64,000 nt of DNA, from NCBI RefSeq assembly GCF_016031655.1, contig NZ_JACCHQ010000001.1, positions 496,001-560,000 of the forward strand. Direction: 5' to 3'. The notes under the pieces were generated by a model. It was not told the origin of the DNA and did not search any database. It saw only the letters and a program-made list of their open reading frames with translations. This stretch comes from Bradyrhizobium glycinis. GTDB taxonomy: Bacteria; Pseudomonadota; Alphaproteobacteria; Rhizobiales; Xanthobacteraceae. Position numbers and translations under genes: made by a program. Of the stretch, positions 1 through 64,000 are shown piece by piece. Position 1 is the stretch's first letter, and every line of letters starts with the position of its first letter.

Positions 1-29
1 CGCGCGCCGGCTGAGGCGGCCTAAGTGAG

Positions 30-584
30 CTAGTCGACCGCCGTACGCGCGCGACGGTGGTTGGCCTGCAGCTCCGGATACCCTGTCAGCATCAGCGTGT
101 CGGCGCGGACGCCCCAGCTTTCCAGGCGGTCAAGGAAGCTCATGCCGAGCAGATTGGTCTTCATCTGGCCGCGCTGCACGACGAGGGCTGGCACCGACTT
201 CTCGACCAGCTTGCCGACGGCGAGACGGTCGAGCGTGAGCCGGGCCGCCTTGGTGTGGCCGCCCGCGGTCTCGAGATCGACGTCGTATTCAAGCATCTCG
301 AGCGGCAGCCCGATCGCCTTGGCGGTTTCCCAGGTCAGCACCACCGATGTCGCGCCGGTATCGATTACCATCGGCGCAGTGACGCCGTTGATCTTCGCGC
401 GCAGCGTGAATTCGCCGCCCTGGCCGCGCGGGATTTGCACGGCCGGCGCCGGGGAGGCGGCTTGTGCACGAAAAATATGCGAGACCTTGTGGCTGGCGCG
501 CGCGATCTGGTCGGGATCGCCATAGGCGACGACGGCACCTGCCGTGCCGGCGAGCATGATCAGGACGAGCAGGAAGCGGATCAT
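30..584 (-). CDS. Retropepsin-like clan AA aspartic protease
   Basis: The 184-residue protein has an N-terminal hydrophobic segment (about residues 2-20) that can act as a signal anchor, followed by a single retropepsin-like domain. The catalytic motif DTGATS is at residues 75-80. This matches the small membrane-anchored clan AA (TIGR02281-type) proteases of proteobacteria, which are expected to dimerise and act in the periplasm. The ATG at 584 is preceded by a GGAGG about 6 bases upstream, which fixes the start. It lies just downstream of the DUF1289 gene on the same strand. The physiological substrate is unknown. Confidence 0.85.
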   Translation of the reverse strand: MIRFLLVLIMLAGTAGAVVAYGDPDQIARASHKVSHIFRAQAASPAPAVQIPRGQGGEFTLRAKINGVTAPMVIDTGATSVVLTWETAKAIGLPLEMLEYDVDLETAGGHTKAARLTLDRLAVGKLVEKSVPALVVQRGQMKTNLLGMSFLDRLESWGVRADTLMLTGYPELQANHRRARTAVD

Positions 585-612
585 CGCGCGCCTCCAAGGG
601 TACGCAGGCGGA

Positions 613-816
613 TCAGACGTGCTTTGGGGATCCCACGATCGGCACCAGTCCAGCTTCCGTCATGCGCTCCGGCAAGAGGGCCATGATCGCGCGCCGGTCC
701 GCGCTCTCCATGGCGTGCCAGCGTGCGATCTCGGGCAAGGTGCGGCCGCAGCCGAAGCACAGCTTGGTCTTGGGATCGATCATGCACACGGCGACGCACG
801 GCGTTTCTTTGCTCAT
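613..816 (-). CDS. DUF1289 small cysteine protein
   Basis: This 67-residue protein has four cysteines near the N-terminus (residues 7, 11, 20 and 23 of the ATG form), in the pattern PCVAVC ... CFGCGRT followed by an EIARW segment. That is the signature of the DUF1289 family, presumed to bind a metal or an Fe-S cluster. The function is unknown. I chose the ATG at 816; an in-frame TTG at 852 would add 12 residues that do not look conserved. It sits between the histidine kinase and the aspartic protease on the same strand. Confidence 0.75.
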   Translation of the reverse strand: MSKETPCVAVCMIDPKTKLCFGCGRTLPEIARWHAMESADRRAIMALLPERMTEAGLVPIVGSPKHV

Positions 817-860
817 ACGGACATAGTGAGGGATGATCGGGCATGTCTGCAAGCATCTCG

Positions 861-2456
861 TTAAGAGCCTGTGCCAGCACTCATGATCGGCTTGTGCCGC
901 GGCCGGCGTTTCTCGTCCGGCACAACGGAGCTCTCCGGCTGGAGCGGCGGAGAATCGTCCGAGAGTGGGGCAAGCGCGCTCATCACCCGCTCCGGCGGGA
1001 ACGTGACGATCACCTCGGTGCCGATGCGCAGCTTCGATTTCAGCGTGAACGTGCCGCCGTGCAGGTCGATCAGGTTCTTGGCGATCGGCAGGCCGAGGCC
1101 GGCGCCCTGTTCAGCCGACTTGATCGAACTGGAGCCTTGGCCGAACGAGGCGAGCACGACCGGGATCTCGTCCTCGGGAATGCCGGAGCCGGAATCCCTC
1201 ACCGAGAGATATTGTCCGCCGGAGGCTGTCCAGCCGGCCTTGAGCCAGATCTCGCCGCCCTGTGGGGTGAACTTGATGGAGTTGGAGAGCAGGTTGAGCA
1301 CGACCTGGCGGATCGCGCGCTCGTCGGCCCAGAGCCGCGGCATGGCCTGCTCGAACACTTCGCGGATGGTGATGCCGCGGCTCGAGGCACGCAGCTTCAT
1401 CAGATGATGGCAATCGGCGACGATGCCGACCAGGGATACCGCTTCCTCGTTGAGCTCGTAACGGCCGGCTTCGATCCGCGACAGATCGAGGATCTCGTTG
1501 ATGAGGTTGAGCAGGTGCACGCCGGAATTATGGATGTCGGCGGAATATTCCTTGTAGACCGGCACCGCATGCGCGCCGAAAATCTCGCTCTTCATCACCT
1601 CTGAGAAGCCGAGGATGGCGTTCAGCGGCGTCCGCAGCTCATGGCTCATCTGCGCGAGGAAGCGCGACTTGGCGACGTTGGCGGCTTCGGCGCGGTGGCG
1701 CGCTTCGTCCGAGATTGCCTTGGCCTGCTCCAGCTCGCCGATCAGCGCGTCCTTTTCCGCACGCGCTTCCAGCGTGGCGAAGGTGGAGGAGTGCAGGCGG
1801 TGCGCCAGCAGGACGAAATAGCCTTCGGCGGCGAGCGCCAGCGCTGCCAGGATGTAATTGTCCAGCGATCCGGTCGTCACGAAGCTCAGCGCCATCGCAA
1901 CCGCGACCGGTGCGGTGGCGGCAAGGGCTGCGATCGGCAGATTGGCCGCGAGCATGCTCGATACTGCGATCACAAGCAGCATCAAGAACATCATCAGCGT
2001 TTCCGTGACCATGTCGAGCACGGGATGGATCAGAATCGCCATCCAGCACAGGCCATAGAGCAGGTCGAGCACGACGAAGCGTGTCCGCCATGCGCGCGTC
2101 GCCGCGGGCGAGGCGGGCTCGGTCAGGAAGCGCCGGCAGCTGCGGATCATGGCGCTGTGGATGCAGAGCATGCCAACCGTCCAGGCCGCGGCCGGGATCG
2201 GCTGCATCCATAACCCGAACAGCAGCCCGGTCGCCACCACGAGGAGCATCACGACATAGGAGGCCGACAACCGCGTCTGGGCGTATTGCCCCAGCATCTC
2301 GGCGTCGAACGCCGGCCGGGTTCCACTGGTCGACGTTAACTTGTCGCGCGCCTCGCGCACCCGCTGCGCCGCAGCCCTTCGGCTGCTCGCCGATGGCGCG
2401 CTCACCGGCTCGGCCGGCAGCTGCACGACCTCGGGCTTTTCAGCGGGGTTACTCAT
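861..2456 (-). CDS. Membrane sensor histidine kinase, PleC/DivJ-like core
   Basis: The protein has a cytoplasmic N-terminal tail rich in Ala and Pro and then about six hydrophobic helices (about residues 65-220). A coiled linker leads to the DHp domain with the motif QMSHELRTPLNAILGFSE, where the phospho-acceptor His is near residue 272. A HATPase_c domain follows, with an NLLSNSIKFT N-box and a DSGSGIP G1 box. The DHp sequence with the downstream EILDLSRIEAGRYEL segment resembles the alphaproteobacterial PleC/DivJ/PdhS group that works on DivK-type regulators; the pairing is inferred. No receiver domain or adjacent regulator is present. The start is the ATG at 2456; the frame extends 8 codons further but that part looks like leader. 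Confidence 0.85.
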   Translation of the reverse strand: MSNPAEKPEVVQLPAEPVSAPSASSRRAAAQRVREARDKLTSTSGTRPAFDAEMLGQYAQTRLSASYVVMLLVVATGLLFGLWMQPIPAAAWTVGMLCIHSAMIRSCRRFLTEPASPAATRAWRTRFVVLDLLYGLCWMAILIHPVLDMVTETLMMFLMLLVIAVSSMLAANLPIAALAATAPVAVAMALSFVTTGSLDNYILAALALAAEGYFVLLAHRLHSSTFATLEARAEKDALIGELEQAKAISDEARHRAEAANVAKSRFLAQMSHELRTPLNAILGFSEVMKSEIFGAHAVPVYKEYSADIHNSGVHLLNLINEILDLSRIEAGRYELNEEAVSLVGIVADCHHLMKLRASSRGITIREVFEQAMPRLWADERAIRQVVLNLLSNSIKFTPQGGEIWLKAGWTASGGQYLSVRDSGSGIPEDEIPVVLASFGQGSSSIKSAEQGAGLGLPIAKNLIDLHGGTFTLKSKLRIGTEVIVTFPPERVMSALAPLSDDSPPLQPESSVVPDEKRRPRHKPIMSAGTGS

Positions 2457-2594
2457 CAAGCAACACGGATTCCTGCCCACGCCGGACGCGGGCTTTCTGC
2501 ATTGTCTATCTCTGGCAAGAAATCCTTAAGAGCTGACTTAAGGAGCTAAAGAATTACGTTAACGCGGCGTTAATTTAGACCTCGCCGGTTCCGT

Positions 2595-3932
2595 TCAATG
2601 CAGCGCTGCGTGCTGCGCGATGTAGACCATCGCTCCCGCCAGATAGCCCACGAGCGCGGGGCCTGCGATGCGGCGGGCGTACCAGAAGAACTCGATCTTC
2701 TCGAGGCCCATAGCGGCGACGCCCGCGGCCGAGCCGATGATCAGGATTGAGCCGCCGGTGCCGGCGCAATAGGCGATGAACTCCCAGATGAAGCTATCCG
2801 GGGGGTACTGCACCAGATTGTACATGCCCATCGTCGCCGCGACGAGCGGCACGTTGTCGATAACGGCGCTCAGGAGCCCGAGCAGGATGACGATGATGTC
2901 GAGACGGCCGACGGTGGCGCCGAGCCACTTTGCCAGCAGTTCCAGGACACGGGCATGTTCCAGGCACGCCACGGCCATGAGGATGCCGACGAAGAACACG
3001 ATCGAACTCATGTCGATGCGCGTCAGCGCATGGACGAGGGTGAGGGGACGGCGCACATCCTCGTCCTTGTGGCGGTGGACGATCTCGCCGACCAGCCAGA
3101 GAATGCCAAGCCCGAACAGGACGCCCATGAAAGGGGCGAGGTGGGTTAAGGCCTTGAAGACTGGAACGGCAACCAAGGTGCCGAGGCCGAGATAGAACAT
3201 CAGATTGCGTTCGAACAGCTCGACCTTGAGCGCCTGCACCGACCCTTGCGGCGGCGGGACGATGTCCTTGCCCTTGAGCGAAAAGCCGATGATGAGCAGC
3301 GGTATCAACAAGTTCAGCAGTGACGGCAGGAACACCGACTTCATGATGTTGACGGGAGTGATCTGGCCTCCGATCCAGAGCATGGTCGTCGTGACGTCGC
3401 CGATCACGGTCCAGGCACCGCCGGCATTGGCGGCAATCACGATGATGGATGCAAACAGCAGGCGATCGCTCTTGCTGCCGATCAACTTCTGGATCAGCGA
3501 GATCATGACGATCGTGGTCGTGAGATTGTCGAGGATCGCACTCAGGAAGAACGTCACGAAGCCGATGATCCACATCAACGTGGTCTGCTTCGTGGTGCGG
3601 ATGACCGAGGTGATGACCTCGAAGCCGTTATGGGCGTCGATGACCTCGACGATCGTCATGGCGCCGATCAGGAAGAAGACGATCTGCGCGGTCGAGGCGA
3701 CGGATTCGTCGAGCTGGTGGTTGACGAGCGAGGCGTCGCCGACGGATAGCGCGTAGATGGTCCAGAGCAGGCCTGCTCCCAGCAGGGCCGAAGCGCTCTT
3801 GTTGATGCCGAGCGGATGTTCGAGCGCGATGGCGGCATACGCGACGATGAAAACGGCGGCTATCACGCTCAGCAAATCAATCCCCCGGAATTCGTTCTTC
3901 AGCTCGATGCGGCCTCGTCGCGGCGCAGGCAC
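2595..3932 (-). CDS. nhaD: NhaD-type Na+/H+ antiporter
   Basis: This is a 445-residue polytopic protein with roughly 12 hydrophobic segments. It carries the NhaD/ArsB-superfamily features: an AILDNLTTTIVM segment near the middle and a second VIDNVPLVAATMGMY segment in the C-terminal half, each with an Asp-Asn pair inside a helix. The family exchanges Na+ (or Li+) for protons at the inner membrane. The start is a GTG at 3932, since no ATG lies before the first helix. It is separated from the histidine kinase by about 140 bases that contain no gene. Confidence 0.85.
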   Translation of the reverse strand: MPAPRRGRIELKNEFRGIDLLSVIAAVFIVAYAAIALEHPLGINKSASALLGAGLLWTIYALSVGDASLVNHQLDESVASTAQIVFFLIGAMTIVEVIDAHNGFEVITSVIRTTKQTTLMWIIGFVTFFLSAILDNLTTTIVMISLIQKLIGSKSDRLLFASIIVIAANAGGAWTVIGDVTTTMLWIGGQITPVNIMKSVFLPSLLNLLIPLLIIGFSLKGKDIVPPPQGSVQALKVELFERNLMFYLGLGTLVAVPVFKALTHLAPFMGVLFGLGILWLVGEIVHRHKDEDVRRPLTLVHALTRIDMSSIVFFVGILMAVACLEHARVLELLAKWLGATVGRLDIIVILLGLLSAVIDNVPLVAATMGMYNLVQYPPDSFIWEFIAYCAGTGGSILIIGSAAGVAAMGLEKIEFFWYARRIAGPALVGYLAGAMVYIAQHAALH

Positions 3933-3986
3933 CGTGCAGAGGCTGGTGACGGTCGCACTGCCCGGCCGCGACCGTCGAGGCGTTCC

Positions 3987-4859
3987 TCAGCGCTGCAGGC
4001 GCGCAAGCAGGCTCGACGTATCCCAGCGCTTGCCGCCCATCTTCTCGACCTCCGAATAGAACTGATCGACCAGCGCGGTCACCGGCAGATTGGCGCCGTT
4101 GCGGCGGGCTTCGGCCAGCGAGATCGAGAGGTCCTTGCGCATCCATTCGACGGCGAAGCCGAAATCGTACTTGCCCTCGTTCATGGTCTTGTAGCGGTTT
4201 TCCATTTGCCAGGACTGCGCCGCCCCTTTCGAGATGGTCTCGATCACCGCGGCGACGTCGAGGCCGCTCTTCTTGGCGAAATGGATGCCCTCGGAGAGGC
4301 CCTGCACCAGACCGGCGATACAGATCTGATTGACCATCTTGGTCAGCTGGCCGCTTCCGGCGGGCCCGAGCAGCTTGCACATCCGGGCATAGGCGCCCGT
4401 GATGATCGGCTCGGCGCCGGAATAGGCCTCCTGTGCGCCGCCGCACATCACCGTCAGCACGCCGTTCTCGGCGCCGGCCTGGCCGCCGGAGACAGGGGCG
4501 TCGACGAATTTGAAGCCGGCCTTGGTGGCAGCGGCATCGAGCTCACGGGCGACCTCGGCAGAGGCGGTGGTGTGGTCGACGAAGGTCGCACCCTTCTTCA
4601 TGCCGGCGAAGGCGCCGTCGGGGCCGATCGTGACCGCGCGCAGATCGTTGTCGTTGCCGACGCAGCACATCACGAAATCCTGACCCTCGGCGGCGGCCTT
4701 CGGCGTCGGTGCGGTCTTGCCGCCGAACTTGTCCGCCCATTCCTTCGCCTTGGCCGCGGTGCGGTTGTAGACGGTGACCTCATGGCCCCCTTTTTTCACG
4801 AGGTGTCCGGCCATGGGGAAGCCCATCACGCCAAGACCGAGGAAAGCGACTTTAGCCAT
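3987..4859 (-). CDS. NAD(P)-dependent beta-hydroxyacid dehydrogenase family reductase
   Basis: The 290-residue protein starts MAKVAFLGLGVMG, a classic GxGxxG dinucleotide-binding fold, followed by an all-helical C-terminal domain. The substrate motif DAPVSGGQAGAENG and the catalytic Lys segment GQLTKMVNQ place it with 3-hydroxyisobutyrate dehydrogenase and tartronate-semialdehyde reductase (GarR/GlxR). The exact substrate cannot be told from sequence. The open frame continues upstream to 5270, antisense to the next gene, but the ATG at 4859 gives the normal family length and N-terminus. It is divergent from the VOC gene at 5043. Confidence 0.85.
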   Translation of the reverse strand: MAKVAFLGLGVMGFPMAGHLVKKGGHEVTVYNRTAAKAKEWADKFGGKTAPTPKAAAEGQDFVMCCVGNDNDLRAVTIGPDGAFAGMKKGATFVDHTTASAEVARELDAAATKAGFKFVDAPVSGGQAGAENGVLTVMCGGAQEAYSGAEPIITGAYARMCKLLGPAGSGQLTKMVNQICIAGLVQGLSEGIHFAKKSGLDVAAVIETISKGAAQSWQMENRYKTMNEGKYDFGFAVEWMRKDLSISLAEARRNGANLPVTALVDQFYSEVEKMGGKRWDTSSLLARLQR

Positions 4860-5042
4860 TGTGGTACCTTGTCCGTAGTTCGGGTTTACGGTTCTTGCCA
4901 GGCGGGGGACGCCTGGGTTCCGCGGTGAGGGCGGACCGGAGGCGCACCATAAACCCTTGAGGCCAGAGGGCAACGGCTTCGTTTGGCGGGCTCCTGTGCT
5001 AGGCTGGCGACCCAAGGACTTCAAAACAAGGGAGCGAGAAGC

Positions 5043-5480
5043 ATGGGCGGCGTGAGCGTGGGCGTCCTCGATCACTTCAACATCCGGACCCGGAATCTGG
5101 CCGAGACCGTCCGCTTCTACGAAGACGTGCTGGGCCTGGAAAAAGGCGCGCGGCCGAACTTCGCCTTCCCGGGCGCCTGGATGTACAGCGAGGGGAGGCC
5201 GGTGGTGCATCTCGTCGACATTTCTCCGACCGACGAGCCACAAAAGCCGGATTCCGGCGTTGTCCACCACGTGGCCTTCATCAGCCGCGGCTTTGACGGC
5301 ATGAAACAGCGGCTGGCGTCAAAGGGGATGAAGTTCGAGTCCCGCCAGGTGCCCGGCGGCGATCTCTGGCAGATCTTCGTCCACGACCCCAACGGGGTCA
5401 TGATCGAGCTGAACTACGAGGCCGCCCGGGAGCAGGGGGCGGCGCCGGCCGAAAAGGCGGACGATATCGGCAGACAGTAG
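5043..5480 (+). CDS. VOC (glyoxalase/bleomycin resistance) family protein
   Basis: The 145-residue protein has the beta-alpha-beta-beta-beta vicinal oxygen chelate fold: it opens LDHFNIRTRNLAETVRFYED, has a central HHVAFISRGFD segment and ends IFVHDPNGVMIELNYE. Metal-ligand-like His and Glu residues are present (DHFNI, VHHVAF, ELNYE), so it is probably a metal-dependent lyase or dioxygenase. The substrate is unknown. The ATG at 5043 follows a GGGAG-like site and gives the standard N-terminus; an earlier in-frame ATG at 4983 adds an unconserved leader. Confidence 0.82.
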   Translation: MGGVSVGVLDHFNIRTRNLAETVRFYEDVLGLEKGARPNFAFPGAWMYSEGRPVVHLVDISPTDEPQKPDSGVVHHVAFISRGFDGMKQRLASKGMKFESRQVPGGDLWQIFVHDPNGVMIELNYEAAREQGAAPAEKADDIGRQ

Positions 5481-5533
5481 CCTTTTGGGCGTTTCCGCTC
5501 TAATGGGGCATCCTCAACTCCAGGAGATGCGCT

Positions 5534-6670
5534 TTGAGCGTGACGCAGCAACAGGTTCTCGACAGCCTCAAGGGGGTCAAGTCGCCCCGCGGGGTCGCGC
5601 TTCCCCAGGCCAATGTGCTGAGCGCGATCAGCGCGTCTGATGGCAAGGTGTTCTTCTCGATCAATGTCGACGCCGCCGAGGCAAGGGCCTGGGAATCCGT
5701 CCGGGCCGAAGCGGAGGCCGCCGTGCGCAGCATTCCCGGCGTCACCACCGTCATGGTGGCGCTGACCGCCGAGCGCAAGCCGGGCTCCGCGCCGCCGCCA
5801 CCCCCGCAGCCGAGCCGCGGCGCGCCCGGCGTGCAGCCTGCCCATGCCCACAAACCGCCGCAGGGCGCTGGGTCGCCGATGGCGCGGCAATCGGAAATTC
5901 CCGGCGTAGCCGCCGTGATCGCGGTCGCCTCCGGCAAGGGCGGCGTCGGCAAGTCGACCACGGCGCTCAATCTGGCGCTCGGCCTGCGCGACCTCGGCCT
6001 CAAGGTCGGGCTGCTCGATGCCGATATCTACGGCCCCTCGGTGCCGCGCCTGACGGGCCTGCGCGACAAGCCGGAGCTGAACGACGAGCGCAAGATGATT
6101 CCGCTTCGGCGCTTCGGGCTCGCCATCATGTCGATCGGCTTCCTGGTCGAGGAGGAGACCGCGATGATCTGGCGCGGCCCGATGGTGATGTCGGCCGTGA
6201 CGCAGATGCTGCGCGACGTTGAATGGGGCAAGCTCGACGTGCTGGTCGTCGACATGCCCCCGGGCACCGGCGATGCCCAGCTCACGCTGGCGCAGAACGT
6301 GCCGCTCAAGGGCGCCGTGATCGTCTCGACCCCGCAGGACCTGTCCCTGATCGACGCGCGGCGGGGGCTTGTCATGTTCAAGAAGGTCAATGTGCCTGTG
6401 CTCGGGATTGTGGAGAACATGAGCTACTTCCAATGTCCGCATTGCGGCACGCGGTCCGACATTTTCGGCCATGGCGGCGCCCGACATGAGGCCGAGAAGC
6501 TCGGGGTGCCATTCCTCGGCGAGGTCCCCCTGCACATGGCGATTCGCGCCACCTCGGACGCCGGCAATCCCGTGGTCGACAGCGAGCCGGACGGCCCTCA
6601 TGCGGCGATCTACCGCGCCATCGCCGGCCAGGTCCGGGACCAGCTCAAGGGCGTCATTGGCGCGGCCTGA
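5534..6670 (+). CDS. mrp: Mrp/ApbC-family P-loop ATPase, Fe-S cluster carrier
   Basis: This 378-residue protein has an N-terminal MIP18/DUF59-like domain (about residues 1-85), a Pro/Ala linker, and a ParA/MinD-type ATPase domain. The deviant Walker A SGKGGVGKSTT is near residues 133-143. The pair CPHC near residues 300-303 is the conserved CxxC that bridges an Fe-S cluster in the dimer. Homologues hand Fe-S clusters to apo-proteins. The start is a TTG at 5534, supported by a GGAG 7-8 bases upstream and by the position of the first conserved residues. Confidence 0.92.
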   Translation: MSVTQQQVLDSLKGVKSPRGVALPQANVLSAISASDGKVFFSINVDAAEARAWESVRAEAEAAVRSIPGVTTVMVALTAERKPGSAPPPPPQPSRGAPGVQPAHAHKPPQGAGSPMARQSEIPGVAAVIAVASGKGGVGKSTTALNLALGLRDLGLKVGLLDADIYGPSVPRLTGLRDKPELNDERKMIPLRRFGLAIMSIGFLVEEETAMIWRGPMVMSAVTQMLRDVEWGKLDVLVVDMPPGTGDAQLTLAQNVPLKGAVIVSTPQDLSLIDARRGLVMFKKVNVPVLGIVENMSYFQCPHCGTRSDIFGHGGARHEAEKLGVPFLGEVPLHMAIRATSDAGNPVVDSEPDGPHAAIYRAIAGQVRDQLKGVIGAA

Positions 6671-6832
6671 CCGGTCGCCGCAGCAAGCTCCGGGGACATG
6701 CGACTTTCGTAGAGTCCCGTTATGCCATTGTCGCGTTCCGAAACCGGGCTGGCCGTGTTAAAGGCCCACGGCAGTCAAGCCCCTTCGGTTCGACGCGACC
6801 TCAACGCGTCGCCGGAAAGCGCGGCGGCATAA

Positions 6833-7963
<1,131 letters not shown>

Positions 7964-7988
7964 TCTACGGCTGAAGTCGGAAGACCGG

Positions 7989-8026
7989 AAAGCCCGGCCT
8001 CGCTCGCGAGGCTGGGCTTTTTCTTT
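7989..8026 (+). terminator. Rho-independent terminator after first TRAP binding protein
   Basis: Inverted repeat with arms AAAGCCCGGCCTCG and CGAGGCTGGGCTTT (one G-T wobble), a 4-base loop, and a T-rich tail. It lies 26 bases after the stop of the gene ending at 7963. Confidence 0.85.
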
Positions 8027-8129
8027 GCCGCAGTGCGATCGGGATGGCATTCGGTCCCGTGATGTTCCATTCTGTCGGCAAGCCTCGGCAAGAAAGGCTC
8101 CACAATCAGATCCATCAGGGTAGGAAATC

Positions 8130-9218
8130 ATGAAGAGAAGAGACTTCATCAAGGTCACAGGACTTGGTGCGGCCGGCGCCGCCACGCTCGCGGCGCCCGC
8201 GATCGCGCAGTCGATGCCGGAAATCAAATGGCGCATGCCGACGAGCTGGCCGAAATCGCTCGACACGCTGTTTGGCGGCGCCGAGATGATGTGCAAGATG
8301 GTCGCCGAGGCCACCGACAACAAATTCCAGATCCAGATCTTCGCGGCCGGCGAAATCGTGCCGGGCCTGCAGGTGCTCGACGCCGTGCAGAACGGCACCT
8401 GCGAGATCGGCCACACCGCGTCCTATTATTATTTCGGCAAGGACCCGACCTTCACCTTCGGCTCGGCCGTGCCGTTCGGTCCCAACATGCGCATCAACCA
8501 GGCCTGGTACATGCTGGGCGGCGGCCGCGACGTGCTCAACGAGTTCTACAAGGGCTACAACGTCGTCTCGCTGCTCGCGGGCAACACTGGCTGCCAGATG
8601 GGCGGCTGGTTCAGGAAAGAGGTCAACACGCCCGACGATCTCAAAGGCATGAAGTTCCGCATCGGCGGCTTCACCGGCCGCGTGCTCCAGAAGCTCGGCG
8701 TGGTGCCGCAGCAGCTTGCCGGCGGCGATATCTATCCGGCGCTGGAGAAGGGCACGATCGACGCCGCCGAATGGGTCGGGCCCTATGACGACGAGAAGCT
8801 CGGCTTCTACAAGATCGCGCCGCACTATTATTATCCCGGCTGGTGGGAAGGCGGACCGATGCTGATGGCATTCGTCAACCTCGACAAATGGAACGCGCTG
8901 CCGAAATATTACCAGAGCGTGCTGGAGCAGGCCGGCCACTACGCCAACAATTACATGATGGCGCGCTACGACAACGCCAATCCGCTGGCGCTGAAGAAGC
9001 TGCTGGCGGGCGGCACCAAGCTGCACGCCTTCTCGCCCGCGATCATGGATGCCTGCTACAAGGCCGCCAAGGAGCTGCACGCCGAAGTCGCTGCGACCAA
9101 CCCGAACTTCAAGAAGGTGCACGACTCGCTCGCCAAGTTCACGAGCGACGGCTACTCCTGGTTCCAGGTCGCCGAGGTCGGCTACGACATCTTCATGGCG
9201 CGGCGCTCGCAGAGCTGA
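8130..9218 (+). CDS. TRAP transporter substrate-binding protein, TakP-like (copy 2)
   Basis: This is a second 362-residue twin-arginine exported binding protein (MKRRDFIKVTGLGAAG), clearly paralogous to the one at 6875. The same [19 protein letters not shown] and [10 protein letters not shown] blocks are present, with many substitutions elsewhere (for example SYYYFGKDPTFTFG instead of [14 protein letters not shown]). The two copies probably bind related 2-oxoacids with different affinity or specificity. A GGTAGGAAATC site precedes the ATG at 8130. A strong hairpin follows the stop. The nearest permease genes are ten kilobases downstream on the other strand. Confidence 0.88.
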   Translation: MKRRDFIKVTGLGAAGAATLAAPAIAQSMPEIKWRMPTSWPKSLDTLFGGAEMMCKMVAEATDNKFQIQIFAAGEIVPGLQVLDAVQNGTCEIGHTASYYYFGKDPTFTFGSAVPFGPNMRINQAWYMLGGGRDVLNEFYKGYNVVSLLAGNTGCQMGGWFRKEVNTPDDLKGMKFRIGGFTGRVLQKLGVVPQQLAGGDIYPALEKGTIDAAEWVGPYDDEKLGFYKIAPHYYYPGWWEGGPMLMAFVNLDKWNALPKYYQSVLEQAGHYANNYMMARYDNANPLALKKLLAGGTKLHAFSPAIMDACYKAAKELHAEVAATNPNFKKVHDSLAKFTSDGYSWFQVAEVGYDIFMARRSQS

Positions 9219-9237
9219 TCGCCCGGTCCATCGCATG

Positions 9238-9269
9238 CAGCGCCCCGGAGCGAAGGCTCCGGGGCGCTG
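9238..9269 (+). terminator. GC-rich hairpin, probable terminator
   Basis: Perfect inverted repeat with 14-base arms CAGCGCCCCGGAGC and GCTCCGGGGCGCTG around a GAAG tetraloop, 19 bases after the second TRAP binding-protein gene. The T-tract is weak (TGTCGTT). Confidence 0.7.
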
Positions 9270-9475
9270 TCGTTGACATGCGGGACCGCGTCCAAACAAA
9301 AACCTGGAAAACAACCCCATGCACAGTAGACGGGGACAGGTTTATCAATGACTTGGCGGCCTAGCGCGAGCTTTGCTGAATTGCCGAACTCACTTGTTGC
9401 GTCGGGCAAAACAGTGGTAGAAGCCTATGATCGCATAATCCGAATTTCGGCTCGATGCCCGGCCTAGGGGATCCG
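9270..9475. other. Intergenic stretch, possible interspersed-element remnant
   Basis: No coding frame is supported here. The stretch has phrases (CCTGGAAAACAACCCCATGC, and further on GTCGGGCAAAACAGTGG) that resemble intergenic sequences I recall from several Bradyrhizobium loci, so it may be a remnant of a dispersed element. It marks the left edge of the accessory block. Confidence 0.3.
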
Positions 9476-9722
9476 ATGAGCTTCGATCCCGATCGAATTC
9501 AGAGCGCATTGCGCCAGGCTTGGTCGCTGGCGACAGCCAGTCAATGGACGGCGGACAATCCCGCGGCCGGGCAGTGCAACGTCACTGCGCTGCTCATTGC
9601 TGCTCATTCATGAGCTCTTCGGCGGCGACCGCCTGAAGACGCCCTGCCGGCCAGCGACCATTATTACAAATCGGATCGAAGGCAAGAGATACGACTTCAC
9701 GGCGCGCCAGGGATCGGTTTGA
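9476..9722 (+). pseudogene. YunG-like gene, frameshifted copy A
   Basis: The ATG at 9476 opens MSFDPDRIQSALRQAWSLAT and continues to a conserved core ADNPAAGQCNVTALLI. Then the 10-base unit GCTGCTCATT is duplicated in tandem, shifting the frame to a stop at 9611-9613. Beyond it, the expected HELFGGD, a further segment and NRIEGKRYDFTA can still be read, but in changing frames because of at least one single-base deletion and one insertion. The same core is found again at 11518-11787. The family resembles YunG-type small proteins of unknown role. The differences from copy B are mostly at third codon positions, so both were once under protein-level selection. Confidence 0.7.
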
Positions 9723-9909
9723 CCGGCAGGTCGCGATCAATCGCCTGCCAGTGGCGACAGTTGGGAAATAAATCCTCTTCGAAGCGAAGGCGCGTCACGT
9801 CGAACGTTGTCGTCCGTGACATCAAAATGACCTGGCAAGCAAAATCTCTGGGTAGTAGACCGACCCGGAGATCGGGTATGCTATGGCTTTACAACCTGAG
9901 GACGAATTC

Positions 9910-10287
9910 ATGGCGAGCCTTTCAGAGCACGAACTGGCGGTGAGAGAACTGCTTCTGCGGACGCGGCCGGATGCTGCAGCGTTGAGTGATGCGACGATCA
10001 ACGACCTCGTCAAAGGAAACAACCCGACGTCAGGAAGCGGCGGTCCTGCACTGGAGCTGAACTTGTGGCCTCTGGTGGAAGAAGTGGTGAAATGGCTACC
10101 CGTCGTTTCGGCAGTCGTATCAGTTGTAAGCAATACGCTGAATATCAAGAAGGCGTTGACTCCCGAGAAGAAACCAAGCGTTACGGAGATTGCCGATGCA
10201 GTCGTGGAGCGCCTCGTTCAAGAGAACATAGTGGTGACATACGATCGCGCTGCGATTGAGAACGCGGTCAAGCTTGCTCTGCCTTAG
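9910..10287 (+). CDS. Small protein of unknown function, partner of membrane protease
   Basis: I do not recognise the family of this 125-residue protein. It has a charged N-terminus (LSEHELAVRELLLRTRPD), a Gly/Ser hinge near residue 40, a strongly amphipathic or membrane-seeking stretch LWPLVEEVVKWLPVVSAVVS, and a C-terminal predicted helical part. I placed the start at the ATG 9910, which has GAGGAC 6 bases before it; an in-frame ATG at 9883 has no good ribosome site. The stop is only 2 bases before the next gene, so the two are translated as a pair. The layout (soluble end, hydrophobic hinge) could be a substrate, adaptor or effector-associated partner of the protease; this is conjecture. 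Confidence 0.65.
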   Translation: MASLSEHELAVRELLLRTRPDAAALSDATINDLVKGNNPTSGSGGPALELNLWPLVEEVVKWLPVVSAVVSVVSNTLNIKKALTPEKKPSVTEIADAVVERLVQENIVVTYDRAAIENAVKLALP

Positions 10288-10289
10288 CA

Positions 10290-11516
10290 ATGTCGCTCCG
10301 GCGCGTTCTTCAATCGATCAACGGTAGAGCATACCACGTCCTGAATTGGATTCGACCGCTGGTCAGGCAGCCGGCGCTGCTGATCCTTCTGCCAGCTGCA
10401 GCTCTCAACGCTCAATGGAGCTTGGCGGCGCTCGTTGCAGTGTCCTGCGTTTGCATGTGGTGGCTCGTTCGCGAGACCGCGAACGCGAGCGCTGCATATC
10501 ACCTCGTAAATTGGTTGATCGGGCGGATTGAGCGCGAGTCCCAAATTCGGGTGTGTGAACCGACGGACTATTTTCCCGGATCGCAGACAGAGGATATCTG
10601 GTCGAACGGCGAGTCGGTCTCGGTATCGCTCATCGTCGTCCCCACACTGGGCGTGCCGGTTGCCGTGCCGGTGAGGAAAGATCGCGCGATCATTGCATTC
10701 CATTCCGGCCCCGATCAAATGCTCGGGAATCCATATCGGTACTACCCATTGCTGCATGAATTCGGTCATGTCGGCGGCCTTCACACGCGAGCAATTGCGT
10801 TCGCTCCCCGCAATTCCTTCGGTTACATCTCGACCGCCGCCCTGGTCGTGGCGTTTGCGCATCCGGTGCACTGGCTGCTTTTGCCGTTGATCATCGCATT
10901 CGCCTGTTGGGCCTCAATGTTCTGCTATCATGAGGAAACCCTTCAAGCCGAAGTCGCAGCCGATCATTTCGCCCTGGAGGCAACGCACGACCTGGCCAGG
11001 GCCGGCTTCTTTCGAACTGCCGACAATGTCGGGCCGGTCTACGACGACGGTCCCCTGCAGGGCCTGGACAATGCGTTGCCCAAGCACCTTCAAGAAACCA
11101 GAAGTATGATTTTCGCCATGATGCGTGCCGACGTCAGGACCCAGGGATTCGCCGATCTCGATTACTATACGACCCTGGCGATCAGACACCACGGCAAGCA
11201 GGTTGAGGGCCTGATCGTTTCGGGCTTCGCCTTGGCCTTGGTCGCGTGCTCGATATTCCTTGTTCAGAACGTCTCGTGGCCAGGTCCTCTGGCGTTGATT
11301 GTCCCGGCGATATTGGTGATCTTTTATGCTCTGGTGTCCGAACGATACACCGAGCTGGGCAAGCGATTGCTGAAGATCCTGATGGAATCTGACCCGGAGG
11401 GTGCTGAGCGTTCGCTCCAGGCCGTCCTGGAGTGGTCAGCCAAAAACCGACCGCGGACGCTGGCGATGTGGGGATGGTTGGAACAGCTCGACCAATGGCT
11501 AGACCGGAGAAGATAG
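10290..11516 (+). CDS. Membrane-bound M48-like zinc metalloprotease
   Basis: The 408-residue protein has two hydrophobic segments at about residues 28-60, a soluble part, the zincin motif HEFGH at residues 156-160, a hydrophobic hairpin at about 178-212, and EVAADHFALE at 221-230, which fits the third zinc ligand ExxxD signature of the M48 (HtpX/Ste24) clan. Two more helices lie at about 312-351. The order (helices, HExxH, helical hairpin, ExxxD) is that of HtpX, but the sequence between is not HtpX-like. The gene is coupled to the small protein before it. Base composition looks less GC-rich than the flanking housekeeping genes, which suggests transfer. Confidence 0.72.
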   Translation: MSLRRVLQSINGRAYHVLNWIRPLVRQPALLILLPAAALNAQWSLAALVAVSCVCMWWLVRETANASAAYHLVNWLIGRIERESQIRVCEPTDYFPGSQTEDIWSNGESVSVSLIVVPTLGVPVAVPVRKDRAIIAFHSGPDQMLGNPYRYYPLLHEFGHVGGLHTRAIAFAPRNSFGYISTAALVVAFAHPVHWLLLPLIIAFACWASMFCYHEETLQAEVAADHFALEATHDLARAGFFRTADNVGPVYDDGPLQGLDNALPKHLQETRSMIFAMMRADVRTQGFADLDYYTTLAIRHHGKQVEGLIVSGFALALVACSIFLVQNVSWPGPLALIVPAILVIFYALVSERYTELGKRLLKILMESDPEGAERSLQAVLEWSAKNRPRTLAMWGWLEQLDQWLDRRR

Positions 11517-11517
11517 C

Positions 11518-11787
11518 GCGACTGGGAGCACGGACAACAGCCAGCTGGTGGCGGACAATCCGGCCGCGGGACAATGCAACGTCACGGCGTTGCTGATCCA
11601 CGAGCTCTTCGGCGGCGAGCTGCTGAAGACACCGCTGCCGGCCGGCGATCATTTCTACAATCGGATCGAGGGGCGGAGGTACGACTTCACGGCGAGCCAG
11701 TTCGATCGGCTGATCGCTTACATGGATTTACCTGCAAGTCAGGCCGACGCAGAGCTGGGAGTGACGAGCGACCAGCTGGCGAATTGA
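11518..11787 (+). pseudogene. YunG-like gene, copy B lacking its 5' end
   Basis: The frame reads SQLVADNPAAGQCNVTALLI and then HELFGGELLKTPLPAGDHFYN, NRIEGRRYDFTASQFDRLIA and an acidic tail, ending at 11787. It matches copy A (9476) but has no counterpart of the first 18 or so residues: just upstream is the stop codon of the protease gene. A GTG at 11548 could still start a 79-residue product, with no clear ribosome site. It is therefore either a 5'-truncated remnant or a shortened functional gene. The reading frame itself is intact. Confidence 0.6.
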
Positions 11788-11850
11788 GAACGGCCTTTCG
11801 GGAGCACTGGATCAAGCCGGGCTGACGGCGGCCGGGGTTGGTCTAAACCG

Positions 11851-12060
11851 TTAGCGAACGACGCCGGCCGCGTCATCGCTGCTCTGAATGAGCCAATCGA
11901 CTCCGACCAGGCCAGCTTCGAGGATGACGAAGGCGGCAATGCCGCCGAGCCAGCCGAAAAAGACGACGGCGAAGGTCCCGAGCAAGATCGCGCAAAAAAC
12001 GTCCGCGAGGACCTTGCAGATGCGAAAGTCCCGGTCCTGTCCGGGTGGAAAATACGACAT
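11851..12060 (-). CDS. Small two-helix membrane protein, unknown function
   Basis: This 69-residue protein has a polar N-terminus (MSYFPPGQDRDFRICKVLAD), two adjacent hydrophobic segments (about residues 19-38 and 40-58) and a short charged tail. The ATG at 12060 is preceded by GGAGGAACCCG, a strong ribosome site. I do not recognise a family. It is the outermost gene on the minus-strand side of the heat-shock cassette. Confidence 0.6.
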   Translation of the reverse strand: MSYFPPGQDRDFRICKVLADVFCAILLGTFAVVFFGWLGGIAAFVILEAGLVGVDWLIQSSDDAAGVVR

Positions 12061-12335
12061 CGGGTTCCTCCAGACGCAGCTCTGTCCTAGAATTTAGTCT
12101 AGTATTTAATTCCAATCGCGGCCAAGGAGGGTTGTCGGCCTGCTACACGGACGCAATTGGCGGGGGCGCCGGCAGTCGCCCGAGCCGTCCCCGTGAGTTC
12201 TCGGCGGGGCTCAAGGCAAGCATGCGATCTCATTCCGCAGGCGGGCGTTTCAGGGCCGCTGCAGCCAGTGATCATAGCGTCGAGGCTGCAAGCAATCCCG
12301 GCCGCGGAGTTCACCAACGCCGGGGATCTTCGGGT
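12061..12335. other. Intergenic stretch without a supported gene
   Basis: Several short frames cross this stretch on both strands but none has a ribosome site or recognisable composition. I see no repeat or hairpin of note. Confidence 0.4.
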
Positions 12336-12680
12336 TCAAGAGCCAAACGACGACGCTGGAAGCTCGCGCGGTGCCACCATGAACCAGTATGAAGGCGTAT
12401 GCGCCGGCATCAAGGTATCGACCTTGGCATTCACGCTATCGTTCCAGTTCATCCATGGCATCGACTCAAGATGAGGAATCGGTGGGAGCGCGATCTTCTT
12501 TTCGAACGCGTCGGCCGGAAGGAGTTTGCCCGGCACACGATCCATTCCCCAGGTTGCCAGCGACGGCAGCAGGAGGATCGCAGCGATGGACGTCTCGAGT
12601 ATCCGGCGGACTAGGCGTTGCGCGAGCATTACCCGGGATTTCTCCGCCCGAGCGGAGATGATGATTTGATCGGTGACCAT
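12336..12680 (-). CDS. Small single-anchor protein of unknown function
   Basis: The 114-residue protein starts after a near-perfect AGGAGG five bases upstream of the ATG at 12680. It has a basic N-terminus, one hydrophobic segment (SIAAILLLPSLATWG, about residues 31-45) and a proline-rich exported-looking tail. It may be a membrane-anchored periplasmic peptide. I do not recognise a family. It lies downstream of groEL on the same strand, with about 190 bases between, and may belong to the same stress cassette. Confidence 0.6.
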   Translation of the reverse strand: MVTDQIIISARAEKSRVMLAQRLVRRILETSIAAILLLPSLATWGMDRVPGKLLPADAFEKKIALPPIPHLESMPWMNWNDSVNAKVDTLMPAHTPSYWFMVAPRELPASSFGS

Positions 12681-12871
12681 CTCATCCTCCTATCGTTCGA
12701 AAAAGACTGATCCAGGCGATCGTGGCGCAGCTGAGGGTGAACATCAGCCTGTGCACGGCCGCCGCTCCGTTTCTACGCAGCCTTTGCTGACGATCTCTGC
12801 TCATCTGACAGCTCCTGGTAACGTCGATCTGTCCTTTCCTGGTTCGTGGCGTTGGTCCGTTACTTGCCAGG

Positions 12872-14521
<1,650 letters not shown>

Positions 14522-14529
14522 TCAGCGCT

Positions 14530-14843
14530 TCACGCGGCCTTCTTCGTCGCGGCGGTCTTCTCGACCACGCCCAGCAAATCGCTCTCCTTCATGATGAGAA
14601 GTTCTTTGCCGTCGATCTTCACCTCCGTGCCGGACCATTGCCGAACAGCACCCGGTCGCCGACCTTCACATCGAGCGGCACCAGCTGGCCCTGTTCGTTG
14701 CGGCCACCGGGCCCGGCGGCGATCACCTCGCCCTCCTGCGGCTTTTCCTTGGCGGTGTCCGGAATGATGATGCCGCCAGCAGTCCTCTCCTCGGCATCGA
14801 TGCGTCGCACCAGCACGCGATCATGCAATGGACGGAAATGCAT
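14530..14843 (-). pseudogene. groES: 10-kDa co-chaperonin GroES with a one-base frameshift
   Basis: The frame starts at the ATG 14843 ([19 protein letters not shown], with GGAGG at 6-base spacing) and follows GroES to [10 protein letters not shown]. At about 14637-14638 one base is missing, so the product ends NGPARR at 14619 after 74 residues. Restoring one base gives the standard continuation [20 protein letters not shown] and a stop at 14530, for 104 residues, the usual GroES length. The lost part contains the C-terminal strand of the heptamer interface. Either this copy is inactive, as other groESL copies would allow, or the base was lost in sequencing or assembly. Confidence 0.85.
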
Positions 14844-14849
14844 GCACAT

Positions 14850-15067
14850 CCTCCCCTACAATTCAGCGATGTCATAAAAACCGGGGCGGAACCGGCCGCC
14901 GGCAAAATCGACCTAGGCGCGGCAAAGATGAGGTCAAGAGGGTCTACGAAAATTTTTTCGACATCGCCGGAGAGGTTTCCGCGACGAATTGTCGTGACAC
15001 TCCAGGACCGAGCGGCGCCCCTGCCGGCTTTCCGCAGTGCGGTAGGTCCGTCCCTTCAACTATCCTC
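14850..15067. other. groES upstream region
   Basis: The stretch holds the groES leader and the sigma-32-like promoter listed separately. No CIRCE-type TTAGCACTC repeat is visible, so HrcA control is not indicated. No gene is supported. Confidence 0.5.
14911..14938 (-). promoter_or_regulatory. Sigma-32-like promoter of groESL
   Basis: On the minus strand CTTGAC is followed after 15 bases by CCTAGGT. The same layout with the same spacing occurs before the hsp20 gene (16543-16570), which strengthens the assignment to RpoH. Confidence 0.65.
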
Positions 15068-15304
15068 TTACACGGCCGTGGGCGGCGCTTCCCTAGGGGG
15101 GTCCGCGGAGGGCGGCCGAACGCGCAGCGAGTGCCGATAGGCGGAGCTGGCCGTAAGGCTGCGAAGCATGCCTTGGTCGATCCGGGTATACTCCGTCGCC
15201 ATGCGGGCGGAGGAAAAACGTTCCTCGAACCGGGCGCGTACGGCTTTGCGGTCGAGCGCCAGCAATCCGGGAATGGCCCGCACCGCCTCATCGACATCGC
15301 TGCG
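15068..15304 (-). pseudogene. C-terminal remnant of a family 4 glycosyltransferase
   Basis: Directly after the rpoH stop codon, in the same frame, the sequence reads SDVDEAVRAIPGLLALDRKA and then VRARFEERFSSARMATEYTR, followed by a basic tail to a stop at 15068. The FEERFS-xxRMA-xxY pattern is typical of the last helix of GT4 sugar transferases. No start codon or catalytic domains are present, so it is a fragment of a gene whose 5' part is gone. It suggests that rpoH was joined to this sequence by recombination. Confidence 0.6.
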
Positions 15305-16207
15305 TCAGCCACGATCGCGAAGGCGCGGAGATCCATGCAAACGGGAGCGCATCGCGCTGCGGATCTTTTGTAGTGCGCGAACCTCGATCTGCCGGACCCG
15401 CTCGCGCGACACGCCGAAACTGCCGGCAAGCTCCTCTAGGGTCTTCGGCTGTTCGGCCAGGAATCGCGCTCCGACGATATGGCGCTCGCGGGGGTTAAGG
15501 ACAGCGAGCGCGTCGTTCAGCGCGCTGCTCAGCCTGTTGCGATCCTCCAGCTCAGCCAGCAGCGTTTCGGGATCGGGCGCCGGATCGACGAGCCACTCCT
15601 GGATTTCCTCGGACCCGTCTTCCCGCGTCGTGGGCAGGTTGAGCGAAGTGTCGCCCCGCATCCTGCCGTTCATCTCGACGACCTCACACGAGGCTACTTT
15701 TAGTTCGCCGGCGATATATTCGGCCTGCTCCGGCGACAGATCGACGTCGTCGCTCGCAGAGATTCGGCTCTTTAGTCTTCGCAAGTTGAAGAACAGCTTT
15801 TTCTGGGCGGCGGTCGTGCCCATCTTCACCAACGACCAGGACCTCAGAATATATTCGTGGATCGTCGCCTTGATCCACCACATCGCATAGGTCGCAAGCC
15901 GAACGCCTTTGTCGGGTTGGAAGCGTTTCACCGCCAGCATCAAGCCGACATTCGCCTCCGAGATCAGGTCAGCGACGGGAAGACCATAGCCGCGATACCG
16001 CAGCGCCAGCTTGGCGGCCAGTCGAAGGTGGCTTGTAACCAAGCGATAGGCCGCCTCGCGATCACCATGCTCGCGCCAGCGCCGCGCGTACATTGCTTCA
16101 TCGGCGGCGTCCAACAGCGGGTACTTGCGAATGGCGGTCAGGTACCGGCAGAGCCCGCCTTCCGATTGGATCGCGGGCAGATTCGATCGGGCGGACAAGG
16201 TGCTCAT
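15305..16207 (-). CDS. rpoH: Heat-shock sigma factor RpoH (sigma-32)
   Basis: The 300-residue sigma factor has region 2 (about 55-125, with LISEANVGLMLAVKRF and ATYAMWWIKATIHEYILRSW), the diagnostic RpoH box QKKLFFNLRR at 135-144, and a region 4 helix-turn-helix ending GVSRERVRQIE. It directs RNA polymerase to heat-shock promoters, here most likely those of groESL and hsp20. The ATG at 16207 has GGAGG eight bases before it; a TTG two codons upstream is too close to that site. The leader carries a ROSE-like hairpin, so translation is probably released by heat. A glycosyltransferase remnant begins at its stop codon. Confidence 0.95.
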   Translation of the reverse strand: MSTLSARSNLPAIQSEGGLCRYLTAIRKYPLLDAADEAMYARRWREHGDREAAYRLVTSHLRLAAKLALRYRGYGLPVADLISEANVGLMLAVKRFQPDKGVRLATYAMWWIKATIHEYILRSWSLVKMGTTAAQKKLFFNLRRLKSRISASDDVDLSPEQAEYIAGELKVASCEVVEMNGRMRGDTSLNLPTTREDGSEEIQEWLVDPAPDPETLLAELEDRNRLSSALNDALAVLNPRERHIVGARFLAEQPKTLEELAGSFGVSRERVRQIEVRALQKIRSAMRSRLHGSPRLRDRG

Positions 16208-16300
16208 TTCCAATTCCTCCTTCAGAGCAAAGTGGCTGAGCTAACCGAGCATGCGCCTGGGCCCAGAAGCGGCGCCCAAGCGATGCCAGCGGCGCTCACA
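16208..16300 (-). promoter_or_regulatory. ROSE-like RNA thermometer in the rpoH leader
   Basis: Reading the minus strand, the leader ends TTTGCTCTGAAGGAGGAATT just before the rpoH ATG. TTGCTC can pair with the Shine-Dalgarno GAGGAA with a G opposite a G in the middle, which is the hallmark of ROSE elements (the U(U/C)GCU motif facing AGGAGG). The thermosensing hairpin spans about 16213-16233. Upstream GC-rich inverted segments could form the additional hairpins usual for ROSE. The 5' limit is approximate. Known B. japonicum ROSE elements include one before rpoH1. Confidence 0.65.
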
Positions 16301-16542
16301 AAATGTCGTATCTTCCGAATTGTTCCTTCGAGAAATAAGAGCTGTGCCGGGCTCCTGTGGGTGGCGATCAGCGGGCGGTGAATTCGACAATGGCCTTGCC
16401 GGCGGTCGATTATCGACGGGGGCCCCAGTATGGGGTGGTTGCAGCGCCAAGGGGGCCGTCCGCAGCGGCGGTGATGCGAAGCGCACAATCGGCCGAAGCC
16501 GGTCCGGGAGGGCAAAAATGCAATTCGAACGCGTATTGCGCT

Positions 16543-16570
16543 CTTGAAAACAACCCGCGCCGCTCTAGGT
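16543..16570 (+). promoter_or_regulatory. Sigma-32-like promoter of the hsp20 operon
   Basis: CTTGAA at 16543-16548, 15 bases, then TCTAGGT at 16564-16570. Elements and spacing match the groESL promoter at 14911-14938. Confidence 0.65.
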
Positions 16571-16673
16571 CTTGGGTGCCACATGTGTGGCGCCGGACGC
16601 CATCAGGGTCCGGTCAAGGTCGCCGGAAGACCGGTGTTGCTCCTATCCATGTTGCTCCAAGGAGGATGTGGTT
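16571..16673 (+). promoter_or_regulatory. ROSE RNA thermometer upstream of hsp20
   Basis: The leader ends TTGCTCCAAGGAGGATGTGG, four bases before the ATG-containing TTATG. The left arm CCATGTTGCTC (16647-16657) pairs with the Shine-Dalgarno arm (16662-16671) with a G-G mismatch at 16654/16665, a U-U mismatch and one bulged G. This is the known ROSE 3' hairpin design, which melts on heat to expose the ribosome site. Upstream GC-rich inverted segments (for example around GGTGCCACATGTGTGGCGCC at about 16574-16593) can form the accessory hairpins. Confidence 0.75.
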
Positions 16674-17126
16674 ATGAGAACTTACGAAATGCCCCCGTTC
16701 TGGCGCTCGAGCGTCGGCTTCGATCGTCTGTTCGACCTCGTCAACGACGCAGCGAAAGCGGACGACGATCATCCGCCGTACGACATCGCGCGTACCGGTG
16801 AGAACCAGTACCAGATCACGCTGGCACTGGCGGGCTTCAGCCCGGAGGAGATCACCATCACCGCCGAGCAATCGACCCTTACGGTTGAGGGGCGCGAGCC
16901 CAGCAAAGGTGATCAAGACTACCTGTACCAGGGAATCTCCCTGCGGCCGTTCCGCCGCGTTTTCAACCTGGCGGACTATGTCCAGGTCAAGGATGCGACG
17001 TTCGAAAACGGCATGCTGAAGATCGCTCTGGTTCGGGAAGTGCCGGAGGCGATGAAGCCACGTCGTATCGCGATCGAAATCGCCGGCAACGACAACAAGC
17101 AAATCGAAGGAAAGCAGACGGCCTGA
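16674..17126 (+). CDS. Small heat-shock protein Hsp20, class A (IbpA-like)
   Basis: The 150-residue protein has an N-terminal MRTYEMPPFWRSSVGFDRLF segment, an alpha-crystallin domain at about residues 36-130, the conserved FENGMLKIAL motif at 110-119, and a short C-terminal tail. Such proteins form oligomers that hold unfolding proteins for later refolding. The ATG at 16674 is the only start compatible with the family N-terminus and the AGGAGG site inside the ROSE hairpin. It resembles the class A group (HspA/B/H) of Bradyrhizobium. Expression should be controlled at transcription by RpoH and at translation by the ROSE element. Confidence 0.92.
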   Translation: MRTYEMPPFWRSSVGFDRLFDLVNDAAKADDDHPPYDIARTGENQYQITLALAGFSPEEITITAEQSTLTVEGREPSKGDQDYLYQGISLRPFRRVFNLADYVQVKDATFENGMLKIALVREVPEAMKPRRIAIEIAGNDNKQIEGKQTA

Positions 17127-17224
17127 CGGAGTTCCGCTCGGTGCTGTCGAACCGTTTGCGCGGCGCGGCCGCGCGCGGCTGAATTTTGTCAAGTGAGCAT
17201 GAAGAAACAGGAAGGAGGAAAGCT

Positions 17225-17710
17225 ATGCCACTACGCGATCTCATTCCCCGGAATAACGGCTCTCGCGATCTGAGTACGCACCGCAGCGAAGCCAATCCGT
17301 TTCTCGCGCTTCATCGCGAGATGAATCGGCTGTTCGACGATGCGTTCCGCACGTTCGACGTCGCTCCGTTTGGCTCCCAGGCGATCGGATGGCCGAACCT
17401 CGAACTCAATGAGACCGAGAATGAAGTCAACGTCATCGCCGAGCTCCCCGGTCTCGAGGAGAAGGACGTCAACGTCGAACTGAGGGATGGCGTGTTGACC
17501 ATCAGCGGCGAAAAAAGAAGCGAGACAGAAGACAAGGAGCGCCGCTTCAGCGAGCGCTACTACGGACGCTTCGAGCGCTCCGTCCCGGTCGAGGATGTCG
17601 ACCAGGACAAGGTCGAGGCGTCATTCAAGAATGGCGTGCTCACCGTGACACTGCCGAAGTTACCGACTGCGCAGCACAAGGTGAAACGGATCGCCATCAG
17701 CGGCAAGTAA
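17225..17710 (+). CDS. Small heat-shock protein Hsp20, class C-like
   Basis: The 161-residue Hsp20 starts MPLRDLIPRNNGSRD and has a crystallin domain from about residue 55, with ELPGLEEKDVNVEL at 73-86 and FKNGVLTVTLPK at 134-145. It is quite different from the preceding Hsp20 and fits the second (class C, HspC/HspF-like) group of rhizobial small heat-shock proteins. A strong GGAGGAAAGCT site precedes the ATG at 17225. No ROSE-type TTGCT lies before it, so it is probably read from the upstream promoter as a second operon gene. The two proteins are likely to make separate oligomers. Confidence 0.9.
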   Translation: MPLRDLIPRNNGSRDLSTHRSEANPFLALHREMNRLFDDAFRTFDVAPFGSQAIGWPNLELNETENEVNVIAELPGLEEKDVNVELRDGVLTISGEKRSETEDKERRFSERYYGRFERSVPVEDVDQDKVEASFKNGVLTVTLPKLPTAQHKVKRIAISGK

Positions 17711-17803
17711 CCGCGGGGCGGGCGGAAGTTTCGCTTTCGCCCCTCGCCGGACTGGTCTGTGCAAAAAGTGTGAGGGAAAGGAGCCAATGTAAGGAGTTGC
17801 AAC

Positions 17804-18166
17804 ATGAACACCATCTGGAAAAAGGAGATGATCGCCGACGGGGTCAACCTTGTGATCGGCCTCGGTTTGTTCATCTCGCCATGGGCCTTCGGGTTCGCCG
17901 CTGAAAGTCCCACCAACTGGAATGCCTGGTTGAGTGGCATCCTGATCGCTGCGCTGGCCGTAGCGGCGCTGGCGATCTTCGCCGAATGGCAGGAGTGGAT
18001 AGCTCTAGCCGCCGGCGTTTGGGTCGCCGTGTCACCCTGGGTGCTGCACTTCTCGGCCAAGGCAACGGTGACACCGCTCCACGTCATCGCCGGAATCCTC
18101 GTCGCCGCTGTTGCGGCTCTGCGAGTCTGGCAACTGCATCAGAGCCATCCACGTGTAACGGCGTGA
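17804..18166 (+). CDS. SPW-repeat integral membrane protein
   Basis: The 120-residue protein has four hydrophobic helices arranged as two similar halves. Each half carries the SPW signature (LFISPWAFGF near residue 24 and VAVSPWVLHF near 74). SPW-repeat proteins are of unknown function. Its position behind two hsp20 genes suggests a membrane stress role, but this is only contextual. The ATG at 17804 follows TAAGGAGTTGCAAC. Confidence 0.8.
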   Translation: MNTIWKKEMIADGVNLVIGLGLFISPWAFGFAAESPTNWNAWLSGILIAALAVAALAIFAEWQEWIALAAGVWVAVSPWVLHFSAKATVTPLHVIAGILVAAVAALRVWQLHQSHPRVTA

Positions 18167-18264
18167 ATGCTCGGCGAGGGGAGGCTGCAGTCAGCCTTCC
18201 TTCGCAACTGACCTGCGCGATTGCACAATTTTGCCGGCCAAGCTTGTTGCCCGGGAGATGAACG

Positions 18265-18558
18265 ATGATGGGTGTTGCAGTGAAAGGGAATACGCCAATA
18301 GTTTCTCCGTCGATCGTTGCGCCAAGCGGAGAGATCGTGCTGACCTCGCGTTTGTACACGCTTGATAAGAAACGTCGCCGAGTCCTAGCAGGCCTTACCC
18401 CTGAGGAGACGACCGAATTCGAACTTTTGGATGCTCAGCTTCCGCTGGACGGCAAACCGGCTTGGCGACATTCCGAACTACCGCTCTCTCCGAAAGAGCA
18501 GCGGTGGCTGGAGCTATTCCGGAGAATGGAGGCCGCGCGGAAGCAGACCGCTGCCTGA
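18265..18558 (+). CDS. Small hypothetical protein
   Basis: The 97-residue soluble protein has a beta-rich start (SGEIVLTSRLYTLDKKRRR), then LTPEETTEFELLDAQLPLDG and a Trp-rich helical end (EQRWLELFRRMEAARKQ). The ATG at 18265 follows GGGAGATGAACG. I do not recognise a family and give no function. It closes the plus-strand part of the heat-shock cassette. Confidence 0.55.
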   Translation: MMGVAVKGNTPIVSPSIVAPSGEIVLTSRLYTLDKKRRRVLAGLTPEETTEFELLDAQLPLDGKPAWRHSELPLSPKEQRWLELFRRMEAARKQTAA

Positions 18559-19018
18559 AGACGATTGCGCGTGCTGATCATGGAGGGTTGGCGAAAATAC
18601 ACGTCCTTCGCAGGGATGGGATCTTGGGCAAGGAGCCTGTTCGCCGGCTTGCGCGAAAAGAGCCGCCCACTCAAAGCACCGAGTGACGAGGCGCTGCGGC
18701 AACCACGTCCGCGGATCGTGGCGCAAAAGGCGCCGACCGGGGTCTCGGGATACGATGGTGCCAAGGATGATTGTTCTCTTCCAGAAGGATTGAGAAGGCC
18801 GCGCAAAGGACCGCTCAATAGACATACCGGCCGCAGGCCCAATTGCGGATCTGAACTTCGTCATTGAACGCCCGTCATGCCTACTGATTTCACCATGCCG
18901 GACCGATGCCGGCCGACGGCTTGGGCTAGCCAAAGCGCGAGGCGACCGTCCCACCTCAACTGGATCGGGCCTGTTGCGGGCGCAGGACCTGGATCGGTAT
19001 GCCCCTAAGTTTCGCCGA
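18559..19018. other. Gene-poor stretch at the right edge of the accessory block
   Basis: Frames of up to about 146 codons cross this stretch on both strands, but all are rich in Arg, Pro and Ser without hydrophobic periodicity, and none has a good ribosome site. It may hold decayed genes. No clear inverted repeat or attachment site was seen. Confidence 0.4.
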
Positions 19019-20623
19019 TCAATTCTTCGGCTGGCCGAAATCGAGTGGCGGTGGCAGCTCGACGTCCGGGATCTCGATCTTGATCTTGTCCAGGTCCACT
19101 TTCACTGGCGCATCCAGCAGTCCCGTCACCGTGATCGGGAAGGCGATGACGACCGCGACCATGATCGCCTGCAGGCCGATCCAGGGCATTGCGCCCCAGT
19201 AGATGTCCGAGCTCTTGACCTCCTTCGGCGCCACGCCGCGCAGGTAGAACAAGGCGAAGCCGAAGGGGGGATGCAGGAAAGACGTCTGCATGTTGACGCA
19301 AAGCATGACGCCGAACCAGATCAAGGCGGCGTCTGCGCCCACAACGGGGGCAAGCAGCTTCTGCGCGATGGGCGCAATCATCGGGATGATGATGAACGCG
19401 ATCTCGAAGAAATCGAGGAAGAAGGCGATGAAGAAGATGAACAGGTTGATGAAGATGAGGAAGCCCCAGACGCCGCCCGGCAGCGACGTCAGCATGTGCT
19501 CCAGCCAGACACCACCGTTGCAGCCGAGAAAGACGATCGAGAAACACGTCGATCCGATCAGGATGAAGGTCACCATGCAGGTGATGCGCATGGTGGTCTC
19601 ATAGCCCTGCTTGACCAGGGTGCGCAGGTCAGGGATCCTGATCGCCTCGATGCAGACCCAGGCCACCGCGAGATAGGCAATTGCAAAGGCGATCTTGAAC
19701 GGCAGATTCGGCGTGAAGTAGATGCCGATGATGGTGCCGATTCCGGCAGCGGCAACGCCGACGAGCAAGATCCTGTGACCGGCCGAGCTGAAATCCTTGT
19801 GATGGATGACGGCGAGGACGATCGCACCGACGGCGCCCATCGCGCCTGCTTCGGTCGGCGTTGCGAGGCCCAGCATCATCGTGCCGAGCACCACGAAGAT
19901 CAGAACGGCGGACGGAATGATGCCCAAAAGGCATTTGCGCCAGAGCGCCCAGCCCTTGAGCGTCCTCGCTTCCTTGGGCACCGCCGGAACATGGCCCGGC
20001 TTGACGATGCTCAGAACGAAGGTGTAGCCCGCGAACAGCGCGATCTGGAGGATCGATGGCCCCCAGGCCCCCAGATACATGTCGCCTACCGACTTGCCGA
20101 GCTGGTCCGCGAGCACGATCAGAACGAGCGAAGGAGGCACCAGCTGGGTTATGGTGCCGGAGGCCGCGAGCACGCCGGTGATGTAGCGCACGTTGTAGCC
20201 GTAGCGGATCATGACCGGCATCGAGATCAGCGCCATCGCGATCACCTGCGCTGCCACGGTGCCTGTGATGGCCCCGAGGATGAAGCCGACGATGATCACG
20301 GAATAGCCGAGACCGCCGCGAACGGGGCCAAACAACTGCCCCATCGAATCCAGCATGTCCTCTGCGAGGCCGCATCGTTCGAGGATCGCGCCCATGAACG
20401 TGAAGAATGGGATCGCCAGCAACAGCTCGTTGGCCAGAACGCTGCCGTAGATGCGCTCCGGGATCGCCTGGAGGAAGCTGAACCCGAAAAACCCCAAATG
20501 GATCGCGAGAAATCCGAACGAAAGCCCGAGGGCGGCCAGCGTGAAAGCGACCGGAAAGCCGATCAGCATCGCCAGCACAAGTCCGCCGAACATCAGCGGC
20601 GGCATCATTTCGATCGTGATCAT
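19019..20623 (-). CDS. dctM: TRAP transporter large permease subunit DctM (copy 1)
   Basis: The 534-residue polytopic protein has about 12-14 helices with typical DctM motifs: PFFTFMGAILERCGLAEDML, GVLAASGTITQLVPPSLVL and the C-terminal SFLHPPFGFALFYLRGVAP. It forms the ion-coupled channel of a TRAP system that takes up an organic acid delivered by a DctP protein. Its ATG overlaps the stop of dctQ by four bases. The long version (over 500 residues) and its C-terminal tail KIEIPDVELPPPLDF resemble the permease at 25491. The cognate binding protein is probably one of the TakP-like genes at 6875 or 8130. Confidence 0.92.
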   Translation of the reverse strand: MITIEMMPPLMFGGLVLAMLIGFPVAFTLAALGLSFGFLAIHLGFFGFSFLQAIPERIYGSVLANELLLAIPFFTFMGAILERCGLAEDMLDSMGQLFGPVRGGLGYSVIIVGFILGAITGTVAAQVIAMALISMPVMIRYGYNVRYITGVLAASGTITQLVPPSLVLIVLADQLGKSVGDMYLGAWGPSILQIALFAGYTFVLSIVKPGHVPAVPKEARTLKGWALWRKCLLGIIPSAVLIFVVLGTMMLGLATPTEAGAMGAVGAIVLAVIHHKDFSSAGHRILLVGVAAAGIGTIIGIYFTPNLPFKIAFAIAYLAVAWVCIEAIRIPDLRTLVKQGYETTMRITCMVTFILIGSTCFSIVFLGCNGGVWLEHMLTSLPGGVWGFLIFINLFIFFIAFFLDFFEIAFIIIPMIAPIAQKLLAPVVGADAALIWFGVMLCVNMQTSFLHPPFGFALFYLRGVAPKEVKSSDIYWGAMPWIGLQAIMVAVVIAFPITVTGLLDAPVKVDLDKIKIEIPDVELPPPLDFGQPKN

Positions 20624-21159
20624 TGGGTCGGCCGCTCGTATTTCGCATCGATGGTGACTTCACCGCGCAAGGCGGCGGCGCGCTTGATGACCTCCGAGAC
20701 ACCTTGCAAAGCCACCATGAAGAATCCGGCCGGCAGGACAAACTTGATCGGCCAGCGCAGGAGGCCGCCCGCATTGTTGGACATTTCGCCGATGACGAAC
20801 GAGTTGTAGAACATCGCCCAGGACAGGTAGCTGAGGAGCAGGCAGGCCGGCACGAGGAAGACCAATGTCCCGATCAGGTCCAGCCACAGCTGGCCGCGTT
20901 CGGAGAGCATGAGATAGAGGATCTCGACGCGGACGTGCTCGTTGCGCTTGAAGGTGTAGGACGCGCCGAACATCACGACGACGGCGAACATGTACCACTG
21001 CGTTTCGAGCCAGCTGTTCGAGCTGTAGCTGAAGGCGTAGCGGATCATCGCATTCACAGCGCTGACCAGGCAGGCTGCGAGCACCAGAATGTTGCAGACG
21101 TTACCGATCTTTTCGTTCAGCCAGTCGATCGCCGTACTTACCGCCAACAATAGGCGCAT
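20620..21159 (-). CDS. dctQ: TRAP transporter small permease subunit DctQ (copy 1)
   Basis: The 179-residue protein has four predicted helices in the DctQ layout (about residues 18-40, 55-75, 95-120 and 135-160) and the motif NSWLETQWYMFAVVVMFGAS, typical of the subfamily that goes with TakP-like binding proteins. It scaffolds DctM in the inner membrane. The gene is first in a dctQM operon with a four-base overlap (ATGA). Confidence 0.9.
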   Translation of the reverse strand: MRLLLAVSTAIDWLNEKIGNVCNILVLAACLVSAVNAMIRYAFSYSSNSWLETQWYMFAVVVMFGASYTFKRNEHVRVEILYLMLSERGQLWLDLIGTLVFLVPACLLLSYLSWAMFYNSFVIGEMSNNAGGLLRWPIKFVLPAGFFMVALQGVSEVIKRAAALRGEVTIDAKYERPTQ

Positions 21160-21476
21160 TGCAGACTTTTCCCCGCTCCTTGAGTGCTGAGCCCAAACGA
21201 GCAGGAACGTGGTGCTGCATCAGCAGCCTCAGATCTGCGCGGGAGCTAGTTCACCCTCCTGATGCTCCCGCCCGTTATTCTTGTCGGTTTTCGCCGGGGC
21301 ATGTGGATGTCCCGGCCGCGCGTGAAGCAAGGCAGCTTTACCGTCGCCAATTTCCTGGTCAACCGAAAAATGGACAATCCGCCGCAGCGGCCGTTAGATT
21401 GGGCTCACGGCGGCTCCGACGATGGCTATCGAACGGATACTCCGAGATCCGACATGCGCAGTTCGTCGAGCTCCCT
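21160..21476. other. Upstream region of dctQM, no gene
   Basis: A 72-codon plus-strand frame (21262-21480) is open but has no ribosome site and lacks protein-like composition. The region presumably carries the dctQM promoter; I could not assign boxes with confidence. Confidence 0.4.
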
Positions 21477-21713
21477 CTAACCCTCGACGTCGTACTGCTT
21501 GCTGAGGTGATCGCCGATCTGGACCAGCATCGCAACGCATTCAGGATAGCCGGGCCGATCCGAGGTGGCCCGATCCGCACTGGCGCGAAATTCCCAGGAT
21601 TTGCCGTCGCGCAGGATCGAGATCATCATCCCTTCGGGGCAGTCGGCATGAACCTTCAACTCGGCCTTCGCCATGGCGATGAGCTCCCTTTCAGTCTTCA
21701 CAGGTTTGCTCAT
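21477..21713 (-). CDS. Small conserved hypothetical protein
   Basis: The 78-residue acidic protein starts MSKPVKTERELIAMAKAELK and continues ADCPEGMMISILRDGKSWEF. It has the composition of a folded alpha-beta protein. The ATG at 21713 has AAAGGA eight bases before it; an ATG three codons earlier is directly on top of that site. The family is not recognised, though I have the impression that it is common in Bradyrhizobium. Confidence 0.65.
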   Translation of the reverse strand: MSKPVKTERELIAMAKAELKVHADCPEGMMISILRDGKSWEFRASADRATSDRPGYPECVAMLVQIGDHLSKQYDVEG

Positions 21714-21893
21714 GACGCTCATCCTTTGGTCCGAACCGGATGGTTCGCAGGCATCTGCGATGATGGGCTTACACCAACCTGACAAGCGTAAGGCCATCGG
21801 ACCTTTTTCGCTAGCCGCCGCGGCCGGAATAGTGGAAGAGAGCGAAGATGCCGCGGGTCCGTGCGGCGACCTCAGGTTTTCGTGGGGACTAGG

Positions 21894-22568
21894 ATGCGCC
21901 TTCTGATCGTCGAGGACAATGCCGAGCTGGCGCGGCTCGTTGCCGGCGGGCTGGCGACGGCCGGCTATGAGAGCGACATCGTGGGCAGCGCGGCCGAGGC
22001 GCGCGAGGCGGTGAGCAGCGTGAACTATGCCGCGATGATCCTCGACCTCGGCCTGCCCGACGGCGACGGCCTTTCGGTGCTGCGCGAACTGCGCCTCAAG
22101 ATGGAGCCGCTGCCGGTGCTGGTGCTGACCGCGCGCGGCGGCTTGCAGGACCGCGTCACCGGCCTGCGCAGCGGCGCCGACGACTACCTTGCCAAGCCGT
22201 TCGCGATGGAGGAGCTGGTGGCGCGGCTGGAGGCCATCCTGCGCCGCCCCGGCCAGTTGCTCGGCCGCTCGCTCACTCTTGCCAACCTCGTCTACGACAC
22301 CGAGAGCCGGCAGATCTTTGTCGACGACAAGCCGCGGATCATCTCCGCGCGCGAGACCTCGGTGCTCGAGATCCTGCTGCGCCGGCAGGGGCGGGTGGTG
22401 CCGAAGAAGAACGTCGAGGACCACATCTTCGGTCTCGAAGGCGACGTCGCCTCCAACGCGGTCGAGGTCTATGTGTCGCGGTTGCGCAAGCAGCTGGCAG
22501 AGCACGGCGCTAAGGTCGTGATCCATACCATCCGTGGCGTCGGCTATCTCATGACCGAGGAGAAATAG
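21894..22568 (+). CDS. OmpR/PhoB-family response regulator
   Basis: The 224-residue protein has a receiver domain (residues 1-115) with the acidic pocket near D8, phospho-acceptor D51, T79 and K101, and a C-terminal winged helix ending HTIRGVGYLM. It binds DNA after phosphorylation by the kinase encoded next. Together they resemble TctD/TctE- or QseB/QseC-like pairs. The ATG at 21894 fits the family start. The kinase begins two bases after this stop codon. Confidence 0.92.
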   Translation: MRLLIVEDNAELARLVAGGLATAGYESDIVGSAAEAREAVSSVNYAAMILDLGLPDGDGLSVLRELRLKMEPLPVLVLTARGGLQDRVTGLRSGADDYLAKPFAMEELVARLEAILRRPGQLLGRSLTLANLVYDTESRQIFVDDKPRIISARETSVLEILLRRQGRVVPKKNVEDHIFGLEGDVASNAVEVYVSRLRKQLAEHGAKVVIHTIRGVGYLMTEEK

Positions 22569-22569
22569 C

Positions 22570-23958
22570 GTGCCCGCCGCGGGCCGTGCCGGATCGCTGA
22601 CCTTCAAATCGCTGATCTCGCGCATCGTGTTCCTGCACATCGTCGCGGTCGCGGTGGTCGCGATCTTCCTGCCGCTGGTGTTGTTCTGGCTGCTCAACTC
22701 CGAGATCGACCAGCTGCATCGCGATGCCATGCGTGCGCAGGCCGAGGTGCTGGCGGAGCGCATTGTCGCGCAGCCGGACGGCACGTTGACCTTCAACCTG
22801 CCGGATAGCCTCAAGGGGCTTTATTCGGACGCTTACGGCCGCTACCAGTTCGACATTCGCGATTCCGACGGAAGATTGCTGTTCTCCTCGCACCGGCGCT
22901 CCGCCGCTGCGGCGGCGCCACGTTTGTCCGAGACCATCTCGGGCGCGGGCGTCACCCGGGACATTGCCGGCAGGACAGTGCGCATCCAGGTTGCCGAGGA
23001 CCTCGCGCACCGCGACGTCATCATCGACGACATCATCTCGAACTTCTTCCGGCGGGTCGGGTGGATCACCATCCCCATCCTCCTGGTCCTGCTTGCTACC
23101 GACATCGTCATCTTCCGCCGCGCGATCGCGCCGCTATGGAAGGCATCGCAGGAGGCCAGCAATATCGGCCCCGCGCGCACCGACATCCGGCTGCCGACCG
23201 CGCGGATTCCGCGTGAGATCGTGCCGCTGGTCACCGCCGTAAACCACGCGCTCGACCGCCTCGAGGCCGGCTTTCGCGTGCAGCGGCAGTTCACGGCGGA
23301 TGCCGCGCATCAATTGCGCACGCCGCTCGCAATCCTGCGCACGCGGATCGAGACGCTCGGCGACGGCGCCGAACGGCAGGCGCTGCATGCCGACATCGAG
23401 GCCATGAGCCGGATCGTCGCCCAACTGCTGGAGATCGCCGAGCTCGACACCCTGGTGCTCGATCCCGGCGAGACCGCGGATTTGCGCGGCGTCTGTGCGG
23501 AGGTGGTCGGCTCGATCGCCCCGTTCGCGATCGCGCAACGCAAGGACATTGCGCTGAAGGGCACCGATACGCCGGTCCTGATCCACGGCAATTCGGAGAT
23601 GCTGCAGCGTGCGGTGTTCAATCTTGCCGAAAACGCCATCAAGTTCACGGCCGAGGGCACCACCGTCGAGGTCGAGGTGGGGGAGGACGGTTTGGTGCGC
23701 GTGCGCGATTCCGGCCCCGGCATCGCGGAGGCTGAGCGCGAGCTGATCTTCCAGCGCTTCTGGCGCGCCGACCGCCGGCGCAGCGACGGCGCGGGGCTGG
23801 GACTGTCGATCGTGCGCGCCGTGGCCGATGATCACGCCGCCACGGTCGCGGTGGAAAATCTCCCCGGCGGCGGTGCGGAGTTCACGCTGCGGTTCCGGCT
23901 GGCGGAGAAGGGCGCTTTACTCTCTCCCCTTGTGGGAGAGGGTGGCTCGCCGCGATAG
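22570..23958 (+). CDS. Sensor histidine kinase, partner of the OmpR-type regulator
   Basis: The 462-residue kinase has a transmembrane helix near residues 19-45, a periplasmic sensor part to about 155, a second helix at about 158-180, a short HAMP-like linker, and a DHp domain with FTADAAHQLRTPLAI (His near residue 247). The HATPase domain shows NLAENAIKFT and DSGPGIAEAE. The start is a GTG at 22570, coupled to the regulator. The last dozen residues (LLSPLVGEGGSPR) are encoded by a long palindromic repeat and are not part of the catalytic domain, so the original C-terminus was probably replaced. Confidence 0.9.
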   Translation: MPAAGRAGSLTFKSLISRIVFLHIVAVAVVAIFLPLVLFWLLNSEIDQLHRDAMRAQAEVLAERIVAQPDGTLTFNLPDSLKGLYSDAYGRYQFDIRDSDGRLLFSSHRRSAAAAAPRLSETISGAGVTRDIAGRTVRIQVAEDLAHRDVIIDDIISNFFRRVGWITIPILLVLLATDIVIFRRAIAPLWKASQEASNIGPARTDIRLPTARIPREIVPLVTAVNHALDRLEAGFRVQRQFTADAAHQLRTPLAILRTRIETLGDGAERQALHADIEAMSRIVAQLLEIAELDTLVLDPGETADLRGVCAEVVGSIAPFAIAQRKDIALKGTDTPVLIHGNSEMLQRAVFNLAENAIKFTAEGTTVEVEVGEDGLVRVRDSGPGIAEAERELIFQRFWRADRRRSDGAGLGLSIVRAVADDHAATVAVENLPGGGAEFTLRFRLAEKGALLSPLVGEGGSPR

Positions 23959-24068
23959 CGGCGAGACGGGTGAGGGGTTCTCTCCGCGAGTCTCACTCTC
24001 AATTGAATACGCGGAGACAGACCCCTCATCCGGCGCTGCGCGCCACCTTCTCCCACAAGGGGAGAAGG
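23922..24068. repeat. Long composite palindromic repeat, copy 1
   Basis: The outer arms CTCTCCCCTTGTGGGAGAGG and its partner ending CTCCCACAAGGGGAGAAGG enclose inner inverted segments (CTCGCCGCGATAGCGGCGAG and GGCGCTGCGCGCC) and a GAGGGGTTCTCTCC / GGAGACAGACCCCTC pair. The whole unit is about 147 bases. A second copy with the same plan is at 32837-32972. It overlaps the last codons and the stop of the histidine kinase gene. Confidence 0.85.
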
Positions 24069-24083
24069 AAGACAGCGCAGTCA

Positions 24084-25373
24084 TTATTTCAGCTTGCCCG
24101 TGGACAGGTCCATGATCATGCGGGTCGCCAGATACAGCCGTGGCACGATGCTGCCCACCTGCACATATTCGGCATCGTTGGAGTGCGCGCCGAAGCCCGA
24201 CAGGCCCATGCCTTCCACCACGGCTCCCTTGGACTGCAGCGCGGCAAACGCCGCGTCGGTGCCGCCGCCGGTCGCCTTCTCGTCGACCTTGAGGGTCAGT
24301 CCGATCTCCCCGTAGATCGTCTTGCCGTAGGTCGCCACGCGGCGCGAGGCCTCGCTGGCTTCGAGTGGCGGGCGGCGCACCTCGAACTTCAGGTCGACCT
24401 TGGAATCGGGCAGCAGGCGATTCTTGATCTTGTCCTGCAGCGCCTTCTGCAGCTCGTCGAAGTCGGACACCTTGAGCGCGCGTGCGTCGGCCTGGGCCGT
24501 GGCCTCGGCAGGGATGACATTGCGGTTGGTGCCGGACTTGGACACCGTCCAATTCAGCTTCAGGCCCTGCTCCGGCTTGGACAAGTCCTTCATCTGCAGC
24601 ACCTGGTGCGAGAGCTCGTACAGCGCATTCACCCCGCCCTCGGGCCGTGCGCCGGCATGTGACGACTTGCCCTGCACGGTGAGATAGGCCGAGCCGATGC
24701 CGCTGGTGGCGAGCCGCAGCGTGCCGTCGGTGCCGCCGCCCTCGAACGAGAACACCACGTCCTGGTCCGATGCGAGCTTGGTGATGGTGCTGCGCCAGCC
24801 GGGCGAGGAGATCTCCTCGTCGCCGTTCGTGAGCACCGTGAGCGTGCCGTAATCCCTGAAGTTCAGCTTCTGCAGCAATGCGACGGTATGGAGAATCAGC
24901 GCGACGCCTTGCTTGTCGTCGGCGATGCCGAGGCCATAGGCCTTGTCGCCGTCGATGCGGAACGGCTGGTCCTTCAGCATGCCCTTCAGGTACACCGTGT
25001 CCATGTGGGCAATCAGCATGATCTTCTTGGTCCCCGTGCCCTTGAACACGGCGTGGACGGCGGGGCCAATCTTCTCAGGAGTGTCGTCGAGACGATAAAT
25101 GTCGGTGGGCTGCAGGATCTCCACCGTACCGCCGAGCTGCTTGAGCTGGCTGGCGACACGCTCGGCGATCTGGTTCAAGCCCTCGATGTCCTTGCTGCCG
25201 GATTCGATGCTGACGAGATCGCGCAGCGTGTCGAGGAGCGGCTGTTGTTCCTTTTGTGCCAGCGCATGGACGTCGGCGACCGGCTCGGCGTGCACCGGCA
25301 TTGCGGCACATACCAGCCAGAGTGAGGCGATGAACGCGCCAAGGAACGTGGAAGCGGGGTACGATCGGGGCAT
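24084..25373 (-). CDS. M20-family metallopeptidase, carboxypeptidase G2-like, exported
   Basis: The 429-residue protein has an N-terminal signal peptide (cleavage near the VHAEP at residue 30) and the M20 catalytic and dimerisation domains. Metal-binding blocks are IAHMDTVYLKG, GLGIADDKQG, TNGDEEISSPG and the C-terminal GFGAHSNDAEYV. It resembles glutamate carboxypeptidases that remove C-terminal glutamate from folates and peptides in the periplasm. The natural substrate here is unknown. It is in the same orientation as the TRAP permease genes upstream, with about 117 bases between. Confidence 0.88.
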   Translation of the reverse strand: MPRSYPASTFLGAFIASLWLVCAAMPVHAEPVADVHALAQKEQQPLLDTLRDLVSIESGSKDIEGLNQIAERVASQLKQLGGTVEILQPTDIYRLDDTPEKIGPAVHAVFKGTGTKKIMLIAHMDTVYLKGMLKDQPFRIDGDKAYGLGIADDKQGVALILHTVALLQKLNFRDYGTLTVLTNGDEEISSPGWRSTITKLASDQDVVFSFEGGGTDGTLRLATSGIGSAYLTVQGKSSHAGARPEGGVNALYELSHQVLQMKDLSKPEQGLKLNWTVSKSGTNRNVIPAEATAQADARALKVSDFDELQKALQDKIKNRLLPDSKVDLKFEVRRPPLEASEASRRVATYGKTIYGEIGLTLKVDEKATGGGTDAAFAALQSKGAVVEGMGLSGFGAHSNDAEYVQVGSIVPRLYLATRMIMDLSTGKLK

Positions 25374-25490
25374 GAGCGGCCATCCATGCGGGTGGGGGAC
25401 GGCCCGGTATGCCTCCGATTCCGGTGCATGTCACGCGCCGAGCACGTCATGCGCCGCTTTAGCGGAGCATGACGGCGAGCCTCGTTCCCG

Positions 25491-27146
25491 CTACTTCTGC
25501 GGTGGGCCGAGATCCAGCGGCGGCAGCTCGATCTGCGGCACCTCGATCTTGATCGTGCTGGGATCGATGTTGGTCTGCACGCCCTTGTAGTGCATCACCA
25601 TCGACGGGAACGCGATCACGAGGCCGACCATGATGATCTGGATGACGACGAAGGGCACTGCGCCCCAATAGATCTGGCCGGTGGTGACGGGGTCCATCCG
25701 CTTGCCTGTGACGCGATCGGTGTATCGCTCCTTCGGCGCGACCGACCTGAGATAGAACAGGGCGAAGCCGAACGGCGGATGCATGAACGAGGTCTGCATG
25801 TTGACGCCGAGAATGACGCCGAACCAGATCAGGTCGATGCCGAGGTGCTCGGCCGCAGGCCCGAGCAGCGGGATCACGATGAAGGCCAGCTCGAAGAAAT
25901 CGAGGAAGAAGGCGAGCACGAAGACAAAGGCGTTGACGAAGATCAGGAAGCCGATCTGGCCGCCGGGCAGCGATGTGAGCAGGTGCTCGACCCAGACGTG
26001 CCCGTTGACGCCGTAGAAGGTCAGCGAGAACACGCGGGCGCCGACCAGGATGAACACGACGAAAGCCGAGAGCTTGGCGGTCGATTCCGTGGCCTGCCGG
26101 ATCAGGTCCCAGCTCAGCCGCCGCTTCACGGCGCCGAGGATGAGCGCGCCTGCGGCACCCATGGCACCGCCTTCGGTCGGCGTCGCGATGCCGATGAAGA
26201 TCGTGCCCAGCACCAGGAAGATCAGGAACAGCGGCGGCACCATGACGAAGGTGGTCTGCTGCGCCATCTTGGACAGGAACCGGAAGCCGGTGAGCTTGTC
26301 GATGACCCAGTTCACCACCGCGACGACGAACGCGAAGATGATGCCGTAGAACATGCTGAGCACGACGTAATCGGCGCCATGCACGCTCGAATTGCGCATC
26401 ATGAACCATCCGAACACGCAGCTTGCGAGGAACAGCATACCGAGCGAAACTAGGCCGCGGCCGCCATCGTCCTCGCGGAAGCCGATCGCCTCCTTCGGCA
26501 GGCCCGGAGCTGCCTTCGGGAAGATCATGCTGACGAGAAAGGCGTAGATTGCGTAGAGGCCCGCGAGCACGAGGCCCGGAACGAAGGCGCCCTCGTACAT
26601 GTCGCCGACGGACTTGCCGAGCTGGTCGGCCATCACGATCAGGACGAGCGAGGGCGGAATGATCTGCGCGAGCGTTCCTGATGCGGCGATCACGCCGGCG
26701 GCAACGCGGCGGTCATAGCCATAGCGCAGCATGATCGGCAGCGAGATCAGGCCCATCGAGATCACGGACGCTGCGACCACGCCCGTCGTCGCGGCGAGCA
26801 GCGCGCCGACGAAGATCACGGCATAGGCAAGGCCGCCGCGGATGGTGCCGAACAATTGGCCGATGGTGTCGAGCAGATCCTCGGCCATGCCCGACCGCTC
26901 CAGCACCAGTCCCATGAAAGTGAAGAAGGGGATGGCGAGCAGCGTGTCGTTGTTCATCACGCCGTAGACCCGCTCCGGCAGCGCCTGGAGGAAGTCGGGG
27001 TGGAATTGGCCGAGCTCGACGCCGATGATGGCGAAGAACAGGCCGACGGCGCCGAGCGAGAATGCCGCGGGATAGCCAAGCAGCAGCATGACGACCAGCG
27101 ACGCGAACATGATGGGCGCCATATTGGCGATGATGAATGCGGTCAT
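25491..27146 (-). CDS. dctM: TRAP transporter large permease subunit DctM (copy 2)
   Basis: The 551-residue DctM is paralogous to that at 19019: PFFTFMGLVLERSGMAEDLL, GVIAASGTLAQIIPPSLVLI, SFMHPPFGFALFYLRSVAP and the related tail TIKIEVPQIELPPLDL are present. It is predicted to have about 14 helices with an extended loop near residues 225-300. It belongs to the long TakM-like type. It follows its dctQ partner by 27 bases on the minus strand, and no binding protein is encoded next to it. Confidence 0.92.
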   Translation of the reverse strand: MTAFIIANMAPIMFASLVVMLLLGYPAAFSLGAVGLFFAIIGVELGQFHPDFLQALPERVYGVMNNDTLLAIPFFTFMGLVLERSGMAEDLLDTIGQLFGTIRGGLAYAVIFVGALLAATTGVVAASVISMGLISLPIMLRYGYDRRVAAGVIAASGTLAQIIPPSLVLIVMADQLGKSVGDMYEGAFVPGLVLAGLYAIYAFLVSMIFPKAAPGLPKEAIGFREDDGGRGLVSLGMLFLASCVFGWFMMRNSSVHGADYVVLSMFYGIIFAFVVAVVNWVIDKLTGFRFLSKMAQQTTFVMVPPLFLIFLVLGTIFIGIATPTEGGAMGAAGALILGAVKRRLSWDLIRQATESTAKLSAFVVFILVGARVFSLTFYGVNGHVWVEHLLTSLPGGQIGFLIFVNAFVFVLAFFLDFFELAFIVIPLLGPAAEHLGIDLIWFGVILGVNMQTSFMHPPFGFALFYLRSVAPKERYTDRVTGKRMDPVTTGQIYWGAVPFVVIQIIMVGLVIAFPSMVMHYKGVQTNIDPSTIKIEVPQIELPPLDLGPPQK

Positions 27147-27173
27147 GGATTCCCCCTAAACCGTCGCCAACGG

Positions 27174-27755
27174 CTACTTCTTCTCGATCGCTTCGACGAG
27201 GTGCTCGACTTCAGCCTCCAGCGCCGACACCTGCGATTCATGGGGATCGGGCATCAATCCGCGCATCACCGCAATCCGCTTGATCAGCTCGGAGATGGCC
27301 TGGACGAGCAGGAAGGCGAAGCCGATCATGATCAGGGCCTTGGCGGGCCATTGCGGCAGGCCGCCGGCATTGCCGGACTGCTCGTTGATCTGGAACGAGC
27401 GCAGGAAGAACGGCACGCCCGTGATGATCATCACGATGCACAGCGGGATGAGGAAGAACAGGTGACCGATCACGTCGATGACGTTGCGCGCCTTCTTTGG
27501 CAGCGTGTTGTTCACGATGTCGATGCGGATGTGCTCGTTGTCGAGAAGCGTCCAGGGCGAGCAGAGCAGGAAGACGATGCTGAACAGCACCCATTGCAGC
27601 TCGAGCCACGAATTGGACGACGTGTCGAACGTCTTGCGGACGATCGCATTGACCGCCGAGATGATGACGGCGACGACGATCAGCCACGCCAGGCGTTTGC
27701 CCGTATACCGCGTGAACGCGTCAATCCTGCTGCTCAACTTTAGGAGCGCTTGCAA
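27174..27755 (-). CDS. dctQ: TRAP transporter small permease subunit DctQ (copy 2)
   Basis: The 193-residue four-helix protein has the motif NSWLELQWVLFSIVFLLCSP, clearly homologous to the NSWLETQWYMF block in the dctQ at 20620. A charged C-terminal tail (VSALEAEVEHLVEAIEKK) can form a coiled coil. It is the first gene of the second dctQM operon. The presence of two QM pairs and two TakP-like proteins within 21 kb points to a duplicated and rearranged transport locus. Confidence 0.9.
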   Translation of the reverse strand: MQALLKLSSRIDAFTRYTGKRLAWLIVVAVIISAVNAIVRKTFDTSSNSWLELQWVLFSIVFLLCSPWTLLDNEHIRIDIVNNTLPKKARNVIDVIGHLFFLIPLCIVMIITGVPFFLRSFQINEQSGNAGGLPQWPAKALIMIGFAFLLVQAISELIKRIAVMRGLMPDPHESQVSALEAEVEHLVEAIEKK

Positions 27756-27924
27756 CGATAGGTCCTCCCCGATTGTGCCCCGGCCGTCTTGACTGCGCCG
27801 AGCGGGCGCGTGGCTTATCTCGCCGCGCAGGCATGAGGCAGCCGCACCAAACCAGCGGGCGTGCCGCCAGTCAATCGGAAGTTTGTTGATAGTTAAGGGG
27901 AATAAGGGCCACAGCCCGACGGTT

Positions 27925-28959
27925 TCAGCCGCCGGTGACGCTCATATGCCTGGAGACGCTGGGCCGGTCGTGGCGGCGGTCGATGATGAAATCGTGGCCC
28001 TTGGGCTTCAGTCCGATGGCGCGGTCGATCGCATCCGCCAGCAACAGGTCGTCGCTCGATGCACGCAGAGGTTTGCGCAAGTCCGAGGCATCCTCGTGGC
28101 CGAGGCAGGTGTGCAGCGTTCCCGTGCAGGTGATGCGCACCCGGTTGCAGGATTCGCAGAAATTATGCGTCATCGGCGTGATGAAACCGAGCTTGCCGCC
28201 GGTCTCGGCGACACTGACATAGCGGGCCGGACCGCCGGTGCTCTCGGCGAGGTCCGTGAGCGTGAACTGCTGGGCGAGGCGGGCGCGCACCAGCGACAAC
28301 GGTAGATATTGGTCGATGCGGCCCGATCCGATCTCGCCCATCGGCATCACCTCGATCAGCGTCAGGCCCATGCCCTTGCCGTGGGCCCAGCGCATCAGCG
28401 AAGGCAGCTCGTCCTCGTTGAGGTTCTTCAGCGCGACGGCGTTGATCTTGACGGCAAGCCCTGCGGCGCGCGCGGCCTCGATGCCTTCCAGCACCTTGTC
28501 GATCTCGCCCCAGCGGGTGATCTCGCGAAACTTCCTGGGATCGAGCGTGTCGAGCGAGACGTTGATGCGGCGGACGCCGCAATCGGCGAGCTCCCGCGCG
28601 TGCTTCGCCAGCTGGGTGCCGTTGGTGGTCAGCGTCAGCTCGTTCAGAGCGCCGCTCGACAGATGCCGCGACAACGAGCGCACCAGCGACATCACGTTGC
28701 GGCGGACCAAGGGCTCGCCGCCGGTGAGGCGCAGCTTCTTCACGCCCTTGGCGATGAAGGCCGTACAGAGCCGATCGAGCTCCTCCAGCGTCAGCAGGTC
28801 AGCCTTGGGCAGGAACGTCATGTCTTCCGACATGCAGTAGAAACAGCGCAGGTCGCAGCGGTCGGTGACGGAGACGCGCAAGTAGGTGATGGTCCGCCCG
28901 AACGGATCGGTCATCGCGCTCGACAGCGGGGCGCGGGGGCTCACAGGAAGTCCGTTCAT
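27925..28959 (-). CDS. moaA: GTP 3',8-cyclase MoaA (molybdenum cofactor biosynthesis)
   Basis: The 344-residue radical-SAM enzyme catalyses the first step from GTP towards cyclic pyranopterin monophosphate. The CxxxCxxC cluster motif is CDLRCFYC (Cys 35, 39 and 42), followed by the SAM-binding [12 protein letters not shown]. The C-terminal second cluster lies in [13 protein letters not shown] and HTCLG, and the protein ends in the Gly-Gly that MoaA needs for activity. The ATG at 28959 is preferred to an in-frame TTG two codons earlier. No Moco riboswitch-like structure was recognised upstream. Confidence 0.95.
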
Positions 28960-29214
28960 AACCAAATGCCTTGTCCCTTACGGCGGCGGGCGCACCTTTG
29001 CTTCAGCGGTGCGGTGGAAGCAATCTAAGCATCGGACGCAGCTAGGACAATCGGTTGGTATACGCAACTCAGCGCCGGCCCGCATTCGATTCAGAGAAGG
29101 GTGGGCTCGGTGCGGGTGCAGCAACGGCCGCCGGCGCGGCCGGCTTCGGCCTCTTGGGCTGGGTAATGCAGGGGTATTCTGGATACCGTAGATATATCAG
29201 TATCTTACATCGAG

Positions 29215-29904
29215 TTAAGCCGTCATCAGGCTGATCGCGGCCGCCGGCAGGTCGCGCATGTGGTGGATCAGCCGGTCGGGGTTGAGCTCGGCGATCGGTA
29301 CGTCGGTGTAGCCGAAGCTGACCCCGATCACGGGCACGCCGGCCCGCCGGGCGACGCCAACATCGGTTCCGGCATCGCCGACCATGATGCTGGCCTTCAC
29401 GTCGCCACCGGCCCGGGCCACGGTCTCGCGAAAAATGGTCGGGTCGGGCTTCTGGACGCCAAAAGTGTCTGCGCCGCAGATCGCGGCAAAGCGGGGGCTG
29501 AGGTCGAGCTGGTCCAGCAGGCGCTTCGACAGCCATTCCAGCTTGTTGGTGCAGACCGCGAGGCGGTGGCCTTGCGCCGAAAACTGGTCGAGCGCGGCCT
29601 CGAGCCCCTCGAAGGGGCGGGATTCCACCGCGATATGGTCGGCGTAGTACGCGATGAAATCCGCCGTCATCCGATCCATGTCCGCAGGCGTGACGGTGCG
29701 GCCCTCCGCTTCCAGCCCTCGCTCGATCAGCTTGCGGGCTCCGGCGCCGATCATGTTGCGAGCCGATGCCATCGGCACCGGCGGCAGACCTTCGCGGTCG
29801 AGCACGTAATTGAGGGCCGTGATCAGGTCGGGCGCCGTATCCACCAGCGTGCCGTCGAGATCGAAGACGATGGTGTGAGGGGATGTCGTCTTGAAGGAGG
29901 TCAT
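29215..29904 (-). CDS. gph: Phosphoglycolate phosphatase (HAD superfamily)
   Basis: The 229-residue HAD hydrolase has motif I FDLDGTLVDTAPD near residue 14-26, motif II CTNK in the middle, and motif III/IV KPDPTIFRETV with VGDAGTDVGVARRAG. A helical cap domain lies between motifs I and II. It dephosphorylates 2-phosphoglycolate, from DNA repair or Rubisco side reactions, in the cytosol. The start is the ATG at 29904. It is divergent from rpiA, a usual arrangement in this group as far as I recall. Confidence 0.9.
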   Translation of the reverse strand: MTSFKTTSPHTIVFDLDGTLVDTAPDLITALNYVLDREGLPPVPMASARNMIGAGARKLIERGLEAEGRTVTPADMDRMTADFIAYYADHIAVESRPFEGLEAALDQFSAQGHRLAVCTNKLEWLSKRLLDQLDLSPRFAAICGADTFGVQKPDPTIFRETVARAGGDVKASIMVGDAGTDVGVARRAGVPVIGVSFGYTDVPIAELNPDRLIHHMRDLPAAAISLMTA

Positions 29905-30084
29905 GATCCAGCGCTACCGGCCCGGTCCTATCCGCGCAAGGGGCGGGCCCATAAGATCACCTTATAGGCCTGTTCCCAGACCCTGTTCCAGGCCCTGTTC
30001 TCCTGGGAAAAACGAGGCTACATAGGCGCCCGAAAGCGGCCGGAATCGGCCGCGTGTTCGAGACTTCACAAGGCAGGCGCACAC

Positions 30085-30804
30085 GTGACCATGGACCAGT
30101 TGAAGCGGCAGGCTGCGGCGCGTGCGCTGGAGGAGGTGCGCGACGGCATGCAGCTTGGGCTCGGCACCGGCTCGACGGCCAAGCACTTCGTCGAGCTGCT
30201 CGGCGAGCGCGTCGCCGCCGGACTCAAGGTGATCGGCGTGCCGACCTCCGAGGCGACGCGGGCCGATGCGGAACGCTGCGGGGTCAAGCTGACGACGCTG
30301 GACGAGATCGATCATCTCGACCTCACGATCGACGGCGCCGACGAGATCGATCCCGAGCTCAATCTGATCAAGGGCGGCGGCGGCGCGCTCTTGCGCGAGA
30401 AGATCGTGGCGGCCGCCTCGGATCGCATGATCGTGATTGCCGACGATAGCAAATGGGTGCCGACGCTCGGCAAGTTTCCGCTGCCGGTCGAGGTCATCCC
30501 CTTCGGCCTCGGTGCGACGCGCCGCGCGATCGAAAAGGCATTTGCCGAATGCGGCGTTTCCGGGCAAATGGCGGTCCGCAAGGCCAAGGACGGCCACGTT
30601 TTCGTCACCGATGGCGGCCACTGGATCGTCGATGCCCAGCTCGGACGTATTTCGGATCCCGCCGGTCTCGCCAAGGCGTTGAGCGCCATTCCCGGTGTAG
30701 TCGAGCACGGGCTGTTCATCGGCTTGGCCAGCTCGGCCGTTCTGGCGGGCGGCGGCGGAATCCGCGTGATTGAACGGCGCAAGCCGAAAGGAGACCAGGA
30801 ATGA
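30085..30804 (+). CDS. rpiA: Ribose-5-phosphate isomerase A
   Basis: The 239-residue enzyme interconverts ribose 5-phosphate and ribulose 5-phosphate in the pentose phosphate and Calvin cycles. Conserved blocks are [35 protein letters not shown] (catalytic Asp and Glu) and LREKIVA. I use the GTG at 30085, seven bases after an AAGGCAGG; an ATG two codons later is possible. A perfect hairpin GCGGCCG-GAAT-CGGCCGC lies in the leader at 30036-30053. The stop overlaps the start of the DUF2059 gene. Confidence 0.93.
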
Positions 30805-31343
30805 AGAACGTCTTGAAATTCTTGCCGGCTGCGGCTCTCGCTGTGGGATTGGCCCTTTCGGCCGCCCCAGTCGCCGCGCAGCAGGCGGGCCAGAAGGCTC
30901 CCGCGGCGCCGGCCCTGCCAAAGGCCTCGCCCGCGGCGATTGCGGCGGCCAAGGAGATCTTGCAGATCAAGAACGCCGCCGGGATGTATGCGGGCGCCGT
31001 GCCGGGCATGGTCGAGAAGACCAAGGGCGCGCTGATCCAGCAGAACCTGAATTACCAGAAGGACCTCAACGAGGTCGCGCCGATCGTGGCGCAGCAGCTC
31101 AACGGCCGCCAGAACGAGATCGGCGAAGGCATGGCGCAGATTTATGCCAGCGAGTTCACCGAGCAGGAGCTGAAGGACCTCGTCACCTTCTACAAGTCGC
31201 CCCTGGGCAAGAAGCTGATCGAGGCCGAGCCGCGCGCGATCGGACAGAGCATGACGTTCATGAACACCTGGGCCCAAAACTTCTCGGAAACCGTGATGGG
31301 CGCTTTCCGTGCCGAGATGCGCAAGCGTGGCAAGGAGATCTGA
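30801..31343 (+). CDS. DUF2059 exported protein
   Basis: The 180-residue protein has a signal peptide ending at VAAQQ near residue 29 and an Ala/Pro-rich spacer. Then comes a helical DUF2059 domain with [20 protein letters not shown] and [16 protein letters not shown]. Family members are periplasmic and of unknown function. The start codon overlaps the rpiA stop (ATGA), so the two are translationally coupled. Confidence 0.85.
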
Positions 31344-31390
31344 GCGCACCTATCTGAAAGGTCGTTCCTGACAAGGGGTCGGAGTGGATA

Positions 31391-32779
31391 ATGGCTGATT
31401 TCGACGTCGACCTCTTCGTCATCGGTGGCGGCTCGGGCGGCGTCCGCGCCGCCCGCATCGCGGCCGGCTACGGCGCCCGCGTCATGATCGCGGAAGAGTA
31501 CCGCATGGGCGGCACCTGCGTGATCCGCGGCTGCGTGCCGAAGAAGCTGTTCGTGATCGGCTCGCATGTCCGTCAGGAGCTCGAGGACGCCGCCGGCTTC
31601 GGCTGGACCGTTCCGCCAGCGAGTTTCGACTGGCCGACGCTGATCGCCAATAAGGACAAGGAGATCGCGCGGCTGGAGGCGGCCTACACCGCCAACGTCG
31701 AGAAATCAGGCGCGCAGATCGTCAAGAGCCGCGCGGTGATCGAGGACAAGCAGACCGTCCGCCTGCTCGAGAACGACAAGAAGGTCACGGCGAAGTACAT
31801 CCTGATCGCCACCGGCGGCGCGCCCAACCACGGCGCGGCGATCCCCGGCATCGAGCATGTGATCTCCTCCAACGAGGCGTTTCATCTGAAGAAGCTGCCG
31901 AAGCGGATCGTGATCCAGGGCGGCGGCTATATCGCGCTGGAATTCGCCGGCATCTTCGCCGGCTTCGGCTCCGACGTCACGTTGATCTATCGCGGCGACA
32001 ACATCCTTCGTGGCTTCGACGAGGATGTCCGGACCCATGTCCGCGCTGAGATGGAGAAGCAGGGCATCACCATCCTCACCGGCTGCACCGTGACCAGGGT
32101 CGACCGCCACGGCGAGGACTTCACCACGCATTTGTCGAACGGCTCGAGCCTCGCCTCCGACCAGGTGATGTTCGCGATCGGCCGCCATCCGAACGTCGCC
32201 AATCTCGGCCTGGAGAATGCCGGCGTCGCCATCAATCCCGCGAACGGCGGCATCGCGGTCGACCATTTCTCCAAGAGCTCGGTCGACAGCATCTATGCCA
32301 TCGGCGACGTCACCCATCGCTTCAACCTGACGCCGGTCGCGATCCGCGAGGGCCATGCCTTCGCCGACACGGTGTTCGGCAAGCGCGAGGTGCAGGTCGA
32401 CCACGCCAACATCCCGACGGCCGTGTTCTCGCAGCCGGAGGTCGGCACGGTTGGCCTGACGGAAACCGAGGCGCGCGCGCAATTCAGCCACGTCGACATC
32501 TACAAGACGACGTTCCGGCCCATCAAGGCGACGATGTCCGGCCGCGACACCCGCGTGCTGATGAAGCTCGTGGTCGACGGCGCGACCGACCGCGTGCTCG
32601 GTTGCCACATCGTCGGCGATGCCGCCGCCGAAATCACGCAAGCCGTCGCGATCGCGGTGAAGATGAAGGCGACCAAGGCCGATTTCGACGCGACCATCGC
32701 GCTGCATCCGACCGCGGCCGAAGAGCTCGTCACCATGCGCACCCCGACCGCACGGCACGTGCGGCAGGCGGCGGAGTAG
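31391..32779 (+). CDS. gor: Glutathione-disulfide reductase
   Basis: The 462-residue flavoprotein has the FAD-binding GGGSGG at 12-17, the redox-active disulfide GGTCVIRGCVPKK (Cys 43 and 48), an NAD(P)H-binding GGGYIALEFAG segment, and the C-terminal catalytic HPTAAEELVTMR at the dimer interface. It reduces oxidised glutathione in the cytosol. The ATG at 31391 gives the standard N-terminus. The gene is followed by a long palindromic repeat. It forms a plus-strand series with rpiA and the DUF2059 gene. Confidence 0.93.
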   Translation: MADFDVDLFVIGGGSGGVRAARIAAGYGARVMIAEEYRMGGTCVIRGCVPKKLFVIGSHVRQELEDAAGFGWTVPPASFDWPTLIANKDKEIARLEAAYTANVEKSGAQIVKSRAVIEDKQTVRLLENDKKVTAKYILIATGGAPNHGAAIPGIEHVISSNEAFHLKKLPKRIVIQGGGYIALEFAGIFAGFGSDVTLIYRGDNILRGFDEDVRTHVRAEMEKQGITILTGCTVTRVDRHGEDFTTHLSNGSSLASDQVMFAIGRHPNVANLGLENAGVAINPANGGIAVDHFSKSSVDSIYAIGDVTHRFNLTPVAIREGHAFADTVFGKREVQVDHANIPTAVFSQPEVGTVGLTETEARAQFSHVDIYKTTFRPIKATMSGRDTRVLMKLVVDGATDRVLGCHIVGDAAAEITQAVAIAVKMKATKADFDATIALHPTAAEELVTMRTPTARHVRQAAE

Positions 32780-32836
32780 GGCCGGCGGTACGAGCCGCTC
32801 GCAAGCGAACAGGATTTGGTCGATTTGACGCGGATA

Positions 32837-32972
32837 CCCTCTCCTCTTGTGGGAGAGGGTGCCGAGCGAAGCTCGGCGGGTGAGGGGTCTCTCTCCTCGC
32901 GAACGGTCGTGCGAGCGGAGAGAGACCCCTCATCCGGCGCTTCGCGCCACCTTCTCCCACAAGGGAAGAAGG
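32837..32972. repeat. Long composite palindromic repeat, copy 2
   Basis: The same plan as the copy at 23922: outer arms CCCTCTCCTCTTGTGGGAGA and a partner with CTTCTCCCACAAGGGAAGAAGG, inner hairpin CCGAGCGAAGCTCGG, a GAGGGGTCTCTCTCC / GGAGAGAGACCCCTC pair and a final GGCGCTTCGCGCC hairpin. It lies between convergent genes (gor and the cupin gene), where such a structure could act as a bidirectional terminator. Confidence 0.85.
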
Positions 32973-33027
32973 AAACTCAGTCAGCTGACTGAACGTGATC
33001 ACGTCTACGCCGAGACGAGGCCGGCGC

Positions 33028-34167
33028 TTACCCGTACAAATACCCGACCGGCTTGCCTTCGGTGCGCAGGGGACGCACGTCCTTTTGCGTGATGATCTGC
33101 CCGGCGAGGCCGTCGATCTCGTCGCGCTGCGTCGCCGTCCAGCTGCGCAGCTCGTTCATGCCCTTGAGCAGGCCGAGGCGGAGGACCTGGGTGTTTTCGC
33201 CGACGCCGATGAGGCTGATGGAACCCTTGCCCGCGGTCACCACGTCGCCGGCGGAGAGTTCAAAGCTCTCGCCGGACTTTTTCTCGAACTCGGCCGTGCC
33301 ACGAATGACGCGATAGATCACGACCTCGCCCTTCGCAAAACAGGTCGCGTCCGCCGCGGCAGACGTGCTCTTCGGCAAGAGTGCGTGGCCACGCGGGTCG
33401 GTCGCAATGATGTGGCCCGTGACGAGATGCCCGCTCGGAATCTCGATGCCGATATCGCGCACATAAACCGGCATCGCCGATCTGACAGAACCATCGGTGA
33501 GCGGCTTAAACAGCGCGTCGAGCGCCAGGGGATCCTGAAGCCAGAAGCCGGCATCGGCCGGACGGTCATGCAGCGGATGGCTCCAGGCCACGCGCGGCGT
33601 TTCGTCCTCATTGATCTGATCCGGACCCACGATGGTCGGATTAGGAAAGGTGGTGGGATCGGTGATGAAGGCTTCGAGGAATTTGCCGGAATAGCCCATC
33701 GAGATCGGATCGGGCACCACCGTCTGGGGTGTCTTCAAATTCTCTTCGGTCGACAGGCCCGACCAGGTGTAGAACAGCTGGCGATGCACGATCGCGCTTT
33801 GCAGCATGACCGCGCCCGGGCCGACATTGTACCAGCGGCCGTCATAGTCGAAGGTGAACGCGCCCGAAGTGACCAGCACGAGCTGAAAGCCGCCCGGCGG
33901 CAGATGCAGATGGAAATCGGTGGGGCCGGTGTCGGGCCGGTAGATCGGCAGGTTGGTCGCGACCTCGTGCAGGAGGAAGGTTTCGTTGTTGGCGTGGAAG
34001 CCTTCGTTGGCGCGGTTGTAGAGCGCCTGCGGCCGGTAGGTCGCCTCGAACTTCGCATTCCTGTCGCGATCGATCGCCACGAAGTCCTGATCGTTGAGAC
34101 GCAGCCGGGCACCGTTCGGATGGGTGAGACCGGTGAACTTGATGTCTCCGGCGGCATGCACGTTCAT
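33028..34167 (-). CDS. Cupin-fold protein, homogentisate dioxygenase-like architecture
   Basis: The 379-residue protein has two cupin-like halves. The first contains TDFHLHLPPGGFQLVLVTSG and YNVGPGAVMLQS, and the second contains EVVIYRVIRGTAEFEKKSGE and LSAGDVVTAGKGSISL. The size and bicupin plan recall homogentisate or related dioxygenases, but the usual metal-ligand pattern is not obvious, so I do not name a reaction. The ATG at 34167 is preceded by GGAGATTGCC; the frame upstream of it is spurious. A spaced inverted octamer (TTAGACAA ... TTGTCTAA, 34353-34440) lies upstream. Confidence 0.6.
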   Translation of the reverse strand: MNVHAAGDIKFTGLTHPNGARLRLNDQDFVAIDRDRNAKFEATYRPQALYNRANEGFHANNETFLLHEVATNLPIYRPDTGPTDFHLHLPPGGFQLVLVTSGAFTFDYDGRWYNVGPGAVMLQSAIVHRQLFYTWSGLSTEENLKTPQTVVPDPISMGYSGKFLEAFITDPTTFPNPTIVGPDQINEDETPRVAWSHPLHDRPADAGFWLQDPLALDALFKPLTDGSVRSAMPVYVRDIGIEIPSGHLVTGHIIATDPRGHALLPKSTSAAADATCFAKGEVVIYRVIRGTAEFEKKSGESFELSAGDVVTAGKGSISLIGVGENTQVLRLGLLKGMNELRSWTATQRDEIDGLAGQIITQKDVRPLRTEGKPVGYLYG

Positions 34168-34497
34168 GGCAATCTCCGATCTGAGGCCATTCATCCCGGA
34201 GCCGAGCGCACGTGACTGGCCGCTCCTCATCATGGCCAGGCAGGGACTTGGCCTGACGCTGTCTTGCGAATTTCAGGCCAGCCGGATCGCAATGCGGCGT
34301 GTCGGCCCGCCCGCTGCAGGCGGTGCGCAAATAATCGAGATTGCACCTGAGGTTAGACAACAGGTGCCGCCGAACTCGCCCGGCCTGTCCGCGCAAGCCG
34401 CAAGTGGGCGAAGCTATTCGTCTTGTCTAATTTGTCGGCATGCCCTGCAAAAGCGCATGCAGCCGTGCCGGCCGCCGCGACCGGCGCCTGGTACGGT
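34168..34497. other. Cupin-gene upstream region with an inverted octamer pair
   Basis: No gene is supported. TTAGACAA at 34353-34360 and its inverse TTGTCTAA at 34433-34440 flank about 72 bases. They may be half-sites of a GntR-like regulator, which is a guess. Confidence 0.35.
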
Positions 34498-34683
34498 TCA
34501 GTCGAACGATCGAGGGAGCGCCGGCTCGGGCTTGCCGGACGGGCTGTCAGCCCATTTCGCCATGTCCATGGCGCGCGCGTCGAAGCCTTCGCACCAGAGG
34601 CAGCTCGGCTCTGCGCGGCCTTTGGCCGTCAGCATCGGGACAAGCGCATGGCCGCAGCCGGCGCAAGGTGTGATGCGATTCAT
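34498..34683 (-). CDS. Small zinc-ribbon protein
   Basis: The 61-residue protein has CAGC near residues 7-10 and CLWC near 28-31, a two-knuckle zinc-ribbon pattern, and ends in a Pro-rich tail. The ATG at 34683 follows GTGGAGCAGCGC. The function is unknown. It is 62 bases downstream of the YbdK-type ligase gene on the same strand. Confidence 0.65.
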   Translation of the reverse strand: MNRITPCAGCGHALVPMLTAKGRAEPSCLWCEGFDARAMDMAKWADSPSGKPEPALPRSFD

Positions 34684-34745
34684 GCGCTGCTCCACGATCT
34701 CCGAATTCAGGAATGATATTTTCGTCGCCGAAGCTTGCGCGGGCG

Positions 34746-35975
34746 CTATGACGGCGCAGGAGCACTGCGTTGGACCGACGCGCCCGTTCCGGACAGCGTA
34801 GAGGTAGCGATCCATTGTGACACGGCTGCGACGTCGTCGCCGCTTTCGCGATAGGCGCGGAGCTGAAATTCCGCCGAGCTGCCGCGCTCGACGATGGTGC
34901 GGCAGTGTTCGATCTCGGCGGAGCAGTTCAGTGCGGCTGCGTCCTCCGCAATGTCGTCGATCACCCCAGTGAGCAGTTCCGAGATCGTCACCGGTCCGTC
35001 CTTTGAGGCGAAGGTGCAGTCGGTGCCGTAGCGCTGGGCGCGCCATTTGTTCTCGACCGCGATCGCGCGCTCGACCGCAGTGACCTCCCGGGACAGTTGA
35101 GGGCGCAGATAGAGATGCCGCGTCAGGCAGCGGTAGAGCGAGGCGATGGCAACCGCGTCGTCGACGAAGGTGCAGGTGTCGGGCGCGCGAAGCTCCAGCG
35201 TCGGATGCTTCATGGAGGGACGCATTGCCCACCAGATGTGGCTTTCGTCCGGGATCACGCCGGAGCGCTGCAACGCGCCGACATAAGCGTCGAAATCCTG
35301 CTTGCCTTCGAACAATTCGGGCAGGCCGGTGCGCGGCAGCTCGGAATAGGCCGCGAGGCGGTAGCCCTTCAATCCGGTCTTGTGCGAATTCCAGAACGGC
35401 GAGGACGCCGATAGCGCGATGAACAACGGCAGGTGCGGCAGCATCGCCCGCATCACCGCCATGCGCTTCTCGGGATCCGGCAGCTGCACGTGCACATGCA
35501 TGCCGCACATCATGTTGCGGTGACCGATGCTGCGCAGATCCTCGATCATCTCCTCGTAGCGCGGTTTCGGACTCGGCTGCGACATGCGCCAGACCGCGCT
35601 CGGGTGCGTGCCGCAGGCCATGATCACGAAGCCGTATTGCGCAGCGACGTTCGCGACCTCGCGTCGCAGGAAGCGCAGCTCCTCGCGCGCGTCGTTCACG
35701 TCGACATGAACGTTGGTTGCGACCTCGAGCTGGGATTGCAGCATCTCGCGCATGGCCTGGCCACCGGTCGACCAGTTTGCCGATTCGAACAGCTCGTTGG
35801 GCGTGCGGATCGCGACCTCGAAGCTGCGGCGGTCAGCGAGGAAGTATTCCTCCTCGATTCCGAAGGAATATTCCGCCGGATTGCCGCCGACGCCGGCAGA
35901 ACGGATGACGACGTGCTGCCTGTCCTCGGAGGGGGCGAGGCGCAGCAGCTTTGAAACGTCTGAAGCAAATGTCAT
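34746..35975 (-). CDS. Carboxylate-amine ligase, YbdK/GCS2 family
   Basis: The 409-residue protein has the GCS2 family hallmarks: FGIEEEYFLADRRSFE near residues 38-53 (the acidic metal-binding motif), CGMHVHVQLPDPEKR in the middle, and ENKWRAQRYGTD with AIAVENKWR near residue 310. YbdK-type enzymes join glutamate to an amine such as cysteine at low rate; the true substrate is often unknown. The ATG at 35975 gives the family N-terminus. A class II glutamine amidotransferase remnant sits immediately upstream on the same strand, a known neighbour of this family in rhizobia as I recall. Confidence 0.85.
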   Translation of the reverse strand: MTFASDVSKLLRLAPSEDRQHVVIRSAGVGGNPAEYSFGIEEEYFLADRRSFEVAIRTPNELFESANWSTGGQAMREMLQSQLEVATNVHVDVNDAREELRFLRREVANVAAQYGFVIMACGTHPSAVWRMSQPSPKPRYEEMIEDLRSIGHRNMMCGMHVHVQLPDPEKRMAVMRAMLPHLPLFIALSASSPFWNSHKTGLKGYRLAAYSELPRTGLPELFEGKQDFDAYVGALQRSGVIPDESHIWWAMRPSMKHPTLELRAPDTCTFVDDAVAIASLYRCLTRHLYLRPQLSREVTAVERAIAVENKWRAQRYGTDCTFASKDGPVTISELLTGVIDDIAEDAAALNCSAEIEHCRTIVERGSSAEFQLRAYRESGDDVAAVSQWIATSTLSGTGASVQRSAPAPS

Positions 35976-35993
35976 TGGCCACCGGCGCGGTCA

Positions 35994-36314
35994 CTACCTG
36001 CGGGCGATAATCCGTCCGACTGTGGCCGGTTCCGCACCCGATGTACTGGAAATTGTAGGGTCGAACGGAACAATTTTGACGGATTCGGACGCTGGCGCGA
36101 TCAGGGCATGATTCGGCGGGACTTCCGCCCAGTCCGATTCCTCATCGAACGGCTCGGAGACGACGATGACCTGCCCGCCGTCCACGCGGAAGTACAGCGT
36201 GCGGCACATGCGGGTTATGCCAGTCAATTGAAGTGTCGCGAGGTGCACCAACACTCGGTGCGGCTGCATGGTTCCAGGTCCAAAGGACTGCTTAACCAAA
36301 TCCAGCAACGCCAA
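35994..36314 (-). pseudogene. C-terminal remnant of a class II glutamine amidotransferase
   Basis: The readable part TLYFRVDGGQVIVVSEPFDE and DWAEVPPNHALIA, then PFDP, matches the C-terminal end of YafJ/EgtC-type class II glutamine amidotransferases (pattern VVSEPxx...W..VP.....). The catalytic N-terminal half, including the Cys2 nucleophile, is absent; the upstream frame contains only unrelated short sequence. A GTG or ATG could in principle start a 106-residue product. It lies 18 bases before the YbdK-type gene. Confidence 0.55.
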
Positions 36315-36565
36315 TCCGATGCGGCTGCTGGTCGCATCCGGTTCGACTTGATTCCGACAGGACCACCTTTATTTCTCAACACGAACAAGAATCCGGGCCC
36401 CTCTGGCGAGGACGCCGACAATGTCGGCAAACCTCGTGATGTCGGATGACCTGTCCCGCGCGAATGCGATGGATCGGCCGATTGTCGGGCCCCTGTTTTG
36501 TTTTCTCCGACCATTCGTCCCCATCGCAGCTCCGTGCGGCCATTTCGCAAGTTAAGGGAGCTACG
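36315..36565. other. Divergent intergenic stretch, no gene
   Basis: This separates the amidotransferase remnant (minus) from the TerB-like gene (plus). No conserved frame was found for the missing amidotransferase N-terminus. Confidence 0.4.
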
Positions 36566-37039
36566 ATGTCCGACGCCAAAACCTCAAATCCGATCGAGAT
36601 CGAGATCACTGAACCGTCCAGCCTGAATGAGCAGGCCGCGGCCGCCGTGGTGATCGTGGGCGCGCTGGTAGCGGTTGCCGACCGGCGCGTCTCGCCGGTC
36701 GAACGCGACGAGGTGATCCGTTTCATCAGAGACCGCAAGCTGGCGCCGCACATCGCCGACGAACGGCTCTGTGCGATGTTCGACGAACTCGCCGAACGGC
36801 TCGAAGAGCCGGATTTCGCCAACGTCGTGATCGATACGCTGCGACCGGTTTCGAACCTGCCGCTCTCGTCGCATCTGGTGGAGCTGTCGGAGCGCGTTGC
36901 TGCCGCAGACGAGGACGTACATCCCCACGAAGTCCAGGCGATCAAATTGTTGCGCTTGCTGACGCTGGTGCTGCCGCGCGCGAGGCCGGTCGGGGCGAGT
37001 GCGTCGGGCCCCAAGCTGCAGGCCGCCTCGAGGGAGTAA
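36566..37039 (+). CDS. TerB-like tellurite-resistance domain protein
   Basis: The 157-residue helical protein has a hydrophobic first helix (AAAAVVIVGALVAVADRRVS) and acidic metal-binding-like turns (SPVERDEVIRF and AADEDVHPHEVQAI). These are two EF-hand-like halves as in the TerB fold. The ATG at 36566 follows AAGGGAGCTACG. It opens a plus-strand cluster with a membrane protein, TerC and a YqhA-like protein. Confidence 0.75.
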   Translation: MSDAKTSNPIEIEITEPSSLNEQAAAAVVIVGALVAVADRRVSPVERDEVIRFIRDRKLAPHIADERLCAMFDELAERLEEPDFANVVIDTLRPVSNLPLSSHLVELSERVAAADEDVHPHEVQAIKLLRLLTLVLPRARPVGASASGPKLQAASRE

Positions 37040-37041
37040 GC

Positions 37042-37404
37042 ATGAGCACGATTTCGAACGAGCGCGCCAGGCAAACCGAGGGGAACACCGACCAGATCGC
37101 CGGTGGAGACCCGCGCCTGGCCAAGCTCGTCGACCGCCTGCCGCCGCGCATGAGCGACACCCTGACCTATCTGCTCAAGCCGTCCAGCCGCTGGGTCAGG
37201 ATCCCCTCGGGCACGCTGCTGGTCGTCGGAGGTGTGTTCTCCATCCTGCCGGTGCTCGGCGTCTGGATGCTGCCGCTCGGCCTCGCGCTACTCGCCGAGG
37301 ACGTGCCTGCGCTGCGCTCCTCCCGTTCAAAGGTCTTCGACTGGATCGAGCGGCGCAAGCCGCATTGGCTCGATCCGTCGGCATCGAAGAATGATCAAAC
37401 ATGA
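37042..37404 (+). CDS. Membrane protein between terB- and terC-like genes
   Basis: The 120-residue protein has a basic N-terminal domain (RLAKLVDRLPPRMSDTLTYL) and one pair of hydrophobic segments (VRIPSGTLLVVGGVFSILPV and LGVWMLPLGLALLAED). A Trp- and Arg-rich C-terminus ends in RKPHWLDP. The family is not named, but similar proteins sit beside TerC genes. It begins two bases after the TerB-like stop and overlaps terC by four bases. Confidence 0.75.
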   Translation: MSTISNERARQTEGNTDQIAGGDPRLAKLVDRLPPRMSDTLTYLLKPSSRWVRIPSGTLLVVGGVFSILPVLGVWMLPLGLALLAEDVPALRSSRSKVFDWIERRKPHWLDPSASKNDQT

Positions 37405-38036
37405 CCGAATTCATCACCGCCGAAGCGCTGACCGCGCTGTTCCAAGTCATCCTGATCGACCTCGTGCTCGCCGGCGACAACGCCGTCGTCATTGGTCTCG
37501 CCGCGGCGGGCCTGCCGGACGGGCAGCGCCGCCGGGCCATCATCGTCGGCATCGCGGCCGCCACCGCGCTGCGCATCGCGTTCGCCGGCGTCGCGACCCA
37601 GCTCCTGCAGATCATCGGCCTGCTGCTCGCCGGCGGCGTGCTGCTGCTTTGGGTGTGCTGGAAGATGTGGCGCGAGTTGCGCGAGCACTCTGCGCATTCG
37701 CGGCAGCTCGCCTTCAGCCATGGCGGCGCGGAAGCTGCGCCGGTGCAGGGAAAGACCTTCGGCCAGGCGGCGGTGCAGATCGTCGCGGCCGACGTCTCGA
37801 TGTCGCTCGACAACGTGCTCGCTGTGGCGGGCGCCGCGCGCGAGCATCCCTACATCCTCATCTTCGGCCTGCTGCTGTCGGTTGCGATGATGGGCGTCGC
37901 CGCCGATCTGCTCGGCCGCGTGCTCCAGAAGCATCGCTGGGTCGCCTATGTCGGCCTCGCCATCATCATTTACGTGGCTTTCGAGATGATCTATCGGGGC
38001 TCGCTCGAGCTCGCACCCGTCATCGCGAGTCTCTGA
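37401..38036 (+). CDS. TerC-family integral membrane protein
   Basis: The 211-residue protein has the TerC/YjbE signature: VILIDLVLAGDNAVVIGLAA in the first helix and VAADVSMSLDNVLAVAGAA in the fourth, each with an Asp-Asn pair in the membrane. There are seven predicted helices. Members export Mn2+ or act in metal and envelope stress; the substrate here is inferred. The ATG overlaps the preceding stop (ATGA), so the three genes are translated together. Confidence 0.88.
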   Translation: MTEFITAEALTALFQVILIDLVLAGDNAVVIGLAAAGLPDGQRRRAIIVGIAAATALRIAFAGVATQLLQIIGLLLAGGVLLLWVCWKMWRELREHSAHSRQLAFSHGGAEAAPVQGKTFGQAAVQIVAADVSMSLDNVLAVAGAAREHPYILIFGLLLSVAMMGVAADLLGRVLQKHRWVAYVGLAIIIYVAFEMIYRGSLELAPVIASL

Positions 38037-38067
38037 GCGCATGCTGCTTGCTACCCCGGAGTGATCA

Positions 38068-38646
38068 ATGACGCCTGAACCCAAAGCACCTTCGGCCGCG
38101 CCGCTGCCGCCGGTCGGCTTGTTTCCGAAGCTGATCTTCGGCTCGCGCTGGCTGCAACTGCCGCTCTATATCGGCCTCATCGTCGCGCAGGCGGTCTATG
38201 TGCTGTTGTTCCTGAAGGAGCTCTGGCACCTGGTCCTGCACTCGTTCGACGCCAGCGAGCAGCAGATCATGCTGGTCGTGCTTGGGCTGATCGACGTCGT
38301 CATGATCTCGAACCTTCTGATCATGGTGATCGTCGGGGGCTACGAGACCTTCGTCTCCCGCCTGAACCTGACCGGCCATCCCGACGAGCCGGAATGGCTC
38401 AGTCACGTCAATGCCAGCGTGCTCAAGATCAAGCTCGCGATGGCGATCATCGGCATCTCCTCGATCTCGCTGCTCAGGACCTTCATCGAGGCCGGCAATC
38501 TCGGCACCACCCGCAGCAATTTCACAGAAGGCGGCGTGATGTGGCAGGTGCTGATCCATCTGACCTTCATCTTCTCGGCCATCGGCATCGCTTGGGTCGA
38601 CCGCCTCAGCGACAACGGCCATCACAAGGAGGCCGGCCACGGCTGA
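38068..38646 (+). CDS. YqhA-family (UPF0114) membrane protein
   Basis: The 192-residue protein has four hydrophobic helices, a long cytosolic loop with SRLNLTGHPDEPEWLSHVNA, and the family phrase LKIKLAMAIIGISSISLLRT. It is 31 bases behind terC and probably part of the same unit. The function is unknown; its co-location with TerC suggests membrane or metal homeostasis. A hairpin terminator follows at 38686. Confidence 0.82.
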   Translation: MTPEPKAPSAAPLPPVGLFPKLIFGSRWLQLPLYIGLIVAQAVYVLLFLKELWHLVLHSFDASEQQIMLVVLGLIDVVMISNLLIMVIVGGYETFVSRLNLTGHPDEPEWLSHVNASVLKIKLAMAIIGISSISLLRTFIEAGNLGTTRSNFTEGGVMWQVLIHLTFIFSAIGIAWVDRLSDNGHHKEAGHG

Positions 38647-38685
38647 CGCAACCGGCCACCCAATACCTCCCGAGCGGCCAATCCT

Positions 38686-38717
38686 GAGCCCGCCCGATCG
38701 TCTCGTCGGGCGGGCTC
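38686..38717 (+). terminator. GC-rich terminator hairpin after the terB-yqhA cluster
   Basis: Arms GAGCCCGCCCGA and TCGGGCGGGCTC are perfectly complementary around an 8-base loop. The T-tract is weak. Confidence 0.7.
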
Positions 38718-38848
38718 TCCTTCGAGATCGATAAAATTGTCTGCAATCCGTTCAGCGCGGGCAAACCCTCCGGACAAGAGACCCGGCGCCTTAAACCAGG
38801 CCTTTGGAACCGATCTGCATCCTGCCCGCAAAAGGGCAGGGCATCAGC

Positions 38849-39112
38849 ATGACAATTCTCAGGGAGATCGTCGCAGCGGTCGCGGGAGTCTACGCGCTCC
38901 TGCTGGTCTGTGACGCATTGTTCGGCGTAGGCGAGGCGCGCTTCGACGACGCTTATTACCGCGCCAGCTTCTACGCACCGCGGCCGAAGGAGTTTCGGTT
39001 CGCGAGCGACACGCCGCCGGCAGTCCGCGTCAGCGACGCCTTCGCGCAGTTCGCACCTGGCGACGCCAAGCCGAACCGGCGCTACTCGTCGCTGACGACG
39101 ATCATCCGCTGA
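38849..39112 (+). CDS. Small anchored protein of unknown function
   Basis: The 87-residue protein has an N-terminal hydrophobic helix (IVAAVAGVYALLLVCDALFG) and a soluble tail with YYRASFYAPRPKEFRFASD. The ATG at 38849 has a GGGCAGGGC site upstream. It is convergent with the hydrolase gene, with 7 bases between the ends. The family is not recognised. Confidence 0.6.
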   Translation: MTILREIVAAVAGVYALLLVCDALFGVGEARFDDAYYRASFYAPRPKEFRFASDTPPAVRVSDAFAQFAPGDAKPNRRYSSLTTIIR

Positions 39113-39119
39113 CGCAGCC

Positions 39120-40016
39120 TCATTCCCCCTGAATCCATTCCGCGACGCCGCGCCACAGCGTGTCGCGGTGCTCGGGGCGGAAGAAGCCGAAATGGCCGAT
39201 TTCCTTGGCGCCGACGTCGGACGGTTTGACCATCAGCACTTCCGGCTTGATCGCAGTGAATCCGCTCGCGAGCAGCTCGACCGCGGGCCGCGTCGCCCAG
39301 GGATCGTCGGAGAAGCATAGCGCGCGGAGCTCGCCTTTGAACTTGGCGAAGTTCTCCAGCGCCGGCAGCTTTGAATCGAACAGATAGCGCGGGCTCGAGA
39401 CCCATTCGGTCCATTGCAGGAAGACGCCCTTGGGCAAATCCTCGCCGATACCGGCCCAGCCCGGTGCGTAACCGAGTGCATGGGCCAGCGGCACGCCGAC
39501 AAAATTCATGAAGGCGTAGACCCGGTATTTTTCCGGCGAGGTCATCAACCGCCACGTCGCGGCCTGCGAGGCCACCAAGGCGGCGCGCGAGATCTCGCTG
39601 TTGTTCGCGATCAGCCCGAGCGCCTGGCCGCCGAAGGAATGGCCGATATAGGCGAGCGGCAGGGCGTGATAGCGCTCGCGCATCCAACTGACCGCGGCGG
39701 TGACGTCGAGCGCGGCCCAGTCCGACATCGAGGCCTTGAAGCCGACCAGCGATTTCGGCCGGTTGTAGCCGACCATCGCCGGCAGGCGGGAATCGCCGAT
39801 GCCGCGATAATCGTAGGTCAGCACCGCGCAGCCGCGATGGGCGAGGTAGGAGGCAAAGCCCCGATAGATCTTTCGCGGCACGGCCGTCGCCGAATTGATC
39901 ACGACGGCATGGCGCTTGGCGCCGCGCGGCAGGAACAGGGTGCCGGTCAGGGCATAGCCGTCGGCCGCCGGGAAGCTGATCTGGTCGATGAAAACGTCAT
40001 CCAGTGCCGCGCCCAT
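39120..40016 (-). CDS. Alpha/beta hydrolase family protein
   Basis: The 298-residue protein has an N-terminal strand region with PRGAKRHAVVINSA, the segment LTYDYRGIGDSRLP, the nucleophile elbow AYIGHSFGGQALGL, and a C-terminal GHFGFFRPEHRDTLW with the catalytic His. The fold is that of serine hydrolases; the substrate is unknown. The ATG at 40016 gives a sensible N-terminus; a GGAGG lies about 12 bases upstream. It is divergent from the DAHP synthase gene. Confidence 0.82.
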   Translation of the reverse strand: MGAALDDVFIDQISFPAADGYALTGTLFLPRGAKRHAVVINSATAVPRKIYRGFASYLAHRGCAVLTYDYRGIGDSRLPAMVGYNRPKSLVGFKASMSDWAALDVTAAVSWMRERYHALPLAYIGHSFGGQALGLIANNSEISRAALVASQAATWRLMTSPEKYRVYAFMNFVGVPLAHALGYAPGWAGIGEDLPKGVFLQWTEWVSSPRYLFDSKLPALENFAKFKGELRALCFSDDPWATRPAVELLASGFTAIKPEVLMVKPSDVGAKEIGHFGFFRPEHRDTLWRGVAEWIQGE

Positions 40017-40196
40017 GGCGGTCGGTATCCTCCGGATTCCTTGAGCCTGCCCAAGCAAATGCGAATTCGGCTTTGGCCGCAAGGGTTTGCGCTGCGAAAT
40101 GGATTTACAACTGGCGGGGCGTGTCCGGCCTGTGTATAAGGCGGCCCTCGCAACCCCTAGATCAGGTTGTGGTTTTTGCTTCACGGAGAGATTGCG

Positions 40197-41585
40197 ATGT
40201 CCGAGCGGTGGACGCCCGAGTCCTGGCGCAGCAAGCCGGTGCTACAGGTGCCCGAATATCCCGACGCCAGGGCTTTGGCCGACGTCGAGGCGCAGCTTGC
40301 GACCTTTCCGCCGCTGGTGTTCGCAGGCGAGGCGCGCAATCTGAAGAAGGCCTTGGGCCGCGTTGCGGCCGGCGATGCCTTCCTGCTGCAGGGTGGCGAC
40401 TGCGCTGAGAGCTTCGCCGAGCACGGCGCCAACAATATCCGCGACTTCTTCCGCGTGCTGCTGCAGATGGCGGTGGTGCTGACCTATGCCGGTGCAGTGC
40501 CGGTGGTGAAGGTCGGCCGCATCGCCGGCCAGTTCGCAAAGCCGCGCTCATCGCCGACCGAGAAGGTGAACGGCGTCGAGCTGCCGAGCTATCGCGGCGA
40601 CATCGTCAACGACATCGCCTTCACCAGAGAAGCGCGCATTCCCGATCCGCAGCGCCAGCTGATGGCCTATCGCCAGTCCGCCGCGACGCTGAACCTGCTG
40701 CGCGCGTTCGCCACCGGCGGCTTCGCCAATCTCGGCAGCGTGCATCAATGGATGCTCGGTTTCCTCAAGGATAGCCCGCAGTCACGCCGCTACAAGGAGC
40801 TGGCCGACCGCATCTCGGACGCGCTCAACTTCATGCGCGCCTGCGGCCTCGATCTCGAGAGCCATCCGGAGCTGCGTGCCACGGATTTCTACACCAGCCA
40901 CGAGGCGCTGTTGCTCGGCTACGAGCAGGCCATGACCCGCGTCGATTCCACCACCGGCGACTGGTACGCGACCTCGGGCCACATGCTCTGGATCGGCGAC
41001 CGCACCCGCCAGCTCGATCACGGCCATGTCGAATATTTCCGCGGCATCAAGAATCCGATCGGGCTGAAATGCGGTCCCTCGCTCAAGGTGGACGAGCTGT
41101 TGAAGCTGATCGATGTGCTCAATCCCGACAACGAGCCGGGCCGGCTGACGCTGATCGGCCGCTTCGGCTCCGATAAGATCGGCGAGCATCTGCCGAACAT
41201 GATCCGCGCCGTGAAGCGCGAGGGCCGGGTGGTGGTCTGGTCGTGCGATCCCATGCACGGTAACACCATCACCTCGACGTCCGGCTACAAGACGCGGCCG
41301 TTCGACCGCATCCTGTCCGAGGTCAAGTCGTTCTTCGCGGTCCATGCCGCCGAGGGCACCCATGCCGGCGGCGTGCATCTGGAGATGACCGGCCAGGACG
41401 TCACCGAATGTCTCGGCGGCGCCCGCGCGATCACGGACGAGGATCTCAACGACCGCTACCACACGGTCTGCGATCCCCGCCTCAACGCCGAACAATCCAT
41501 CGATATGGCGTTCCTGGTCGCGGAGCTGCTCAAGCAGGAGCGCGCCGGCAAGACCCAGCCGATGCCGGCCGCAGCGGGGCTGTAA
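40197..41585 (+). CDS. 3-deoxy-7-phosphoheptulonate synthase, class II
   Basis: The 462-residue plant-type (class II) DAHP synthase starts [20 protein letters not shown]. Blocks include [33 protein letters not shown]-like SVHQWMLGF, and [10 protein letters not shown] with [15 protein letters not shown] near the end. It condenses phosphoenolpyruvate and erythrose 4-phosphate as the first step of the shikimate pathway. GGAGAG lies six bases before the ATG at 40197. It is upstream of dgkA and nadE on the same strand. Confidence 0.95.
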
Positions 41586-41589
41586 GACC

Positions 41590-41943
41590 TTGCTGCGGAT
41601 CTGGAAGGCCACGATCAATTCCCGCAACGGTATGGCCTTTGCGTTCCGCTCGGAACAGGCCATCCGCGAGGAAATCTTTGCCCTGATCCTCTCGGTGCCG
41701 TTTGCCTGGTTCATCGGCGCGACCGCGATGCGCGCGGTGGAATTGGTGTGTTCTGTCGCGTTCGTGCTGACGGTCGAGCTGCTCAATACCGCGATCGAGA
41801 AGCTCGCCGACAGGCTAACCATGGATCACGACAAGCAGATCGGCCGCGTCAAGGACATGGGCTCGGCCGCTGTCGGCGTTGCGCTCTTGATGACCGGCGC
41901 GTTCTGGATCATCGCCGTCATCGAGCGATTGGGGTTCCTGTAA
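41590..41943 (+). CDS. dgkA: Diacylglycerol kinase
   Basis: The 117-residue protein has three predicted helices and the DgkA core SEQAIREEIF, AVELVCSVAFVLTVELLNTA and EKLADRLTMD, where the Glu and Asn residues form the active site. It phosphorylates diacylglycerol at the inner membrane. The start is a TTG at 41590, four bases after the preceding stop, with no strong ribosome site, so translation is probably coupled to the DAHP synthase gene. Confidence 0.9.
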   Translation: MLRIWKATINSRNGMAFAFRSEQAIREEIFALILSVPFAWFIGATAMRAVELVCSVAFVLTVELLNTAIEKLADRLTMDHDKQIGRVKDMGSAAVGVALLMTGAFWIIAVIERLGFL

Positions 41944-41965
41944 CTCGGGATCGGATAGAGCGGCC

Positions 41966-43723
41966 ATGACCGAACGTCTGGACACATTCGCGGTCACGCT
42001 CGCCCAGCTCAATCCGACCATGGGCGACGTGGAAGGCAATGCGGGCAAAGCGCGCGCGGCCCGGGCGCAGGCCAAGTCCGACGGCGCCGATCTCGTGCTG
42101 TTTCCGGAATTGTTCATCGCCGGCTATCCCCCGGAAGACCTGGTGCAGAAGCCCGCCTTCCAGGCCGCCTGCCGCGCCGCGATCGAAAGCCTCGCGCGCG
42201 AGACCGCCGATGGCGGGCCCGCGATGCTGGTCGGCACGCCCTGGGTCGAGGAGGGCAGGCTCTATAATGCCTGCGCGCTGCTCGATGGCGGCCGCATCGC
42301 GAGCCTGCGTTTCAAGTGCAACCTGCCGAATTACGGCGTGTTCGACGAGAAGCGACTGTTTTCCCGCGGCCCTGCCGCCGGTCCCGTCACCGTGCGCGGC
42401 GTCCGCATCGGCGTGCCGATCTGCGAGGACATCTGGCTGGAGGAGTCCGAGGACTATGAGAACGTGGTCGAGACGCTGGCCGAGACCGGCGCCGAGATCA
42501 TCCTGGTGCCGAACGGCTCGCCTTACGCCCGCGACAAGAACGACGTGCGCCTGTCGGTCGCGGTGGCGCGCGTCACCGAGAGCGGGCTGCCGCTGATCTA
42601 TCTCAACCAGGTCGGCGGCCAGGACGAGCTCGTCTTCGACGGCGCATCCTTCGCGCTCAATGGCGATCTCTCGCTCGCGGCGCAGCTGCCGGCCTTCGAA
42701 GACAGCATCGTCACGCTGCGCTTCAGCAGAAACGGCGACGACTGGCGCTGCACCGGGCCAATCGCCGAACTGCCCGAGGGCGACAAGGCCGACTACGCGG
42801 CCTGCGTGCTGGGCTTACGCGATTACGTCGCCAAGAACGGCTTTCCCGGCGTGCTGCTCGGCATTTCCGGCGGCATCGATTCGGCGCTCTGCGCGGCGAT
42901 CGCGGTCGACGCGCTCGGCGTCGACCAGGTACATGGCGTGATGCTGCCTTACCGCTACACCGCGCCGCATTCGATCGCGGATGCCGGCGAGCTCGCCGGC
43001 CATCTCGGCATCCGCTACGAGGTGCTGCCGATCGCGGAAGCCGTGACCGGGTTCGAGACGATCCTGTCCGGCATCTTCAAGAATCTGCCGCCCGATATCA
43101 CCGAGGAGAACCTCCAGGCCCGCACCCGCGGCACGCTCCTGATGGCGATCTCCAACAAGACCGGGCTGATGGTGGTGACGACCGGCAATAAATCGGAGAT
43201 GTCGGTCGGCTACGCCACGCTCTATGGCGACATGAACGGCGGCTTCAACCCGATCAAGGACATCTACAAGACGCAGGTGTTCCGGCTGGCGCGCCTGCGC
43301 AATTCCTGGAAGCCGGAAGGCGCGCTCGGCCCGGCCGGCGAGGTGATCCCGCCCGACATCATCACGCGTCCGCCGACGGCCGAGCTGCGCGAGAACCAGA
43401 CTGATCAGGACTCGTTGCCGCCTTACGAGGTGCTCGACGCCATCCTTGAACGTCTGATCGAGCGCGAGGAGCCGCTCGACCAGATCATCGCCGCCGGCTT
43501 CGACCGCGAAACGGTGACCCGGATCGACCATCTGCTCAACGTCGCCGAATACAAGCGCCGCCAGGCCGCGCCTGGGGTGAAGGTGACGCCGAAGAATTTC
43601 GGCCGCGACCGCCGCTATCCCATCACCAACCGCTTCCGCGACAAGGGCCAGCCGTTGCCGGCGACGGATGAGGCGCTGGTGTCACGTGGAAGCACGGCGC
43701 CAATCGACGCATTCGAGGGGTGA
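41966..43723 (+). CDS. nadE: Glutamine-dependent NAD+ synthetase
   Basis: The 585-residue two-domain enzyme has an N-terminal nitrilase-type glutaminase (residues 1-270). Its Glu lies in LFPELFIAGYPPED, its Lys in FKCNLPNYGVFDEKR and its Cys in GVPICEDIW (near residue 152). The C-terminal synthetase domain has the P-loop LGISGGIDSAL near residue 300, and NKSEMSVGYATLYGDMNGGF follows. It aminates nicotinate adenine dinucleotide to NAD+. It begins 22 bases after dgkA and converges with the cytochrome oxidase operon. Confidence 0.95.
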   Translation: MTERLDTFAVTLAQLNPTMGDVEGNAGKARAARAQAKSDGADLVLFPELFIAGYPPEDLVQKPAFQAACRAAIESLARETADGGPAMLVGTPWVEEGRLYNACALLDGGRIASLRFKCNLPNYGVFDEKRLFSRGPAAGPVTVRGVRIGVPICEDIWLEESEDYENVVETLAETGAEIILVPNGSPYARDKNDVRLSVAVARVTESGLPLIYLNQVGGQDELVFDGASFALNGDLSLAAQLPAFEDSIVTLRFSRNGDDWRCTGPIAELPEGDKADYAACVLGLRDYVAKNGFPGVLLGISGGIDSALCAAIAVDALGVDQVHGVMLPYRYTAPHSIADAGELAGHLGIRYEVLPIAEAVTGFETILSGIFKNLPPDITEENLQARTRGTLLMAISNKTGLMVVTTGNKSEMSVGYATLYGDMNGGFNPIKDIYKTQVFRLARLRNSWKPEGALGPAGEVIPPDIITRPPTAELRENQTDQDSLPPYEVLDAILERLIEREEPLDQIIAAGFDRETVTRIDHLLNVAEYKRRQAAPGVKVTPKNFGRDRRYPITNRFRDKGQPLPATDEALVSRGSTAPIDAFEG

Positions 43724-43748
43724 AGCCCAGCTTGAGCGACCGCGGGCG

Positions 43749-44141
43749 CTATGACGGGGTTGCGAAAAACAGCACCCTTAGTAAGTGCGTATATTCGGAT
43801 TCGAGCACCATGATCGCCACGAATACCAACACCGCCACCGGCGGCAGCAGGATGGCATAGGCCAAGGCCAGCCGCTCCCAGGCCATGTGCATGAAGACGG
43901 CGACGATCAGGCCGGCCTTCAACATCATGAACAGCAGGATCAGCGACCACCTCAGATAGCCGTGCAGGCCAAAGTAGTCGACGAGATAGGAGCACGTGCT
44001 GAGGACGAACAACCAGCCCCAGACCACGAGGTAGAGCTTGATCGGGTGCTGTTGCTCCTTGGCATGAACGGCTCCCGTTGCGACTGCGCCATGCGCCGGC
44101 GCGTGGAGCTGTCCTTCCATGTGTACCGCCGCGTTGGTCAT
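43749..44141 (-). CDS. Cytochrome oxidase subunit IV, prokaryotic type
   Basis: The 130-residue protein has a His-rich cytosolic N-terminus (MTNAAVHMEGQLHAPAHGAV) and three hydrophobic helices, the last two separated by HMAWERLALAYA. This is the CyoD/COX4_pro layout. It is the last gene of the oxidase operon, nine bases after the subunit III gene. It probably helps assembly of the CuB site. Confidence 0.85.
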   Translation of the reverse strand: MTNAAVHMEGQLHAPAHGAVATGAVHAKEQQHPIKLYLVVWGWLFVLSTCSYLVDYFGLHGYLRWSLILLFMMLKAGLIVAVFMHMAWERLALAYAILLPPVAVLVFVAIMVLESEYTHLLRVLFFATPS

Positions 44142-44150
44142 GCGCCCACC

Positions 44151-44873
44151 TCACCAAAGATAGAAGAATGCAAAGATGAACACCCACACGAGATCGACGA
44201 AGTGCCAGTACAGGCCCGTGATCTCGACGATCTCGTAATACCCCTTGCGGCTCGTGAAGAAGCCGCGCCTCTCGACGTCGAAATCGCCGCGAAAGACCTT
44301 CCGCGCAATGGCGATCAGGAAAATCACACCGATCGTCACATGGGTGCCGTGGAAGCCGGTGATCATGAAGAAGCTCGCACCAAACTGCGGCGCACCCCAT
44401 GGATTGCCCCAGGGCCGAACGCCCTCCATGATCAGCTTGGTCCATTCGAAGGCCTGCATTCCGACGAAGGTTGCGCCGAAGGCTGCAGTGACCAGCATCA
44501 GGATTGCGGTTCTCACGCGATCGCGCCGGTAGCCGAAATTGACGGCCATCGCCATCGTACCGCTGCTGCTGATCAATACAAACGTCATGATGGCGATCAG
44601 GATCAGGGGAATGTGGTTGCCCCCGATATTGAGGGCGAAGACCTCGCTGGGATTCGGCCACGGTACGGTCGTCGACATGCGCGCCGTCATGTAGGAGAGC
44701 AGGAAGCAACTGAAGATGAAGGTGTCGCTGAGGAGGAAGATCCACATCATGGCCTTTCCCCAGGACACGTTCTTGAAGGCGCGCTGATCGGACGCCCAGT
44801 CGGCGGCGATGCCGCGCCAGCCTTCAAGCCGCGCAGGCGATTGGCCTGGATTTGTCAGCACGGTCTCAGCCAT
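44151..44873 (-). CDS. coxP: Heme-copper oxidase subunit III (CoxP-like)
   Basis: The 240-residue protein has the usual helices of subunit III (NVSWGKAMMWIFLLSDTFIF at the start), the central GMQAFEWTKLIMEG block with the conserved Glu, and GFHGTHVTIGVIFL with GLYWHFVDLVWVFIF near the end. The ATG at 44873 has GGAGGC about ten bases before it. It follows a second, shorter subunit III gene. The pair matches coxO and coxP of the B. japonicum coxMNOP operon; the symbol is given on this basis. Confidence 0.85.
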   Translation of the reverse strand: MAETVLTNPGQSPARLEGWRGIAADWASDQRAFKNVSWGKAMMWIFLLSDTFIFSCFLLSYMTARMSTTVPWPNPSEVFALNIGGNHIPLILIAIMTFVLISSSGTMAMAVNFGYRRDRVRTAILMLVTAAFGATFVGMQAFEWTKLIMEGVRPWGNPWGAPQFGASFFMITGFHGTHVTIGVIFLIAIARKVFRGDFDVERRGFFTSRKGYYEIVEITGLYWHFVDLVWVFIFAFFYLW

Positions 44874-44887
44874 CTGGTCTCGCCTCC

Positions 44888-45592
44888 CTAGCTCAGCAAT
44901 TGGCGGCAGATGTTGACGAAATCGTCGGTCCAGCCGGTGAGAAGACCGAGCAGGACAAGCCAGACCAACAGCAGGAAGTGCCAGTAGATGGCGCAGAGCT
45001 CCACGCCCAAGCGCATCTCGGCGATGTCGGCGCCGCGCCACATCTTGGCTGAGGTTCGGGCCAAGGCCACCAGACCGCCCGTCAGATGCAGCCCGTGCAC
45101 TGCGGTCAACAGGTAGAAGAAGGAATTCGCCGGATTGGACGCCACGAAATATCCGGCAGCCCCGAGCCGCTGCCAGGCCAGGAGCTGTCCGGCGAGGAAG
45201 ATCACGGCAGATGCTCCGCCCGCGAGCAGACCGATGACGACGCCTTCAGTATCCTGTCGGCGCGCGGCCGCGTACGACCATTGCAGCGCGACGCTGCTCA
45301 CGACCAGGACGCCCGTGTTGACCCACAGCAGCCGCGGTACAGGCAGCGGCCGCCAGTCCACCACGCTCATCCGCATCGAGTAGGCGCTGATGAAGAGCAC
45401 GAACAATGCGCTCGCGACAGCGAGAAACACGCCAAGTCCGACCTTCGCTGCCGGCCAGGTCATGGCATCGCTGCCAGGGAAGTCACCGGCCGGGCCTTCC
45501 TCCAGCCAGGGCTTGGCCGTCAGGCGCTGCTGCGACAGCCACCATCCGGCGATCACCGCAAGCACAGCCAGGAACAGGATGACGGCGCTCAC
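44888..45592 (-). CDS. coxO: Heme-copper oxidase subunit III, second type (CoxO-like)
   Basis: The 234-residue protein has seven predicted helices and a divergent subunit III sequence. Recognisable phrases are the HGLHLTGGLVALARTSAKMW block and CAIYWHFLLLVWLVLLGLLTG near the end. It lacks the FFTS region of the other subunit III. Its start overlaps the coxN stop by four bases. Two adjacent subunit III genes are characteristic of coxMNOP operons; one may be a stabilising variant. Confidence 0.82.
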   Translation of the reverse strand: MSAVILFLAVLAVIAGWWLSQQRLTAKPWLEEGPAGDFPGSDAMTWPAAKVGLGVFLAVASALFVLFISAYSMRMSVVDWRPLPVPRLLWVNTGVLVVSSVALQWSYAAARRQDTEGVVIGLLAGGASAVIFLAGQLLAWQRLGAAGYFVASNPANSFFYLLTAVHGLHLTGGLVALARTSAKMWRGADIAEMRLGVELCAIYWHFLLLVWLVLLGLLTGWTDDFVNICRQLLS

Positions 45593-47367
45593 GAAGCAGC
45601 TCCCTGAGCGAGCTGCGTCGCGCGCGGCGGCTGGTTCTGCGGAATGAAATCCTCCGCGGCGCCGGGCACACTGTAATCATAGGCCCAGCGGTACACGACC
45701 GGGAGCTCCTTGCCCCAATTGCCGTGCCCTGGGGGCGTCTCCGGCGTCTGCCACTCCAGCGTCGTCGCCCGCCACGGATTGCCGCCTGAGGCCTCACCCT
45801 TGAACAAACTCCAGGCGAGGTTGAACAGGAACACCATCTGACTGAAGCCGACGGTCAAGGCCACCACGGAGATGAAGGCGTTCAGTGAATGGGCCGAGGA
45901 CGGGATGAACGTCGCATCCCCCAGTTCGAAATACCGGCGCGGGACCCCGAGCAGTCCAAGATAATGCATGGGGAAGAAGATCAGGTAGGCGCCGAGGAAA
46001 GTGACCCAGAAGTGAAACTTGCCCAGGGCCTCGTTCAGCATCCGCCCCGTGACTTTTGGGTACCAATGATAGATCGCGCCGAGCACGACCATGATCGGCG
46101 CCACGCCCATCACCATGTGGAAATGCGCGACCACGAACATGGTATCCGAGAGGGGCACGTCCACGACGACGTTGCCGAGGAAGAGGCCGGTGAGCCCGCC
46201 GTTCACGAAGGTGATGATGAAGCCGAGGGCGAACAGCATCGGCACCGTGAGGTGAATGTCGCCGCGCCACAGGGTCAGCACCCAGTTGTAGACCTTGATC
46301 GCGGTCGGGATTGCGATGATGAGCGTCGTGGTGGCGAAGAAGTACCCGAATTGCGGGAACATGCCGCTCACATACATGTGGTGCGCCCATACGATGAAGC
46401 TGAGCGCGCCGATGGCTACGATCGCCCAGACCATCATGCGATAACCAAAGATGTTCTTGCGCGCATGCGTGCTGATCAGATCGGAGACGATACCGAAGGC
46501 GGGCAGGGCGACGATGTAGACTTCGGGATGGCCGAAGAACCAGAACAGGTGCTGGAAGAGCAGCGGGCTGCCGCCGCCATATTTCGAAAGCGTGCCCATC
46601 TCGACGAGGGCGGGCATGAAGAAGCTGGTTCCCAAGAGACGGTCGAGCAGCAGCATGACCGAGGCAACGAACAGGGCAGGGAATGCCAGCAGCGCCATGA
46701 CGGTCGCCGTGAAAATGCCCCACACCGTCAGGGGCAGGCGCATCAAAGTCATGCCGCGCGTGCGCGCCTGCAACACCGTGACCACATAATTCAGCCCGCC
46801 CATGGTGAAGCCGATGATGAACAGGATCAGGGACGCCATCATGAGAATGATGCCCCAATCCTGCCCGGGCGTTCCGGAGAGGATTGCTTGCGGCGGGTAC
46901 AGCGTCCAACCGGCGCCGGTGGGGCCGCCCGGCACGAAGAATGTCGAGGCAAGCACCAGGACTGCGAGCAGGTAGACCCAGTAGCTCAGCATGTTCACAT
47001 AAGGGAAGACCATGTCCCGGGCGCCGACCATCAGCGGGATCAGGTAGTTGCCGAAGCCGCCCAGGAACAATGCGGTGAGCAGGTAAATCACCATGATCAT
47101 GCCGTGCATGGTGATGAATTGGAGGTACTGATTGGCATCGATGAAAGAGAAGGTGCCGGGGAATCCCAGTTGCAGCCGCATCAGCCACGACAGCACCAGG
47201 GCCACCAGCCCGATGGCCGTGGCGGTCAGCGAATACTGAATGGCGATCACCTTGGCGTCCTGCGAGAACACATACCGTGTCCACCAGCTCCGCGGATGAT
47301 AGAGCTCGACCTCAGGTACTTCGGCAGGCGGGATGCCGCGGATTCCTTCATATGGAATATCGACCAT
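45589..47367 (-). CDS. coxN: Cytochrome c oxidase subunit I (CoxN-like)
   Basis: The 592-residue catalytic subunit has the heme a His in FITMHGMIMVIYLLT, the CuB cluster in FWFFGHPEVYIVALPAFG (with the cross-linked Tyr), WAHHMYVSGMFP, and both axial His in VVAHFHMVMG. It pumps protons while reducing oxygen. I chose the ATG at 47367, which has GAGGAGGTCTCT before it; an in-frame ATG at 47391 is also open. Because subunit II carries a CuA site, the donor is a c-type cytochrome. Confidence 0.95.
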   Translation of the reverse strand: MVDIPYEGIRGIPPAEVPEVELYHPRSWWTRYVFSQDAKVIAIQYSLTATAIGLVALVLSWLMRLQLGFPGTFSFIDANQYLQFITMHGMIMVIYLLTALFLGGFGNYLIPLMVGARDMVFPYVNMLSYWVYLLAVLVLASTFFVPGGPTGAGWTLYPPQAILSGTPGQDWGIILMMASLILFIIGFTMGGLNYVVTVLQARTRGMTLMRLPLTVWGIFTATVMALLAFPALFVASVMLLLDRLLGTSFFMPALVEMGTLSKYGGGSPLLFQHLFWFFGHPEVYIVALPAFGIVSDLISTHARKNIFGYRMMVWAIVAIGALSFIVWAHHMYVSGMFPQFGYFFATTTLIIAIPTAIKVYNWVLTLWRGDIHLTVPMLFALGFIITFVNGGLTGLFLGNVVVDVPLSDTMFVVAHFHMVMGVAPIMVVLGAIYHWYPKVTGRMLNEALGKFHFWVTFLGAYLIFFPMHYLGLLGVPRRYFELGDATFIPSSAHSLNAFISVVALTVGFSQMVFLFNLAWSLFKGEASGGNPWRATTLEWQTPETPPGHGNWGKELPVVYRWAYDYSVPGAAEDFIPQNQPPRATQLAQGAAS

Positions 47368-47443
47368 AGAGACCTCCTCGGTCGTTTCCATCGGGGGTGA
47401 GGCGTTGGCCTCTTGCGCCCGATCTGTCTCCGGCGGCAGCTTG

Positions 47444-48277
47444 CTACTTGCCGCCGGATTGGTACGTCGCCCTCACGACGGCTCTTGCCGGCGATAATTC
47501 TGCGAACGTTTTTTGTTGCTCCAGCCAAGCGTGATATTCACCCTCTTCGTCGACGATGACCTTGGCCCGCATCTGATAATGAGCAGCGCCACAAAGCTCC
47601 GCACAGAGAACATCGAAAGTTCCGGTTCGGATAGGCGTTATCCAGAAATAGGTCACCATGCCTGGAACCATGTCCATCTTGGCCCGGAATTCGGGCACGT
47701 AGAAATCGTGCAGGACATCAACCGAGCGGAGGAGAACCTTGACCGGCTTTCCGACTTGAAGGTGCAGGTCGCCGTTCTCGATCACGACATCGTCCTGCGC
47801 GTGCCGGTCGTCACGATTGAGCCCCATCGGATTGTCGGAAGCGATGTTGCGGACATCCGATGTGCCCAACTGCCCATCCTTGCCCGGAAGGCGGAAGCTC
47901 CACTGCCATTGCTGGCCCATGACCTCGACCTCAGTGGCATCCGCAGGCACCGTCACGAACTGGTGCCAGACCACGAGTCCGGGCGCCAGCATGGCCGCGA
48001 CGCCGACGCCGGTCCCGACGCTCAGCCACCATTCGAGCCTTTTGTTTTCCGGATTGTAGTCAGCCCGTCTTCCCTCTCTGTGGTGAAAGCGGAAGACGCA
48101 GTAAGCCATGAAGGCGATCACGGCGACGAAAACAAAGCCCGTGATCCAGAACGTGATGTTAATGGTGTGGTCGATATAGGCCCAGTTCGTGGCGATCGGC
48201 GTCCACCACCACGGGCTGTAGATGTGAAACAGCACCGAGCCGATCGCGACCAGAAGCAGTATCAGTGCGACAGCCAT
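47444..48277 (-). CDS. coxM: Cytochrome c oxidase subunit II (CoxM-like), CuA-binding
   Basis: The 277-residue subunit has hydrophobic helices at about residues 2-20, 40-64 and 85-105, then the periplasmic cupredoxin domain. The CuA ligands are in HDFYVPEF and CAELCGAAHYQM (CxxxCxxxHxxM). It accepts electrons from cytochrome c. It is the first gene of the operon, 76 bases before coxN. B. japonicum coxMNOP, a second terminal oxidase locus, has the same gene order II, I, III, III. Confidence 0.93.
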   Translation of the reverse strand: MAVALILLLVAIGSVLFHIYSPWWWTPIATNWAYIDHTINITFWITGFVFVAVIAFMAYCVFRFHHREGRRADYNPENKRLEWWLSVGTGVGVAAMLAPGLVVWHQFVTVPADATEVEVMGQQWQWSFRLPGKDGQLGTSDVRNIASDNPMGLNRDDRHAQDDVVIENGDLHLQVGKPVKVLLRSVDVLHDFYVPEFRAKMDMVPGMVTYFWITPIRTGTFDVLCAELCGAAHYQMRAKVIVDEEGEYHAWLEQQKTFAELSPARAVVRATYQSGGK

Positions 48278-48802
48278 CCTGATCCATCCTTGCCATTGAA
48301 GGCTACGGATACCAATCCAGGGCGGAGCTCATGTCTGTCGCGATGGCTGGCCTTTCTTGGCATATGCCATCGCCGGCCTCTTGCCTCGCCCATTCCACTG
48401 ATCGCGAAATCGAGAGAACGCTCGCGACCATCAACTCTAAGGGCGTCTCAAGTCTAAAATGATACCAGCCTAATCCGGCGTCAATAGAGCAATGTGGGTG
48501 CCCGAATTGGTGTGATTGCCCTGCTGGCAAACCGACAAGCCATCAGGTGCGGATGCTCGGTTTGGGTGATGCAACGCACAAATCCATGCTGGTGCGCAAT
48601 TCACCCAACCGTGAGTGCAGCCGCGCTCCGCGCGCGCTAAGCTTGGCCGGCAGGTCGCGACGGGTTCCGTCCGGCCAGGCTCGGTTGCTGAACCTGGGTT
48701 GCCGTACCGACCCATCGCGTTTCCTGCTCGTCAGGCGGACACGCGTGGCTGAAGAGCGCGTGTCGTCGAAAACCGCGATTTTCAGCACGGGAGGGTCCGT
48801 AC
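48278..48802. other. Divergent promoter region between coxM and DUF2189 gene
   Basis: No gene is supported in these 525 bases. On the minus strand near 48455-48490 a TTGACG is followed after 17 bases by CATTTT, a possible sigma-70 promoter for the cox operon, but this is weak. Short antisense frames here look spurious. Confidence 0.4.
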
Positions 48803-49708
48803 ATGGCCACTCTGTACTCCCACGACATCAGGCGGCACGCATTCGGTGAAGCGGCCTCCTACCCCATTCGCAAGATCAGCTTGTCCGACTTGACCGAGGT
48901 CCTGCGCCTGGGTTGGGAGGATTTCCAGGCGATGCCGAGCCACGCGATCGTCGTGTGCCTGATTTATCCCGTTCTCGGTGTCGTCCTGTTCAGGATGGTG
49001 CTCGGCTATTCGGTGCTGCCGCTGCTGTTTCCGCTGGCCGCCGGCTTTGCCTTGATCGGTCCTTTTGCCGCTGTCGGTCTCTACGAACTCAGCCGTCGTC
49101 GCGAGCGCGGCGAGGAGGTCGAAGCATGGGATGCGATCAAGGTGCTGCGCGCACCGTCGTTCGGCGCCATGGTGGAACTCGGCGTGCTCCTGCTGGTCCT
49201 GTTCGGGGCCTGGATCGGTGTCGCGAACGCAATCTATGTCTCGATCTTCGGTCACGCTGCGGCCGCAAGCATTCCGGACTTTGCAACGCGCGTGCTGACG
49301 ACACCCGAAGGCTGGTCGCTCATCATCATCGGTTGCGGTGTCGGCTTCCTGTTTGCGGTTGTGGCATTGTGCGTCAGCGTCGTGTCATTTCCGTTGATGC
49401 TGGACCGTCATGCGACCGCGATCGACGCGATCCGCACGTCGCTCCGAGCGGTGGCGGCGAATCCGGTTGCGATGGCCGGATGGGGCCTCATCGTGGCGGC
49501 GCTGCTCGTGATCGGCTCGCTGCCGCTCTTCGTCGGTCTCGCCGTCGTTCTGCCGGTGCTCGGTCATGCCACCTGGCACCTCTATCGGCGGGTGGTCGAG
49601 CCCAATCCGAACCCACCGGACGCACCGACGGCGCTCCCGAAGGGCAGGCGCTACGCGGCAGACTTTCCGGCCAATCTCTTCCCGTGGAGCCGCGAGCGCG
49701 AGCCGTAA
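48803..49708 (+). CDS. DUF2189 integral membrane protein
   Basis: The 301-residue protein has about six hydrophobic helices. It starts with a cytosolic SYPIRKISLSDLTEVLRLGW segment, has RRRERGEEVEAWDAIKVLRAP after the first helix pair, and ends with LGHATWHLYRRVVEPN and a Pro-rich tail. This is the DUF2189 family, frequently found beside cytochrome oxidase genes. Its divergent position next to coxM fits a role linked to oxidase assembly or regulation, though this is inferred. Confidence 0.85.
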   Translation: MATLYSHDIRRHAFGEAASYPIRKISLSDLTEVLRLGWEDFQAMPSHAIVVCLIYPVLGVVLFRMVLGYSVLPLLFPLAAGFALIGPFAAVGLYELSRRRERGEEVEAWDAIKVLRAPSFGAMVELGVLLLVLFGAWIGVANAIYVSIFGHAAAASIPDFATRVLTTPEGWSLIIIGCGVGFLFAVVALCVSVVSFPLMLDRHATAIDAIRTSLRAVAANPVAMAGWGLIVAALLVIGSLPLFVGLAVVLPVLGHATWHLYRRVVEPNPNPPDAPTALPKGRRYAADFPANLFPWSREREP

Positions 49709-49760
49709 CAGCGGAACGGCCGCGCTGGGACGCCTGCGCGGAGCATGACAGAGCGACGGC

Positions 49761-50933
49761 CTACTTCTGCTGCTGCGGCAGGAAGGTCGGGCCGACCGAG
49801 CGGATCGGCTTGTTCTCCGACGAGGTCGTGGGGGCTGCATCCGCCGGCGTTGCAGCCGGTGCCGTCGCCGCGGTCGGTGTCGGCGCTGCGCCGGCCGCGC
49901 CCTTCTTGGCATTGGCAGGCGGCGTGCCCTTGTTGAGCCGCTGCTGCTGCATCTTCCTGGCGCTTTCCTCGGTGACGATGATGTCACCCTGCTGCTCGAC
50001 GCTCGCCTTGTCGTCGGCCGATTTCAGCGCATCCGCCCAGGTCTGCCCTGCCGCCTTGCAGGAGCAGGACGGGTTGAACTCGCTGCGGAATTTGAATGCG
50101 GTCGGCAGCGCCGTGTAGGGCTGGCCGCCGATCGAAACCGCCGCGTTCATGTCCTCGCCGGGATTGCGATGGGTATAGAGCACGGCTTCAGCGGCCGGGC
50201 ACAGCGCCTTGCAGGTCTTCTCATCGTCGGGAAAGCGCGCCGGCACGGTGGCAAAGGAGATCGGGAAATAGGCGCCGTCGCAGGTGCGCACGCAGACGGT
50301 GCGGAAGGTGCCGGATTGCGGGCCGAGATCGGAGGGCGGCATGACTTGCGGATTGTTCGGGTTGTTGCCGCCGAACAGACTGGTCAGGAAATTACCGCCG
50401 CCTTGGGACTGTGCGGCATTGGCATATTGCGGGCCGCAATTGTTCTGCGCCAGCGCCATCAGCACCGAGCGGCGCTGGTTGTCGCGCTCCGGGCTGGCAC
50501 CGGGACCGCCGCGCAGCCGCTCGAGACTGCCGGTGATCTGGTCCAGATTGGCGCGCATCTGCTGGATCTGGGTGTTGACCGGGCCGCACTGCGCCGACTG
50601 GCCGTTGAACAGCGAGAAGAAGCCGGAGGAATCGCAACCCATGCGCTTGGCCTGCATGGTGACGCGATCAAGCTCGGCCTGCTGCTTGGCCTGGGAATCC
50701 TGGTAGCGGCGGATCTGCTCTTCGCGGGCGGCATCACCTCCGCCGCCGCGATCGAGCGCGGCGAGCTGGGCTTCCAGGCGCACGCACATCGGGTTCGGTC
50801 CGAGCCCGTTCTGGCTGGGCTGGGGCGGCGGGCCGGCCTGCGCCAACGCGCCATTGGCGAGCACGACGTTGCCGAGGAGCACGGTGCAGGCAAGGAGGGA
50901 GCGGGCACGGAGGAGAGAGAAGAATTCAGGCAT
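49761..50933 (-). CDS. DUF2865 secreted protein
   Basis: The 390-residue exported protein has a signal peptide (MPEFFSLLRARSLLACTVLL, cleaved near ALAQA), a coiled-coil stretch with EEQIRRYQDSQAKQQAELDR, and a Cys-rich central domain (RTVCVRTCDGAYFPISFATV, then KTCKALCP). A low-complexity Ala/Pro C-terminus follows. These features match the DUF2865 family of alphaproteobacteria, function unknown. I use the ATG at 50933; the upstream frame lacks a signal-like start. Confidence 0.75.
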   Translation of the reverse strand: MPEFFSLLRARSLLACTVLLGNVVLANGALAQAGPPPQPSQNGLGPNPMCVRLEAQLAALDRGGGGDAAREEQIRRYQDSQAKQQAELDRVTMQAKRMGCDSSGFFSLFNGQSAQCGPVNTQIQQMRANLDQITGSLERLRGGPGASPERDNQRRSVLMALAQNNCGPQYANAAQSQGGGNFLTSLFGGNNPNNPQVMPPSDLGPQSGTFRTVCVRTCDGAYFPISFATVPARFPDDEKTCKALCPAAEAVLYTHRNPGEDMNAAVSIGGQPYTALPTAFKFRSEFNPSCSCKAAGQTWADALKSADDKASVEQQGDIIVTEESARKMQQQRLNKGTPPANAKKGAAGAAPTPTAATAPAATPADAAPTTSSENKPIRSVGPTFLPQQQK

Positions 50934-51093
50934 ATCCGCCATTCTAGCGAGGTCACGGCCCGGCGTAATTGTCCAAGTGACGTCCCAAGTGGGTTGGGGG
51001 CCGAAGCGCGCCCTCCCAATAGCCGCTTCCTGCGGCATCGTCACGTCGTTTCAGGGGCCGAACCGGTCTAAGGTCCGCCGGCTCCGAGGGAAT

Positions 51094-51375
51094 TCAGCGC
51101 TGGCAGGTGATTGCGACATATTCGTCGCAATGGCCATGGGAGCAGTTTGTGCCGGTTTTGGGGACAGAGCCGGTAATTTCGTCGGGATCGACCCGGCGAT
51201 AGCTTGATGCCTTCGCAAAATCTCGTGACTGGCAATAGGTGTGCGCGGCGGAGGCGCCGCATGTGTCGCCCTTGGCCAGGCACTGGTCGGCGATGATGAA
51301 GACGCGGGTCTCGGCGCACGCGGGAGGAGCTGCAAGGAGCGAGGCGCCGAAAATAAGCGCGAGCAGGGATCGCAT
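51094..51375 (-). CDS. Small Cys-rich exported protein
   Basis: The 93-residue protein has a signal peptide ending in ACAE (near residue 22) and six cysteines in the mature part arranged as CLAKGDTC, CQS, CSHGHC and CQR. These could form three disulfides. It is probably periplasmic. Similar unnamed proteins occur in Bradyrhizobium as far as I recall. No function can be given. A product with this size and signal is consistent with the ATG at 51375. Confidence 0.65.
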   Translation of the reverse strand: MRSLLALIFGASLLAAPPACAETRVFIIADQCLAKGDTCGASAAHTYCQSRDFAKASSYRRVDPDEITGSVPKTGTNCSHGHCDEYVAITCQR

Positions 51376-51664
51376 GAAAATACCGGGTCAAGAAATTGGA
51401 GAACCGCAGGTTCCAGAATGGCCTCAAATGGTTAGGGGATCATGAACCCTTAAGGCCGGCCGCGCCCCTTGCGGGGGCAAAAACGGCATTTTCGCGGCCC
51501 TTGACGCCAGGGCCCGTGGTGGCCCATATGTGACCGCATGAACGGTCTCCTCGCCATTTGCGCCATTTGCCGCGAGATTACGAGCTAGCGATTCGCTGGC
51601 TGGAGCCGTCTTTTCTCAAACACATTGAGAGCCTTGGACGCCCGGCCGAGAGGGATGGGTTGTC

Positions 51665-53047
51665 ATGGAATTGCGTCTTTACGATACGCTGAGCCGGGAA
51701 AAGCGCACCTTCGTGCCGCTCGATCCGAACAACGTCCGCATGTATGTCTGCGGACCGACGGTCTATGACTTCGCCCATATCGGCAATGCGCGGCCGGTGA
51801 TCGTGTTCGACGTGCTGTTTCGGCTGCTCCGCCACACCTACGGCGAGGCGCATGTCAAATATGTGCGCAACATCACCGACGTCGACGACAAGATCAACGA
51901 CCGCGCCGCGCGCGATTTTCCCGGCCTGCCGCTGAATGAGGCCATTCGCAAGGTCACGGAGCAGACGGGAAAACAATTTCACGCCGACGTCGATGCGCTC
52001 GGCGCGCTTCGGCCGAGCGTCGAGCCGCGCGCCACCGAGCATATCAGCGAGATGCGCGAGATCATCGAGCGGCTGGTCGCCGGTGGCTTTGCCTATGTCG
52101 CCGAGGACCACGTGTTATTCTCGCCGCAGGCGATGAACGCGGCCAATTCCGCGCTGCCGCGCTATGGCGCGCTGTCGAAGCGCTCGCTCGACGAGATGAT
52201 CGCGGGCGCGCGGGTCGATGTTGCGCCCTACAAGCGCGATGCGACCGACTTTGTGCTGTGGAAGCCATCGAAGCCCGGCGAGCCGTCCTGGCCGTCGCCA
52301 TCAGGCATCAAGGCGGAGGGGCGTCCGGGCTGGCATATCGAGTGCTCGGCGATGGCCTGGAAGCATCTCGGCGAGCATTTCGACATCCACGGCGGCGGCA
52401 TCGATCTCGTGTTTCCGCACCATGAGAACGAGGTCGCGCAGACCTGCTGCGCGTTCCACCGCGAGCGTATGGCGAACTATTGGATGCATAACGGCTTCCT
52501 GCAGGTCGAGAGCGAGAAGATGTCGAAGAGCCTCGGCAACTTCATCACCATCCACGAGCTGCTCGGGGATTGGCCGGGTGAGGTGCTGCGCCTTAACATG
52601 CTGAGGACGCATTACCGTTCGCCGATCGACTGGACCATGAAGTCGCTCGAGGAGAGCGCCAAGACGCTCGACGACTGGTATCGCGTCGCGGCCGATGTCG
52701 CGCCCGGCGAGCCGGCTGCGTCGGTGGTCGAACCGCTGCTCGACGACCTCAATACGCCGCAGGCGATCGCGGCGCTGCACGGCCTGCGCGGCAAGGATAT
52801 CGCGGGTCTTGCGGGCTCGTTGCGGCTGCTCGGATTCCTCTCCGAGAGCGCGGCGCAGTGGGAAGGACGCAAGCAGCAGGCGAGCGGGGTCGACGCCAAG
52901 GAGGTCGAGCGCCTGCTCGCGGAGCGGACAGCTGCGCGTGCGCGCAAGGACTTTGGGGAGTCCGACCGCATCCGCGATCTGCTTGCTGCAATGGGCGTTG
53001 CGATCAAGGACTCCAAGGAAGGCACGACCTGGGAGATCGCGCGATGA
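51665..53047 (+). CDS. cysS: Cysteinyl-tRNA synthetase
   Basis: The 460-residue class I synthetase has the zinc ligand and first motif in [20 protein letters not shown] (HIGN near 38-41). The [15 protein letters not shown] and [14 protein letters not shown] blocks follow, and the KMSKS loop is at about 285-289. It charges tRNA-Cys. The ATG at 51665 gives the family start. A membrane peptide gene begins on its stop codon (ATGA), with a GNAT and a cimA gene behind it. Confidence 0.95.
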
Positions 53048-53157
53048 AGCGGCCCGACACGCCATTTCCGCGGCACTGGCTCTATTACATCGCGCTGAAG
53101 ATCGCGCTGCTCGCCGGCGCGGTGGCGATCGTGCTCAAGCTCTATGGGATGTGGTGA
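53044..53157 (+). CDS. 37-residue single-helix membrane peptide
   Basis: This very short gene starts at an ATG that overlaps the cysS stop by four bases. Its product [20 protein letters not shown] continues into a hydrophobic stretch and ends LKLYGMW. It forms one transmembrane helix of about 20 residues after a basic start. Its position and coupling make it look real. The function is unknown. Confidence 0.6.
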
Positions 53158-53162
53158 GGACG

Positions 53163-53654
53163 ATGGGACAGACTTTGCCAAAGCCCGCGCTTAGGCCTTT
53201 CCTGCCGGCGGATGTGCCGATCCTCGCCGCGATCTTCGCCGCCAGCATCGAGGAATTGACCGGCGACGATTATAGCGAGGCGCAGCAGGAAGCCTGGATG
53301 GCGGCGGCCGAGGACGAGGAGTTCGGCAAGCGGCTCGCGTCCGACCTGACGCTGATCGCGACGCTGGAGGGCTCGCCCGTCGGCTTCGCCTCGCTGCGCG
53401 GCAACGATCACATCCGCATGCTCTATGTGCATCCGGCCGTGGCCGGGCAGGGCATCGCGACCATGCTGGTCGACGCGCTGGAGAAGCTCGCCGGCAGCCG
53501 CGGCGCCCAGAGTTTATCGGTGGATGCGAGCGATACCGCGGAGGGCTTCTTCGCCAAGCGCGGCTACACCGCCCAGCAGCGCAACAGTGTCACTGTGAAC
53601 GACGAGTGGCTCGCCAACACCACCATGAAGAAGACGCTCGGAGCGGGGCAATGA
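53163..53654 (+). CDS. GNAT-family N-acetyltransferase
   Basis: The 163-residue protein has the GNAT core. Motif A is RMLYVHPAVAGQGIATMLVD, with the acetyl-CoA-binding Q-G-I-A loop, followed by LSVDASDTAEGFFAKRGYT, the usual motif B end. The ATG at 53163 is five bases after the membrane peptide stop. The substrate is unknown. Its stop overlaps the cimA start by four bases. Confidence 0.85.
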   Translation: MGQTLPKPALRPFLPADVPILAAIFAASIEELTGDDYSEAQQEAWMAAAEDEEFGKRLASDLTLIATLEGSPVGFASLRGNDHIRMLYVHPAVAGQGIATMLVDALEKLAGSRGAQSLSVDASDTAEGFFAKRGYTAQQRNSVTVNDEWLANTTMKKTLGAGQ

Positions 53655-55249
53655 GCAAGCAGCGTCTCTATCTGTTTGACACCACGCTGCGCGATGGGGC
53701 GCAGACCAACGGCGTCGACTTCACGCTGGCCGACAAGCAGGTCATCGCGGCGATGCTCGATGACCTCGGCATCGACTATGTCGAGGGCGGCTATCCCGGT
53801 GCCAACCCGCTCGACACGGAGTTCTTTGGCTCCAAGCCCAAGCTCAACCATGCACGCTTCACCGCCTTCGGCATGACGCGCCGGGCGGGACGGTCCGTGT
53901 CCAACGATCCCGGCGTCGCGGGCCTCTTGGAAGCGAAGGCGGACGCGATCTGCTTCGTGGCGAAGGCGTCGGCCTATCAGGTGCGCGTCGCGCTGGAGAC
54001 CACGAAGGAAGAGAACCTCGCCTCGATCCGCGACAGCGTCGCGGCGGCGAAGGCCGCCGGTCGCGAGGTGATGCTCGATTGCGAGCATTTCTTCGACGGC
54101 TACAAGGAAGACGCCGCCTTTGCGCTCGCCTGCGCCAGGGCCGCCTATGAGGCCGGGGCGCGCTGGGTGGTGCTGTGCGACACCAACGGCGGCACCATGC
54201 CCGATGAGGTCGAGGCCATCGTCAGAGACGTGACGAGGCACATCCCCGGCGATCACGTCGGCATCCACGCCCATAACGACACCGAGCAGGCGGTGGCCAA
54301 TTCGCTCGCCGCGGTGCGTGCCGGCGCGCGGCAGATCCAGGGCACGCTGAACGGGCTCGGCGAGCGCTGCGGCAACGCCAATCTCTGCTCGCTGATCCCG
54401 ACGCTGAAGCTGAAGCCAGGTTTTGCCGACGCTTTCGAGATCGGCGTCACCACGGAGAAGCTGGCGACGCTCGTCAAGGTGTCGCGGACGCTCGACGACA
54501 TGCTCAACCGCGTGCCGAACCGGCATGCGGCTTATGTCGGGGAGAGCGCCTTCGTCACCAAGACCGGCATCCATGCCTCTGCCGTGCTGAAGGATCCGCA
54601 GACCTACGAGCATGTGTTGCCGGAGCTGGTCGGCAATCACCGCAAGGTGCTGGTTTCCGACCAGGCCGGGCGCTCCAACGTCATCGCCGAGCTCGACCGC
54701 GCCGGTATCCCTTACGAGAAGAGCGATCCGAAGCTGACGCGTCTCGTCGAGGAATTGAAGGAGCGCGAGGCGGCCGGCTATGCCTATGAATCCGCCAACG
54801 CTTCGTTCGAGCTCCTGGCGCGCCGCACACTCGGCAAGGTGCCGCATTATTTCGAGGTCGAGCAGTTCGACGTCAACGTCGAGCAGCGCTACAACGCGCT
54901 CGGCGAACGCGTCACGGTGGCGCTCGCGGTGGTCAAGGTCGACGTCGCCGGCGAGCATCTGATCTCGGCCGCCGAAGGCAACGGTCCCGTCAACGCGCTC
55001 GACGTCGCGCTGCGCAAGGACCTCGGCAAGTACCAGAAATTCATCGAGGGCTTGACGCTGATCGACTATCGCGTCCGTATCCTCAATGGCGGCACCGGCG
55101 CGGTCACGCGCGTGCTGATCGAGAGCGAGGATGAGAACGGCGATCGCTGGACCACGGTCGGCGTGTCCCCGAACATCATCGACGCCTCGTTCCAGGCGCT
55201 GATGGATTCGGTGATCTACAAGCTGGTGAAGTCGGGGGCGCCGGCGTAA
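53651..55249 (+). CDS. cimA: Citramalate synthase
   Basis: The 532-residue protein has the aldolase-type HMG-CoA lyase-like catalytic domain, with DTTLRDGAQ at residues 10-18, YVEGGYPGANP, and HAHNDTEQAVANSLAAV. A LeuA-dimer regulatory domain follows (GNGPVNALDVALRKDL near the end). DFTLADKQVIAAMLDDLGI and the length fit CimA, which makes citramalate from pyruvate and acetyl-CoA for isoleucine synthesis, better than LeuA. The start overlaps the GNAT stop. Confidence 0.9.
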   Translation: MSKQRLYLFDTTLRDGAQTNGVDFTLADKQVIAAMLDDLGIDYVEGGYPGANPLDTEFFGSKPKLNHARFTAFGMTRRAGRSVSNDPGVAGLLEAKADAICFVAKASAYQVRVALETTKEENLASIRDSVAAAKAAGREVMLDCEHFFDGYKEDAAFALACARAAYEAGARWVVLCDTNGGTMPDEVEAIVRDVTRHIPGDHVGIHAHNDTEQAVANSLAAVRAGARQIQGTLNGLGERCGNANLCSLIPTLKLKPGFADAFEIGVTTEKLATLVKVSRTLDDMLNRVPNRHAAYVGESAFVTKTGIHASAVLKDPQTYEHVLPELVGNHRKVLVSDQAGRSNVIAELDRAGIPYEKSDPKLTRLVEELKEREAAGYAYESANASFELLARRTLGKVPHYFEVEQFDVNVEQRYNALGERVTVALAVVKVDVAGEHLISAAEGNGPVNALDVALRKDLGKYQKFIEGLTLIDYRVRILNGGTGAVTRVLIESEDENGDRWTTVGVSPNIIDASFQALMDSVIYKLVKSGAPA

Positions 55250-55272
55250 GGTGACGGAGGCGCTGCAAGCGC

Positions 55273-55358
55273 CGTCATTGCGAGGAGCGAAGCGACGAAG
55301 CAATCTAGACTGCCTCCGAGGATGCATTCTGGATTGCTTCGCTTCGCTCGCAATGACG
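55273..55358. repeat. Palindromic repeat of the CGTCATTGCGAG type
   Basis: Outer arms CGTCATTGCGAG and CTCGCAATGACG with inner parts GAAGCAATCTAGA and TCTGGATTGCTTC form one long stem. Such repeats are widespread in this and other bacterial genomes. It lies between cimA and the VOC gene. Confidence 0.85.
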
Positions 55359-55379
55359 AGGGGAGGGAGCACGGCCGCC

Positions 55380-55757
55380 ATGATCGACCACATCTCCGTC
55401 GGCGTCGGCGATCTCGATCGCGCCGCAAGATTCTACGAAGCCGCGCTCGCCGCCCTCGGCCTCACGCGCCTCGTCACGCGGCCGCGGACGGTCGGGTTCG
55501 GCAAGGCCTATCCGGAGTTCTGGATCAACTTGCGCGAGGGGATGCCGCGTGTCGCGCCGGAGAGCGGCGTGCACATCTGCCTGCGGGCAAGAACCACGGC
55601 CGAGGTCGATGCGTTTCACGTAAGCGCGCTGTCCGCTGGCGGCGCCTCCGACGGCGCACCGGGTCTCCGGCCGCACGATCGCGTGCGCTATTACGCCGCC
55701 TTCGTCATCGACCCCGACGGTAACCGGATCGAGGCGGTGACGTTTCCGCAGGAATAG
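55380..55757 (+). CDS. VOC-family protein
   Basis: The 125-residue protein has the glyoxalase fold: it opens MIDHISVGVGDLDRAARFYE, has FWINLREGMPRVAPESGVHI in the middle and ends IDPDGNRIEAVTFPQE. Metal-ligand positions H4 and E of IEAV are present. The ATG at 55380 is used because the frame upstream lies in the palindromic repeat. The substrate is unknown. Confidence 0.82.
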   Translation: MIDHISVGVGDLDRAARFYEAALAALGLTRLVTRPRTVGFGKAYPEFWINLREGMPRVAPESGVHICLRARTTAEVDAFHVSALSAGGASDGAPGLRPHDRVRYYAAFVIDPDGNRIEAVTFPQE

Positions 55758-55767
55758 GAAAGGCGGC

Positions 55768-56373
55768 CTACAGGCGCCGGGCCACGTCGGGCGCGAGATC
55801 GCGCTGATCGTCGGGAATCTGCGCCGCCGCGGCGCGCAGCCGTGGGATGATCTCCTCGACCTTGTCCGCCTTCAGGATATCGACGGTGAGGCCGGCGCGG
55901 ATGAACTGGGTCTGCCGCATGTGGGCCACCAGGGAAAACAGCGGCTCCCAGAAGCCGTCGACATTGGCGAGCAGCACGGGCTTGGCGTGACGGCCGAGTT
56001 GCTGCCAGGTCAGCTGCTCCACCAGCTCCTCCAGCGTGCCGAGCCCGCCGGGCAGGGCCACGAAGGCGTCGGAGCGCTCGAACATCAGCCGCTTGCGCTC
56101 GTGCATGTCGGGTGTGACGACCATCTCCTGCACGCGCGTCAGCGCATTCTCGCGCATGCGGAGGAAGTCGGGAATGATGCCGGTGACCATGCCGCCGTGA
56201 TCCAGCACCGAGGTTGCGACCGCCCCCATCAGGCCGAGCGAGCCGCCGCCATAAACGAGGCGGATCTTGCTTTCCGCCAGCGCTCTGCCGAGCGCCTTCG
56301 CCGCTTCAATGAAGTTGGGATTTGTTCCAGGGCCGGAGCCGCAATAGACACAGACGGTTTTGATCGTGCTCAT
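55768..56373 (-). CDS. LOG-family cytokinin riboside phosphoribohydrolase-like protein
   Basis: The 201-residue Rossmann-fold protein has VCVYCGSGPGTNPNF at the start, YGGGSLGLMG at 41-50, and the family motif PGGLGTLEE at 108-116 with an upstream MHERKRLMFERSD. LOG-type enzymes release free cytokinin bases from nucleotide precursors, and many bacterial members hydrolyse AMP. I chose the ATG at 56373; one three codons further out (56382) is equally open. It is divergent from the ATM1-type gene. Confidence 0.88.
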   Translation of the reverse strand: MSTIKTVCVYCGSGPGTNPNFIEAAKALGRALAESKIRLVYGGGSLGLMGAVATSVLDHGGMVTGIIPDFLRMRENALTRVQEMVVTPDMHERKRLMFERSDAFVALPGGLGTLEELVEQLTWQQLGRHAKPVLLANVDGFWEPLFSLVAHMRQTQFIRAGLTVDILKADKVEEIIPRLRAAAAQIPDDQRDLAPDVARRL

Positions 56374-56575
56374 TGGTGCCATGATGCATTGCAGCGAAGT
56401 GGCGTCAAGCCCAAACGGTGATTCGATACTTCCGGGAATTTACCGGTAAATCGCCACAAACAATCCAGGATTCGCCATCTGGCGGGGTGCGCGGCCATCG
56501 GGAAGGCTCTATATGACGGGCGAAAATCGTTAATCGCAGTTGCGCCCGCACCCCGGCGGGCTTCCAGGTTTCTTG

Positions 56576-58534
56576 ATGGACCAACCTCAATCGTTCGACG
56601 GCGCCGACGTTCCTGATCCTTCCGTGGCAGGACCGCAGGCCGGGGCCACGCTGATGGGCACGCTGGCACATCTGTGGCCCTACATCTGGCCGGGCGACCG
56701 TTTCGACCTGAAGATGAGAGTGGTCTGGTCGCTGGTGCTGCTGCTCGCCGCCAAGCTGATCACGCTCGCCGTGCCGTTCAGCTTCAAATGGGCGACGGAT
56801 GCGCTGACCGGCGCCAACACCGCGCCGGTAGCGGCCGACAATTGGCATCTCTGGGTGATCGCCTCGCCCTTGCTGCTGACCGCAAGCTACGGCGTGATGC
56901 GCATCCTGATGGCGGTGCTGACGCAATGGCGGGACGGCATCTTCGCCCGCGTCGCCATGCATGCGGTGCGCAAGCTCGCGACCCTCACCTTCATCCACAT
57001 GCACGAGCTGTCGCTGCGCTTTCACCTCGAGCGCAAGACCGGCGGCCTCACGCGCGTGCTCGAGCGCGGCCGCGAGGGCATCGAGGTCATCGTGCGCATG
57101 GTGATCCTGCAGCTGATCCCGACCATCGTCGAGGTCTCGCTGCTGCTGGCGGTGCTGCTCTGGCAATTCGACTGGCGGTACGTGGTCGCGACCCTGATCA
57201 CGGTCACGCTCTACATGTACTACACCTACGTCGCGACCGAGTGGCGGATCGGCATCCGCCGCAAGATGAACGATTCCGACACCGAGGCGAACACCAAGGC
57301 GATCGACTCGCTGCTCAACTACGAGACGGTGAAGTATTTCAGTGCCGAGGCGCGCGAGGCGCAGCGCTACGACAGATCGGTCGAGCGCTACGAGGAGGCG
57401 AGCGTCCGCACCTACACCTCGCTCGCGGTGCTCAATACAGGCCAGGCGGTGATCTTCACGCTGGGCCTGACCGCGACCATGCTGATGTGCGCGATCGGCG
57501 TGCGCAACGGCACCAACACGGTCGGCGATTTCGTGCTGGTCAATGCCATGATGATCCAGCTCTACCAGCCGCTGAACTTCATGGGCATGGTCTATCGCGA
57601 GATCAAGCAGGCGATCATCGACATCGAGAAGATGTTCGGCGTGCTCAGCCGCGAGGCCGAGATCAAGGATGCACCTGGCGCGAAGCCGCTGGTCATCTCC
57701 GCCGGCACGGTGCGCTTCGAGGACGTGCGCTTTGCCTATGAGTCGACGCGCCCCATCCTCAAGGGCATCAGCTTCGAAGTGCCGGCCGGCAAGACCGTTG
57801 CCATCGTCGGCCCCTCCGGCGCCGGCAAGTCGACCATCTCGCGGCTGCTGTTTCGACTCTATGACGTCTCCGGCGGCAGGATCCTGATCGACGGCCAGGA
57901 CATCCGCGAGGTCACGCAGGCCAGCTTGCGCGCATCGGTCGGCATGGTGCCGCAGGACACCGTGCTGTTCAACGACACTATCCGCTACAACATCCGCTAC
58001 GGCCGTTGGGATGCGGCCGATGCCGAAGTCGAGGAGGCCGCGCGGCTGGCGCAGATCGATGACTTCATCCGCATGGCGCCCAAGGGTTACGAGACCCAGG
58101 TCGGCGAGCGCGGCCTGAAGCTGTCGGGCGGCGAGAAGCAGCGCGTGGCGATCGCGCGCACGGTGCTCAAGGCGCCGCCGATCCTGGTGCTCGACGAGGC
58201 GACCTCGGCACTCGACACCCACACCGAGCACGAGATCCAGGGGGCGCTCGACCGCGTGGCGAAGAACCGCACCTCGCTGGTGATCGCGCATCGGCTTTCC
58301 ACCATCGTCGGCGCCGACGAGATCATCGTGCTGGATCAGGGCCGCATCGCCGAGCGCGGCACTCACGCCAGCCTGCTTGCGCAGGGCGGGCTCTATGCCA
58401 GCATGTGGAACAGGCAGCGCGAGGCCGAGGAGGCCCGCGAGAAGCTGGCCAAGATGGCCGACACCAATGCCGCGCCCAACCGGGAGCCGCCGCCGGTCGA
58501 TGATAACCTGACGACACCCGCGGCGGCGGAGTGA
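56576..58534 (+). CDS. ABC exporter of the ATM1/HMT1 type
   Basis: The 652-residue half-transporter has six helices in its N-terminal domain (about residues 60-345). The nucleotide-binding domain has Walker [10 protein letters not shown] near 412-420, the signature [13 protein letters not shown] near 516-528 and Walker [13 protein letters not shown] near 535-546. The [20 protein letters not shown] block and the long helical domain fit the mitochondrial ATM1 family, which exports glutathione-sulfur species for Fe-S assembly or detoxification. The ATG at 56576 gives a Pro/Asp-rich cytosolic start. psd and pssA follow. Confidence 0.9.
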
Positions 58535-58628
58535 CCTTGTCTCCGGTCCCAAGTCTGGCCTAAACAAAGTCTGGCCTAAACAAGCCCGCGCGACGACCCC
58601 ACGCATCAACCCCGACCGGCAAAAAGCA

Positions 58629-59327
58629 ATGTCCATTCTCGATTCGATCCAGCGTCAGATCCCGCCGATCCACAAGGAGGGCTATCCCTTCATCGGCGCC
58701 TTTGCGCTGGCGAGCCTGATCCTGTTCTGGCTGTGGTCGCCGCTGGGGTGGATCGGCACGATCCTGACCGTGTGGTGCGCACTGTTCTTCCGCGATCCCG
58801 TCCGCGTGACGCCGGTGCGCGAAGGTCTCGTGGTGTCGCCGGCCGACGGGCGTGTCTCCATGATCACCATGGCGCTGCCGCCGGCCGAGCTCGGGCTCGG
58901 CGACCGTCCGCTGCCGCGCGTCTCGATCTTCATGAGCGTGTTCAATTGCCACGTGAACCGTGCGCCCGTGGCGGGCAGGGTGGATCGTATCGCCTATCGG
59001 CCCGGCCTCTTCATCAACGCCGAGCTCGACAAGGCGAGCGAGGACAACGAGCGCAACTCGCTGGTGATCACGACGCCGACGGCGCGGATCGGCGTGGTCC
59101 AGATCGCCGGCCTGGTTGCCAAGCGCATCGTCTGCTTCGTGAGGGAGGGGCAGGCGATCGGCGCCGGCGAACGCTTCGGCCTGATCCGCTTCGGCTCCCG
59201 CCTCGATGTCTACTTGCCCGTGGGCACCAAGGCGCTGGTCTCGGAAGGGCAGACGGCGATCGCCGGAGAGACGATCCTTGCCGACCTTGCCAGCGATGAC
59301 CCGGGCCGCGCCTTCCGCACCAATTAA
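58629..59327 (+). CDS. psd: Phosphatidylserine decarboxylase (short form)
   Basis: The 232-residue protein has a membrane segment near residues 22-45, [28 protein letters not shown], and near the end [12 protein letters not shown], where the Gly-Ser bond (Ser near 190) is cut to form the pyruvoyl group. It decarboxylates phosphatidylserine to phosphatidylethanolamine. The short type lacks the LGST motif of E. coli Psd. It is paired with pssA, which makes its substrate. Confidence 0.93.
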
Positions 59328-59413
59328 CCAATAGTCGGTGCTCGCAGGCGTTCCGCCGCAATGGCGGAGGGCGCCGCGGCTTGCTATATCTCGCCTCGAG
59401 ATAAGGACGAGCC

Positions 59414-60292
59414 ATGACGCCTTACGACTTCAAGGATCCCGACGTCCGCCGCCGGCGGTTCCGACCGATCCCGGTGCGGATGCTGGTGCCCAACGTCATC
59501 ACGCTGCTGGCGATCTGCGCCGGCCTGACCTCGATCCGTCTGTCGATCGAAGGCCGGATGTCGCTCGCCGTCTACGCCATCGTGTTCGCCGCTGCGCTCG
59601 ACGGTATCGACGGCCGCATCGCGCGCATGATCAAGGGGCAGTCCAAATTCGGCGCCGAGCTCGACAGTCTCGCCGATTTCGTCAATTTCGGCGTGGCGCC
59701 CGGCCTGATGCTGTATTTCTGGCAGTTGCACGAGCTCGGCAATGCCGGCTGGATCGCCGCCATGGTGTTCGCGATCTCCGGCGGCCTGCGGCTCGCCCGC
59801 TTCAACGCCACCATGGACGATCCGAACAAGCCGGCCTTCGCCGCCAATTTCTTCACCGGCGTGCCGGCGCCCGCCGGCGCGATCACCGTGCTGCTGCCGA
59901 TCTATGTCGCGTTCCTCGATCTCGGCCGCACACCTGCGGCGGTGACCGCGGCCTACACGCTTCTGATCGCGTTTCTGATGGTGTCGCGCCTGCCGGTGTT
60001 CTCCGGCAAGACCAAGCGCATGCGCGTGCCGCCTGAGCTTGTGCTGCCGGCGTTCGTCGCCGTGATCGTCTTCATCGCGCTCCTGATCGCCTATCCCTGG
60101 CACGTGCTGTCGATCGGCACGGTGCTGTATCTTCTCGCGCTGCCGCTCGGCTACAAATCCTATCGCGACCAGGCGCGCGCGATGGAGGCCACCGCGCCGG
60201 CGGGAGGCGAGGTCCCGTCACCGCCGTCGGCGCCGACGCTGGCGAATTTGTCGGAGCCGCCCCAGGACGACCGGCCCGAGCGGCTGCACTAA
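59414..60292 (+). CDS. pssA: CDP-diacylglycerol--serine O-phosphatidyltransferase
   Basis: The 292-residue membrane protein carries the CDP-alcohol phosphotransferase signature (DGxxARxxxxxxxxGxxxDxxxD) at residues 66-88. There are seven or eight predicted helices and a Pro-rich C-terminus. It makes phosphatidylserine from CDP-diacylglycerol and serine, the substrate of the Psd encoded 87 bases upstream. The ATG at 59414 follows GATAAGGACGAGCC. Confidence 0.93.
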   Translation: MTPYDFKDPDVRRRRFRPIPVRMLVPNVITLLAICAGLTSIRLSIEGRMSLAVYAIVFAAALDGIDGRIARMIKGQSKFGAELDSLADFVNFGVAPGLMLYFWQLHELGNAGWIAAMVFAISGGLRLARFNATMDDPNKPAFAANFFTGVPAPAGAITVLLPIYVAFLDLGRTPAAVTAAYTLLIAFLMVSRLPVFSGKTKRMRVPPELVLPAFVAVIVFIALLIAYPWHVLSIGTVLYLLALPLGYKSYRDQARAMEATAPAGGEVPSPPSAPTLANLSEPPQDDRPERLH

Positions 60293-60415
60293 AGGCCGCA
60301 AGCAGATATCTGCCATGATGGCGCGCTGAGTTGGGTCGAGAGCCGATCTCGGCTATATCGCCCTTGTGCCGGCGGCATCGCGCAATCAATCGCCGCCAAC
60401 CTGGGAGAGAACGCC

Positions 60416-61135
60416 GTGACCAATTCCGCGACCGGGCCGCTGCCCGCTTCCGTCCTCGAAGCGCTGGGCCGCTACGACACGCCGACGATCTGCAATGCCA
60501 TGGAGATCGTGGCGCCCGAGCGGCGGCTGATCGGCTACACCACCAAGCAACTGGTCTGCCCGTTTCCCGACCTGCCGCCGATCGTCGGCTATGCCCGCAC
60601 GGTGACGATCCGCTCGGTTCTGAAGTCATCGCTTCCGGCCGAGGAGCAGTCCAAGCGCCGAATCGAATATTACGAATATGTCGGCACCGGCCATGGCCCG
60701 CGCATCTCGGTGATCCAGGACATCGACGGACCCGACGTCGGCTATGGCGCGTTCTGGGGCGAGGTCCAAAGCAACGTGCACAAGGCGCTCGGCTGCCTCG
60801 GCGTCATCACAGACGGCTCGATCCGCGACATCCCGCAATGGGCCCCTGGGTTCCAGGCACTGGCCGGCTCGATCGGTCCGTCGCACGCCTGGGTGCACGC
60901 GGAAAGCTTTGGCGGCGAAGTGCGCGTCGCCGGCATGACCGTGAAGTCGGACGATCTCATCCACGCCGACCGGCATGGCGCCATCGTGATCCCGCTCGAG
61001 CTTGCCGCAAAGCTGCCGGAGGCCGCCGAACTGTGCGGCCGCCGCGAGACGCCGATCCTGGAGATCGCCCGCAGCCCCGACTTCTCGCTCGAGAAGCTGA
61101 AGGCCGCGCTGAAGCGCTCGGCGGAGATCCATTGA
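60416..61135 (+). CDS. RraA-like family protein
   Basis: The 239-residue protein has the RraA/demethylmenaquinone-methyltransferase-like fold: FWGEVQSNVHKALGCLGVIT, then DGSIRDIPQW and HADRHGAIVIPLELAAKLPE. Family members include aldolases such as 4-hydroxy-4-methyl-2-oxoglutarate aldolase; this subfamily is not assigned. The start is a GTG at 60416 with GGGAGAGAACGCC before it. A double palindrome follows at 61145. Confidence 0.82.
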   Translation: MTNSATGPLPASVLEALGRYDTPTICNAMEIVAPERRLIGYTTKQLVCPFPDLPPIVGYARTVTIRSVLKSSLPAEEQSKRRIEYYEYVGTGHGPRISVIQDIDGPDVGYGAFWGEVQSNVHKALGCLGVITDGSIRDIPQWAPGFQALAGSIGPSHAWVHAESFGGEVRVAGMTVKSDDLIHADRHGAIVIPLELAAKLPEAAELCGRRETPILEIARSPDFSLEKLKAALKRSAEIH

Positions 61136-61144
61136 CGGCTGCTC

Positions 61145-61248
61145 GAGCATGATCCGGAAAAGTGCCTAGCGGTTTTCCGAAAAGATCATGCTCAAACAAT
61201 AACCCTAAGGCGCGATGACGATTCTCCGAATCGCATCGCGCTTTAGGG
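61145..61248. repeat. Double palindromic repeat
   Basis: The first palindrome is GAGCATGATC (61145) to GATCATGCTC (ending 61193), with inner GGAAAA and TTTTCC. The second is CCCTAAGGCGCGATG (61203) to CATCGCGCTTTAGGG (ending 61248), with inner GATTC and GAATC. I recall this element as common in Bradyrhizobiaceae. It lies between convergent genes. Confidence 0.8.
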
Positions 61249-61252
61249 CAAT

Positions 61253-61570
61253 CTATGGCCGCGACGACGGCCGGAGGCCGTCTTGCTCGGTCAGAAGCAG
61301 GGCGGCTTGATCCGGTTCCCCGAGCACGGCGGCGGCGCATCCGATCAGGGTGAAGCCGCCGGCAAGGTCCCAAAGCGTGATGTCGTGTGCGCTATCGGCG
61401 GTGTGCATCAAGCGCGCTGCGAGCACGGCAAAGGCGGCCTCGACAAAGAGCAGCACGCTGAACGCCGGAAGCACGAGTTCCGGCTCCAGCATGTGGAACG
61501 CCAGTGCCGCGGGCATCGCCGTGAGAAGACTGAATAGCGTCAACATCGCGATGGCTCCGCGATCGGCCAT
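61253..61570 (-). CDS. Small membrane protein, unknown function
   Basis: The 105-residue protein has three hydrophobic helices (about residues 8-25, 33-53 and 68-85), and a DSAHDITLWDLAGGFTLIGC segment. Its composition and start (ATG at 61570) look genuine, and I have the impression of similar proteins in related genomes. No function is assigned. Confidence 0.65.
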   Translation of the reverse strand: MADRGAIAMLTLFSLLTAMPAALAFHMLEPELVLPAFSVLLFVEAAFAVLAARLMHTADSAHDITLWDLAGGFTLIGCAAAVLGEPDQAALLLTEQDGLRPSSRP

Positions 61571-61847
61571 GTCGCAACGCTAGCAGACACCAACTGATCC
61601 CCGTCCACGATGTGGCGGAGGGCCGCAGCCGATGTGACGTCGTGGCGCGCCTGCTCATGGTTAGCGAAGTGTTGAAATTCCTATCGCTGGACGGCAACCG
61701 GAACATTTGGGGCAGCGCGCGGCACATCGTCCAGACTTAACCTTTACGCGGCTTTAAGGGCGGCGCTCTAGGGTCCTGCGAAGCGGTTCGCCTTGGGCCG
61801 CGCCAGCGGCCAGGACAGCCGTTGTTGCGTACGTGTTGGAGTCAGTA
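61571..61847. other. motA upstream region
   Basis: No gene is supported. The stretch presumably holds the motAB promoter; a GC-poor GACTTAACCTTTACGCGG lies about 115 bases before the motA start. No flagellar sigma-54 or sigma-28 box could be identified with confidence. Confidence 0.35.
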
Positions 61848-62621
61848 ATGGATATCGCAACACTTGTCGGGTTGGCCGCGGGCGCCACTGTGGTGTCGAC
61901 CCTGATCTTGATGGGCGGCAGCTTCGGGATGTTTTACGACATCCACGCTGTGATCGTCATTTTCGGCGGCTCGTTCGCAGCAACGATGATCCGCTTTCCC
62001 TTGTCCGCGATGATCCACGGCGTGCCGCTCGGCGCGAAGTTTGCCTTCACTCTGAGCCGCCTTTCGGCTCACGACCTTGTCGACGAACTCGCCCGCATCG
62101 CGGAAATCGCCCGCAAGCAGGGCCCGGTCGGACTGGAAAAGGTCGAGACCGACGAGCCGTTCCTCGCCAAGGGCATCCGCTATGTTGCTGACGGCTACGA
62201 CCTCGATTTCATTCGCGACAATCTGGAGCGCGACCGCGACAACTTCCTGATGCACCTCGACGAAGGCAGCAAGATCTACCGCGCCGTCGGCGACTGCGCC
62301 CCGGCGTTCGGCATGATCGGCACGCTGCTTGGCATGGTGCAGATGTTCTCCAACATGTCGGATCCCTCCAAGCTCGGTCCGTTCATGGCCACCGCGCTGC
62401 TGGCGACCCTGTACGGCGCCGTTGTCGCCAACCTGATCTGCTTGCCGATTGCCGACAAGCTGCACGGCAAGCTGCTGGACGAAGAGACCAATCGCACCCT
62501 GATCATCGATGGCATCCTGATGATCCGCGACTCCAAGAGCCCGACCCTGGTGCGCGAAATGCTGCTGGCCTATCTGCCGGAGAAGCATCGTCACGCCGAA
62601 GGCGAGCCGGTGCCGGCTTGA
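61848..62621 (+). CDS. motA: Flagellar motor stator protein MotA
   Basis: The 257-residue protein has four helices and the MotA/PomA layout: MDIATLVGLAAGATVVSTLI at the start, a charged cytosolic loop (ERDRDNFLMHLDEGSK), and AVGDCAPAFGMIGTLLGMVQ with the conserved prolines. It forms the proton (or sodium) channel with MotB. The ATG at 61848 follows TTGGAG. motB starts 24 bases downstream. Confidence 0.92.
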   Translation: MDIATLVGLAAGATVVSTLILMGGSFGMFYDIHAVIVIFGGSFAATMIRFPLSAMIHGVPLGAKFAFTLSRLSAHDLVDELARIAEIARKQGPVGLEKVETDEPFLAKGIRYVADGYDLDFIRDNLERDRDNFLMHLDEGSKIYRAVGDCAPAFGMIGTLLGMVQMFSNMSDPSKLGPFMATALLATLYGAVVANLICLPIADKLHGKLLDEETNRTLIIDGILMIRDSKSPTLVREMLLAYLPEKHRHAEGEPVPA

Positions 62622-62644
62622 GGCCGCTGCCTGGATTTTGAGAA

Positions 62645-63475
62645 ATGGCCAAGAAGAAGCGCGGCAATGCTCACGGCGGCGGCCACGGCTGGTTCGTGAC
62701 CTTCGCCGACCTGATGGCGCTGCTGCTGGCGTTTTTCGTGATGCTTGTCGCGTTCTCCACGCAAGATGCCAACAAGCTGAAGATCGTCGCGGGCTCGATG
62801 CGCGAGGCGTTCGGCGTGCAGAGCGAAGCGCGCTACTCCGGCATCGTCGAATCCGACGGCCTGCCGACGCGCCCGCGGCTCAAGAACGTTGACCACATCC
62901 AGCCGGAGGATGCCTCCAACACGCCGACGCCCGATCAGGAAGACCGCGAAAAGACCTCCGGCGCGAAGATCAAGATCGACCGCAATTTCGCGCTGGCCGC
63001 GGCCTCGCTGCGCCAGGCGTTGCAGGACATGCCGGAACTGACCGAGATGTCCAAGCACATCATGTTCGAGGAGACCAAGCAGGGCCTGAACCTCGAGATC
63101 GTCGACCAGGACGGCCGCTCGATGTTCGCCGACGGCTCCAAGGTGCCCTACGACCGCACCCGCCGCCTGATCGAGAAGCTCGCGATCCCGCTCAAGGCGA
63201 CGCCGCTCCGCGTCTCCATCGCCGGCCACACCGCGGTGGGGTTCGTGCCGACCCGCAGCGACTATGGCGCCTTCGATCTGTCGGCCGATCGCGCCAACGC
63301 CGTGCGCCAGATCCTCGAACGCGAGGGCCTGCCGCCGTCGCACATCTTCGCCGTCTCCGGCAAGGCCGATACCCAGCCGCTGTTTCCGGACGATCCCTCG
63401 CTGGCAGCCAACCGGCGGGTGACCATCACCTTGATGCGCGAAGATCCGCCGCTGCCGCCGAATCTGAAGCCGTAA
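62645..63475 (+). CDS. motB: Flagellar motor protein MotB
   Basis: The 276-residue protein has a cytosolic basic start (MAKKKRGNAHGGGHGWFVTF), one transmembrane helix with the proton-accepting Asp in FADLMALLLAFFVMLVAFST, a linker, and an OmpA-like peptidoglycan-binding domain (SIAGHTAVGF, LSADRANAVRQILEREGL and SLAANRRVTITLM). It anchors the stator. The pair with motA forms a two-gene operon. Confidence 0.92.
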   Translation: MAKKKRGNAHGGGHGWFVTFADLMALLLAFFVMLVAFSTQDANKLKIVAGSMREAFGVQSEARYSGIVESDGLPTRPRLKNVDHIQPEDASNTPTPDQEDREKTSGAKIKIDRNFALAAASLRQALQDMPELTEMSKHIMFEETKQGLNLEIVDQDGRSMFADGSKVPYDRTRRLIEKLAIPLKATPLRVSIAGHTAVGFVPTRSDYGAFDLSADRANAVRQILEREGLPPSHIFAVSGKADTQPLFPDDPSLAANRRVTITLMREDPPLPPNLKP

Positions 63476-63647
63476 CCCCTTGCGCTACCATCTTACCTGA
63501 GGCATGTCGTTGCGCTGGCGATGAGCGTGGCTGTGGCGTCACAGCATCCGGCTCGGCGCCTGCTATGATGGTGCGCCGATTGACAGGTGCACCGGAAGCG
63601 TCAAAAGGCGCCGGATCAATTTCAGGGACGAAGCGTTCTCCACCTTC

Positions 63648-64000
63648 ATGACGGCGAGCATCACACAGGCCGAGACCCAGGAGGGACGGGCCACCTCAGG
63701 TTTTTGGTCCCTTACGCTCGGGAGCATCGGCGTCGTCTTCGGCGATATCGGCACTTCGCCGCTCTACGCATTCCACGAGGCGGTCAAGGCCGCCGCCCAT
63801 GGCGAGCCGGTCTCGCGCGTCATCGTGCTCGGCGTGCTCTCGCTGATCCTGTGGGCGCTCCTGATCGTCGTCACCGCCAAATATGTCCTCTTGCTGCTGC
63901 GCGCCGACAATAACGGGGAGGGCGGCACGCTCTCGCTGATGGCGCTGGGGCAGCGCGCGCTGGGGCGGCGAAGCTGGATCCTGCTCGCGCTCGGCGTGAT
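63648..64000 (+). CDS. kup: Kup-family potassium uptake protein, partial
   Basis: The start and first 117 codons are in the window; the gene runs off the right end. It begins [19 protein letters not shown] and continues [20 protein letters not shown], the Kup hallmark, and [20 protein letters not shown]. The family takes up K+ with protons. The ATG at 63648 is the most likely start. Confidence 0.92.

Follow-up and report, generated by a model that had tools for sequence, protein, structure and literature searches.

The window analyzed here, a 64,000-nt stretch of the Bradyrhizobium glycinis genome, carries a small heat-shock gene and a sigma factor gene placed back to back. On the plus strand, two hsp20 genes (150 and 161 aa) precede a gene for an SPW-domain protein; the opposite strand carries rpoH and then groEL. 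The best NCBIfam matches of the first Hsp20 are IbpA and IbpB, both under their cut-offs. When genome contigs were searched with the Hsp20 protein, 13 loci were recovered, 12 of them from Bradyrhizobium, the best being 97% identical (B. agreste). The features considered below are the following.

15305-16207 (-): rpoH, sigma-32 factor, 300 aa (TIGR02392 rpoH_proteo, 352.1 bits, cut-off 323.1)
16201-16279 (-): ROSE-like element at the rpoH start (RF00435, 29.9 bits against a cut-off of 45; motif conserved in orthologues)
16297-16304 (-): ATTTTGTG, conserved block upstream of rpoH (strong, imperfect conservation among 15 regions)
16322-16326 (-): GGAAC, conserved block upstream of rpoH (in 15 of 15 aligned regions, some of them near-duplicates)
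16543-16549 (+): CTTGAAA, probably the -35 box of a promoter of sigma-32 type serving the hsp20 operon (invariant in 11 upstream regions)
16564-16567 (+): TCTA block at the place of the -10 box (invariant in 11 upstream regions)
16578-16591 (+): hairpin I of the ROSE leader, outside the Rfam model (centroid and consensus folds)
16593-16680 (+): Rfam ROSE match (71.2 bits, cut-off 45)
16593-16613 (+): hairpin II of the ROSE leader (RF00435 alignment, centroid and consensus folds)
16621-16636 (+): hairpin III of the ROSE leader (Rfam alignment, centroid and consensus folds)
16640-16678 (+): ROSE sensor hairpin IV (Rfam alignment, centroid and consensus folds, pairing energies)
16674-17126 (+): hsp20, IbpA-like small heat-shock protein, 150 aa (PF00011, 67.5 bits)
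17225-17710 (+): second hsp20, 161 aa (PF00011, 83.1 bits)

The alignment of hsp20 upstream regions comprises 11 of 14 (L009, L013 and L015 were left out). CTTGAA is given as the sigma-32 consensus (PMC3669281). The CTTGAAA and TCTA blocks fit a sigma-32-type promoter, for which we infer activity and a transcript start near 16574.

Several other features were recorded in the window. A groES-like segment, recognized by eye at about 14500-14870 (-) beside groEL, is split over two frames and is either broken or the product of an assembly error. A terC RNA motif (RF03067, 49.2 bits) at 36385-36454 (+) overlaps the start of a TerB-domain ORF (36446-37036), with a TerC gene downstream at 37401-38033. 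The TRAP transporter genes DctP, DctM and DctQ lie at 8130-9215 (+), 19022-20623 (-) and 20623-21159 (-), respectively.

The ROSE element in the hsp20 leader

A first-pass annotation had placed a ROSE RNA thermometer ahead of hsp20. Direct reading of positions 16571-16676 confirms the sequence features on which it was based: TTGCTC at 16652-16657, the Shine-Dalgarno (SD) sequence GGAGGA at 16661-16666, the ATG at 16674-16676 and a repeated GTTGCTCC are all present as described. The search that it proposed, with the Rfam ROSE covariance model, was run on the whole window and returned a match to RF00435 at 16593-16680 (+), scoring 71.2 bits against a gathering score of 45 bits (E = 1e-8) and ending seven bases inside hsp20. 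Genome-wide (7.8 Mb), this match has an E value of 3.0e-10 and is the top of three found at E≤10. The resemblance of the hsp20 leader to ROSE is far beyond chance. The leader also has the published hallmark of the family, U(U/C)GCU opposite the SD (PMC3669281), in the form of UUGCU (16652-16656) imperfectly paired with GGAGGA (16661-16666). Finally, ROSE leaders of small heat-shock genes have between two and four hairpins; here there are four, with a PF00011 gene downstream. The assignment of a ROSE before hsp20 is thus strongly supported by the Rfam score, the downstream gene and the genome-wide E value, and the start proposed for it, 16571, is sensible, as the conserved hairpin at 16578-16591 stands 5' of the Rfam match. 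As far as its features could be tested computationally, the leader qualifies as a ROSE thermometer, and it is a routine addition to a well-studied family.

ROSE matches over the cut-off were obtained in 31 of the 60 genomes searched, own included (30 of the 36 from the genus and 1 of the 24 others). The genome analyzed here has a second one, at G000:C35:95044-95160 (locus L002), scoring 56.1 bits. This element precedes another hsp20 pair, whose members show 57.5% and 54.3% identity to the pair in the window. RF00435 scans of the window revealed no ROSE before the second hsp20.

Four hairpins are common to the centroid fold and the consensus derived from 13 orthologues; at 37°C, the minimum-energy structure has an extra outer helix enclosing hairpins I and II. 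Compared with shuffled sequences, the 120-nt leader has a stability z score of -2.27, with 5 of 200 shuffles as stable. Hairpin IV is predicted to cover the SD (16661-16666) as well as the start codon (16674-16676). Its sensor core, CATGTTGCTC, is kept in all 13 orthologues selected through protein matches. The sensor hairpin shows little covariation, because six of the ten pairs of the inner helix never vary. Two of the ten change on both sides, a number not above chance (311 of 500 shuffles were as high), and the RNAalifold covariation term is zero on the alignment used; the covariation score of the helix, 0.077, exceeds that of all 500 shuffles. When the inner-helix partners are slid against each other, the paired fraction does not exceed 64%, compared with 92% in the original register. 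In hairpin I, two pairs of the 13-orthologue consensus fold are still paired despite changes on both sides. Sequence, family membership, gene position, conservation and predicted fold are thereby established for the hsp20 leader.

The annotation further proposed a canonical G-G pair between G16654 and G16665. The two residues do face each other if C16655-G16664, U16656-A16663, C16657-G16662 and U16653-A16666 pair; in that register U16652 faces U16667 and G16651 is bulged, in agreement with the U-U mismatch and the single bulged G that had been described. The pairing itself fared less well, since nearest-neighbour energies, which ignore Hoogsteen pairs and triples, favour a form with G16654 bulged (-18.4 kcal/mol at 25°C, -13.2 at 37°C) over the G-G form (-16.0 and -11.5), the preference being 2.3 kcal/mol at 25°C or 1.7 at 37°C. 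By our own count from reported positions, G16654 and G16665 are the equivalents of G83 and G94 in the B. japonicum hspA ROSE, which the NMR structure presents as a syn-anti pair (PMC9450479). In the ROSE-like hairpin of P. stuartii oppF, whose crystal structure was reported in 2024, the G is bulged, and the authors of that study note that the NMR construct carried an altered loop (PMC11342760). A G16654-G16665 pair is possible, the published structures disagreeing on this G.

At the position equivalent to G83, all 13 orthologues selected through protein matches have G; at that equivalent to G94, 12 have G and one (L015) has A. A more distant gene (L049) has C at the latter position, like L015 a single case. 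A wider set, alignment A3, contains 35 hairpins which we chose from 54 distinct hspA-type and 8 distinct rpoH-type leaders. In this set, 33 hairpins have a G opposite the conserved G. With the bulged register, columns 29-46 form a standard pair in 24 of the 35 (U-A in seven rpoH rows, G-U in 17 others), and the G-G register places U opposite U in 25. That all 35 have the conserved G is partly so by construction, because the motif pattern with which the hspA- and rpoH-type leaders were collected contained this G; we therefore give weight to the 13 protein-selected orthologues instead.

Two readings of the leader compete with a ROSE thermometer of the usual kind. One starts from GTTGCTCC, an exact 8-mer repeat (16636-16643 and 16651-16658) that is able to pair with GGAG: the upstream copy had been credited with a possible alternative pairing register, and the two copies might compete for the SD as a two-register switch. 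Such a switch is barely credible, for the predicted pairing between the upstream copy and the SD is close to zero (0.0000 at 25 and 37°C, 0.0001 at 42°C, 0.0016 at 50°C), and a fold in which the downstream copy stays single-stranded is less stable by 8.9, 6.6 and 5.7 kcal/mol at 25, 37 and 42°C, respectively. Moreover, the exact repeat occurs in 7 of the 13 orthologues, window included, against 13 of 13 for the downstream motif CATGTTGCTC, and bases of the upstream copy are already in use: in the Rfam alignment and the consensus fold, CUC.UA (16640-16645) pairs with UA.GAG of the start-codon region. The alternative register was rejected for want of predicted pairing and of conservation among orthologues; the repeat itself is apparently incidental, arising from the strand that pairs with the start-codon region. 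The conserved CTTGAAA box upstream of the leader gives some weight to the other reading, according to which the leader is merely a structured RNA and heat control is exerted by transcription alone, from a sigma-32 promoter. The Rfam ROSE match and the invariant sensor core make this very improbable, and for ibpA of Pseudomonas putida, joint action of sigma-32 with a ROSE-like element is reported (PMC3669281).

The predicted response of the ROSE hairpin to temperature is small. ViennaRNA folding gives a mean exposure of the hsp20-leader SD of 0.19 at 20°C, 0.24 at 42°C and 0.29 at 50°C. The predicted unpaired value at 25°C is 0.23 for the SD of the ROSE hairpin, 0.82 for that of the second hsp20 (0.82-0.95 over 25-60°C) and 0.68 for that of the SPW gene. 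The ViennaRNA series is uninformative on function, and the small change is no counter-evidence to it, because naked MiniROSE RNA reportedly changes little between 20 and 45°C: its global melting is placed at 60-70°C, and its SD is described as opening at 45°C only if ribosome-bound (PMC4288164). To judge from Mesorhizobium loti, where one ROSE-bearing small heat-shock gene was reportedly not overexpressed after heat shock (PMC3989490), the presence of ROSE is not a guarantee of heat induction.

A ROSE-like element at the start of rpoH

The minus-strand match to RF00435 sits exactly on the rpoH start codon and is the third-best in the genome (E = 0.047). The sequence UUUGCUC-UGAA-GGAGGA just before the ATG provides U(U/C)GCU opposite the SD; the gene that follows is rpoH instead of a small heat-shock gene, and the score, 29.9 bits, does not reach the gathering score of 45. 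Because of this last point we call the rpoH copy in the window ROSE-like, not ROSE.

The rpoH-side motif is found in 9 of 12 named Bradyrhizobium loci. In eight of the nine, RpoH matches over nearly its full length at 76% or more; the remaining one, L005, matches in the C-terminal half only. As for the three loci lacking the motif, L009 has no RpoH in the stretch, L015 has a partial RpoH, and the RpoH of L013 is more distant and in the other orientation. A covariance model, R1, was then built from ten rpoH leaders and searched against 146 Bradyrhizobium genomes. It scored at least 80 bits in 15 of them, own included, with weaker matches in 17 more; these scores are not independent evidence because the window and its close relatives trained the model, and R1, whose source alignment (A2) misplaces the outer stem of some rows by two to three columns, was used only for locating copies. 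RpoH of at least 72% identity is encoded by 14 of the 146 genomes, own included, and all 14 belong to the 15 identified with R1: an intact close rpoH orthologue goes with the ROSE-like element in 14 of 14 such genomes. In the fifteenth (G116), the frame from the start at the element is 25 codons long and RpoH matches in its C-terminal half only. When the 15 elements were scored with Rfam as an independent test, five were over the cut-off, eight fell between 34.1 and 44.6 bits, and 13 were listed at E≤1, the other two being the element in the window and its near copy. The cut-off therefore misses 10 of the 15 related copies, that of the window included.

Given the low score, the minus-strand match could be no thermometer at all but a strong SD hairpin that resembles ROSE by chance. 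Matches below the cut-off do occur in 3 of 14 control genomes at E≤10, and the predicted exposure of the rpoH element is almost flat, rising from 0.21 to 0.27 between 25 and 60°C. However, none of the control matches is found at E≤1, and a chance origin accords poorly with an E value of 0.047 and a placement exactly on the rpoH start, or with the scores of the orthologous elements. In addition, none of 20 housekeeping-type rpoH leaders, hand-picked from rows of about 61-62% identity, matches RF00435; this control leaves out G009, which has a known ROSE-like leader before an rpoH of 61%, and many others were unsampled. On balance we regard chance resemblance as improbable. The rpoH element is ROSE-like and probably works like the hsp20 ROSE.

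More distant rpoH genes often carry related elements in another arrangement. Thirty RpoH loci were collected, and the 16 more distant ones (L100-L115) were scanned: 11 match RF00435 within the rpoH leader region at E≤1, four of them over the cut-off. In the distant types examined, the element precedes an ORF of 23-50 codons (with approximate, script-assigned start codons) whose end lies close to the rpoH start or as much as about 90 nt ahead of it. ROSE-type elements stand before a short leader ORF at L071, L073, L074, L076, L078 and L079, and also at L100, L101, L103-L107, L109 and L112. By eye, the short ORF resembles the Hsp20 N-terminus in two leaders, L076 and L079 (G150 and G124), and in G126 rpoH is apparently joined to the first Hsp20 codons behind a ROSE-type leader (L075, near 753, minus strand). 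These genomes (G126, G150 and G124) have an rpoH of about 60% identity with a ROSE-type leader, so that identity alone fails to separate the rpoH types.

Separately, a ROSE-like motif was seen before an ORF of 44-45 codons, with similar peptides, near rpoH at L056 (231, +), L058 (2971, -) and L059 (2963, -); the same arrangement recurs at L061 (2936, -) and L066 (2927, -). Rfam scores for two of these elements, 35.3 bits at L059 and 31.4 bits at L058, are below the cut-off.

The Hsp20-like leaders and the Hsp20-fused rpoH suggest capture of ROSE from decayed hsp20 genes. A broader proposition, of which this capture is a part, is that Bradyrhizobium ROSE elements have been repeatedly recruited by heat-shock sigma genes, either at the start codon or before a leader ORF, and that the back-to-back pair described here would form a coherent feed-forward RNA loop; we hold this to be evenly poised.

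Proposed mode of action and relation to known thermometers

Altogether, we consider it very likely that the hsp20 leader is a ROSE RNA thermometer, in which hairpin IV blocks the start and heat opens it; rpoH is probably controlled likewise through its own element. At normal temperature, hairpin IV would pair UUGCUC with the SD and CUC.UA with the start-codon region; with SD and start codon paired, ribosomes could not start. Upon heating, the imperfect part around G16654 would yield, probably with help from the ribosome, and Hsp20 would be made; for this leader, the temperature response and the ribosome's part in it are what we infer from ROSE elements already studied. Next door, rpoH would follow the same mode of action by means of the ROSE-like element. 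Heat would then release the chaperone together with the sigma factor that probably transcribes its gene.

If the rpoH element works, direct temperature sensing by RNA would act on both the regulator and the chaperone, and if both elements work, heat would raise the two proteins together. The rpoH copies would also widen the range of ROSE targets, because a 2014 review describes ROSE elements as always tied to small heat-shock genes (PMC4166951). A 2024 paper reports ROSE-like elements also before ABC transporter genes (PMC11342760). The portion of the ROSE literature covered by our search contains no statement of ROSE before rpoH, which is weak evidence of absence; an earlier report of ROSE control for B. 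japonicum rpoH1 is possible.

Among known thermometers, the hsp20 leader resembles the hspA ROSE1 of B. japonicum, a member of the same genus, in having a four-hairpin leader before a small heat-shock gene (PMC9450479), UUGCU opposite the SD and, on the mapping used above, the G83 and G94 equivalents (PMC9450479, PMC11342760). It differs, on the same mapping, in having G16651 where the NMR structure has C80, which contacts U96, and in its loop, CAAG as opposed to the CUUG reported there (PMC11342760). The U(U/C)GCU principle and the association with a small heat-shock gene are shared with the ROSE-like elements of Pseudomonas ibpA and E. coli ibpA; those of Pseudomonas, in contrast to the leader in the window, are reported to be minimal two-hairpin forms (PMC3669281). 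The minus-strand element, in turn, is found on the same kind of gene as the E. coli rpoH thermosensor, through which translation of sigma-32 is reportedly released by heat (PMC4166951). The E. coli thermosensor, however, is described as taking in up to 229 nt of the coding region (PMC4166951), whereas that of the window rpoH would be a short leader hairpin at the start codon.
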